From Deltaproteobacteria bacterium (GTDB lineage Bacteria; Myxococcota_A; Polyangia; HGW-17; SLPX01): DNA of 40,060 nt. Below the pieces are notes generated by a model, which was given only the letters and a program-made list of their open reading frames with translations, was not told where the DNA came from and ran no database searches. This document shows, piece after piece, positions 1 through 40,060 of the stretch. The stretch's first letter is position 1. Each line of letters opens with the position of its first letter. The stretch is from contig JAGGXR010000061.1 of assembly GCA_021162935.1 (NCBI GenBank), forward strand, positions 1 through 40,060, given 5' to 3'. A program made the position numbers and the translations under genes.

Positions 1-345
1 CAGGCCCTCGGAGTCGTGGACGACACGGGAAAGCTCCTTGCCGGTCCACCCCTCGAGGAGATAACCCTCCTTGGAGACCGGTAGAACGCGACCTTCCAGC
101 GGCAGCTCCTTGCGTACTTGGAGGCCAGGCGCGGAGACATACTCCTCGTGGAGGAGCCAGACGCCCATCTGGAGGCGCCCCGCCAGCGGGAGGTGTACGA
201 CCTGCTCGCCGAGGTGGTGGAACGTCGAGCGGGACAGGTCATCGTGGTCACCCAGTCCGAGGCGCTCCTGAACGGAGCCGCGCAGGAGAACGGGGCGGTG
301 GCTTTCGTGGGGCAGCCGCATGGGATACATGACCGGGACCGACGC
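1..345 (+). pseudogene. Decayed AAA (OLD-like) ATPase fragment, Walker B region
   Basis: Frame 1 reads through a stretch that resembles the Walker B end of OLD/AAA-type ATPases: a FQRQLLAYLE helix, then ILLVEEPDAHLE (hydrophobic strand, acidic pair, DAHLE), then VIVVTQSEALLNGAA in the position of the usual THSP-like sensor, followed by AVAFVGQPH. A TAG stop at 82-84 interrupts this frame upstream of the Walker B motif, and similarity fades after about 345. The piece also runs off the left edge, so the Walker A part is not visible. An ATP-driven nuclease or defence-type ATPase is the likely ancestor. The in-frame stop and loss of the downstream domain argue for a pseudogene, although a downstream restart cannot be ruled out. 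Confidence 0.55.
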
Positions 346-439
346 TGCATGCCGCCATGTCTCCTGGGTCGGGAGGGCCCGGACGGCCAGGGAAGTATGA
401 GTCTGCCGGTCGACATCTCCAACGAACGAGACTCGCTTG

Positions 440-800
440 TGAGCAAAGGGCCACAAACGGTCCCGAGGAGTTCGGACTCCTCCCGACCGAGCTGGTCCGA
501 GAGTGCGGCGATCATGCCCTTGGCCTTGTTCGCCGGGGTGTTCGCCGCCCCTGCATCGAGCTGGCGGACGCTCTGGAGGAGGCGCGGAAGCTCCCCCTCG
601 GCAAGGCCCAGGAGGGCCGCGTAGCCTCCCACGTGGGCCTCCAAACTCTCCCAGGCCCACAGCTCCGGTGCGCTCCCACCCGGCAGGCACACCACATTTG
701 CAGTCTGGCCGAACCGACTCGCCTGTTCCTGGAGGGCCGGGAATCCGAAGCCATTGTGGCGGTGCGGGCTTGGGTGGACGCGATTCTCACTGGTGTTGTC
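440..800 (-). pseudogene. Decayed C-terminal fragment of an AAA/TOPRIM-type ATPase, no start codon
   Basis: Reading the minus strand from about 800 down to 440 gives an open frame that looks like real protein: a CDNTSEN stretch that could be a worn TOPRIM acidic motif, then GFPALQEQASRFG, NVVCLPGGSAPELWAWESLE, YAALLGLAEGELPRLLQ and NKAKGMIAALSDQLGR. The LPG-x-x-(A/S)PE-x-W pattern followed by helices is what I recall from the C-terminus of OLD-like ATPase/nucleases. No plausible start lies in frame. It points opposite to the Walker B fragment at 1-345, so the two cannot be one intact gene; an inversion or two separate remnants would explain this. The plus-strand frames across the same bases show no recognisable protein. 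Confidence 0.5.
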
Positions 801-860
801 GCAGGGCAAAGAAAAAGGGGCCGCGACGCTTCGAGACGTGGAGGAGCAGATCGGTGATCT

Positions 861-889
861 GGGGCTCTGGGGCTCTGGGGCTCTGGGGC
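861..889. repeat. Short tandem repeat, unit GGGGCTCT
   Basis: Three perfect copies of the octamer GGGGCTCT (861-868, 869-876, 877-884) followed by a partial copy. It sits between the ATPase remnant and the transposase start and may be a slippage tract. No function is evident. Confidence 0.85.
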
Positions 890-899
890 CAAAAGACTG

Positions 900-1772
900 G
901 TGCCAAAGCCCATTTCGGACACCACGCTGGATACAGAAGCTCGACGGCTCGACGAGCCCTACCTACACGACAAGTTGGTCGCACAGGTGCGGGACATGAA
1001 CCGCAGCAAGATGCTCTCGCCGGTGGGCTTGCCTTGCGGTGTGGCCACAGTGGACGGCAAGAACCTGGCCACCTTGAACCATGACGCGGGCGGGCGCGCT
1101 CAGCCGCGGTCGGACGAGAACAAGAAGTGGCAGCCCAAAGGAAGCGCCAAGACGGGCAAGCCCTATTTCGTGGCCCCCGTGTTGCGGGCCGTCCTTACGT
1201 CTGCCGAGGCAAGAGCCCTGCTGGAGCCCATGACTGCCAGCGAGCCCGCAGAGGCCGAAAGCGCCTGGGAGGGCCGAAACGGCAAGCAGATCCGTCGACG
1301 CATCTCGAGGACGCCACAGATGCAACGCTTTCAAAACAGCGTGGGCACCTGGAGTCACCTCCGCCGGAATTGGTTGGTACGCCAGGAGACGCGTAACAAG
1401 CAGGGGAGCGTGGAAATCGAAGACCGATTCTTCGTGACATCCCTGCTGTGGAACTACTTCAAGCCTATCCAGATTCTCCTGTTGGTCCGAGGTCACTGGG
1501 GGATCGAGAACGACTCCAACAATAGCCTGGACCTGCAATGGCTTGAGGATTCCGGCCCATGGTGCACCCAGGGCAACGCGGTCTGGGCACTGGGCCTGCT
1601 CCGGCTCATGGCCTACAACGTCGTACAGTACCTGCGTAAACGCAGGTTGCGCCGCAAGGACAAGACAGGGGCGTGGATGTCGCCCATGCGCTGGCGCAGG
1701 GTCTTCAAGCTCATGCGCCAAGCACTAGAAAATGCGGCTCCTGTGCCGCTGCGGGTTTTCCCCGGCGTCTGA
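900..1772 (+). CDS. ISAs1-like (IS4 superfamily) transposase, possibly N-terminally truncated
   Basis: A 290-residue protein related to ISAs1/H-repeat DDE transposases, which cut and rejoin insertion sequence ends. The best evidence is the C-terminal signature VRGHWGIENDSNNSLDLQWLED (residues about 198-219), the family's HW-x-IEN...D...ED block carrying the catalytic glutamate. A GVATVDGKNLATL strand near residue 48 fits the first catalytic aspartate. Family members are usually about 350-400 residues, so the N-terminus seems short; the GTG start at 900 is only the first available codon and has no convincing ribosome-binding site. I could not find terminal inverted repeats or a target-site duplication, so the element's ends are undefined. 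It lies beside decayed ATPase genes, which fits a degrading accessory island. Confidence 0.6.
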   Translation: MPKPISDTTLDTEARRLDEPYLHDKLVAQVRDMNRSKMLSPVGLPCGVATVDGKNLATLNHDAGGRAQPRSDENKKWQPKGSAKTGKPYFVAPVLRAVLTSAEARALLEPMTASEPAEAESAWEGRNGKQIRRRISRTPQMQRFQNSVGTWSHLRRNWLVRQETRNKQGSVEIEDRFFVTSLLWNYFKPIQILLLVRGHWGIENDSNNSLDLQWLEDSGPWCTQGNAVWALGLLRLMAYNVVQYLRKRRLRRKDKTGAWMSPMRWRRVFKLMRQALENAAPVPLRVFPGV

Positions 1773-2112
1773 TTCGAGGCCCTTCCGCGCGCCGGGTCAC
1801 AGAGCGTCCGAGTCCGACGCCGCGCTGGCGCAAAGGCCGTGGTCTCGCTCGACGCAGGGCAAACGGACACGCGGACGACGCAGGCGGCCTTTGGCCGCCG
1901 CGCCCTCGTGCGCCCTGGGCTGGACGACGATCGGGCCTGAATGAAACCATCCCTATCGCTTGCCTTGTGCCCACTTCCACCGTACACTGGGAAAAATCGG
2001 TCGCGGTTCCATCGAACGGTAGATTTCCACTCGAAGGGCCGTATCAAGAACCGTATCAGCGAAAAATCATGGTCGCTGCGCTGTCTTCGGCCAACGGAAA
2101 CGAGGTGCATGC
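1773..2112. other. Gene-free stretch with a GC hairpin
   Basis: No convincing gene. The clear structure is a perfect 7-bp stem, GGCGGCC-TTT-GGCCGCC, at 1883-1899. It lacks a T-run, so it could be a factor-assisted terminator for the transposase or part of the element's end. The octamer CCGTATCA occurs twice near 2040-2058. Confidence 0.6.
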
Positions 2113-2487
2113 ATGCTCAGAGACGTGGGATACTGGGAAGCTGTGACAGGACGAGTCATCGACGACGCCACGGGCAAGCCGATCGCGGCAGTGACGGTCC
2201 GTGCCTATGACAAAGATGTGGTCAAGGATGACCATCTGGGCGAGGCGGAAACGGACGCAGACGGACGATTTCGCATCGACTTTCCGCAGCGTGCCTACCA
2301 GGGCGCCCTGGCCCTGGCAGAAGGCCGCCCCGACATCTACCTGAAACTCTACCATGCGGACGGTCGCATGAAGACCACCAAGGTCCATTACGATATGGAA
2401 GGCGATATGGAGGCAACGTCCGACCCGGAAAAGGCCGGACCCGAGAGCGAAATCGAAGTGATGGACATGGGAGAGATTCGCTTCTAG
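2113..2487 (+). CDS. Transthyretin-like / carboxypeptidase-regulatory-like small protein
   Basis: A 124-residue protein dominated by one beta-sandwich domain. It opens with VTGRVIDDATGKPIAAVTVRAYD, continues with LGEAETDADGRFRIDF and then RPDIYLKLYHADG. This run (GRV-x-D-x-x-x-G-x-P, acidic strand, TD-x-x-GRF, RPD-hydrophobic) is the pattern of CarboxypepD_reg/transthyretin-like domains, which serve as binding or scaffold modules rather than enzymes. No signal peptide is seen, so it is probably cytoplasmic. The ATG at 2113 follows GAGGTG with about 7 bases between. It lies 77 bp before the barrel-type gene and may be cotranscribed with it. Partner and ligand are unknown. Confidence 0.65.
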   Translation: MLRDVGYWEAVTGRVIDDATGKPIAAVTVRAYDKDVVKDDHLGEAETDADGRFRIDFPQRAYQGALALAEGRPDIYLKLYHADGRMKTTKVHYDMEGDMEATSDPEKAGPESEIEVMDMGEIRF

Positions 2488-2564
2488 AAAGACCGGTCGG
2501 AGCTGGATGGTCAAGTTAGGATCAGATGGATGAGGCTTCCCGTGACGGAAACGAAACGAGGTCG

Positions 2565-4283
2565 ATGATGCGCCGACACAATCTGCCGGTCCGTCTTTGT
2601 ATGTCTGTCGCAATGGGGCTAGCCTTCCTCTTTGCGCCACTGACGGCCAAAGCCCGACAGACTCTCCCCCATCTGTCCCTGTCCGTGGACGGCTATTATT
2701 GGGCGAGATACACGTACATCCGCGACCTGGCCAATCTCAAAAACCAGGTTCTTCCAGGCACAGGCAACCGACTCCGAAATCCCATCCTGAACACGAACTA
2801 CATGACTCATCAGGTGCGGGTCGAACCACGCGTCCGCCTGGGCAGACTGGCCAAGGTCCAAATGCGCATCGATGCGCTCCAGGACGTGGTCTGGGGCGAT
2901 AACGCCGGTCTCGCCCCAATCGGTCTGTTTTCTGAACAGCCGTCAGACACCGACGCCATGGGCAACCAGGTGTCCTCCATCGCGCTGCACTCCGTATTTC
3001 TGGAATTGAACGTAAACATCGGCCTGCTGCGCATCGGCCGCATGCCAGCCAATTGGGGCATGGGCTACCTCATCAACGACGGCGGCAATCTCACCAAGCA
3101 TCGAGCCGGGGTGGACGACTCCTTCGGCGACAACCATTTTCCAACCATCTACGACCGGGCGATGTTCCTGACGGACGTGATCAAACTCGTCCGTCGATTC
3201 AGCAGGTTCAAGGTCGCAACGAACCACCATCTCTACCTGGCCTATGCCTACGATCGCATCGTGGAGGAACCCAACGTCCCTGGACTCCCCTCGGACTTCC
3301 AGCGCCCGTATGGCGAGCAGACCTTTCTGAGCCGCGAGCAAAACAACGTAGACGAACACGTGGGCATCCTGCTCTATCAATGGAACCACTTTGCCGACTC
3401 CGTGCCCTGGTTGAAACGCTGGGGGCCAACCGCCCTCAAGGCCGGTCTCTATGTCGCCTACCGTCGACAGCGAACAACCGCGGGCATCATCCGACTCTGG
3501 GACTCAGCCACGAATGGATACGTGGCGCACGACTGCACAACCGAAGACTTACCCATTTGCGGCGGCAAGAACGACATCATGACACTGGACCCCTACTTCA
3601 ATATTCATCTGGGCCGGCTCGTGACCGCCGGCGCCGAGGCATACTTCGTTCGGGGACAAACCGACAGGCGTGCCATCGCCATCGGACCAGGAGTCACCAG
3701 GGTCGCTGCCTACGGATGGGTCACCAGGGTCCAATCGTCGGTCCTGCGTTGGCTCGGCATGAGCGCCGAAGCCGGCCAAGCCGCCGGTGACGCCAACTTC
3801 TCGGACCGCACCTTCCGGCAGGTGTCCGCCCACCCGGACTACAACGTGGGTCTCATCCTCTATGAGGAGTTCCTGCGACAACGGTCGGCCACGGCGCTCG
3901 CCTATGCCTACCCGTATCGACAGGATCCCACCAAAGTGTGGGCCTCACGCGGACTCCAGTCCAATGGCGGCGTCATCGACAGCTTCTACTTCATGCCCAT
4001 GGTCTCCGCCTCCCCTGTCGAATTCCTCAAGGTCCGACTGGCGGTCCTGACCGCCTGGGCCCACCGCCAGGACGGCGCCCTCTTTCCAACGGGCCGAGGC
4101 CGGCGCATCGGCACCGAAGTGGACCTGGGCCTGGACGTGAAGTGGGGGCTGGGAGACGACGAACTGTCCCATCTCCTCCTCAGAGTCGAAACCGGTTATC
4201 TCTTCTTCGGCCCACAGGTGGCACCGGACTACGCCGCACCAGGCAGTTTTTCCATCCAGGCACGGGTGGCCTTCGTCCTGTAG
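2565..4283 (+). CDS. Putative outer-membrane beta-barrel protein, TIGR04551-like
   Basis: About 572 residues with an N-terminal signal peptide (basic MMRRHNLPVR, hydrophobic core, cleavage near AKA-RQ), so it is exported. The rest alternates polar and hydrophobic residues with many aromatics, as in barrel strands (for example VDGYYWARYTYI and HLYLAYAYDRI), and ends in a strand, FSIQARVAFVL. The block IGLLRIGRMPANWGMGYLINDGGN followed by DDSFGDNHFPTIYDR resembles TIGR04551, a family of putative outer-membrane proteins from myxobacteria; that assignment is from memory. I chose the ATG at 2565/2568 rather than 2526 because it follows GAGG and gives a normal signal peptide. It may be a porin-like or anchoring protein; substrate unknown. 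Confidence 0.6.
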   Translation: MMRRHNLPVRLCMSVAMGLAFLFAPLTAKARQTLPHLSLSVDGYYWARYTYIRDLANLKNQVLPGTGNRLRNPILNTNYMTHQVRVEPRVRLGRLAKVQMRIDALQDVVWGDNAGLAPIGLFSEQPSDTDAMGNQVSSIALHSVFLELNVNIGLLRIGRMPANWGMGYLINDGGNLTKHRAGVDDSFGDNHFPTIYDRAMFLTDVIKLVRRFSRFKVATNHHLYLAYAYDRIVEEPNVPGLPSDFQRPYGEQTFLSREQNNVDEHVGILLYQWNHFADSVPWLKRWGPTALKAGLYVAYRRQRTTAGIIRLWDSATNGYVAHDCTTEDLPICGGKNDIMTLDPYFNIHLGRLVTAGAEAYFVRGQTDRRAIAIGPGVTRVAAYGWVTRVQSSVLRWLGMSAEAGQAAGDANFSDRTFRQVSAHPDYNVGLILYEEFLRQRSATALAYAYPYRQDPTKVWASRGLQSNGGVIDSFYFMPMVSASPVEFLKVRLAVLTAWAHRQDGALFPTGRGRRIGTEVDLGLDVKWGLGDDELSHLLLRVETGYLFFGPQVAPDYAAPGSFSIQARVAFVL

Positions 4284-4306
4284 CGCCTGTGCCGCACACC
4301 GCCGAC

Positions 4307-5062
4307 ATGGAACCAAACACCATCGATACGAACGGCTCATCGAAATCGATCCTGAAAGAGATCCTTGTCACCTTCACCGTGGTGACGGCTCTGCTCAGCA
4401 TCCTCTTCCATGCAGGGCTCGTCATCCCTTGGCTCGGTCGCAACCTGGGCGGTGTCGCCGCCCTGCTGTTCCTCTACGCCGCATCGAGACAGATCCGGCA
4501 CGCTGAATCCGACCTGCCCGACTACGGGATTTCAGCGCGACCTTTCGTGCCGGCGCTCGGGTGGGGGGTCGGCTCCATCGTGGTCATCCTGGGCCTCTTC
4601 GTCGCCCTCTACCTCGCCTACTACTCGTACGTCTGCGCCCATGGCGGCCTGTTGGGTGCCCTTGGGCGAAACTGCCACCATTTCGCCGGGGTCTCGGCCA
4701 GCATCCATCTCCCCAAGAAATTCTGGCTCCTCGCCGCCTCGGAACTCGTGGTGGTGGCCATCCCAGAGGAGATCTTCTTTCGAGGCTACGTCCAGACCCG
4801 CCTCAACCAAATCTTCACGGCCAGAATCCGGGTGGGCAACATCGAACTGGGTTGGGCGGTGGTCATCCAGGCCGCTCTGTTTGGCCTGGGCCATTTCCTG
4901 GTGGACTTCAACCCATTGCGACTCGCCGTGGCCATTCCCGCCTTAGCCTTCGGCGTCCTACGCGAGGCATCGGGCGGCGTGGGCGCCTCCGCCCTGCTCC
5001 ACGCCTCGTCGAACCTCGTAGTGGGTGTGCTGGACGCCACCTACTTCCTCGGTCCTTCATAG
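4307..5062 (+). CDS. CPBP-family (CAAX-like) intramembrane glutamic protease
   Basis: A 251-residue polytopic membrane protein. It has hydrophobic segments near residues 18-40, 45-60, 85-110, 140-160 and 180-215. The catalytic signature of the CPBP/Abi family is present: PEEIFFRGYVQTRL (EExxxR) near 155-168, then ALFGLGHFLVDF with the histidine, then FGVLREASGGVGASALLHASSN with the second histidine and asparagine. Such enzymes cleave peptides within the membrane. In myxobacteria some relatives (MrtC/MrtX, myxosortases) process MYXO-CTERM anchors; this one could belong there, but no MYXO-CTERM tail is seen on any protein in the window. Start ATG 4307 is 23 bp after the barrel gene and lacks a clear ribosome-binding site, suggesting readthrough coupling. 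Confidence 0.75.
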   Translation: MEPNTIDTNGSSKSILKEILVTFTVVTALLSILFHAGLVIPWLGRNLGGVAALLFLYAASRQIRHAESDLPDYGISARPFVPALGWGVGSIVVILGLFVALYLAYYSYVCAHGGLLGALGRNCHHFAGVSASIHLPKKFWLLAASELVVVAIPEEIFFRGYVQTRLNQIFTARIRVGNIELGWAVVIQAALFGLGHFLVDFNPLRLAVAIPALAFGVLREASGGVGASALLHASSNLVVGVLDATYFLGPS

Positions 5063-5111
5063 CCCTGGGGGCCAAACCATCCTGGATGAATCCCAGGGCC
5101 AAACGACTTTT
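5062..5111 (+). terminator. Probable terminator after the CPBP protease gene
   Basis: Inverted repeat GCCCTGGG (5062-5069) and CCCAGGGC (5092-5099), 8-bp perfect arms with a 22-base loop, followed within 10 bases by TTTTTT and then a second TTTT run. The long loop lowers confidence. Confidence 0.45.
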
Positions 5112-5115
5112 TTCG

Positions 5116-5144
5116 TTTTCCAACACGAAAGAGTTCCGTATACT
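5116..5144 (+). promoter_or_regulatory. Possible sigma-70 promoter for nadC-birA
   Basis: A good -10 hexamer, TATACT (5139-5144), with a weak -35, TTTTCC (5116-5121), 17 bases away. It lies just after the probable terminator and about 65 bp before the nadC start. Confidence 0.35.
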
Positions 5145-5209
5145 CCATACTCTAATCGACAACAGGAAATACGAGCAGTCGAAGGTTTTCAACCACAAGG
5201 AGCAAGGCC

Positions 5210-6085
5210 GTGGGGTGCCCAATCACACCGTTAGTGGAACAACTCGTCAACCTCGCTCTGTCAGAGGACGTCGGTCGCGGAGATGCAACCGCACGGTCGG
5301 TCCTGTTCGAGCCGGTCATGGCCAAAGCTCAGATCTTGGCCAAAGAGCATCTGGTGGTCTGCGGCCATGACCTGGCCGCATTCGCCATGTTCCGCGTGGA
5401 TCCCTCCATCAAGTTCGAGGCGCTCGTGTCCGAAGGATCCGAAGTGGAACCAGGTACGGCCATTGCGCAGATTTCCGGCCAGGGTCGTGCCCTGCTCGCT
5501 GGCGAACGCACCGTCCTCAACTTCTTGATGCACCTGTCTGGCATCGCAACTCTGACCAGAAAATACGTCAAGATCGTTGCCGCGACAGGCACCAAAGCCA
5601 AAATTGTGGACACAAGGAAAACCACGCCAGGCTGGCGTTTGCTGGAAAAGTACGCGGTCGCCTGCGGGGGGGGAGCGAACCATCGTATGGACCTGGCCTC
5701 GGGCATTTTGATCAAGGAAAACCACATCGCCATGTGCGACTCGACAGGTGAAGCGGTCGAGCGGGCGCGCAAACTCGCACCCCACTCCCTCCGGATCGAA
5801 GTCGAAGTCAGAAGCATCGAAGAAATGGAAGAAGCCATCGAGGCGGGAACAGACGTGGTCCTGCTCGATAACATGACACCGGAGACCATGGCGAAAGCCG
5901 TGGCCCAGGCTGCGGGCCGAGTCCTAATCGAGGCATCGGGCGGCATCAACCTGGAAACCGTGGCCGATGTCGCCCGCACGGGTGTGGACCTCATCTCAGT
6001 CGGCAGACTCACCCATTCGGCTCCCGCCGTGGACCTTTCCCTGCAGGTGGTCGAAGCGGAGATCCCCGCAGACGAAAGCGAGTAA
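5210..6085 (+). CDS. nadC: Nicotinate-nucleotide pyrophosphorylase (carboxylating)
   Basis: Quinolinate phosphoribosyltransferase: it converts quinolinate and PRPP to nicotinate mononucleotide, CO2 and pyrophosphate in de novo NAD synthesis in the cytoplasm. The 291 residues match the family's usual length (about 280-300). Visible signatures are LALSEDVGRGDATA (15-28), GERTVLNFLMHLSGIAT (98-114), DTRKTTPGWRLLEKYAV (134-150), CGGGANHRMDL (152-162) and LIKENHI (167-173), then the barrel strands EVEVRSIEEMEEA, DVVLLDNM and IEASGGINLE. These carry the basic and acidic residues that bind quinolinate and PRPP. The GTG start at 5210 follows AAGGAG by 6 bases. It is followed 25 bp later by birA, so the two cofactor genes probably share a transcript. 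Confidence 0.97.
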   Translation: MGCPITPLVEQLVNLALSEDVGRGDATARSVLFEPVMAKAQILAKEHLVVCGHDLAAFAMFRVDPSIKFEALVSEGSEVEPGTAIAQISGQGRALLAGERTVLNFLMHLSGIATLTRKYVKIVAATGTKAKIVDTRKTTPGWRLLEKYAVACGGGANHRMDLASGILIKENHIAMCDSTGEAVERARKLAPHSLRIEVEVRSIEEMEEAIEAGTDVVLLDNMTPETMAKAVAQAAGRVLIEASGGINLETVADVARTGVDLISVGRLTHSAPAVDLSLQVVEAEIPADESE

Positions 6086-6110
6086 CCATCGCCACCCACC
6101 CAGGTGCCCC

Positions 6111-6929
6111 ATGGATGACATCCATCCCATCGTGCCCGCCCAAATCCTTTCAGCCCTGACGACCAAATGGGCAGGCCGAGAACTCGTCGTAATGGGACGG
6201 TGCGGCTCCACCAACGATGAGGCGCAAAACCTGGCCAAGCAGCAGGCGCCCGCCGGAACCTGCGTCCTGGCAGACACCCAGGACGCGGGCCGTGGCAGAC
6301 GAGCAAGGACCTGGCATTCGCCCCCAGGCAAAAATATCTACATGAGCATGGTCCTCAAGCCGCATATTCCGCCCGACGATGCCGGCGCCCTCACCTTGGC
6401 CGCCGCCGTGGCCGTGTCGGACGGCATCGAATCCGTCACCGGCCTGCACCCCCACCTCAAGTGGCCCAACGACATCCTCATCGCAGGTCGCAAAGTCTGC
6501 GGCATCCTGACCGAAATGGTCGCCGACCAGCACAGCATCCAATGGGTCATCCTGGGAATCGGCTGTAACGTGAACCAGGTGGAATTTCCAGACGACATCC
6601 GAGGAATCGCCACGTCCTTGTCGATCGCGTCCGGTACTCCCGTTGACCGAGCTGCCCTGGTCGCCTCCATCATCGGCCAGATCGAACAGTGGCACGACCG
6701 CTACGTAGCCGAAGGCAAAGGCGTCATCCTCGAAGCCTGGAAACGACACCCGAACGTGCTCGGCCACCGCGTGACGGTCCACCCGCCGCAGCCCGCACCG
6801 GACATCGTGGGAACCGCCCTGGACCTGGATTCCGATGGTGCCCTCCTGGTCACCACGGACTCGGGCGTGGAACGCGTCCTGGCCGGGGACCTCGTCGAAG
6901 AATTCTCCCTCCCTACTGGTTCTCCATGA
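6111..6929 (+). CDS. birA: Biotin--[acetyl-CoA-carboxylase] ligase, no DNA-binding domain
   Basis: Attaches biotin to the acetyl-CoA carboxylase carrier protein through biotinyl-AMP. The 272-residue protein begins almost directly with the catalytic domain: GSTNDEA (32-38), GRGRRARTWHSPPGKNIYMS (60-79, the biotin/ATP loop), KWPNDILIAGRKVCGILTE (117-135) and VILGIGCNVNQ (146-156), then a C-terminal SH3-like cap. The N-terminal winged helix of bifunctional BirA is absent, so this is the monofunctional type and should not repress biotin genes itself. The ATG at 6111 is chosen because upstream residues overlap nadC in another frame and show no similarity. It lies 25 bp behind nadC. Confidence 0.95.
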   Translation: MDDIHPIVPAQILSALTTKWAGRELVVMGRCGSTNDEAQNLAKQQAPAGTCVLADTQDAGRGRRARTWHSPPGKNIYMSMVLKPHIPPDDAGALTLAAAVAVSDGIESVTGLHPHLKWPNDILIAGRKVCGILTEMVADQHSIQWVILGIGCNVNQVEFPDDIRGIATSLSIASGTPVDRAALVASIIGQIEQWHDRYVAEGKGVILEAWKRHPNVLGHRVTVHPPQPAPDIVGTALDLDSDGALLVTTDSGVERVLAGDLVEEFSLPTGSP

Positions 6930-6989
6930 GCCAACAGTTCAGGCTCTCCAGCACGCCGTACCGTTTGCCGTTGATGGCCACTGGCTCAT
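6926..6989 (+). other. Inverted repeat at the end of birA
   Basis: ATGAGCCA (6926-6933) and TGGCTCAT (6982-6989) form 8-bp perfect arms separated by 48 bases. The left arm overlaps the birA stop codon. With no T-run and a long loop it is only a weak terminator candidate. The remaining gene-free sequence up to 7218 holds nothing else apart from the promoter candidate at 7040. Confidence 0.3.
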
Positions 6990-7039
6990 CCATTGCATCC
7001 AAAGCTCTTTGCCATCAGCCTCGAAGACAGGGAAATGAC

Positions 7040-7068
7040 CTGACGTGGTTCCGAAAGTGTGATATGAA
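7040..7068 (+). promoter_or_regulatory. Possible sigma-70 promoter
   Basis: CTGACG (7040-7045) and TATGAA (7063-7068) are separated by 17 bases; each matches four of six consensus positions. It would give a leader of about 145 bases for the secreted-protein gene at 7219. Confidence 0.4.
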
Positions 7069-7218
7069 ATGATGTCCCTGTAGGCAGAGCCTCACAGCCC
7101 ACGCCAACTCTGGATCACCATCCAAGAAAACGCCCCCAAACCACTGGTGGCGACGCAACAGAGGGAAGACAACCCCGTCGGTTTCCACCGACACCAAAAG
7201 GATCACGGAGGAACGTCC

Positions 7219-8802
7219 ATGAAGCGCACCTTTCTACTGACCATCTTCGCCAGCCTGATTCCGCTGTCTTCAGCCAGCGCCAAGCCCCTGGTGGACTGCC
7301 GACAGCGGGTGTTCCAATCCCCGAACAGTATCCGGTCCCTGATGGGCTGGTCGAAACGATACCAGGCCGCCCTGGAACAGTGGTCCGACCCGAATTCCTA
7401 TCCGGGTCGCCCCTGCAACGAGGCAATTCGACTGCGGGGCTCCGCATATTGTAAGGCCCCAAACGATCCGAACATCGCAGCAGCCCTGCGGCGGAGCCTC
7501 CAGCTCTGCCGGGTCTGGAATCAGCGGGCCACCATCGCCGCCAGGGCCAAGGCCAACCACCAGCCGCCTCCCAGGGGTGCTTACTCTCCTGCACAGATCG
7601 CCAAGCTGCTCCGCGGCGGCATGCGATGGGTGCAAATGGACCTCCATTCGTCCAAGACCGTTCCCAGAGCCTTGGGCAGACTCTTCAAACTGCTGCGCCT
7701 GGCTCCAAACAATGCAAAACTCGTTGGTCTGTTCGACCGACTCTATGCCGCATACTTTGGCGTCACTCCGCAGAAGGCGGACCAACTACGACGCGCCGGC
7801 CTGGCCAATGATCCCCTCGCCCGGTGGTCTAAGGCCAAACTGGCCCAGTTCGCCATCGACGTCCTCCTGGGAAAACCGGCCCACGCGTCACCGAAACGCA
7901 TCGGCGTGTCCTATCTGATGCTCGCGTCTCTGGTGGACAAGGTATACGAACCGGTCATCAAAGCCAATGCCAAGGAGTTCCGCCAGGCAAACTGCGCCGT
8001 CTGGTTGCGACACAAGCGCCGCAACTACTTCGCCGCCGCGGTTGCCAAAGCACTCGGGACCACCTGCCCGCGCAGCTTCCGAACCACGCTGCGCAAGGTT
8101 TTGACCACCGACCCGCTTCGCCTCCGACTCATCGAATTGATCGCAAAGTCGCTTCCAGACAGGCAGCAAGTCGTCTCCCTGGCAGCTCTCACTATCGCCC
8201 AGCAGGCCGGAGCGAAACGGACGCCCATGTGTTGGGCCCTCGCCGATCCGGTCAAGCCGCCCCAGACACCCCAGGTCGCCACCGGTGCGTCCGCCTGCGG
8301 CGTCAATCGGTCCGGCTACCGTTCGGGGCAAGACCGATACGGTCGCCCCCTGCCCTTCGTCATGGCGTACGAAGCCACCCCAATGAACACATGGACCCGA
8401 CTGACCATCATGGAAGCCATGGAGTTCGCCAAGAAGGCCGGCCCACCAGCCAGCGCCTTGATCGGACAGCTCGCCAGGGCCATGCGCAAGGCCAAGGCGT
8501 ACAAGTGCATCGCCTTTACCGTCACCATGGCCAAGACGAAACTGACCCATGGTTGGGGGAAACTCCACCTCTACTCGGTGGGCAGCAACAAGGAAATTTC
8601 CTGCCGCCGGCTCCGTCGCTCTCGTTCCTTCGTCAGGGCCATGCCTGCCAACTGGACCAACTTCTTCGACCAAGTCGTGGGAGGAAAATTCACAGGACGA
8701 TGGCAAACCTACTATCGCAGATACCTGTTGCGCCATCGGATCGTCAGGATGCCTTCCATCAAGAAGCGTCCCGCCCTCATCTTCGTCCGTCGCAAGATCT
8801 GA
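7219..8802 (+). CDS. Secreted protein of unknown function
   Basis: A 527-residue protein that I do not recognise. It starts with a clear Sec signal peptide (MKRTF, hydrophobic LLTIFASLIPLSS, cleavage after ASA-K), so it should be periplasmic or secreted. The ATG at 7219 follows GGAGGA by 6 bases. The mature part is basic, mostly helical in appearance and carries about ten cysteines, several as candidates for disulfides (VDCRQR, RPCNEA, AYCKAP, QLCRVW, ANCAVW, TTCPRS). The C-terminal 130 residues (TRLTIMEAMEFAKKAG onward) may form a separate domain. It has its own promoter candidate and ends in a hairpin facing the lipoprotein gene. Proximity to the T2SS operon makes it a possible secretion substrate, but that is only a guess. 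Confidence 0.65.
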   Translation: MKRTFLLTIFASLIPLSSASAKPLVDCRQRVFQSPNSIRSLMGWSKRYQAALEQWSDPNSYPGRPCNEAIRLRGSAYCKAPNDPNIAAALRRSLQLCRVWNQRATIAARAKANHQPPPRGAYSPAQIAKLLRGGMRWVQMDLHSSKTVPRALGRLFKLLRLAPNNAKLVGLFDRLYAAYFGVTPQKADQLRRAGLANDPLARWSKAKLAQFAIDVLLGKPAHASPKRIGVSYLMLASLVDKVYEPVIKANAKEFRQANCAVWLRHKRRNYFAAAVAKALGTTCPRSFRTTLRKVLTTDPLRLRLIELIAKSLPDRQQVVSLAALTIAQQAGAKRTPMCWALADPVKPPQTPQVATGASACGVNRSGYRSGQDRYGRPLPFVMAYEATPMNTWTRLTIMEAMEFAKKAGPPASALIGQLARAMRKAKAYKCIAFTVTMAKTKLTHGWGKLHLYSVGSNKEISCRRLRRSRSFVRAMPANWTNFFDQVVGGKFTGRWQTYYRRYLLRHRIVRMPSIKKRPALIFVRRKI

Positions 8803-8818
8803 CCGTCCTTCGGGACGG
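8803..8818. terminator. Hairpin between convergent genes
   Basis: CCGTCC-TTCG-GGACGG begins directly after the TGA stop of the secreted-protein gene. It is a perfect 6-bp stem with the very stable TTCG (UUCG) loop, between two convergent genes. There is no T-run, so it may act by slowing polymerase or protecting both 3' ends. Confidence 0.5.
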
Positions 8819-8826
8819 ATCCGGAA

Positions 8827-9276
8827 TCATGGAGCATCAGGCTCGTCGTTGTCGTCAGAATCATCTCCAGTCGATCCGGCCCCCAGATCCGAATCCGAAT
8901 CGGAATCTACATCTTCGTCATCTGAGGTCCTCGTCGCCGGCCTGAGGCTCTTGGGCAGACACGCGATGACAGCAGTCGGAGTCTTGTCCTCGAGATTCAG
9001 AACGCAAGAAACGACCTTGGCGGGAATGGAGCCACTGCGGCAACCAGCCTCAAGATTTCGATGCTTCGCCCCCATCAGGACATTCGGCTTGATGTCCGAG
9101 GCCTTGATCTTGACCGAAACCACGACCTGGTAGGCGGCAAGGACCTCATTGGCGAAGTCCAGACAGCGCACATCCTTTTTGTTGCCTGGCGGTTTGCCCT
9201 TGTGCTTCGAACAGCCTGGGGAAACCGCGAGCATCATGATGAGTCCGACGGTAGTCAAGACGCCTGCCGCCCGCAT
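8827..9276 (-). CDS. Small lipoprotein with an acidic Ser/Asp tail
   Basis: About 149 residues. The N-terminus MRAAGVLTTVGLIMMLAVSPGC is a type II signal peptide with lipobox SPGC, so the protein should be lipid-anchored at Cys22. The middle has KDVRCLDFANEVLAAYQVVVSVKIKASDI and further cysteines, suggesting a small disulfide-bonded fold. The last 35 or so residues are nearly all Ser, Asp, Glu and Gly (DVDSDSDSDLG and GDDSDDNDE), a disordered acidic tail that could bind divalent metal. The start is uncertain: the frame stays open 50 codons upstream, and 9276 was chosen because it gives a normal lipoprotein signal. It sits 248 bp downstream of gspN on the same strand. Function unknown. Confidence 0.6.
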   Translation of the reverse strand: MRAAGVLTTVGLIMMLAVSPGCSKHKGKPPGNKKDVRCLDFANEVLAAYQVVVSVKIKASDIKPNVLMGAKHRNLEAGCRSGSIPAKVVSCVLNLEDKTPTAVIACLPKSLRPATRTSDDEDVDSDSDSDLGAGSTGDDSDDNDEPDAP

Positions 9277-9524
9277 CGTGATTCTGAAACCACGGGTCTC
9301 AGGCCGTCGTGTCACGAATATTCGATTCGCGAATGCCAACCTACCCGATTCTTCCATCTCAGGGTTCGAGGCCAATGAAACCGATTTCCACGACTGCATC
9401 ACGGTGCCTGTCCTCCTTTGTTCCAAATCCCGCCTTCATTCGCGGTCCATCCCTGTTCGACGTGCACCCTCACGGCAGGAAATGCACCGTCTCGCCCAGT
9501 CAGAGGAGCCCGGGGCACCGATGG

Positions 9525-10580
9525 TCAGTGTCGCCTGGGAGGCACCGGCAGGCGATGGAGGTACCGGCCGCCGCCTCGCCGTTTCCTACCGCCGAACCGA
9601 CCACCACCCCGCTCCACGGGGCTCGTCTTGCAGGGCTTGAACCGGGGCTTCTTGAGCCGACCCGTCACGCAGAGGCCGAGCATCCCGTCGGCCCTCCTGC
9701 CGCGTCCCATGGAGGACTCGATGCCGATGGTCTTGGGCTTACGCTTCTTCAGGTCGTCCGAAAACTTGAACTTGAACAGGGCCAAAACCGACGAGAAGGC
9801 AACTGGATCCCGGAGCATGATGGAGCCCAGGACCTGTGCCTCACCATCGGGCGAAAAGGCCTCGAACTGGTCGAAGGTGGCCTTGCCGCGTTTGATGACG
9901 ATGTCACCGCCGAACTTGCCAAGACGCAGTCTGGGCAACGTCACTCCCTGTTCGGCCAGGGGATCGTAATGGCCCGGCCGCTTGGCGAATTTGAATTTGA
10001 CCTTGTGCTTCCCATCTCCGACGGAACACCCATGGCAGGCAAGGGTCATCTTACCTTTCGACTTGCGCATCCCCGCCTTCGGAATGGTCAGCTTTGCCGA
10101 ACCGGAAACGGTGCCGTCCATGGGCAAATCCACCGCGTTATCCAGACCAGGGAGGTGCTCGAATTCGATGGAAGAAAACGCAAACTGGATGAATCGGCCG
10201 CCATCGGCGTCTTCCCGCGTCTTTCCATCGATATGCCCACCCAGGGTCTCCACGGAAAAGTGGATCTCAGGTCTGCCGCTCAACAGGGAAAAGAATCCAA
10301 AGCTCACGGTCGCCTGGTCGATGACCATTTTACTCGGCTTCTCCTTGGGCCGCTCGGGCCGGCTCACCATCACCAGATCTTCGAGGCTCACCCCGATGGG
10401 GAACGCGGCCGACACCGAACCGATCGTCACATCATAGCGGCCTCCCTGGGACAGTTTCTTCGTAATGAGATCCTTGAGGCGCTCGAAGGGAAAGGCCATG
10501 TACGCCGAAACGAACAACACCACGATCGCAAAGACGCTGTAGCCACCATACTTGAGTGCCTTGGTCAGTTTCCTATTCAT
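9525..10580 (-). CDS. gspN: Type II secretion protein GspN (Leptospira/Geobacter type)
   Basis: The last gene of the secretion operon. The 351 residues start with a short cytoplasmic stretch and one membrane helix (about residues 12-30, YGGYSVFAIVVLFVSAYMAF), followed by a periplasmic region with FPFERLKDLITKKLS, VTIGSVSAAFPIGVSLEDL and the recurring G-x-x-x-G beta pattern of AsmA-like proteins. This matches the GspN family found at the end of T2SS operons in Leptospira and deltaproteobacteria (TIGR04411, from memory), whose exact role in the machine is unclear. The C-terminus from about residue 315 is Arg/Gly-rich and probably disordered. The start at 10580 follows AGGAA by 4 bases. It lies 41 bp behind gspM. 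Confidence 0.75.
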   Translation of the reverse strand: MNRKLTKALKYGGYSVFAIVVLFVSAYMAFPFERLKDLITKKLSQGGRYDVTIGSVSAAFPIGVSLEDLVMVSRPERPKEKPSKMVIDQATVSFGFFSLLSGRPEIHFSVETLGGHIDGKTREDADGGRFIQFAFSSIEFEHLPGLDNAVDLPMDGTVSGSAKLTIPKAGMRKSKGKMTLACHGCSVGDGKHKVKFKFAKRPGHYDPLAEQGVTLPRLRLGKFGGDIVIKRGKATFDQFEAFSPDGEAQVLGSIMLRDPVAFSSVLALFKFKFSDDLKKRKPKTIGIESSMGRGRRADGMLGLCVTGRLKKPRFKPCKTSPVERGGGRFGGRKRRGGGRYLHRLPVPPRRH

Positions 10581-10621
10581 CCGTTCCTGCTCCCGTGTTG
10601 CACAAGCTGAAGGCCGCTGGC

Positions 10622-11269
10622 CTAGGGACCGCTCCTGCTGGGTTTCCTGCTCGAAGTCCGATGCCGCTTCTTCGACTTCTTCTTATCCTCGTTCTTGCCC
10701 GATGCCTTTTCATAGGTGGAAATCACCAAATCCACGTCGAGTTGGTCCGACTGCCCGGTCCGGGGCACGATGCTCAACTGCGTGGTCATGACCAGACCAC
10801 GGCCGCCCTCGATCCGGTCCAGGAACCGGGAGAGGCTGTCCAAATCCACACCGAGCAGCTTGAGACGAATGGACCGCTCCTGGTACTTCTTCTTCTTGTC
10901 CAGAAAACGCGGCTTGAGACTCTTGTACTCCTTGACGTCAATATTGACCTTCTTGGCGATTCCGTCGATGTAGCCCTGAAGCAGCGGCACACTGCTCGAC
11001 TCGATCCGGGCATCCGCCCGAGCCTCGGCCATGCGCGCCTGCCGCAACTTGTCTCCTTTCTGAATCAGGATAGTCAGCGCCCGTCGCATGTTTTCCACGC
11101 GTTGTGCCCGCTCGTCCAACGAATCCGAGATGACGTACCAAAGGATCACGAACACGAGGAACAGGACCGCGCCGGCGACCCCGACGATCATGGTCCGCTC
11201 CCTCTTGCTCATGGACGAAAACGACGACGCCATGAGTCCCATTCGCTCTTTCAACGACACTGCCGCCAT
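10622..11269 (-). CDS. gspM: Type II secretion inner-membrane protein GspM
   Basis: A 215-residue bitopic membrane protein. A cytoplasmic N-terminus ends in SSMSKRERTMIVGVAG, followed by one membrane helix (about 27-48, VAGAVLFLVFVILWYVI), a coiled-coil-like segment (ERAQRVENMRRALTILIQKGDKLRQARMAEARA) and a small ferredoxin-like periplasmic domain. That is the standard GspM plan; GspM binds GspL and steadies the inner-membrane platform. The C-terminal 25 residues are very basic (KKKSKKRHRTSSRKPSR) and likely unstructured. I chose the ATG at 11269, which follows GGAGG by 5 bases; the in-frame GTG at 11275 overlaps that site. Position between gspL and gspN supports the call. Confidence 0.8.
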   Translation of the reverse strand: MAAVSLKERMGLMASSFSSMSKRERTMIVGVAGAVLFLVFVILWYVISDSLDERAQRVENMRRALTILIQKGDKLRQARMAEARADARIESSSVPLLQGYIDGIAKKVNIDVKEYKSLKPRFLDKKKKYQERSIRLKLLGVDLDSLSRFLDRIEGGRGLVMTTQLSIVPRTGQSDQLDVDLVISTYEKASGKNEDKKKSKKRHRTSSRKPSRSGP

Positions 11270-11330
11270 TCGCACCTCCAGTCGCGTTGCACGGTGGCTC
11301 GCCTACCTGCCCTGCCGCTCGGCAGGATGC

Positions 11331-12899
11331 CTACATGCAACTCGATGAAATCGTAATCGTGAACGAACTCTTCTTCTCGTCACCCACTCCGACCTCAGTG
11401 GTCTTGCTCGGCTCCACCTTGTCGAAGCACTTGATCTTGCGGAGAGCCGTTGCAAACAACTCCACATCAGAGGCCGAGCCCACGGTTCCCTTGATCACGA
11501 TCTTGCGCGCCTTGAGGTTCATCCGACTCACGTCCAGCGTTACCTTGTTGCGCGGGGGCGTCTGCCTGGAAATCTCGCTCAGGACGGCAAAGGCACTCGA
11601 TCGTGGGATGGGTATTTCCGAGCGACGCTTCGCCCTCTGCAACTGCCGGATCTTTCTCAAGACGCGGCCAGGGTCGGTCATCGGCTTGTCCAGAACCTGC
11701 TCGGTCTGGGTTCGGAGGTGGGTCGCCAGTAGGTTCTCCTCCTTCTTCAGCAACGCCAATCTGGCCCAACCGTTGGCAACCAAAAGGCCAAGGGCCACGA
11801 CCGCTGCCGTGGCGAACACCAGCCCCTTTTCTCGAACGAGGGAATGGCTCGATGCAGACGCCAAGGGCCCGTTGCGAAGATTGAGCGCATCGTGGCGGTG
11901 TTCGGCCGCCAGATGGCACAGGCCAACGGCGAGGGCCATCTGTGGACCGCCACCACCCAGCATCTCCATGTTGGGCCGCACCACCTGCGAAAGCTCGACT
12001 CCGAAGAGTTCCGCCACGTGATGGGGCAGCCCCTGCAACGTGCTTCCGGATCCGCACAGAACCACCCGATCCAGGTTCTGGCCGAATTCCGAGCGCACGG
12101 CCGACAGGGTCTGACGCACCCCAAGGTTCCACAACTTCAAGGCATCGAGGATTGCCCCGGCAACTTCTCCTCTGGGACCATCAAGGTCCTGCCCAGGCAG
12201 CGGCACCATGCCGTCGACCTGCTTGGTCCGCTCTGCGTCCTCTATGGAAATGCGCAGTCGTGAGGCAATCGCCTCCGTCACATGGCCGCTGCCACGAGAC
12301 AGCGTCCTGATGAACATGGGCCTGCCTCCCGACAGAATGGTCAGGTTCGTGGACCTGTGCCCCACATCCAACACGGCAACGGCCCCCGTCTCCCCCTCAT
12401 CAGAGCCGCCACCGCCCAAGAATCCGTAGGCCAATGGTTCGACGGTCAACGGATCGGGGTCCAGGCCGACTCCACGCAACCAATCAACCACGGCCTTGGC
12501 CCGACCAATCTCGGCGGCCACCACCACCACACGGGCCGACGGCTGACCGTCCTCGTTCGAGCGCTCCAGGATCACGTGGTCGAAAACGACCTCATCCAAT
12601 TCGTACGGAATCTGTCCTTCCATCTCATAGCCCACGATGGGGGCGATTTTTCTTGGATCCATAAAGGGAAAAGACAGGTAACGGACCATGGCTGCCTCGC
12701 CACCGAGCGCCGCAACCACGGTATCGGCCTTCCATCTCCCAGATGCCAGTTCCTGACCTAAAATCTGCTGCCCATCACCGCCATCGGGCACTGGAAGCTC
12801 CGCCACCGATACGATCTTCGTACGGCGCAGGCTGGTCTCCATCAGAGCCAGCTTCACGGAATAGGAACCAACGTCTACTCCCAAAATCCTATGAGCCAT
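11331..12899 (-). CDS. gspL: Type II secretion protein GspL (PilM-like actin fold plus PilN-like tail)
   Basis: The 522-residue protein joins two parts. Residues 1 to about 345 are a cytoplasmic actin-like ATPase fold of the PilM/GspL type: ILGVDVGSYSVKLALME (phosphate loop), YLSFPFMDPRKIAPIVGYEMEGQIPYEL, VAVLDVGHRSTNLTIL and VVLCGSGSTLQGLPHHV. A membrane helix follows (about 361-380, GLVFATAAVVALGLLVANGW), then a coiled coil and a small periplasmic domain (KIVIKGTVGSASDVELFATALRKI). GspL links the ATPase GspE to the platform. The strong PilM likeness is common in this lineage. The ATG at 12899 follows GGTGGAG; the frame is open 11 codons further up. It starts 54 bp after gspK ends. Confidence 0.88.
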   Translation of the reverse strand: MAHRILGVDVGSYSVKLALMETSLRRTKIVSVAELPVPDGGDGQQILGQELASGRWKADTVVAALGGEAAMVRYLSFPFMDPRKIAPIVGYEMEGQIPYELDEVVFDHVILERSNEDGQPSARVVVVAAEIGRAKAVVDWLRGVGLDPDPLTVEPLAYGFLGGGGSDEGETGAVAVLDVGHRSTNLTILSGGRPMFIRTLSRGSGHVTEAIASRLRISIEDAERTKQVDGMVPLPGQDLDGPRGEVAGAILDALKLWNLGVRQTLSAVRSEFGQNLDRVVLCGSGSTLQGLPHHVAELFGVELSQVVRPNMEMLGGGGPQMALAVGLCHLAAEHRHDALNLRNGPLASASSHSLVREKGLVFATAAVVALGLLVANGWARLALLKKEENLLATHLRTQTEQVLDKPMTDPGRVLRKIRQLQRAKRRSEIPIPRSSAFAVLSEISRQTPPRNKVTLDVSRMNLKARKIVIKGTVGSASDVELFATALRKIKCFDKVEPSKTTEVGVGDEKKSSFTITISSSCM

Positions 12900-12953
12900 C
12901 GTCTGCTCCACCAGGGACGAGCCCTGCTCCATCGGGGTCGAACAAACCCACGA

Positions 12954-14297
12954 TCAACGTTCTTTCCAATACACGAACGCGCCGAGCTTTCCGGTGCTCG
13001 GCGAACGAAATTGCTGATCCCACACGGCCGTAATGGTCTTGGTGACCCGTCCCGACTGGCCCACGGCCACGATCTTGTAATAGCGTCTCGGCCCCATGTA
13101 GACCGCTTTGCTCACCTTCGCCGGATCCAATTCGATTCCTTCGAGCGTCCCGACGACCGTGTCCTGATTCCCACTGTCCGGCTGAGGCTGGGACATGGAA
13201 CCTCCCATGAGGCCCGACATCAACTGGCCGATGGGCAGTGGATTCTTAGCCGCAGACACGAACGCATTGAGGTTGTTACAGCCGGTCATCTTCACCTGCT
13301 GCAGCACGGTTTGACTGAGCGCCCTGAGGGCAATGGGATTGAGAAACACAGGATCTCCCGGATTCGCAGCCGTCTGGTACAAAAGTGCCGCCACGAGGAT
13401 CCAGTTGTCGTCGGGAATGGCACAAAGATTCGGAATGCATTGACCGTAGACCGTCAGACTCGGACCAAAGTTTGCCCAGAAATCGTCGGTCACGCCCCGA
13501 ACGAGCCTCAGTTCCTCGACCGAATCCACGATGTTGTTCTTCGCCTCATATCGGTCGTCGAGGGATTGGTACCCGTAGTCCTCCGCAGCAGACGACTGAC
13601 CGAACATGACGTGGTCCGTGTCCACATAGTCAATCAGGGCACGCATCACCGTATCCCGGTCGTTGTAGTTTCCCTGTGCGTCCTGCTCTTCGAACAAGAA
13701 GTCGTAGCGACGGTCAGCAAACAGGGCGCGCAACGAGGCCACGAGTTGGACCACCTGTGGATCCTGGTCGGAGTGCACGTAGGCGCAGTTGATGTTGATC
13801 TTGCCGTCCTCCGCTTCCGGTTTACCGGCCAGGAAGGCATGTCCGTATCCCTTTTTGAAATCCAGGCCCTGGATATCCTTCGGGTCCACGCCGATCATGC
13901 CAGAAAGCAACTCGGACCCTTGACCAAAGAAAATGGGCACCAGGATGTCCATGTAGTCGGTCAACTGCAGGTCCCCCAAAAAGGTCCGATTCCGGTCGAT
14001 GACCTTGTCCTGCACCTTGAACAGGAGCCGACTCAGATTGACCACGGACCGGGCGAGGTACTCGGCCTTCAACTCGTCTGCCATGTTCTTGGCAGAGGCA
14101 TAGTTGATCTCGGCCTTGTACACGAACTGCTGCGTCGTAATCGTGATGAGAGCCAAGGTAACGAGCACCATGACGAGGGCCACGCCCGCCTGGTTGCGTC
14201 CCTTGCCCTTGAGGCTCATGGGTGTGGTTACGTAGCGCCGGACCCGCCGGATCCAAACGACCCGGGATGCGTCGATTTGTGATGAAGGACGCCGCAT
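12954..14297 (-). CDS. gspK: Type II secretion minor pseudopilin GspK
   Basis: A 447-residue minor pseudopilin thought to cap the pseudopilus tip with GspI and GspJ. After a basic leader, GRNQAG/VALVMVLVTLALITITTQ is the prepilin peptidase site and hydrophobic helix. As usual for GspK the residue after cleavage is not phenylalanine. The large C-terminal head includes DGKININCAYV (the family's G-K-[IL]-N-[IL]-N motif), IDYVDTDHV and VDSVEELRLVRGVT. The long size is normal for GspK. ATG 14297 overlaps the gspJ stop (TGATG); an in-frame GTG sits at 14300, and AGGAGG at 14307-14312 serves either. A start at 14219 would shorten the leader but has no ribosome-binding site. Confidence 0.9.
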   Translation of the reverse strand: MRRPSSQIDASRVVWIRRVRRYVTTPMSLKGKGRNQAGVALVMVLVTLALITITTQQFVYKAEINYASAKNMADELKAEYLARSVVNLSRLLFKVQDKVIDRNRTFLGDLQLTDYMDILVPIFFGQGSELLSGMIGVDPKDIQGLDFKKGYGHAFLAGKPEAEDGKININCAYVHSDQDPQVVQLVASLRALFADRRYDFLFEEQDAQGNYNDRDTVMRALIDYVDTDHVMFGQSSAAEDYGYQSLDDRYEAKNNIVDSVEELRLVRGVTDDFWANFGPSLTVYGQCIPNLCAIPDDNWILVAALLYQTAANPGDPVFLNPIALRALSQTVLQQVKMTGCNNLNAFVSAAKNPLPIGQLMSGLMGGSMSQPQPDSGNQDTVVGTLEGIELDPAKVSKAVYMGPRRYYKIVAVGQSGRVTKTITAVWDQQFRSPSTGKLGAFVYWKER

Positions 14298-15124
14298 CAC
14301 TTGACGCCTCCTGTCGAGGGGAAGCGACTGCTTCCAAATCCTGATGCCCCCCGACTGAACGGATTGCGCGATCGGGTCTTTCGACCGCCGCTGCCAGGCT
14401 GGTAGTAGCTGCCTTTTCCAGCCGGCGACAGGTTGAGCGCATCGGTCAACTCGATCCGCGCCTCGGTCACCAGGGTCAGGTCCTTGCCCGACTCATCTTG
14501 CACCGTCAGGTAAATACGCACCCTGGGAGGCAGACGATTGGGTTGGCCGTCCAGAGAGGTGGTGTCCCATTCCTCGGTCCAGTCATCCTTGACTGGATCG
14601 TAGAACTCGAAGTGGACGCCCTCCACGTCCGGAATCATGATATAGGATTCTCCGGTGAGGTCCTCGAAGGGCACGTCGCCGAGCCGCCTCGTCTCGCGCC
14701 GCATGAGGTCCGTCTTCCTCGGTTCGTCTGGGTCCGGCGCCAAGTAATAAAAGATGGCGGACTCATCCGACTCGTGGGCATCGGCCACGATGCGGCGATG
14801 GGCGAACGCAGTGAATCGCAGGCTGTCTCCATCGAGACTCCTCTTGGAAACAAAGTAGGTCCTCCGATTCACCGCAGCCATGTTTTCGTCCATGGATACG
14901 AATGCCATGGACAACTCCCGACACATCCTGGCCATTCCGATGCGGAGCACGTGCCAGCGATCCTGCGAGCGGGAGACCTTCACCTGCGTGTCCAGTGTCT
15001 CCTTGAAGGCACCGTACAAAATGGCGGACATCATTCCCAGAATCGACACGGAAATGAGCACCTCGAGGAGACTGAAGCCTGCCTCGACATCGCGACTCTT
15101 GGGGATGTGCAACCGGTCGCCCAT
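14297..15124 (-). CDS. gspJ: Type II secretion minor pseudopilin GspJ
   Basis: A 275-residue minor pseudopilin of the tip complex. The prepilin signal is SRDVEAG/FSLLEVLISVSILGMMSAILYGAF, with the invariant Gly(-1), Phe(+1) and Glu(+5). The head shows RMCRELSMAFVSM, FTAFAHRRIV, IPDVEGVHFEFYDPVKDDWTEEW, LPPRVRIYLTVQDE and TEARIELTDAL, typical GspJ order. The start ATG (15124) shares one base with the gspI stop (TGATG), so translation is probably coupled. The frame stays open far upstream, but those codons overlap gspI and lack the pilin motif. The C-terminus is Gly/Ser/Arg-rich. Confidence 0.9.
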   Translation of the reverse strand: MGDRLHIPKSRDVEAGFSLLEVLISVSILGMMSAILYGAFKETLDTQVKVSRSQDRWHVLRIGMARMCRELSMAFVSMDENMAAVNRRTYFVSKRSLDGDSLRFTAFAHRRIVADAHESDESAIFYYLAPDPDEPRKTDLMRRETRRLGDVPFEDLTGESYIMIPDVEGVHFEFYDPVKDDWTEEWDTTSLDGQPNRLPPRVRIYLTVQDESGKDLTLVTEARIELTDALNLSPAGKGSYYQPGSGGRKTRSRNPFSRGASGFGSSRFPSTGGVK

Positions 15125-15915
15125 CACTTTTTCCCCTTGCTCGACGCGCCGGACCCGCTTCCCGCCGACTTGCCGAATGAACCCATGCCTCCCGCTCCAC
15201 CCATGCTGCCTGGCGTCATGAGCGATTGGTCGAGCACGGCCGGATTCGTGACGTATAGGACCACGGTCAGTTCTCGGTCGTGCCCCGACTCGGGCCAACT
15301 CACGGTCAGGATAATCCGACGGATGGCCTGCTCGATCACCTTTTGGATGATGCCGAACTGACTCGCCAAGAGCATGCCGGCCATGCTCCCCATGCCGCCC
15401 GACATGCCGCTGAGGCCACCTTTGCCGCCGAGCATGCCCCCCATGAGTCCTCCCATGCCGCCCAACATGTCCATGAGTCCACCGCCAGGAGAGGATCCTT
15501 CGGGCTTCTTCTCGTCGTCTTCATCCTTGGACCCGTCCTGTTGCTGGCCACCCATGATCTTCTGCATGTCCAGGTTCTCGGGGAGTTCGATCTTTTCGAT
15601 GGTGTAGCACCAGTGAAACCGGCCCATGTCGCCATAGTCGTCATCACCGAAGTCGCCGCATTCTTCCTCCTCGAATTCAGAAAATCCGTCGTGGCGCATA
15701 TCAAATTCGATCTCGCTCATCTTGGCACGGGCCAGCATGGCGGCCACGGACATCATCTTCGCCCGCGACGTGTCCTGGGTCGCGCCCATGTCCGCCTCGG
15801 CCACCACCACGAGGGCCATGACCAGAATAGCGAGAGCGATCATCACCTCCAACAGGGTGAAACCACTCTGCGTGCTGGGTGGTAATACCTTGCTCTGGCG
15901 GCAGGAGTCCCTCAT
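15124..15915 (-). CDS. gspI: Type II secretion minor pseudopilin GspI with a Gly/Met-rich insert
   Basis: The N-terminus STQSG/FTLLEVMIALAILVMALVVVAE is a textbook prepilin site (cleavage after Gly18), and the first half, with MLARAKMSEIEFDMR, fits GspI. At 263 residues it is about twice the usual GspI length of 120-130. The extra length is an acidic stretch (EEEECGDFGDDD, 82-93), a segment from about 120 to 188 that is charged at first and then nearly all Gly, Met, Ser and Leu, and a Gly/Ser/Lys-rich tail. The canonical C-terminal strands reappear after the insert (IRRIILTVSWPESGHDRELTVVLYVTNP). The ATG overlaps the gspH stop (ATGA). It should form the tip complex with GspJ and GspK; the role of the insert is unknown. 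Confidence 0.85.
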   Translation of the reverse strand: MRDSCRQSKVLPPSTQSGFTLLEVMIALAILVMALVVVAEADMGATQDTSRAKMMSVAAMLARAKMSEIEFDMRHDGFSEFEEEECGDFGDDDYGDMGRFHWCYTIEKIELPENLDMQKIMGGQQQDGSKDEDDEKKPEGSSPGGGLMDMLGGMGGLMGGMLGGKGGLSGMSGGMGSMAGMLLASQFGIIQKVIEQAIRRIILTVSWPESGHDRELTVVLYVTNPAVLDQSLMTPGSMGGAGGMGSFGKSAGSGSGASSKGKK

Positions 15916-16667
15916 CGGTCCTGGACCTCCTGACCCTCGTCGTCCTGATTCAGGCCGCCCCGCGGCAGGTCGTAATGGCCCCTGATGATCTTGGCCCGCC
16001 CGGTCAACGGATGCACCACGATGGAGTATTCTCGATCCTCGTCATCCTTGACGTAGATGATCGCCTTCTCCGTCTGGCCGTTGCCCCAAAAATACAGGCT
16101 CACCTCGCCCTCGGACACCTCCTCGTCCAGCCGGGCGAGGTAGATCGATGAAATGTGCACCCGTCGAAGGGTCACCTCGATGGACAGACGGGACTTATAC
16201 TTCTTCCAGGCCGGTTTGGGCGCGTGCTTGACAGCAATCTCCCTGTCCAAACCACCGGCCGTGGTCCGACCGTCCTGGTCCTCGTCGTCGCCATCCAGGC
16301 GTTTATCGCGCATCTCGCGACTCTGGTCCACGCTCCCACCGACCCGCACGTGGCCTTCGGTCGCGATCTCTATCCAGTACTTGGTGCTGTCCTCGCCCAG
16401 CACGAACACGATACGATGGTCTTTGCCCGTGGCCCTGGCCCGATCGTAGGCGTATCGAATCGTCCCGGCGATCTGGACCGTCGCCTTCCTCACGCGAGCG
16501 GCCCGAACCGAAGCGAACGACATGACCACGGCGCCAATCACCAGGACCACCACGGCCAGGGCCACTATCATTTCGATGAGAGTGAACCCCGACGCCGCAC
16601 CCCGATGATCGGCGGGCCTGCCGTCACCAAGGACGACGGGCACCATGGGCCACCGCAGGTTCGTCAT
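15912..16667 (-). CDS. gspH: Type II secretion minor pseudopilin GspH
   Basis: A 251-residue minor pseudopilin. A long leader precedes RGAASG/FTLIEMIVALAVVVLVIGAVVMSF, the prepilin peptidase site and helix. The head contains IRYAYDRARATGKDHRIVFVLGEDSTKYWIEI, the common GspH/FimT layout where an early helix is followed by a strand, and a late STRAND-like VSLYFWGNGQTEKAIIYVKD then REYSIVVHPLTGRAKI. It is longer than the usual 150-190 residues because of an acidic insert (DGDDEDQDGR, about 128-137). The ATG at 16667 overlaps the gspG stop (TGATG). GspH is thought to join the tip complex to the GspG body of the pseudopilus. Confidence 0.88.
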   Translation of the reverse strand: MTNLRWPMVPVVLGDGRPADHRGAASGFTLIEMIVALAVVVLVIGAVVMSFASVRAARVRKATVQIAGTIRYAYDRARATGKDHRIVFVLGEDSTKYWIEIATEGHVRVGGSVDQSREMRDKRLDGDDEDQDGRTTAGGLDREIAVKHAPKPAWKKYKSRLSIEVTLRRVHISSIYLARLDEEVSEGEVSLYFWGNGQTEKAIIYVKDDEDREYSIVVHPLTGRAKIIRGHYDLPRGGLNQDDEGQEVQDR

Positions 16668-17101
16668 CACTCGCCCTTGCACCCCTCGGACACGATGTCG
16701 TCACCACCGCCCCCGTCATCCTTCTTGTTCGGACCGAGCGAATAGACGCAGATCCGATCGCCGTCGCAGCGAAACTTGAGGCGCTTGCCCCAGGCATCCT
16801 TGATGGACCGCTTCGACTTGATGTATTCGGGCACCAATACATCGAGCTTTTCGGGACAGGTGCGATCACTGTCGCCGTTTTCCGCCTCGTCCTGGCTCCA
16901 CTTCCAGATAGCCTTGACCACCGTGTCCACCGTGGCCCTGGACGTCTTTTTCTGGGCGGACCGATACCAACGGAACACCGAATAGCCAACTGCACTCATG
17001 ATGAGCCCCATGATCATGACCACGACCATGATCTCGATGAGGGTCATACCGGCCTGGCTGGCTTTCGAACCGGCTGCCACCATGTTCCTTCCCTTCATCA
17101 T
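16667..17101 (-). CDS. gspG: Type II secretion major pseudopilin GspG
   Basis: The 144-residue major pseudopilin, which polymerises into the piston-like pseudopilus. The prepilin site is KASQAG/MTLIEIMVVVMIMGLIMSAVGY, with Glu at +5; Met replaces the usual Phe at +1, a tolerated change. The C-terminal part LDVLVPEYIKSKRSIKDAWGKRLKF and VYSLGPNKKDDGGGGDDIVS matches the GspG calcium-loop region (D-x-W-G-x-P-type turn, SLG-x-D-x-x-x-GG-x-x-DDI). GTG and two ATG codons lie in tandem at the start; ATG 17101 is 6 bases from AGGAGG. It lies 16 bp behind gspF. Confidence 0.95.
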   Translation of the reverse strand: MMKGRNMVAAGSKASQAGMTLIEIMVVVMIMGLIMSAVGYSVFRWYRSAQKKTSRATVDTVVKAIWKWSQDEAENGDSDRTCPEKLDVLVPEYIKSKRSIKDAWGKRLKFRCDGDRICVYSLGPNKKDDGGGGDDIVSEGCKGE

Positions 17102-17117
17102 CACGAACCTCCTCGTC

Positions 17118-18359
17118 CTATTGAACCATCTGGTTCATCTGCAAAATCGGCATCAAAATCGAAAACACTACGAAGGCGACGGCTCCACCCATGCTCAGAA
17201 TCATCAAGGGTTCGAGCAACGTCGTCAGTCGTGATAGTTTCAGCTCCACTTCCGTCTGGTAGGCCTGCGCCACGTTGGCCAGCATGGTTTCCAACTGGCC
17301 CGACCGTTCTCCGACCGCGATCATGTGCACCACCAAAGGGGGAAACTGCCCGGAACGCTTGAGCGGCGCTGCGATGCTGTCCCCTTCCTTGATGGCGTCC
17401 TTTGCGCCGTCGATGACCTTCTCGAGGACGCTATTCCCCAAGACGTTCTTGACGATGTCCAGGGCGCGCAGCAGCGGCACCCCGGCACCAAGCATGGTCC
17501 CAAGCGTCGCTGCAAAGCGGCTGACCGCCACCTTTCGATTCAGATCACCGAACACCGGCATCTTGAGACGAAGACCATCCCAGGTCTGTTGGCCCGAAGG
17601 CGTCTTCTTCCAGTATCGAATGATCAGCCACAGGGCCAGGCCACTCAGGAAAACCGCCCACCAGTAATTGGACATCACCCCGCTGACGGCAATGAGCACT
17701 TTCGTGTTCCAGGGCAGGGCCTGTTTCATGTCCGAAAAGAGCTGTACGATCTGCGGAACCACCACCACCATGAGAATGGTCATAATCAGGCCGCCCACCA
17801 CTACCATGATCAACGGATAGAGAAGCGCCCCCATCACCTTGTTCCGCAGAGACACCTGGCCATCGGCAAAGTCCGCCAACTGAAACAGCACCTGATCCAG
17901 GTTTCCCGCCGTTTCGCCCGAACGAACCATGTTGACGAACAGGGGCTGAAACATCTTCGGGTGGGCTTCCATGGCAGCCGCCAGGGAAGAGCCCTCGTTG
18001 ATCATCCGACGAATGTCCGTCACGATCTCCTTGACCTTGACGTTTTCGACCTGCTCGATCAGCGCGGAAAGACACTCGGCCAAAGGAATCCCAGCCCGCA
18101 GCAGCGTGGCGAGTTGGCGGGTGAAAACCGCAACTTCCTGTTGCTTGATTCTGGTGAACATCGCCTTGACGTCCACCTCACGATTGAGGCCCTTCCCCTG
18201 CTTGTTCTTCTTTCCCTTGCCCTTGGACTCGTGAAACTCGGTCACGTAAATGCCGTCCTTGCGCAACAAGGATCGAAGCACCTTGCCAGAATCGGCGTCC
18301 TTGAGGCCTTTGACCACTTTACCCGAGGCATTGAGGCCTTTGTAGCTGAACACAGGCAT
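17118..18359 (-). CDS. gspF: Type II secretion inner-membrane platform protein GspF
   Basis: The 413-residue polytopic core of the inner-membrane platform, which receives work from the GspE ATPase. It opens with MPVFSYKGLNASGKVVKG (the family start) and has two repeated cytoplasmic T2SSF domains: VAVFTRQLATLLRAGIPLAECLSAL (about 75-99) and VSRFAATLGTMLGAGVPLLRALDIVKNVLGN (about 278-308). Three membrane stretches are visible, near 172-205, 222-245 and 385-405. Between residues 45 and 60 there is a basic linker (KGKGKKNKQGK). Length is normal (about 400). It starts 2 bp after gspE ends, so the two are almost certainly cotranslated. Confidence 0.97.
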   Translation of the reverse strand: MPVFSYKGLNASGKVVKGLKDADSGKVLRSLLRKDGIYVTEFHESKGKGKKNKQGKGLNREVDVKAMFTRIKQQEVAVFTRQLATLLRAGIPLAECLSALIEQVENVKVKEIVTDIRRMINEGSSLAAAMEAHPKMFQPLFVNMVRSGETAGNLDQVLFQLADFADGQVSLRNKVMGALLYPLIMVVVGGLIMTILMVVVVPQIVQLFSDMKQALPWNTKVLIAVSGVMSNYWWAVFLSGLALWLIIRYWKKTPSGQQTWDGLRLKMPVFGDLNRKVAVSRFAATLGTMLGAGVPLLRALDIVKNVLGNSVLEKVIDGAKDAIKEGDSIAAPLKRSGQFPPLVVHMIAVGERSGQLETMLANVAQAYQTEVELKLSRLTTLLEPLMILSMGGAVAFVVFSILMPILQMNQMVQ

Positions 18360-18361
18360 CG

Positions 18362-20197
18362 CTAGGACGCATCCTCCTGGGTCACGCGCATCACTTCCGC
18401 GATGCTCGTCATACCGGCAACGACCTTCCTGGCCCCATCGTCTCGCAGGGTTCTCATGCCTTGATTCACCGCGGCGCGCTTGATGGCCATCGAATCACTG
18501 CTCTTCTGGGCCAGCGTCCGCACCACATCATCCATGACGAGCAATTCGTAGATCCCGAGTCGACCGCTGTACCCGGTGCTCATGCAATGGGGACAGCCCT
18601 TGGCCCGAAAGGCCATGCCTGGAGATGGAGCCGGCGGGTCGGACGGATCCAACGGATGCGTCGGGGCTGCGCCTGCGTAGAACGCTTCGGGCTCGATCCC
18701 AAGTCTGCGGATTTCATCTTCATTGGGCCGATACTCTTCTCGACAAATGGGGCAGAGGCGACGGACGAGCCGCTGTGCCAGCAGGCCCAGCAACGAGGAG
18801 GCGACCAGGAAAGGCTCGACCCCCATTTCGACGAGCCGCGTGATGCCGCCAGCCGCGTCGTTCGTATGGACCGTGGAAAAAACGAGGTGGCCGGTCAATG
18901 ACGCCTGGATGGCGATTTCCGCGGTTTCCGCATCTCGAATTTCACCCACCATGATGATATCTGGATCGTGACGCAAGAAGGACCGAAGGCCGTTGGCAAA
19001 GGTGAGGTCGATCTTGGGGTTCACCTGGGTCTGGCTGATGCCTTCCAGTTGATATTCCACCGGATCTTCGACCGTCAAGATGTTCTTGTCGGACGAGTTG
19101 ATCTGACTGAGCGCCGCATAGAGCGTGGTCGTTTTTCCAGACCCGGTGGGGCCCGTGACGAGCATGATACCGTGCGGTCGGTGGATCATATCGTCCATGA
19201 GCATCAGATGATCGGGGCCAAAACCGAGTTGACTCAGGTCGAGCAGTACGGCCGTCCGGTCCAACAGGCGGATGGTGACCCGTTCCCCTCGGGCCGTCGG
19301 GATGGTGGCCACGCGCATGTCGATGTCGCGACCCGCGATCTTGCGTCGAATCCGACCGTCCTGAGGCAGTCGCTTCTCGGCGATGTTCAGGCCTGCCATA
19401 ATTTTGACGCGAGCCACGATGCTCGCATGGTAGCCCTTGTTGGCCCGCTTCGTCTCATAGAGGACCCCATCGATTCGGTTCCTAACCACCACGTACTTCT
19501 CGCCCGGCTCGATGTGGATGTCGGAGGCGCGCTCCTTGATGGCATGGAACAAGGCCGAATTCACCCAGCGGATAATGGGCGCCTCGTCGGTCAGGTCGAT
19601 GATGTCGATGAGTTCCTCGGCGTCTCCTTCGCCGAATTCGTCCTCGCCTCCCATCTCGTCGAGGGCCTCGGCGGTTCTCGTGTACACGGCGTTGATCAGA
19701 TCCACGATGGTCTGGGCCGTGGCCACCACCGGCACCACCTCCATGCCCAGCAAGGCCCGCAGGTCGTCCAACGCCGCCCAGTTGAGCGGATCCGAAATCG
19801 CCACCCGAACCGCGTCGTCCTCAATCGTGAGCGGAATGAGTCGCTGCTGCTTCGCAAAGGTGATGGGAACCCGGGCCAGGACATCGAGGTCCACGTCCGA
19901 GGCCTCCAACTCCTTTTTGAAGGTCAGACTGAATTGCTCCGCGACGGCTTCTACGACCTGCTCATCGGTCACCGCCCTCGCACGCACCAAAATCTCGCCG
20001 ATGCGGCCGCCTTCGACCGACTGGGTCTCGAGCGCCTGGGTCAACTGTTCCTTGGCCAGGACGCCGCGTTCCACGAGCATCTCTCCCAGCAGCCTATACG
20101 ACCCGCCCCGGACAACCGCGGGCGCCGGAGGCACCACGACCTCGGTGGTTTCCTCGTCGAATTCGTCCACACCCAGACCTTGCTTGGTCACCCTCAC
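18362..20197 (-). CDS. gspE: Type II secretion ATPase GspE
   Basis: The cytoplasmic hexameric ATPase that drives pseudopilus assembly. The N-terminal MshEN-like domain is visible as LGEMLVERGVLAKEQLTQALETQ and VPITFAKQQRLIPLTIEDDAVRVAISDP. The motor domain has DIHIEPGEKYVVVRNRIDG, Walker A GPTGSGKTT, an Asp box, Walker B IIMVGEIRDAETAEIAIQASLTGH and the His box. Near the C-terminus LCPICREEY and GCPHC give two CxxC pairs for the zinc site typical of GspE. I set the start at GTG 20197, 5 bases after GGGAGG; GTG 20203, which overlaps the gspD stop as GTGA, would add two residues. The 611 residues include an acidic linker before the motor. Confidence 0.97.
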   Translation of the reverse strand: MRVTKQGLGVDEFDEETTEVVVPPAPAVVRGGSYRLLGEMLVERGVLAKEQLTQALETQSVEGGRIGEILVRARAVTDEQVVEAVAEQFSLTFKKELEASDVDLDVLARVPITFAKQQRLIPLTIEDDAVRVAISDPLNWAALDDLRALLGMEVVPVVATAQTIVDLINAVYTRTAEALDEMGGEDEFGEGDAEELIDIIDLTDEAPIIRWVNSALFHAIKERASDIHIEPGEKYVVVRNRIDGVLYETKRANKGYHASIVARVKIMAGLNIAEKRLPQDGRIRRKIAGRDIDMRVATIPTARGERVTIRLLDRTAVLLDLSQLGFGPDHLMLMDDMIHRPHGIMLVTGPTGSGKTTTLYAALSQINSSDKNILTVEDPVEYQLEGISQTQVNPKIDLTFANGLRSFLRHDPDIIMVGEIRDAETAEIAIQASLTGHLVFSTVHTNDAAGGITRLVEMGVEPFLVASSLLGLLAQRLVRRLCPICREEYRPNEDEIRRLGIEPEAFYAGAAPTHPLDPSDPPAPSPGMAFRAKGCPHCMSTGYSGRLGIYELLVMDDVVRTLAQKSSDSMAIKRAAVNQGMRTLRDDGARKVVAGMTSIAEVMRVTQEDAS

Positions 20198-20199
20198 GG

Positions 20200-22800
20200 T
20201 CACCTCCCGCGCCTCGCCGATCGCCGATGGGAACGCCGACCGGCTTCTCTGGGTTTCCTCTTCGATGGATGACGGGCCGAACCGCCCGTGCCATTGCCGG
20301 AAGGCCGAGCTTCGGGCGGCTGCCGCCCCAGGGCATGGTCCACGAAAGCACGATCCTCGGGCCGGACCACCACGGGGCCGTCCACATCCAACTCCTTGCT
20401 CTCGGCCATAGCCTTGCGCTTCATGGCTTCGTCGATCTCCGCATTGTGCGCCTCCACGTTGATCTCGGCGAGAAGGCCGCGCTTGTGACGGTAGTCGATC
20501 ACTGCATCGAGGTCCTCGTCCTTGAAGGCCGTGTACCGTTCCAGAAAGTCTCGGCGCTGCTCCATCTTCCTGCGGAAAATGCGCCTCAGGTCATCCTGGT
20601 CCCGGATGATGTACGGGGTCAGGAAAATGAGCAGGTTGGACTTTTCCTTGATCGTTTTGGTGGTCTTGAAAAGATAGCCCAGGATGGGAATGTCACCGAG
20701 CAACGGAATCTTGGTCACGTTCTGCTTGCTCTTCTCCGTGATGAGGCCACCCAGGACGGCAGTCTGCTGATCCCTGAGCACGATCATGGTCTTGATCTTC
20801 TTCTTCGAGGTCGTGGGCCCCACGACCGGATCGATGGATTTGACCTCGTTCATTTCCTGCTCGATCTCGAGCCGCACGAAATTCGAATCATTCACGTGAG
20901 GCACAATCTTGAGCTTCAAGGTCACGTCCTGCCGTTGGATCGACATCATCGGATAGGCCCCGAAGCCGCCTCCAGCACTGCCGTTCGCACCAGAAGCCCC
21001 AAACCCCCCCATACCGGACAAGCCAGTGATGCCCGACTGGAAGGGCACGTTTTCGCCAACCTCGATGACCGCCTCTTCGTTGTCCGTGGTCAGGATGTGC
21101 GGCGTCGAAATGACATTCACATCATTGTTGGACTGCAACGCCTGGAAGAACACGCCAAAGGTGGGAAAGCTGATCCCAGGAATCCCGAGGAGACTCTCGG
21201 CGTCCTTGAGTTCCGGGCCACGCAACCCGATGGCCAGCCCCATCAAGGAGGCGGGGTCCAGGGTGATGGACTTGGCAGCGTTGTTGCCAAACAGCAGCAA
21301 CGACCTCTTGTCGCCCGAGCCCACCGGCTTACCTCCGTGGAAGGCCAACCCGAGATCACGGGTCTTCGACAGGCTCACCTCCATGATGGTCGCCTCGACA
21401 TAGACCTGCCGCCTGGGCTGATCGAGTCGATCGATCACCTTCTTGAGGCTCAAAAAATCACGTAGGGACGCCACGACCACCAACGAATTGGTCGGCTTGT
21501 CTGGAGTGACCTGGACATCGCCCTCGAACAGGCCCGCCATGGCGGCTCCACTGCTTCTCCCCGTCCGTCTCCGTGTGGTTTTCCTCCTGGACCTGCTGCT
21601 CCGCCCTCGACGCGACGAGCGTCCACTGCTGCCGCCCGTGATGCCGCTGAGCGTGGCCGCCATGTCCTCGGCATCCGCGTTGAACAGAGACACCACGTGG
21701 ATCTTCTCTTCGCCTCCCTTGACGGCAATGTCCAATTTATGCACCAACGCCAAGACACGAAGATAGGACCGCTCGTCCGCCACGATGATGAGCGTCCTGG
21801 TCCGATCGTCGGCCAACACCTTGCTCACCGAAATCCCCGTCCCCACTTCCGCACTCGCCCCCGTCGACTTGGATCGCGACTTTCCGCGCACAAAGGAGGG
21901 CCTCCGCTTGATGGAACGAACTCCGCCCTTGCCCCCTCTGCCGCTCTTGGCGCCGAACAGGTCCTGAATCTTCTGAGACATGTCCGATGGGTCGGCATTC
22001 TTGAGACGAATGACCCAGATACGGTTTCCCTGAGATGGCTCGTCCAGGTACCGAATGACCCGCACGAGTCGGGAGATGACCCGAGCCACATCCGTGATGA
22101 TCAGGAGCCCGGAATTGTCGTAGGTCACCACGTTTCCATCTCGCGATTTGAGGCTGTCGACCACACTCTTGACTTCGGACGGCTTCACGTACTTGAGCCG
22201 GATGAGTCTGGTCAGAATCCGATCGTCGGCAGGACAGGCGTGTCCCGGCGTGCAGAGAGAGGACAGGGTGCGGTTCCTGGTTTCCACCACCTTCAGGTAG
22301 CGCCCGGCCGGGACCACGGTCAGCCCCATGACGTTCAAGGCCGACAAAAACGCCCGGTAGGCATCCAAAGCCGTGACCGGCGTCGGCGAATAGATGGTGA
22401 CCTTCTGTGCCCGAACGTTCGACCCAACGATGAAACGCTTGCAGGTCATCCCAGAAATCCAGGCAATGAGGTCATGCAGTTCGGAATCGGGCTTGAGGGT
22501 AATCTTGACCCTCTTGTGCCTGGGGAATCTGCGGCATTCGTTGAATTCCTGCCCGCTGTCCAGCAGTGTCTTGGTCGCTGGATTCCCTCGCGTGGGCTGA
22601 TTGCGGTCATCGGGGCCACGTCGGTTGTTGGGCCTCTTGCCCCGCCGGCCGTACCTGGGGGTCCGCCTCTTGGGCGGCCGGTACGGCCTGGCCCAAACCG
22701 GGCCGACCACGAGGGTCGCCAGGCCGACCGCCACGAGGCCCCATCCGAGGCGCAGCCTCTCTGCCGTCCGGCCAAATCGTCGTTTCGTGCATTTCGTCAT
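20200..22800 (-). CDS. gspD: Type II secretion outer-membrane secretin GspD
   Basis: The secretin that forms the gated outer-membrane channel, about 866 residues. A signal peptide (1-37, ending VWA-RPY) is followed by an Arg/Pro-rich linker (38-73). N0 is VKITLKPDSELHDLIAWISGMTCKRFIVGSN; the N1-N3 repeats include ILTRLIRLKYVKPSEVKSVVDSL, NRIWVIRLKNADPSDMSQKIQDLF and KIHVVSLFNADAEDMAATLSGI. An Arg/Ser-rich stretch interrupts N3 at about 387-418. The barrel has VEATIMEVSLSKTRDLGLAFHG, VISTPHILTTDNEEAVIEVGENVPF, a Gly-rich gate and the secretin signature VLGGLITEKSKQNVTKIPLLGDIPILGYLF. The C-terminus is basic. The start (22800, or 22821) is uncertain since neither has a strong ribosome-binding site. 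No pilotin gene is evident. Confidence 0.95.
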   Translation of the reverse strand: MTKCTKRRFGRTAERLRLGWGLVAVGLATLVVGPVWARPYRPPKRRTPRYGRRGKRPNNRRGPDDRNQPTRGNPATKTLLDSGQEFNECRRFPRHKRVKITLKPDSELHDLIAWISGMTCKRFIVGSNVRAQKVTIYSPTPVTALDAYRAFLSALNVMGLTVVPAGRYLKVVETRNRTLSSLCTPGHACPADDRILTRLIRLKYVKPSEVKSVVDSLKSRDGNVVTYDNSGLLIITDVARVISRLVRVIRYLDEPSQGNRIWVIRLKNADPSDMSQKIQDLFGAKSGRGGKGGVRSIKRRPSFVRGKSRSKSTGASAEVGTGISVSKVLADDRTRTLIIVADERSYLRVLALVHKLDIAVKGGEEKIHVVSLFNADAEDMAATLSGITGGSSGRSSRRGRSSRSRRKTTRRRTGRSSGAAMAGLFEGDVQVTPDKPTNSLVVVASLRDFLSLKKVIDRLDQPRRQVYVEATIMEVSLSKTRDLGLAFHGGKPVGSGDKRSLLLFGNNAAKSITLDPASLMGLAIGLRGPELKDAESLLGIPGISFPTFGVFFQALQSNNDVNVISTPHILTTDNEEAVIEVGENVPFQSGITGLSGMGGFGASGANGSAGGGFGAYPMMSIQRQDVTLKLKIVPHVNDSNFVRLEIEQEMNEVKSIDPVVGPTTSKKKIKTMIVLRDQQTAVLGGLITEKSKQNVTKIPLLGDIPILGYLFKTTKTIKEKSNLLIFLTPYIIRDQDDLRRIFRRKMEQRRDFLERYTAFKDEDLDAVIDYRHKRGLLAEINVEAHNAEIDEAMKRKAMAESKELDVDGPVVVRPEDRAFVDHALGRQPPEARPSGNGTGGSARHPSKRKPREAGRRSHRRSARRGR

Positions 22801-22888
22801 GTTCGTTCTGCTTTCTCGCATGGCGCTTCAACTGCTCCGCGTGGCACCTTCGTCTCCCGACGAAGGTGGTTCGTCACCGCCATTCCGG

Positions 22889-23806
22889 CTACCGGACCGT
22901 GTACTCCATGGTCAGGGGCCTGTTATGGCGGTTGACGCTGAGGGTGATGTGGCTCGCCCCTCGAAGTTTCGTAAAGAGTTCCAATGCCTTGTCTACGTTG
23001 GAGATATCCTGATTGTTGATAGCGCGGATCACGTCGCCGTTCCTGATGCCGAGCTTGTAGTACACGCTATAGTGGCGCACCGCGTACAACCGATACCCGT
23101 CCGGCTTCCCGTTCTTGAGATTCGGTAGGATCCGGGCGCCCCGACCTGCCACGGCCATGTTCGCAATGAACGAATTGAGCACCTTGCGGTCCACCTCGTA
23201 CTTATAGGGCCCCAACTTTTTGATGCCCTTCGCGTATCGATCCACCCCCGTGTGGCGTCGATTCTTCCAGCGCGTCGCACCAGGCGTCGTAGGCTTGACT
23301 GGTTCCTTGTTCTTGCCCCCTTTGAGCAGGTCCAAAAACTCCACTTTGCCATCGCGTCTCAGTTCCACCCGACGATCGGTCACGTTGATCACGTCTGCCT
23401 TGCCGAGCTTGTCTCCAAGCCCCACCAGCAGAATGCGTTCGGGTTTGTCTGTCCTGACAACGGCCAAAGACCACAGAGGATCGTCTGGGCTGACGAACGT
23501 GGCCAAGAGTTTGGCGTCCATCGCCGATGCAACGGCGCCCGGCCCCTCGGGCGTCGCGGTCGCCTCGCACGTCGAACAGAAAATATTCCGCCTCGCCACC
23601 GTGTAGCGACTCTTGTACAATTTGGGCTTGCTCTTGTGCCTCAAGAAACTGAGACCCGGACGATGCTTCGGCTCCTCGGGCGCGACCACGAGCTTGGCCT
23701 CGACCAGATTCGACACGACGAGGCCGCCGATCACGGAACAAACCGCAATCAGCGCCAACTCGACCACGTAAAAGTGGTTCCTGAAAAATTCGATCAATTT
23801 CTTCAT
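22889..23806 (-). CDS. gspC: Type II secretion protein GspC with PDZ domain
   Basis: The first gene of the operon: an inner-membrane protein of 305 residues that couples the platform to the secretin. A cytoplasmic tip MKKLIEFFRNHFY precedes one membrane helix (about 14-36), a linker, then the HR domain (YTVARRNIFCSTC, LLATFVSPDDPLWSLAVVRT, ILLVGLGDKLGKADVINVTDRRVELRRDGKVEFLDL). A C-terminal PDZ domain follows, with GYRLYAVRHYSVYYKLGIRNGDVIRAINNQDISNVDKALELF. The pair of cysteines at FCSTC is unusual and may bind metal or form a disulfide. ATG 23806 follows GAGAG. The gene is divergent from the V4R-like pair across about 600 bp, which should hold the operon promoter. Confidence 0.9.
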   Translation of the reverse strand: MKKLIEFFRNHFYVVELALIAVCSVIGGLVVSNLVEAKLVVAPEEPKHRPGLSFLRHKSKPKLYKSRYTVARRNIFCSTCEATATPEGPGAVASAMDAKLLATFVSPDDPLWSLAVVRTDKPERILLVGLGDKLGKADVINVTDRRVELRRDGKVEFLDLLKGGKNKEPVKPTTPGATRWKNRRHTGVDRYAKGIKKLGPYKYEVDRKVLNSFIANMAVAGRGARILPNLKNGKPDGYRLYAVRHYSVYYKLGIRNGDVIRAINNQDISNVDKALELFTKLRGASHITLSVNRHNRPLTMEYTVR

Positions 23807-24081
23807 GATTCTCTCATGGCTCTCTGTCCATCCTGAGGCAACATGCAATCCACATGCCTATTAAAATGGTCCTCCTTGGACGCATCGCCTGACTCATCCG
23901 ATCCAGCCGGTTCCCCTTCGAATACGAACCTCGCCAAGCAGCCCACAAAGCCTTCTTCACGGGATACGCGAACCAGTAGTCCATCCCTGGGCCGAAGGCA
24001 AGAAAGACAAGGGCAACCTCCATGGGAGCATTAATACGTGGACAATTTGACATCATGGCGGCCCTGCTAGATGGCCGGGCT

Positions 24082-24096
24082 TTGACATTTTGTCAA
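24082..24096. promoter_or_regulatory. Palindrome TTGACA-TTT-TGTCAA
   Basis: Perfect 6-bp arms around TTT put a consensus -35 box on both strands. It may be an operator or a two-way -35 element. No good -10 box lies 16-18 bases away on either strand (CATCTA at best on the minus strand), so an operator is as likely. Confidence 0.4.
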
Positions 24097-24171
24097 GAGA
24101 ATCGACCAAGCCGGCCAAAAATTCCACTGCCCCTCACAGTGAAAACGCACAGACGCCCAACGCTTTTGTTC

Positions 24172-24200
24172 TTGACAGAACATCTCCATGAATCGATTAT
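24172..24200 (+). promoter_or_regulatory. Probable sigma-70 promoter for the V4R-like genes
   Basis: A perfect -35, TTGACA (24172-24177), and -10 GATTAT (24195-24200), 17 bases apart. Transcription would start near 24207, leaving a leader of about 200 bases. The inverted repeat at 24214-24235 lies just downstream of the start point. Confidence 0.55.
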
Positions 24201-24213
24201 TGCTTCACAAATC

Positions 24214-24235
24214 GCAATAAATCGCACGATATTGC
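24214..24235. promoter_or_regulatory. Possible operator: inverted repeat GCAATA...TATTGC
   Basis: 6-bp perfect arms, GCAATA (24214-24219) and TATTGC (24230-24235), with 10 bases between, immediately downstream of the predicted transcription start. The spacing suits a dimeric repressor; no regulator is identified. Confidence 0.3.
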
Positions 24236-24404
24236 ATGGCCAGACCACTTGCCCATAGGTCATGAAACGGCACGATCGTCCCGTTGATAACAGGCCGAAG
24301 GACACAGGGGCCGTACGAGACTGTCATGGGCAGGTTGGAGACGACGCGATAGACCGACGGTCACAGGCGCTTCGACGACCGTGCCACGCAAACGAGGACG
24401 TACC

Positions 24405-25019
24405 ATGCACAGCACGACGGCAGACTATCCCCCCACCACGAATCACACGCTAAAAGGCCAACCGGAACGCACGGCCAAGGGTTCGGGCGTCATTTCCATG
24501 ATCAATTATGCCAAACAGCATGGCGACGAACAACGATTCGAGCGGTTCCTCCAACGGTTCTCCCCTGAAGACCGTGAAACCCTCGGGGGCATCGTCACCC
24601 CGGTCATGCGATTCAAAGAAACGACCAACCAGGCGCTCATCAACAACCTCGTTGCGGAATTTCTGGATGGCGACCCGGAACGGGCCGTGGAACTCGGCCG
24701 TTTCATCATCGACGACGGTCTATCGACCATCTATCGGGTATTCTTCAAGGTCGGCTCCCCCAAGATGATCATCGCCCGAGCGAATCGACTCTGGAGACAG
24801 TACCACGAAGTCGGATCTCTGGAGACCTTCGACATCGAATCCAAGAGCATTCGAGTCCGACTCACCTTCCCCTACACAGACCTTGCCTTCTGTCGGCTCA
24901 TGACCGGAACGGTGTTCAGTTCACTGGAGCGATCTGGAGCCAATAACGTGATCCTCAAACACGAGAAATGCGCAGCCAAAGGAGACGCCTACTGCCAGTA
25001 TTACGTCACGTGGGACTAG
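24405..25019 (+). CDS. V4R-like small protein, paralogue 1
   Basis: A 204-residue soluble protein without signal peptide. After a variable N-terminus, residues 25-130 look helical (GSGVISMINYAKQHG, ERFLQRFSPEDRETL, VELGRFIIDDGLSTIYRVFFKVGSPK, ANRLWRQYHEVG). The C-terminal 65 residues alternate strands (IRVRLTFPYTDLAFCRLMTGTVFSSLE) and end in HEKCAAKGDAYCQYYVTW (187-203). A closing Cys-x4-GD-x-YC-x-(Y/F) before an aromatic strand is a hallmark of V4R (4-vinyl-reductase-like) and some haem-NO-binding-like small-molecule sensor domains. I infer a ligand-sensing or scaffold role. Similar proteins, often in many copies, are typical of myxobacteria. The ATG at 24405 follows GAGG; the matching length and start of its neighbour support it. 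Confidence 0.6.
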   Translation: MHSTTADYPPTTNHTLKGQPERTAKGSGVISMINYAKQHGDEQRFERFLQRFSPEDRETLGGIVTPVMRFKETTNQALINNLVAEFLDGDPERAVELGRFIIDDGLSTIYRVFFKVGSPKMIIARANRLWRQYHEVGSLETFDIESKSIRVRLTFPYTDLAFCRLMTGTVFSSLERSGANNVILKHEKCAAKGDAYCQYYVTWD

Positions 25020-25027
25020 TGCGATGC

Positions 25028-25046
25028 CATCCTGTCACGAAGGATG
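25028..25046 (+). terminator. Hairpin after V4R-like paralogue 1
   Basis: CATCCT (25028-25033) and AGGATG (25041-25046), perfect 6-bp arms with a 7-base loop, 9 bases after the stop. No T-run follows, so this is a weak terminator or a processing site. Confidence 0.3.
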
Positions 25047-25072
25047 ATACACGTCTTCTCCCACGAGGCTGC

Positions 25073-25097
25073 TTGACAACAGATATTTTCAGGTCAA
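25073..25097. promoter_or_regulatory. TTGAC...GTCAA inverted repeat upstream of paralogue 2
   Basis: TTGAC (25073) and GTCAA (ending 25097) flank an AT-rich 15-base centre. It echoes the TTGACA/TGTCAA palindrome upstream of paralogue 1 and could be a shared regulatory site. TTGACA here has no good -10 partner. Confidence 0.25.
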
Positions 25098-25245
25098 AAC
25101 GACAAAGAGAAATGCGCAGATAATCGGCCCCTTGCAACGTCCTTCGCGGCAACAGCCGACTCCCATCCGGCAGACGAGATGGCCGAAACGGACGCCAGGC
25201 ACAGCACGAAGACCCGTCCCCATTTTGGACGAGCCGGAGGTGGAG

Positions 25246-25860
25246 ATGCACGGCACGACCCTGGATAAACATTCTGCAAGACGCTCTTCGGGGAACAACG
25301 ATGCCACTCGGTCCGCCAAGGGCACGGGGATCATCGCCGGAATCGCGTTCGTCAAAAAACGCGGTGGACCACAAGGCTACGAACGATTCCTCCAACGGTT
25401 GACACAGCAGGAACGTACCATCTTGGAGGGTCTCATCACGCCGATGATGCAGTTCGACGAAGCCCTGCTCCAACACATGGTGCATGCCATCGTGGACGAA
25501 TTTCTTGACGGAAACCCTGAAAGAAGCGCTGAACTGGGCCGCTTCATCATCGAAGATGGACTGTCCTCCATGTATCGGATGTTCCGCAAGATGGGAGACC
25601 CGACGAAGACCATTGCCGGGGCCGGTCGAATCTGGCAGCTCTATCACTCGGTCGGCTCCCTGCAGGTGTACGACCTGGAACCCAAGAGTGCCAGGATCCG
25701 ACTCACCTATCCCTATCTCGACCTACCCTTCTGCCGGATGACCGCCGGTATGTTCATTGCGTCCCTCGAACAATCGAGTGCCCAGACTGTCCGCATTGCC
25801 CATGAAAAGTGCGTGGCAAAGGGCGACCGATACTGCCAGTATCACCTCACCTGGAAATAG
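25246..25860 (+). CDS. V4R-like small protein, paralogue 2
   Basis: Also exactly 204 residues and clearly a duplicate of the gene upstream. Shared segments run through the length: GYERFLQRLTQQERTILEGLITPMM, EFLDGNPERSAELGRFIIEDGLSS, RIWQLYHSVGSLQVYDLEPKSARIRLTYPYLDLPFCRM and the end HEKCVAKGDRYCQYHLTW. The two aligned cysteines, the GD pair and the aromatic residues of the V4R-like ending are all kept, so selection on that site seems to act on both. The N-terminal 25 residues differ most. ATG 25246 follows GGAGG by about 5 bases. Substitution of a large share of residues shows that the duplication is old, and the products have probably diverged in ligand or partner. Confidence 0.6.
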   Translation: MHGTTLDKHSARRSSGNNDATRSAKGTGIIAGIAFVKKRGGPQGYERFLQRLTQQERTILEGLITPMMQFDEALLQHMVHAIVDEFLDGNPERSAELGRFIIEDGLSSMYRMFRKMGDPTKTIAGAGRIWQLYHSVGSLQVYDLEPKSARIRLTYPYLDLPFCRMTAGMFIASLEQSSAQTVRIAHEKCVAKGDRYCQYHLTWK

Positions 25861-26097
25861 ACCTGCAATTCGGGCAACAGCATCGGAGCGCTTGAAGAAG
25901 GCGCTTGCGCATCGACGAGCCCACCACCAACGAACCACCAGCACAGAACCACAGGAATCACGATGATACGGCATCACCGCCTGCCAAACTGCCAAACAAC
26001 CTCCTTGTGTTCGCCCCGCCGGTAGGTAAGACTTGGCACAATGCAGCGTTCGGTCTTTTTGCCTCAGACGGATGACTCCGTTGGGCAAATCATCCTT

Positions 26098-26139
26098 ACG
26101 GGAGGTTTTCGATGCAGAACGGGAGGTTTTCGATGCAGA
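26098..26139 (+). repeat. 21-bp tandem duplication carrying ribosome-binding site and start codon
   Basis: Two perfect copies, 26098-26118 and 26119-26139. Each holds GGGAGG, TTTTC, then GATGCAGA with an ATG. Because 21 is a multiple of 3 both ATGs (26112 and 26133) are in frame with the lipoprotein gene, giving two equivalent start sites. Confidence 0.95.
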
Positions 26140-27311
26140 CAAGCAAATCGCTCTTCTTGGCCATCGCGTTCTTGACCGCCCTGTCGGCACAGGGCTGTGC
26201 CGTTCAGGACGTCAAACCCACCGGTCCGGCGCAGGCTCAGGCTTCCCTGCCCAACTGTCAGGTCATGGTGGTCGGCACCATCCACAAAGAGCACCTGGTG
26301 AACAAGAAGTACCCGTTGCAGGTGTTCGAAGCTCTGATGGATACATGGAAACCAGACCTCGTCCTCGTCGAAATTCGACCTGACGCTTTTGCCAAAGGCC
26401 ACTACGAAGACGGCCCCTTCGAGATGGCCTACATCACCTGGCTCGCCAAGGCACGCCACATTGCAGTCGTTCCCATCGACTGGTATCGTGCATCAGACGT
26501 CAAGGCGCCGACAGCGGCAGACATGGCCGCCGAAAGAAAGGTGATGTCTGCTGTGGGCCCACTCTTCAAGAACATCTCCGGCATTCCCGGTTTTGCTCAA
26601 ATCCATGACCAGAAAGTGACCCGATCGATCCTCCAAGCAATCAATGCGCGCAACCGCCTGCGCAGCGGCACCCCGATCTGGAATCGCCGCCAGGCCTGGA
26701 TGGAGTTTCAGGCGACCCATGCCATCTGGCAGCACAGGCCCAAACGGGTGGCCGTTTTCGTGGGCTTCCAGCACCGCCCCGAGATGCTGGCCTACCTCAC
26801 CCAACTGGGGGCCGTCGCAGTCAACCCAGCCAAGTATCTTCGAACCATCGGTTTCTCCATCCAGGAACTGGCTCGCCGTCCCATTTCGAACCAGGTGATC
26901 GCCCTGTGGCAGGAGGGCCTCGTTCGCCTGCGCAAGCAAGTTGCTCAGACCACCGGGTTCCTCCAATGCTCCTTGAGACAGAAGGCTCGTTATTTCCAGG
27001 TGGCGCTTGTGCAGCAGGGACGATGCTGCGTCCAACAACGGTCCCTGCGAGCAGCCTGTCCCAGCGGCGAACGCAAGGCTCCGATCGCTGCGGCACCTCG
27101 CCCGGCCCCAAGGCCCGCCGTCCGCCCTACCGAAACGCAAGGGACACAGCCGACTCCGGGCACACAAGGTACAGGGCCGACGACCGGACAAAACTCTGGG
27201 ACGACGGAAACGACGTCGAATGCACCAGGACCCGCCGAAGCAGCACCTGCGACGACACCTCGCCCGGCTCCGAGCAACGAGCCGACCGGAGGCTCCAGCG
27301 GCACCAAATGA
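26112..27311 (+). CDS. TraB/ChaN-like lipoprotein with Pro/Thr-rich tail
   Basis: A 399-residue protein from the first ATG (392 from the second, 26133). The second start gives a cleaner type II signal: MQTSKSLFLAIAFLTALSAQGC, lipobox SAQGC, so lipid anchored. The folded part begins VMVVGTIHKEHLVNKKYPLQVFEAL, then PDLVLVEIRPDAF and RHIAVVPIDWY. A GT-x-H strand, a helix, and a strand ending in E-x-R are the pattern I associate with TraB/GumN/ChaN-like (EreA-like) proteins, some of which are metalloproteases or haem binders; that link is tentative. Another strand, RVAVFVGFQHRPEML, supplies a second His. From about residue 320 the chain is Ala/Pro/Thr/Gly-rich and disordered. The function is not known. 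Confidence 0.6.
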   Translation: MQNGRFSMQTSKSLFLAIAFLTALSAQGCAVQDVKPTGPAQAQASLPNCQVMVVGTIHKEHLVNKKYPLQVFEALMDTWKPDLVLVEIRPDAFAKGHYEDGPFEMAYITWLAKARHIAVVPIDWYRASDVKAPTAADMAAERKVMSAVGPLFKNISGIPGFAQIHDQKVTRSILQAINARNRLRSGTPIWNRRQAWMEFQATHAIWQHRPKRVAVFVGFQHRPEMLAYLTQLGAVAVNPAKYLRTIGFSIQELARRPISNQVIALWQEGLVRLRKQVAQTTGFLQCSLRQKARYFQVALVQQGRCCVQQRSLRAACPSGERKAPIAAAPRPAPRPAVRPTETQGTQPTPGTQGTGPTTGQNSGTTETTSNAPGPAEAAPATTPRPAPSNEPTGGSSGTK

Positions 27312-27390
27312 GGATATGATCGAAATGAGAGTATGATCGAAATGAGAGTATGATCGAAATGAGGGTATGATCGAAATGAGAGTATGATCG
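27306..27390. repeat. Five tandem 17-bp repeats starting at a stop codon
   Basis: Consensus AAATGAGAGTATGATCG at 27306, 27323, 27340, 27357 and 27374; copies 2, 3 and 5 are identical, copies 1 and 4 differ by one or two bases. The first copy supplies the TGA stop of the lipoprotein gene. Each unit contains ATG and TGA. The array ends 43 bp before the archaemetzincin start. Confidence 0.95.
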
Positions 27391-27433
27391 AACGGAAAGG
27401 ATCCGACAGGGCCCCCCAGGTCAGGGACGAACC

Positions 27434-28198
27434 ATGCGACCGGAACGACGACGACGATTCAGATCAGGCGCAGACCGATCATCGAGGCCCCTGCCTGCAA
27501 CATGGACTGTCCCGTTCGTGGTGGCAGCCGTGGCTGCCCTGGCCGCTGTTGCCGGCGCTTGGCCCACGAGGTCCGCACCAAGAACCACCGCAGCCCCATC
27601 GCGAGGACCGGTCCTGCAATCCGTGCTCGTGGTGCCCATGGGGCGACGGATTCCAAGCGTCGCGGTTCAAGAAGCGGCTCAAGGACTTCATGCCCTCTAC
27701 GGACTCCGCGTTCGCGTGGCGCACAGGCGCCCCTTGCCTCGAAAAGCATACTATCCCCCACGAAAACGATATCGGGCGGAACGACTGTTGGACTACCTGT
27801 CCACCGTTCCCTCGGCAGGTGCCTTTCGCATCCTGGGCATCACGGCGTCGGACATCTCCACGACGAAGGGGCGGTATCGGGATTGGGGCATCATGGGCCT
27901 GGCCCTGCTTTCGGGCCGGGTGTCGGTGGTATCCATGTTTCGCTGCCGGCGAGGGGCTCGCTCATCACTTCATGCGAGACACCGATTCGCCAAGACCGTG
28001 GCCCATGAAATCGGCCACACGTTGGGGCTGGAGCATTGCCCGACCCGAGGCTGCATCATGGAAGACGCACGAGGCACAAACAAAACAACGGATCGCGAGT
28101 ACGACCTCTGTCCCCGATGCCGCAGACTCCTGCGCCGTGCTGGGTACCGAATCCCGGCGCATCCGAAGCTGCCCTGGCCGAAACCACAGATCCACTGA
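27434..28198 (+). CDS. Archaemetzincin-family zinc metalloprotease, membrane anchored
   Basis: A 254-residue protein. The signature HEIGHTLGLEHC (191-202), then four residues, Cys207, Met209 and CPRC (226-229) is the archaemetzincin pattern HExxHxxGxxHC-x4-CxM-x(16-17)-CxxC. The first three histidines bind the catalytic zinc, and the four cysteines are expected to hold a second, structural zinc. The body before it (VLVVPMGRRIPS, GLRVRVAHRRPLP, RAERLLDYL, ILGITASDIS, GIMGLALLSGRVSVVS) also follows the family. Unusually for the family, a basic N-terminus and hydrophobic stretch (about 22-43) suggest membrane anchoring or export. The ATG at 27434 follows AGGGA. It lies 26 bp before miaA and probably shares its transcript. 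Confidence 0.85.
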   Translation: MRPERRRRFRSGADRSSRPLPATWTVPFVVAAVAALAAVAGAWPTRSAPRTTAAPSRGPVLQSVLVVPMGRRIPSVAVQEAAQGLHALYGLRVRVAHRRPLPRKAYYPPRKRYRAERLLDYLSTVPSAGAFRILGITASDISTTKGRYRDWGIMGLALLSGRVSVVSMFRCRRGARSSLHARHRFAKTVAHEIGHTLGLEHCPTRGCIMEDARGTNKTTDREYDLCPRCRRLLRRAGYRIPAHPKLPWPKPQIH

Positions 28199-28224
28199 CG
28201 ATCCACCGGCCATGTGAGGACGCC

Positions 28225-29301
28225 ATGATTCTGGACGAATCGAGCAGGGACGTTGCGAGTGGAGACCGTGCAGGTGGGGACGTTGCGAGTGGAGACCGTG
28301 CAGGTGGGGACGTTGTGAGTGGAGACCGTGCAGGTGGGGACATTGCGAGTGGAGACCGTGCAGGTGGGGACATTGCGAAAATCCGCATGGTCGTGATCGG
28401 CGGTCCCACGGCAAGCGGCAAGACCGAGGCTGCCATTCGGCTCGCCGACCAGGCCGGCGGAGAAATCGTGTCAGCGGATTCGGTGCAGGTCTATCGGCAC
28501 CTCGACATTGGATCGGCCAAACCCACCGAAGAGCAGCGCCGCCTCGTTTTGCACCACATGATCGACGTGGTGGATCCGAACGATCCCATGACCGCGGCTC
28601 GGTATGCCGACATGGCTCACGCAGCAATCGCGGACATCCAGGCAAGGGGCAAAACCGTCATCGTTGCGGGCGGTAGTGGCCTCTACCTGCGCGCCCTCAT
28701 TCGGGGGCTGCTGTCCGCGCCACAGGCCCGGCCGAAGCTGCGGCGCGAACTGAGAGCGACCGAAGCACGCCAGGGACCTGGCACGCTGCACCGAATGCTC
28801 GAACAGGTGGATCCGCGGTCCGCCGCTAGGCTCCACCCCGCAGACCTGATCCGCATCGTACGGGCCATCGAAGTCTGGAAGACGACCGGCCGGACCATGA
28901 GTGACCTCCAGGCCGAACACGCGTTCGCCGATGCGCCCTATGAGACGCGCATCCTCTGCTTGGACCCAGGCAAGGAGGCGCTCGAAGAACGCCTGATTCG
29001 GCGCGTGGACGAAATGATCGACGCCGGTCTCGTCGACGAAGTCGAGCAACTCCTGGCCGCAGGCTGGTCAAACGGACTCAAGCCCCTCCAAAGTCCCGGA
29101 TATCGCCAAGCGCTCGAAGTCCTGGCAGGCAGGATGACGCTCGACGAGGCTCGTGGGGCCATCGTGACGGCGCACCGCAGATATGCACGACGCCAGAGGG
29201 TCTGGTTCCGCTCCGAGCCGGGCGTCCACTGGTATCAAGGGCCGGACGACCTGCCCTACGAAAACCTGGCCGCCTGGATCCAATCGGGCGAAACTGCCTG
29301 A
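28225..29301 (+). CDS. miaA: tRNA dimethylallyltransferase with a repetitive N-terminus
   Basis: Adds a dimethylallyl group to A37 of tRNAs that read codons starting with U, the first step to ms2i6A. Signatures: VVIGGPTASGKTEAAIRLAD (Walker A), EIVSADSVQVYRHLDIGSAKPT (catalytic Asp and substrate pocket), HHMIDVVDP, VIVAGGSGLYLRALI and LHPADLIRIVRAIEV. From the ATG at 28225 the protein is 358 residues, about 50 longer than usual. The surplus is four copies of a GDRAGGDVAS-like decapeptide encoded by 30-bp repeats. A start at 28387 would give a normal 304-residue enzyme but has no ribosome-binding site, while 28225 follows TGAGGA; the reading frame stays open across all repeats. Confidence 0.95.
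   Translation: MILDESSRDVASGDRAGGDVASGDRAGGDVVSGDRAGGDIASGDRAGGDIAKIRMVVIGGPTASGKTEAAIRLADQAGGEIVSADSVQVYRHLDIGSAKPTEEQRRLVLHHMIDVVDPNDPMTAARYADMAHAAIADIQARGKTVIVAGGSGLYLRALIRGLLSAPQARPKLRRELRATEARQGPGTLHRMLEQVDPRSAARLHPADLIRIVRAIEVWKTTGRTMSDLQAEHAFADAPYETRILCLDPGKEALEERLIRRVDEMIDAGLVDEVEQLLAAGWSNGLKPLQSPGYRQALEVLAGRMTLDEARGAIVTAHRRYARRQRVWFRSEPGVHWYQGPDDLPYENLAAWIQSGETA
28261..28380 (+). repeat. Four tandem 30-bp repeats at the 5' end of miaA
   Basis: Exact units at 28261, 28291, 28321 and 28351, with a partial copy just before at 28245-28260. The copies differ at only a few bases. Each encodes GGDVASGDRA-type residues in the miaA frame. The array contains no in-frame start codon. Confidence 0.95.
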
Positions 29302-29315
29302 AAAATCGGCAAACC

Positions 29316-29344
29316 TTGACTTGCCATGATCGTTGTCCTACCTT
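29316..29344 (+). promoter_or_regulatory. Possible promoter of the large lipoprotein gene
   Basis: TTGACT (29316-29321) and TACCTT (29339-29344) with 17 bases between, 44 bp before the chosen start. The -10 is poor by the E. coli standard. Confidence 0.35.
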
Positions 29345-29387
29345 TTGGGGACCAGCAACGTGGCAACACACGCCAATGGAGCATTTC

Positions 29388-31115
29388 ATGCAGTTTCCAG
29401 GCACTCGAACCCTTCTTGCAGTCGGGGCATGGCAGCGCCGCACGTGGACCGCTGCCCTGCTATACACGGTTATTCCCGTCCTCGTCGGAGGCTGTAGCGC
29501 GGTGGTGGCGCACAAAATCCACGAACCATCGGATCGGGACGCCGCCCTGCAGGATGCCGACGCGACCAATCACTCCGATGCCGAAGCCGATGCGCAGGAC
29601 GCGGCCACAGAGCAAGATGCATTGGGCGAACCAACGATCGTCTCTATCATCAACGAAAAGGGAGACGACATCTATCCAGCCGGCCAGGTGGTCTCGGGCG
29701 AACTACTCACCATCACCGTGAAAGATTTTGGCGACCAGGTCACCCTATCCGGCTTGGGCGATCTCAACGAAACGTTGCCCGTGGACACGACCGACTCCAC
29801 CATCGTGTTCCGAGTGCCCACGAAACTGGTCCCCGGTCCCTTTCAACTCAAGCTTGCACGATCCGACCAGCACGTCGCCACCGCAGACCTCACCCTGATC
29901 CGCTACGTCTTACTCAACGTGAATAGGGACACCATCGCCATGGCTTGGGACGGCGAGACCCTGGACGCCACCGGCGCCATCAACGTCGGGACGTCCTGCA
30001 CCGCTGCAGCGGAAGAACTTCGTCTCTCTCCCGATGGAGCCTGGGCCTACCGACGCTGTCAGGGAAACCAGATCAGCGCCATCTACCTACCCACGTTGGG
30101 CGCAACCACGGGTACAAACATCAAGGCGAAAAAACTCGCCCACATCGGATGGTATCCGTCGTCGGGCATCCAGAACCCTCTGACCGGTCCCTGGACGGAT
30201 CGATTCGTCCTGTCGGTGACAAAAAGCGTCACGAAGTACCGCCAGGCCATCTGCACGGCTTCATGGGATCCCAGCAACAAAGCGGCCACCCTGAATTGCC
30301 AACAGACTTGGACCGGATTGGACGACATGACCGACCCCATGTATGCGGTGTTCCCAACGGACGCCACGATGCTGGGCGTCATCGACAACGGCAATCCCTC
30401 CGCGGCGACGATCTACGAAGGGGCATCGTCCCACAACGTCACAAACTCACAGAGCCAAACATTTCTGTTCACCCCAGGGGCGCCGCCCCTGTGCCATCCC
30501 AGTGGGGATGCCTGCTACTTGGCCGACAAGGCGAACCAACCTTCCTCCATCGCCGCCGCAAACATGACCACGGGCATCCTCCTGGGCAACAGCGCATCAT
30601 GGTCCGGCTGTCCACCGGCAACCCTGCTGCCCCGTCCCGATGGTCAGGGTGTCGTGGCGATCGTCCGAATGGCGGACCAAGCCCCCAGCGGCATGAGCTC
30701 TCTCGTCGTGCTCGAATTTTCCCAGGCCGATCAGGCGCCAACTGTGCAGAGCCAACCGCTGGGCATCACCGGCATCGCCACGGATGCCACCTGGGTCTGG
30801 CTCAAGGCACCGAACCATTGGTACGCCATGACCTGGGCCAAGAACACCTCCCCCACGCACCCCACCTGGTTCCAAATGATAAGCGACGACGGAACCTTGA
30901 CGGGATCTGTGACGCCAGTCGCACAGCCGCATGAATTCCTGTCCGTGGCTCCGATGCCGGACGGATCGGGCATCCTGTTTGGCATCGTCAAGACAGGCGC
31001 AAACACGACCGACCTCGACCAATGCACGTTCGAAGAGACCCCCGCCATCGGGCTCACATGCCATGCCATCGACGGACTGGCCGGCCTCAAAAAAGCCGCT
31101 CTCGTCCAACCCTGA
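29388..31115 (+). CDS. Large lipoprotein, possible IPT-like and propeller-like domains
   Basis: A 575-residue protein that I do not recognise. The N-terminus MQFPGTRTLLAVG... ends in VIPVLVGGC (lipobox VGGC), giving a lipid anchor. The next 45 residues are acidic and low complexity (DADATNHSDAEADAQDA), a flexible spacer. A small domain follows, with PTIVSIINEKGDDIYPAGQVV and SGELLTITVKDFGDQVTLSG, resembling an IPT/TIG immunoglobulin-like fold. The remaining 400 residues are rich in strands with repeated aromatic-D/N turns (LRLSPDGAWAYRRC, FVLSVTKSVTKYRQ, LAHIGWYPSSG, LVVLEFSQADQAP) and look like a beta-propeller; I cannot count blades reliably. The ATG at 29388 follows GGAG by 6 bases. It is probably an outer surface or periplasmic binding protein. 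Confidence 0.6.
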   Translation: MQFPGTRTLLAVGAWQRRTWTAALLYTVIPVLVGGCSAVVAHKIHEPSDRDAALQDADATNHSDAEADAQDAATEQDALGEPTIVSIINEKGDDIYPAGQVVSGELLTITVKDFGDQVTLSGLGDLNETLPVDTTDSTIVFRVPTKLVPGPFQLKLARSDQHVATADLTLIRYVLLNVNRDTIAMAWDGETLDATGAINVGTSCTAAAEELRLSPDGAWAYRRCQGNQISAIYLPTLGATTGTNIKAKKLAHIGWYPSSGIQNPLTGPWTDRFVLSVTKSVTKYRQAICTASWDPSNKAATLNCQQTWTGLDDMTDPMYAVFPTDATMLGVIDNGNPSAATIYEGASSHNVTNSQSQTFLFTPGAPPLCHPSGDACYLADKANQPSSIAAANMTTGILLGNSASWSGCPPATLLPRPDGQGVVAIVRMADQAPSGMSSLVVLEFSQADQAPTVQSQPLGITGIATDATWVWLKAPNHWYAMTWAKNTSPTHPTWFQMISDDGTLTGSVTPVAQPHEFLSVAPMPDGSGILFGIVKTGANTTDLDQCTFEETPAIGLTCHAIDGLAGLKKAALVQP

Positions 31116-31164
31116 CCGCTCATCACCAGCCATCGCAAACCGAGGCCGATTGGCCGACTCCATT

Positions 31165-31180
31165 TCGAATCGTGATTCGA
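31165..31180. other. Inverted repeat TCGAATC-GT-GATTCGA
   Basis: 7-bp perfect arms with a 2-base centre, 50 bp after the lipoprotein stop and about 75 bp before the fusA promoter. Too tight a loop for a classic terminator, so an operator is possible. GATTCGA recurs at 31216-31222. Confidence 0.3.
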
Positions 31181-31253
31181 TTCATCAGGTCAAACGGTCA
31201 CGCATGATGGGGCCTGATTCGAAGAGAATGGGTGTGCATCGGCACAAAATCCG

Positions 31254-31281
31254 TTGACGCACAGATCCATTGTGCTATATA
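31254..31281 (+). promoter_or_regulatory. Probable sigma-70 promoter for fusA
   Basis: TTGACG (31254-31259) and TATATA (31276-31281) with 16 bases between; TATATC, two bases further, gives an 18-base spacer. The leader to the TTG start would be about 158 bases. Confidence 0.6.
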
Positions 31282-31445
31282 TCCGCGCCGTTCGTTGCAA
31301 CAAATCCCGTCCAGCCAATCGGGAGCCATTCGGTGACGACCGAATTCTCGTCATGACCGAACGCAACCGAACGCAACAACGATGGATTCGATGTTTCGTG
31401 GCGCCTCGACGGCGGCACGGGACGCAGGGCAGAGTGGAGGCCCCT

Positions 31446-33533
31446 TTGTACGACTTGGCACACATTCGGAACATCGGTATCAGCGCGCACATCGATGCGG
31501 GAAAGACGACCCTGACCGAGCGTATCCTTTTTTACACTCAACGGATCCACGCCATGCACGAAGTGCGTGGCAAGGATGGGGTGGGTGCGACCATGGATTC
31601 CATGGACCTCGAAAAGGAGCGCGGTATTACGATTCAGTCGGCTGCGACCTACTGCCAATGGAAGGGGTCCCGGATCAACATCATCGACACCCCTGGACAC
31701 GTGGATTTCACCATCGAGGTGGAACGGGCGTTGCGGGTCCTGGACGGCGCCCTGCTCGTCTTGTGCGGGGTGGCAGGCGTTCAGAGCCAGACCATCACGG
31801 TGAATCGGCAGATGCACCGGTACCACGTCCCCAGAATCGCCTTCATCAACAAGTGCGACCGGATGGGGGCGGATCCCCTGCGAGTGGCTCAACGCATCAA
31901 GGAAAAACTCGGACTCAACGCCGTTCCCTTGCAGATCCCCATCGGCGAACAGGCTGATTTCTCCGGCGTGGTGGACCTCATCAGCATGAAGGCCCTCTAC
32001 TTCGACGGGCCGAATGGGGAAACCATCAGGCAGGATCCGATTCCCGACGACATCGCCCAGCAGGCGCAGAAATATCGGGAGGAAATGCTCGACGCTGCTT
32101 CCATGTACAGCGATGAACTGCTAGAAGCCGTGCTGGAAGACACCCCTTCCGAAGAAATGATCCAATCGGCCATCCGCAAGGGCGTTCTGAAGCTCGAACT
32201 CGTGCCGGTCCTGATGGGTACGGCATACCGCAACAAGGGAATTCAGCCCTTGTTGGACGCATTGGCGCTGTATCTTCCTGCGCCCGACGAGGTGCCCAAT
32301 TCCTACACGAACCTGGACACGAACGAATCGGTTTCAGTGGACGTGGCCACCGACGATCGGCTCCTGGCCTATGCTTTCAAGCTAGAAGACGGGCGATACG
32401 GTCAACTTACCTATCTGCGGATCTATCAGGGGCACATCGCAAAGGGGCAAACGCTCGTCAATCAACGAACGACGGACAAGGTCCGGGTGGGCCGTCTGGC
32501 GCGCATGCACGCAAACGAGATGGAGGACATCACCGAGGCGCAGGCCGGAGACATCGTGGTCCTGTTCGGAATCGACTGCCACAGCGGCGACACGTTCACC
32601 GACGGCACCTTCAGGGCGACCATGAGCAGCATGCACGTTCCAGAGCCTGTCATTCGCCTCTCGGTCACGCCCAGTGATCAGAAATCCAAGATGGCCATGT
32701 CCCGCGCCCTCCAGCGGTTCTCCAAAGAGGACCCAACGTTTCGGGCCCATGTGGACCAGGAAAGCGGCGAGACGGTCATCGCCGGCATGGGCGAACTGCA
32801 CCTAGACGTCTATATCGAACGGATGCGCAGAGAATACGGCGTGCAGGTGGCCGTGGGACAGCCGCAGGTGGCCTACCGAGAAGCCGTCACCAGAATGGCG
32901 CCCTTCAACTATCTCCACAAGAAGCAGACCGGTGGCTCGGGTCAATTCGGCAAAATCGAAGGCTTTCTCGAACCCACTTCGGAGGCCACGGATTTCGTTT
33001 TTGAGAACAGGGTTCGGGGAGGCAATGTCCCGACCGAGTACATTCCTTCCGTTGAAAAAGGATTCCGTGCGATGCTTGCGCGAGGCATGATCATCGGGTT
33101 CCCGGTCACGAACATGAAGGTAGTGCTCGAAGACGGCAAGGCTCACTCGGTGGACTCTTCGGACAACGCCTTCCAGGCAGCGGCGCGGGGCGCCTTTCGG
33201 CAAGCATATCCCAAGGCGTCTCCCCAAATCCTCGAACCAGTCATGAAGGTTGGGGTCGAAGGACCGAATGAGTTCCAGGGAGCAATCCTGCGAACCCTGA
33301 TGTCCAGACGCGGCGTGATCATCGGTACCACCGAAGATGCTGGTTTTTCCAACGTGGAAGCCGAGGTTCCCTTGAGCCAAATGTTCGGCTATTCGACGGA
33401 GCTGCGATCCGCCACCCAGGGCAAGGCGGAATTCACCATGGAATTCGCCCGCTATTCCGTGGTACCAAAGGATGTGGCGGACGAACTCAAAAAGAAATAC
33501 GCGGACCGGGTCAAAGACCTCACGGTGGACTGA
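31446..33533 (+). CDS. fusA: Elongation factor G, mitochondrial-like spd1 subfamily
   Basis: Translocation GTPase of 695 residues. GTPase motifs: AHIDAGKTT (14-22), RGITI (59-63), DTPGH (81-85) and NKCD (135-138). The stretches [59 protein letters not shown] and [19 protein letters not shown] match mitochondrial EFG1 and the spd1 type (spirochaetes, planctomycetes, deltaproteobacteria) rather than ordinary FusA, which has TDWME-x-E-x-ERGITI. Domains II-V follow, with [24 protein letters not shown] and [23 protein letters not shown]. The TTG start at 31446 follows GGAGG by 5 bases; an ATG at 31353 would add a basic 31-residue extension. NKCD in place of NKMD is unusual. Confidence 0.93.
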
Positions 33534-33539
33534 AAAGCC

Positions 33540-34256
33540 ATGACGAACCTCGACGAACAAACCATGAAGACAACGGGCCCCAGATTCCTGCTGGAGCAAT
33601 CCCTCGATCAGCCGATGCCCCCAGGAACGGTGGGGATCGTCGCATCTTGGCCGGGAGTCGGAAAAAGCGCCCTGCTCGTCCAACTTGCCATCGACGACCT
33701 CGTCAACGGCCGGCAGGTGCTGCACGTCTCTCTGGATCGCCCGGTGGATCACGTCCGGATCCGCTACGACGAATTCCTCGAAGAAATGTGCAGGGTCGGC
33801 ATGTACGAGCCGGAGCAGCGCCGCCACGTGGCCATCGAACGGCGCAGACACATCCACTCATACCTCAACGGCAGCTTCAGCACGGAAAAGCTGGCCTCGG
33901 CGCTCGACTTCCTCGAAAAGCACATGGACTTCGTTCCATCCATGGCCATCGTGGATGGTTTTGCTCAGCCCGAACCCACTGCCGATCAGATCCGGGCGCT
34001 CAGCACCGTGGCAAAAGACCGAGACATGAACGTCTGGCTCTCGGTTGCAGCCACCAGGCCCACCCACCCCACCGCTGGACACGAACTTCCGAGCGTTGCA
34101 GACCACGTCGCCGACCAGGCGGATGCCCTGGCGTTGCTTTCGCCCTGCACCGACCATATCTGCATAGAACTGCGCACAAAGAAGGGCACCATGAGCGAAG
34201 CCCTCATGATGGATCCATCCTCCCTGCTCCTGAAGACGCTTACGAAACAAGCCTGA
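33540..34256 (+). CDS. P-loop ATPase linked to fusA
   Basis: A 238-residue RecA/KaiC-like protein. GIVASWPGVGKSALLVQLA (31-49) is a Walker A motif, GRQVLHVSLDRPVDHVRIRY follows, and SMAIVDGF near residue 138 is a Walker B strand ending in aspartate. A later strand, MNVWLSVAATRP, could carry a sensor threonine. There is no signal peptide or DNA-binding motif that I recognise. It starts 6 bp after the fusA stop, so it is likely cotranslated, which hints at a role near translation or a conserved housekeeping link, though this is an inference. The ATG at 33540 directly follows the short gap; the ribosome-binding site would lie inside the end of fusA. Function unknown. Confidence 0.7.
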   Translation: MTNLDEQTMKTTGPRFLLEQSLDQPMPPGTVGIVASWPGVGKSALLVQLAIDDLVNGRQVLHVSLDRPVDHVRIRYDEFLEEMCRVGMYEPEQRRHVAIERRRHIHSYLNGSFSTEKLASALDFLEKHMDFVPSMAIVDGFAQPEPTADQIRALSTVAKDRDMNVWLSVAATRPTHPTAGHELPSVADHVADQADALALLSPCTDHICIELRTKKGTMSEALMMDPSSLLLKTLTKQA

Positions 34257-34337
34257 ACAAAATCTGTCGAGAGAAAATCGTCGAAGGGGTGACAATCCAA
34301 ACCTATGGTCACCGAGACATGCCCGTCCCGAGGCGGT

Positions 34338-34946
34338 CTACTTCGCTGGTTTCCAGACCTTCCAGACATTGCCGACCAGGTCGGGTCCGGGCTTGAGTGT
34401 CTGACCTCCAGGAGTCCAACCGGCCGGCGTGGCTTCCTTGCCGCCCGTCTCTCGAACCAACTGGAAGGCCTTGATCTGCCGGATGGCCTCGTCGATGTTC
34501 CGACCTACCGGCGGCGTCATGACCTCCATCGCCTGAATCACCCCATCAGGGTCGATGAGAAATCGACCCCGCATCTCGACCCCGGCATCCTCATCGTAGA
34601 CTCCGTACACCTTGCCCACGTGACCGGCCCCGTCCGAAGCCATTTTCCAAGGAATGCCGCCTTCGACCATTTTGGACAGTTCCTGTTCGTCCCAGACCTT
34701 GTGGGTGAACTGACTATCGACGCTCACCGAGATGATGTTGACATCGAGGTCACGAAGCTCCTGATATCTGGCAGCGACCGCTGCCAATTCCGTCGCTCAG
34801 ACGAAGGTGAAATCACCTGGATAGAAGCACAGGAGGGTCCAGCCCTTGCCCACCGACTCAGACAGCTTCACCGTGGTAAACTCACCTTTGTAATACGCCG
34901 GTGCCTCGAAATCGGGCGCCGGCCTACCGACACGCGCTCCACTCAT
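34338..34946 (-). CDS. Selenocysteine-containing peroxiredoxin (AhpC/Prx type)
   Basis: Reduces peroxides. The frame reads [15 protein letters not shown], a TGA codon at 34797-34799, then [14 protein letters not shown]. In ordinary peroxiredoxins this is FYP-x-DFTFVCPTE, so TGA occupies exactly the peroxidatic cysteine (residue 50 of 202). Downstream is intact: [35 protein letters not shown] and [13 protein letters not shown] with the conserved Arg, so it is not a decayed gene. A SECIS-like hairpin follows the TGA. The usual resolving Cys near the C-terminus (VCP) is missing (EATPAGW), making it a 1-Sec type. The ATG at 34946 follows AGGAGG by 8 bases. The genome must carry selA, selB, selC and selD elsewhere. 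Confidence 0.9.
34770..34785 (-). promoter_or_regulatory. SECIS-like hairpin for selenocysteine insertion
   Basis: On the transcript, 11 bases after the UGA, GGCAGC-GGUC-GCUGCC forms a perfect 6-bp stem (extendable by U-A and U-G) with a GGUC loop. Bacterial SECIS elements carry unpaired GG/GGU in the loop at this distance for SelB binding. Confidence 0.85.
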
Positions 34947-35502
34947 CGTTGTTGCCTCCTTCTCCGTTACGGTCGTCTCTTCATCGTGTCCATCGAGTCC
35001 CTCCACGTGGAGCGATACCGACGCCCCAGTGGGTCTCGCACATCCAGCCATACATCCACCTCCTTTGCCAATGACGGCACCATCCCGGCCACGACCAAAC
35101 CATGGTCGTCCATGGATCATTTCCGTGGGTTGTTTCCATTCCTCATAAGCCTTATCACCAATAGGAATGAAAATCTACAAAACCATTCGGGGCGCCCTAC
35201 ACAAAACCCATTCGGGGCTCCCCACCACGATCCTTCCGGCTGGGCCGCCTACCTGGATGAGCGTCACGAGGAACCTGGCCGGATCCGGTGAAGCCCGGCG
35301 GCATGTGGCGCACATACACAATGGGGACGCTGCACGCGGCCGAAGGGGGCGGCACTGCCTTGATCTGTGGTACGATTTGCGTCTTGTGATGGCATCGATA
35401 TAGTGGGGAGACGATCCAAACATTTGATATGGATGCACGACGAGGTTCCCATGTTCTGCCACTGCCGGGTTGTGCATCACATGTGAGACAAGAGAGGAAA
35501 TC
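34947..35502. other. Divergent intergenic region, peroxiredoxin to TerB-like gene
   Basis: About 556 bp without a convincing gene; a 78-codon frame at 35167-35403 has no recognisable content. It holds an imperfect direct repeat (ACAAAACC-ATTCGGGG units at 35177 and 35201, the second with one extra C), a small palindrome ATAAGCCTTAT (35145-35155), and a possible promoter toward the TerB-like gene, TTGCGT (35377-35382) and TATAGT (35399-35404). Confidence 0.5.
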
Positions 35503-35901
35503 ATGCCGAAACTCAAAATCGAAGTCGTCCGTGCCCTTTTGGCTCTGGCCCATGCTGACGATCATGTGTCCCCGGACGAGCAGCGCCTGCTCGATTTCTT
35601 GTTGGACAGCTACGGGCTGACCGACGAAGACAAGGTCGCGATCCAAAAAACCGCCCACCATCCGACCCTGAACGAACAGGAGTTGGCAAACCACCTCCAA
35701 ACGGAACCCGAACGAGAGCAGGCGTACGAGTTGGCCGTGCTCTTGTCGTTGATGGATGGCGAACAACAATTCGAAGAGTCGCAGATGCTCACGAAAATCA
35801 GGGAAGCACTCCACATCGCCGTGGATCGTGTCATCCAAATCGAAGGACGGTCTAAGAAGGTCTATGAGGCCTACAAAAACAAACACAACGGGCAAGGTTA
35901 A
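35503..35901 (+). CDS. TerB-like (tellurite resistance B fold) small protein
   Basis: A 132-residue cytoplasmic, all-helical protein. VVRALLALAHADDHVSPDEQRLLDFLLDSYGLTDED (residues 7-42) is the hallmark start of TerB/DUF533-like domains: an A-hydrophobic-x-x-ADG-like turn followed by E-x-x-x-[IL] helices, where DDHVSPDE carries acidic metal-binding residues. A second half, LLSLMDGEQQFEESQMLTKIREAL, repeats the pattern as in other TerB folds. TerB-like proteins sense or bind metals or partner with membrane complexes; the precise role here is unknown. The ATG at 35503 follows GAGAGGAAATC; the 11 codons upstream read through a region unlike coding sequence. It stands alone between the intergenic region and the tRNA genes. 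Confidence 0.7.
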   Translation: MPKLKIEVVRALLALAHADDHVSPDEQRLLDFLLDSYGLTDEDKVAIQKTAHHPTLNEQELANHLQTEPEREQAYELAVLLSLMDGEQQFEESQMLTKIREALHIAVDRVIQIEGRSKKVYEAYKNKHNGQG

Positions 35902-36041
35902 GCCCCATGCAGGTCGCTTACATGGTTTGATAGGTGAGGCCTCGCAGGCAGGCCATATCCTGGAAGTCGAGCCACTCGAAAACGGAACATCGCCATGGAA
36001 GCCACGACCCAAAAAGTGGCAAAAATGGGCAATTTTCGGAT

Positions 36042-36083
36042 GCCAGAAAACGGCCAGGAAACGCCAGAAAACGGCTAGGAATG
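36042..36083. repeat. Imperfect 21-bp tandem repeat before the tRNA genes
   Basis: Two copies at 36042-36062 and 36063-36083, starting GCCAGAAAACGGC and differing at about three positions. They end just before the TTGACA box of the tRNA promoter. Confidence 0.8.
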
Positions 36084-36085
36084 GG

Positions 36086-36114
36086 TTGACAGACAAAAAA
36101 GGTCCTGCTACGAG
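36086..36114 (+). promoter_or_regulatory. Promoter candidate of the tRNA pair
   Basis: A perfect TTGACA (36086-36091) and TACGAG (36109-36114) with a 17-base spacer, 12 bases upstream of tRNA-Lys. The -10 is weak, which is usual for some rRNA/tRNA promoters with strong -35 boxes. Confidence 0.45.
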
Positions 36115-36126
36115 TCTGGGTCCATC

Positions 36127-36199
36127 GGGCCCATAGCTCAGATGGTAGAGCATCGGACTTTTAATCCGGCGGTCGCAGGTTCGATCCCTGCTGGGCTCA
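36127..36199 (+). tRNA. tRNA-Lys (anticodon TTT)
   Basis: A 73-base cloverleaf. The acceptor GGGCCCA pairs with TGGGCTC (one G-U), followed by discriminator A; the D arm is GCTCAGATGGTAGAGC, the anticodon loop is CTTTTAA and the T arm is GCAGG-TTCGATC-CCTGC. The 3' CCA is not encoded. Confidence 0.97.
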
Positions 36200-36210
36200 C
36201 AGAGTCATAC

Positions 36211-36282
<72 letters not shown>

Positions 36283-36423
36283 AACGAATCATTCACGCTG
36301 GCCACAGGCGCAAACAACGCGTATATTGCCTTGTGGCGCGTTGAGGTATCCCAAACGTCAGCGATGCCCGGTCGTTCCATATGGACACGGACATTCGCCG
36401 CGGCACGGAAGGCAAGCGAAACC

Positions 36424-37215
36424 ATGCACCCGGAACGCATCCCCATGGACCAGGACGCTGCTGAATCGCCCGGAGTCAGCAACGAGCCCATGGTGGATTT
36501 TTCTGTGATGCGCTGGGAACGCGCGTCCGAATCCGGCGGACCTTCCGATCCGCACGGCAACGAGCCTCCGGTCGTCGACGGCCGATCGAGACGCGCACAG
36601 CGCATTCGGCAGGCACGTCGGGGCCAGGTGCTCGAAGCAGCCCTCGACGTCTTTTCCCGCAAAGGGTACCACCGCACCTCCATCACGGACATCATCCGCG
36701 CCGCAGGCATCGCCCGCGGGACCTTCTACCTCTACTTCGGCAACAAGCAGGCCATCTTCGACGAACTCCTCGGTATCTTCATCGACAAGATCGTCTCCTC
36801 GGTCCACCGGGTGAACGTGGACCTGAACGCACCACCCCCGGTCGAACAGATCCGCGCCAACGTGACCCGGGTCGTGGATGTGCTGGTGCAAAACGAAAAT
36901 TTCACCAGGCTGCTGCTCCGGCAGGCGGTGGGACAGAACCCCGAGTTCGATGAACGCATCGCCGTGTTCTACCGTAAGACCCTCGACCTCATCGAAGGCG
37001 CCCTCGTTCTGGGACAGTCCATGGGCATCGTCCGATTCTGCGATCCGCAAGTCGTGGCGAGTTGCATCTTGGGCAGTCTGAAGGAAGTGGCGAATCAATT
37101 CCTCTTGGACCCAAACAAGTGGCGCTCCAAGAAAGACGTCCTCGTGGGAGAAATCCTGGATTACAATCTCAAGGGTGTCTTCCATTGGCCGCACAGCAAC
37201 GGACAGCCTTCCTAG
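36424..37215 (+). CDS. TetR/AcrR-family transcriptional regulator
   Basis: A 263-residue dimeric repressor type. The DNA-binding helix-turn-helix is RQARRGQVLEAALDVFSRKGYHRTSITDIIRAAGIARGTFYLYFGNKQAIFDELL (about residues 62-116), where TSITDIIRAAGIARGTFYLYF is a textbook TetR HTH. The C-terminal ligand domain contains VEQIRANVTRVVDVLVQNENFTRLLLRQAVG. The N-terminal 60 residues are variable and probably disordered; the true start could also be 36445, 36490 or 36508, and all of these leave the HTH intact. It is the first gene of a likely operon with the MauE-thioredoxin gene (11 bp), dapB and the Cys-rich gene, and may control it, but no operator was identified. Confidence 0.85.
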   Translation: MHPERIPMDQDAAESPGVSNEPMVDFSVMRWERASESGGPSDPHGNEPPVVDGRSRRAQRIRQARRGQVLEAALDVFSRKGYHRTSITDIIRAAGIARGTFYLYFGNKQAIFDELLGIFIDKIVSSVHRVNVDLNAPPPVEQIRANVTRVVDVLVQNENFTRLLLRQAVGQNPEFDERIAVFYRKTLDLIEGALVLGQSMGIVRFCDPQVVASCILGSLKEVANQFLLDPNKWRSKKDVLVGEILDYNLKGVFHWPHSNGQPS

Positions 37216-37226
37216 GGAGGCTCCCC

Positions 37227-38210
37227 GTGTCTCAAACCAAGTCCATCGGACAGACGGACAAGACGACGCGCAAGCCTATCCAATGGCTTGGACTCGCGAT
37301 CTCGGCAATCCTGGGACTCGTGTTTCTCGTTGCCGGCGTCCTGAAGGTCTATGATCCCACCTCGTTTTACGTACAGATTCGCGGCTACCAACTCGTTGGT
37401 CACCTCCCCGCCAAGATCGCCGCCATGGCCCTGCCACCTATCGAGGTGGCCCTGGGGCTTGCAGCCATCATCGGCCCAAAACGTAAACTCGCCTTGGTCG
37501 GCATCGTCTCGATGCTCGTCCTGTTCCTGGCCGCAACGGGGCACGCATGGCTCTACGGAACCACGGACAACTGTGGTTGTTTCGGCGAGTTCGTCGCTCA
37601 GTCTCCAAAAACGACCTTCTTCGAGGACAGCGTCATGCTCCTCGCCGGACTCGGCGGCCTGTTCATCTCGGAACGGTCGCTGCGTCCACGGTTTCGCCCA
37701 TGGATGCGCTACGCCGCACTGGGGACCTTCCTGGTGGCCGGCCTGGCCGTCTCCCTCCTGCGCGGTTCCTGGGCCATCTCGGATAAGGGCAAGCTGCGCC
37801 CGGGGCGCGTGGTCACGAACTGGCACCTCAAGGAACTGGACAGCCCTGGCTACCAACCCAAGCACATTCACCCCAATCTGAAGAAGGGCACCCACATCGT
37901 CGTGTTCTTCTCACCGTCGTGCAAACATTGCTGGATGGCCGTACCGGACGTCAACGCACTCGTCCGAGCCCACCTAGCAGATAGCACGTTCGCTCTGGCA
38001 CACGACCACCACCCGGACAGCTTCTTCCAGTTCTTCGTCAAGGGCATGCATGACCGCAAGGCGGACTACCCCATCATGCTCATGCCTTGGAGGATCTACA
38101 AACACTTGAACCGAAGCGTACCCAGGACCGTCATCATCAAGACGGGAGCGGTCCGAATGGTCGTAGACGGCGTGCCTTCAGTGACCGAAATGAAGGCACT
38201 GCTGCGTTGA
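37227..38210 (+). CDS. MauE/DoxX-like membrane protein fused to a thioredoxin-like domain
   Basis: A 327-residue fusion. The first half has about four membrane helices in the MauE pattern: LGLAISAILGLVFLVAGVLKVYDPTSFYVQI, then AKIAAMALPPIEVALGLAAII, ALVGIVSMLVLFLAATGHAWLYG, DNCGCFGEF (the MauE-type NCGCFG cysteine pair), and MLLAGLGGLFISE. The second half is a thioredoxin-like domain, with THIVVFFSPSCKHCWMAVPDVNALV, whose CKHC is the active-site pair, and a late strand RTVIIKTGAVRMVV. MauE family members help form disulfides in methylamine dehydrogenase; a membrane thiol relay is the likely job here. The GTG at 37227 follows AGGGAGG by 6 bases. It is cotranscribed with the TetR gene and dapB. 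Confidence 0.8.
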   Translation: MSQTKSIGQTDKTTRKPIQWLGLAISAILGLVFLVAGVLKVYDPTSFYVQIRGYQLVGHLPAKIAAMALPPIEVALGLAAIIGPKRKLALVGIVSMLVLFLAATGHAWLYGTTDNCGCFGEFVAQSPKTTFFEDSVMLLAGLGGLFISERSLRPRFRPWMRYAALGTFLVAGLAVSLLRGSWAISDKGKLRPGRVVTNWHLKELDSPGYQPKHIHPNLKKGTHIVVFFSPSCKHCWMAVPDVNALVRAHLADSTFALAHDHHPDSFFQFFVKGMHDRKADYPIMLMPWRIYKHLNRSVPRTVIIKTGAVRMVVDGVPSVTEMKALLR

Positions 38211-38232
38211 CCGATTCCACTTTGGAGGGGAC

Positions 38233-39072
38233 ATGGAACAGACGAACGATATCAAACTTGCAGTGGTCGGAGCCGCCGGACGGATGGGCCGTGAGGTCCT
38301 GGGCGCCATCGCTACCTTTCCCAATGTGACCCTCGTGGCAGGGGTGGACCATCCGAAGCACCCAGACCAAAACCGAGACGTCGGGGTCCTGGCAGGCGGC
38401 AATCCAACAAACATCCCACTCACCGCGGACCTGGAAGCAGCCGTGTCAGCCGCAGACGTGGCCATCGACTTTTCCAGCCACGAACTGACCGACCGACTGG
38501 CACGCCTGGCGTCCACACATGGGTGCAACCTCGTCACCGGAACCACCGGCATCTCGCCGAAGGGACTCAACGGGCTCAAAAAGGCAGCTCAAGCCATCGC
38601 CGTGGTCGCCTCACCCAACATGAGCATCGGCATGAATCTCCTTTTCGGCCTCGTGGCCGAAGTGGTAAAGACGCTCGGCGCCGACTACGACGTGGAAATC
38701 ATCGAGTGGCACCATCGCAACAAGAAGGATGCGCCGTCCGGTACTGCGGTCCGGCTGGCCCAGATCGCCGCCGAGGCATCGGGCATGACTCTGGAACAGA
38801 CGGGGCGATTCACCCGCCACGGACTCATCGGCCCCAGGCCAAAAGGTGAAATCGGGGTCTGCGCCGTTCGGGCCGGAGACGTGGTCGGTGACCATACGGT
38901 GCTCTTCGGCGGCGATGGAGAGCGTATCGAACTCATCCATCGGGTTACGAACCGCGCCGCCTTTGCCAAGGGCGCCATCCGCGCCGCCTTGTGGCTCGTC
39001 GGACGTGCCCCCGGCATGTACGACATGAGCGACGTGCTCGGTATGCGCGATCGCAACGCCAATCAGCCCTGA
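38233..39072 (+). CDS. dapB: 4-hydroxy-tetrahydrodipicolinate reductase
   Basis: Reduces hydroxy-tetrahydrodipicolinate with NAD(P)H in the lysine/diaminopimelate pathway, feeding peptidoglycan. The 279 residues carry the Rossmann loop VVGAAGRMGREV (10-21), FSSHELTDRL, VTGTTGISPKGLNGL (the conserved GTTG), VASPNMSIGMNLLFGL and the catalytic and substrate loop IIEWHHRNKKDAPSGTAVRLA (about 155-175: His-His and the Lys, and SGT that binds the substrate carboxylates). GEIGVCAVRAGDVVGDHTVLFGGDGERIELIHR closes the substrate domain. Length (about 270) is normal. The ATG at 38233 follows GGAGGGG. It is an ordinary housekeeping gene between two redox-type genes of the same operon. Confidence 0.97.
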   Translation: MEQTNDIKLAVVGAAGRMGREVLGAIATFPNVTLVAGVDHPKHPDQNRDVGVLAGGNPTNIPLTADLEAAVSAADVAIDFSSHELTDRLARLASTHGCNLVTGTTGISPKGLNGLKKAAQAIAVVASPNMSIGMNLLFGLVAEVVKTLGADYDVEIIEWHHRNKKDAPSGTAVRLAQIAAEASGMTLEQTGRFTRHGLIGPRPKGEIGVCAVRAGDVVGDHTVLFGGDGERIELIHRVTNRAAFAKGAIRAALWLVGRAPGMYDMSDVLGMRDRNANQP

Positions 39073-39113
39073 ACCGATCACCAGCCCCGATCGGCTGGCA
39101 GGAGAAAACGACC

Positions 39114-39536
39114 ATGGACGCCCAGACATTTCTTCGTGAACTCCAACGACTGCAGCAAGGCCAACGAGACGGCCGGCAGAACCTGAGTTCCTACGAAGTG
39201 CATGAGTGCATCGGCTGTGCAGCCTGTATGTTCAGCACCGGCTGCACGAACTGCTATCGCTGCACCCACTGCACCGACTGCACCCACTCCACCCACTGCA
39301 CCCACTGCAACGGCTGCACCGACTGTCACGATTGCGCCTACTGCGCCGACAGCGACTACTGCATCCAAAGCGCTTACCTGACCGCCTGCACGGGCTGTTC
39401 TGGTTGCACCTATTGCTTTGGATGCGTCGGTCTCGTCAAAAAGGAATTCTGCATCCTCAACGTCCAGTACCCGAGAAAAGAGTTTTTCGAGATGACCGCC
39501 AAACTCACCGCCGAACTCAACCGCATGAAGCACTGA
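39114..39536 (+). CDS. Cysteine-repeat protein (CxxCxxC), unknown function
   Basis: A 140-residue soluble protein with 21 cysteines (15%). Between residues 32 and 104 they recur mostly every third position: CIGCAAC, then TGCTNCYRCTHCTDC, THCTHCNGCTDCHDC and CTGCSGCTYCFGC. The gaps are filled with Thr, His, Asp and Gly. A short C-terminal FCILNVQYPRKEFFEMTAKL follows, with the last cysteine. The pattern resembles repetitive cysteine proteins sometimes mislabelled caib/baif family protein; I do not know the function. Three-residue spacing suits a tight coil or left-handed helix that could bind zinc, copper or an iron-sulfur cluster. The ATG at 39114 follows AGGAG by 10 bases. It is 41 bp behind dapB, the last gene of the TetR-MauE-dapB group. 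Confidence 0.75.
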   Translation: MDAQTFLRELQRLQQGQRDGRQNLSSYEVHECIGCAACMFSTGCTNCYRCTHCTDCTHSTHCTHCNGCTDCHDCAYCADSDYCIQSAYLTACTGCSGCTYCFGCVGLVKKEFCILNVQYPRKEFFEMTAKLTAELNRMKH

Positions 39537-39841
39537 TCCGCACCCCGTCCCCCTCCTGTTCCGTTTCCCTCCCTGTCCCCAAAGGCCGTAGCCAACCGCG
39601 TCCGGATAAGCGAGGGAGGAAGAATCGGTCATGATTCCGATCGCTTGGACAACAGGATCGACATTTGGTGCTGAATCGGCGATCCTCGGCGGCATGATGA
39701 GCAGCAAATCGAAGAAGACGTCGGCACATGGACGCAACAACCGCAGGTCGGGACCTCGCCGGAGCCGCAAGACGAGCGACAGGGACAATGCGCAAACACT
39801 CAAGCAGCAAGGTCGGCTGCGCCCCGATCATCTGTGATCTC
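39537..39841. other. Mostly non-coding gap, one doubtful small ORF
   Basis: Pyrimidine-rich at first (39541-39580). A 68-codon frame at 39631-39837 on the plus strand encodes an Arg/Lys/Ser-rich peptide with an ATGATG pair near 39694. It has no recognisable domain and no strong ribosome-binding site, so it is not called as a gene. Confidence 0.4.
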
Positions 39842-40060
39842 TTAAGCATTTGCAAGCCTCCTGCTCAGCGTGTCCCGCGTGACGTTGGGGTCCACCATGG
39901 AACCTACCAACAGCAAGTCCAAGTAGTTAGGCTTCCACTGTATCCCCGCCTTGCGTAGGACCTCGATGAGCAGGACCAACCCATAGGTGTTCCAAGCCTT
40001 GAGGAACCGCTTGTGTGAGCACCTCCTCGCCATCATGTATGCCAGGGCGTCGTGGAGGGC
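39842..40060 (-). CDS. C-terminal part of an unrecognised gene, cut by the window edge
   Basis: An open minus-strand frame of 72 codons runs in from the right edge and stops at 39842. It reads ALHDALAYMMARR, then FLKAWNTYGLVLLIEVLRKAGIQWKPNYLDLLLVG and PNVTRDTLSRRLANA. The mix of helical leucine-rich and basic residues looks like real protein, and an N-terminus must lie outside. I do not recognise the family. It converges on the small doubtful ORF and the Cys-rich gene. Confidence 0.5.
   Translation of the reverse strand, partial: ALHDALAYMMARRCSHKRFLKAWNTYGLVLLIEVLRKAGIQWKPNYLDLLLVGSMVDPNVTRDTLSRRLANA

Follow-up and report, generated by a model that had tools for sequence, protein, structure and literature searches.

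A PrxU-family selenoperoxiredoxin gene with a conserved N-terminal arm cysteine and a putative second start

How should a peroxiredoxin (Prx) gene be read when a TGA codon stands in place of its peroxidatic cysteine, and what would complete the catalytic cycle of an enzyme that lacks the usual C-terminal resolving Cys? A locus on the minus strand of the window, the 40,060-nucleotide stretch of DNA analyzed here, raises both questions. The minus-strand frame from 34946 to 34338 contains a single TGA, and reading through it yields a 202-residue AhpC/TSA Prx that has Pfam matches to AhpC-TSA and 1-cysPrx_C, a P-G-D-F-T-F-V-U catalytic motif, and the conserved Arg126. Ordinary open reading frame (ORF) calling split the gene into two pieces, 34797-35120 and 34338-34787, as a sequence-only reading of this DNA had predicted. 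That reading also placed the start at 34946, which proved too late to be the sole start: the long start typical of the family is an ATG at 35051-35049, 35 codons upstream. We consider it probable that the gene encodes a selenocysteine (Sec) peroxiredoxin of the PrxU family, with the AhpC/Prx1 fold, Sec insertion, a candidate resolving Cys on an N-terminal arm, and a putative second start. The features of the locus are as follows.

34338..35051, minus strand: prxU, long form, 237 aa, with Sec as residue 85; matched by the PrxU model NF040737 with the TGA inside the match.
34338..34946, minus strand: prxU, putative short form from an internal ATG (the start of the sequence-only reading), 202 aa, with Sec as residue 50; its internal Shine-Dalgarno sequence is under selection.
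35059..35064, minus strand: Shine-Dalgarno sequence AGGAGG upstream of the long start (7-nt spacing to the ATG); seen in the sequence and common to nearly all relatives.
34947..35051, minus strand: N-terminal arm, predicted to be disordered (pLDDT about 40-60), with a motif conserved at the protein level and free synonymous codons.
35025..35045, minus strand: GCARPTG motif; its Cys4 codon (35040-35042) encodes the candidate resolving Cys.
34955..34961, minus strand: internal Shine-Dalgarno sequence AAGGAGG, formed by Lys-Glu codons and spaced 8 nt from the internal ATG; family z scores of -12.4 and -11.6 against synonymous shuffles.
34827..34829, minus strand: second invariant Cys (C40 in the short form, C75 in the long form), invariant in alignments A1 and A4.
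34797..34799, minus strand: TGA for Sec, the peroxidatic residue of the PxxxTxxU motif; all 80 fetched relatives have TGA here, as do 6 genomes of the same phylum.
34770..34785, minus strand: predicted bacterial SECIS hairpin with a 6-bp stem and the apical tetraloop GGUC; supported by conservation and covariation.
34416..34436, minus strand: EATPAGW, where 2-Cys Prx have their C-terminal resolving Cys and this protein has Thr; 26 of 87 relatives carry Cys.

The TGA at 34797-34799 replaces the peroxidatic Cys directly after FTFV, as had been noticed from the sequence, and the flanks on both sides are in frame and conserved. The residue after Sec is Ala (UATE), where Pro is canonical. Relatives were sought with a query carrying Cys at the peroxidatic site and with short peptide patterns that did not cover that site. 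Every one of the 80 loci fetched from public genomes had TGA at the peroxidatic codon, and the TGA-bearing relatives came from Chloroflexota, Thermodesulfobacteriota, Acidobacteriota, Fidelibacterota, Calditrichota, Synergistota, Actinomycetota, Pseudomonadota, Bacillota, and other phyla. The same codon was found in five same-class genomes (62-67% identity), in one further genome of the same phylum (L140), and, at the identical position, in the prototype prxU of Peptoclostridium acidaminophilum. The relatives next in line (46% identity or less) were Cys enzymes among those inspected, with the exception of L143. This locus (G221:C195:11273-11797, minus strand) encodes a more divergent Prx whose peroxidatic codon is likewise TGA (FYPADFTFVU) and is accompanied by a GGUC hairpin; it scored 213.6 bits, under the PrxU cut-off, and its host genome also has a true PrxU (L140).

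The hairpin GGCAGC-GGUC-GCUGCC described in the sequence-only reading was recovered at 34770-34785, starting 11 nt past the TGA. Its GGUC loop lies 17 nt past the UGA and fits the bacterial SECIS geometry given in passages of PMC13188914, namely a small loop with a G within its first two positions at 16-37 nt from the UGA. An Rfam scan of the prxU locus returned no relevant family. The raw folding energy was only moderately unusual (z = -1.74) and unconvincing by itself, so covariation was used. Across 86 genes, the apical loop was R-GU-Y with one exception; it opens with the third base of an Ala codon and closes with that of a Val codon. The loop-closing bases were G..C in 65 genes, A..U in 20, and G..A in 1, a match in 85 of 86 genes compared with a mean expectation of 54.5 and a maximum of 67 in 10,000 shuffles. 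A stem pair (offsets 18-27) was G-C in 49 genes, A-U in 27, C-G in 6, and U-A in 2. Stem and loop pairs changed on several branches of the tree, and independent pairs went in the right direction in 2 of 2 and about 3 of 3 cases, numbers that do not suffice for a formal test. The covariation falls at synonymous positions of the hairpin, and together with conservation in 86 homologues it places the predicted SECIS element beyond chance.

The genome from which the window comes (5.13 Mb, 97% complete) contains all of the Sec genes that had been proposed as a check: selA (539 bits), selB (331 bits), a tRNA-Sec (selC) with a TCA anticodon (68.9 bits), and two selD genes. Sequence, machinery, and covariation together show that the gene is equipped for Sec at the peroxidatic position, with insertion predicted to occur via the hairpin: SelB carrying Sec-tRNA would bind the hairpin directly past the UGA. 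A gene broken by a genuine stop or a sequencing error can be dismissed, as it is favored by the stop codon itself and the splitting of the gene by ORF calling and by nothing further, and it is at odds with TGA at the identical codon in each of the 80 relatives, which span many phyla, the complete Sec machinery, the conserved flanks, and the covarying SECIS.

The second selD (L021; G000:C124:218-1135, minus strand) also carries TGA at the codon for its Sec/Cys residue (ASGUAAK), followed by a hairpin, and is a candidate selenoprotein gene itself. An EF-G-type elongation factor gene in the window (31254-33533) gave a weak selB match and is not SelB.

The window gene is a new, typical member of the known PrxU selenoprotein family. 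The short form scored 366 bits against the NCBIfam PrxU model NF040737 (cut-off, 270), and inclusion of the arm raised the score to 374 bits, with a match that spans 34344-35048 and has the TGA inside; the AhpC model TIGR03137 gave 178 bits, below its cut-off of 272. Passages in three papers present Sec-containing Prx as a long-known selenoprotein family (PMC1794560, PMC1088965, PMC13188914), and PMC13188914 and PMC9312934 cite Sohling et al. (2001) for the PrxU of Peptoclostridium (Eubacterium) acidaminophilum. This kind of selenoprotein has been known since 2001, and what is added here is a corrected reading of the gene. The prototype prxU of P. acidaminophilum was the best match in a plasmid collection (60% identity over 97% of the query). 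Its product (WP_084481301.1) resembles that of the window in the Sec at the peroxidatic site, encoded by TGA at the same codon, the R-GU-Y SECIS loop, the N-terminal arm with a GCARP Cys, the internal Shine-Dalgarno sequence and ATG, and the absence of a C-terminal resolving Cys (EVAPSGW in the prototype), whereas it belongs to another phylum and has a different arm linker sequence. The combination of Sec with a missing C-terminal Cys, judged uncommon in the sequence-only reading, is therefore not unusual in kind. The TxxU motif and PF00578 are also shared with the Sec-containing Prx (TxxU) of prokaryotic selenoproteome surveys (PMC1088965, PMC1794560, PMC13188914), the relevant passages of which do not mention an N-terminal arm Cys or an internal start.

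In a structure model, the core adopts the Prx1/AhpC fold. Typical 2-Cys Prx1/AhpC enzymes (PDB 7kj1, 5zte, and 1n8j) have this fold (query TM-score, 0.86-0.89), the PxxxTxx[C/U] motif, and the catalytic Arg in common with the window protein, which differs from them in having Sec for Cys, no C-terminal resolving Cys, and an additional N-terminal arm. The missing C-terminal Cys (EATPAGW) had been correctly recognized from the sequence. Of 87 family members, 61 likewise lack it and 26 have it; the best tree implies at least 7 changes. The conclusion drawn from it, a 1-Sec enzyme, holds as far as the C terminus is concerned; that the protein is simply a 1-Sec enzyme is not supported, as the late ATG of that reading had cut off a conserved arm Cys, the residue best placed as a candidate to close the catalytic cycle.

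Upstream of 34946 the frame is open, and the PrxU model aligns as far as 35048; the long start ATG at 35051 adds 35 residues to the N terminus. Nearly all relatives are laid out alike: a Shine-Dalgarno sequence and start codon are followed by G-C-[A/G]-[R/K]-P-T-G, a variable linker, K-E-x-x-M, and the core. Of 89 family members, 86 have the arm Cys (TGC in 49, TGT in 37), and all four codons of each of the motif residues Gly, Pro, and Thr are in use across the family. This freedom at synonymous positions indicates that selection acts on the protein and, hence, that the arm is translated. The exceptions are L092 and L135, which have no arm, and L112, in which the motif is apparently split over two frames. 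L092 has a C-terminal Cys, and L135 has neither Cys.

A 1-Cys Prx would have no second conserved Cys available for resolution; the long form has two conserved Cys residues that might serve, Cys4 on the arm and C75 within the core. C75 is invariant but lies in a beta strand, and the arm Cys is the most widely kept Cys besides it. A Cys-type relative in a genome of the same order (L036, genome G007) also carries the additional Cys that lies ten residues ahead of the active site (ICFYPADFTFVCPTE), so that this Cys is not exclusive to Sec enzymes. Since 26 of 87 members retain the C-terminal Cys, the arm Cys is not merely a replacement for it. Cys4 is, in our view, the best candidate for the thiol that resolves oxidized Sec, and on balance we lean toward this role. 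In established Prx chemistry, attack on the peroxide yields a selenenic acid from a Sec selenolate, and this step would apply here. In the long form, the flexible N-terminal arm would then carry Cys4 to the oxidized Sec and form a selenenylsulfide, which thioredoxin or another thiol would reduce.

The internal ATG at which the short form would begin is preceded by a Shine-Dalgarno sequence of its own. In 87 genes, the mean anti-Shine-Dalgarno pairing energy at this site was -7.96 kcal/mol compared with -4.52 kcal/mol after synonymous codons had been resampled according to the codon usage of the gene concerned (z = -12.4, reached by 0 of 200 replicates). A tally of GTG at valine starts from this 87-gene test was left aside as circular, ATG and GTG being the sole codons allowed. 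Strong Shine-Dalgarno sites occurred at the internal start in 92% of genes, versus 30% in the shuffles and 8.6% at other internal Met codons. A test with a fixed site definition in 89 genes gave a z of -11.6. The signal held in 10 sequences less than 72% identical and in 36 genes with GAG at less than 40% of Glu codons (0 of 300 shuffles in each case). The positional profile of the anti-Shine-Dalgarno energy had a single sharp peak at the spacing expected for a start; energies of about 1000 at some offsets are artefacts that denote no duplex and were capped in the fixed-site test. A start codon was found within a short search interval in all 89 genes (ATG in 83 and GTG in 6). L092 and L135 have the internal start only, and the prototype prxU has both starts. 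The internal start is thus a signal under synonymous-site selection across the family, as judged from the sequences. We think it likely that it is used, giving a short form made from the conserved second ribosome-binding site and start codon; this arm-less protein would be a true 1-Sec enzyme in need of an external thiol. Sec of PrxU is reportedly numbered 47 in the 2001 paper, a number that would agree with the short form in P. acidaminophilum.

Given two starts, the short one could be the main one. PrxU would then be a true 1-Sec Prx: catalysis would not depend on the arm, and an external thiol (thioredoxin, glutaredoxin, or a low-molecular-weight thiol) would reduce the selenenic acid directly. 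The strong, conserved Shine-Dalgarno sequence at the internal start, the lack of the C-terminal Cys in 61 of 87 members, and L135, without either the arm or the C-terminal Cys, are all in keeping with this possibility, but we regard it as rather unlikely in view of the arm Cys in 86 of 89 members, the protein-level constraint on the arm, and the arm's own strong Shine-Dalgarno sequence. Alternatively, the sequence before the internal ATG might not mark a start at all and instead slow ribosomes ahead of the UGA and SECIS, or be a relic of an ancestral start. Shine-Dalgarno-like codons within genes can pause ribosomes, and the arm could be a later addition upstream of an older start. We consider this unlikely, as all 89 genes have ATG (83) or GTG (6) within the short search interval, a relic would be expected to decay at synonymous sites over so many phyla, and L092 and L135 possess only the internal start. 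Finally, in place of resolving Sec, the arm Cys might bind a metal, an anchoring partner, or a client in a redox relay. The GCARPTG motif exceeds a lone Cys and is retained even beside a C-terminal resolving Cys, as such a role would have it; the motif nevertheless has one Cys only and no other metal-ligand pattern, and the arm is disordered in the model, which makes this role improbable.

The likeliest reading of the two conserved starts is that PrxU genes encode two proteoforms, a long form bearing the arm and a short 1-Sec form, and the conserved second start predicts that the two have different reducing needs. More tentatively, tandem in-frame starts, each with its own Shine-Dalgarno sequence and found across many phyla, might provide both a long form, whose resolving Cys sits on a mobile N terminus, and a short 1-Sec form, the two possibly mixed in one ring. 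If true, the arm Cys and the two starts would explain how a selenoperoxiredoxin is recycled without the usual resolving Cys. Both are sequence-level findings and apparently unreported: a literature search, which did not cover the primary 2001 PrxU paper, returned no published report of a PrxU arm Cys or tandem starts.

A sigma-70-type promoter scan gave no match at the locus, and no conserved neighbor gene that might serve as the reductant was found across the family loci; rubrerythrin- and ferritin-like genes, named by eye from their sequences, lie close by in only a few loci. The window PrxU (34338-35051) clusters weakly with the Chloroflexota sequences L057-L059, and transfer of the gene between phyla is possible. 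The class to which the window genome belongs includes many genomes of 8-13 Mb.
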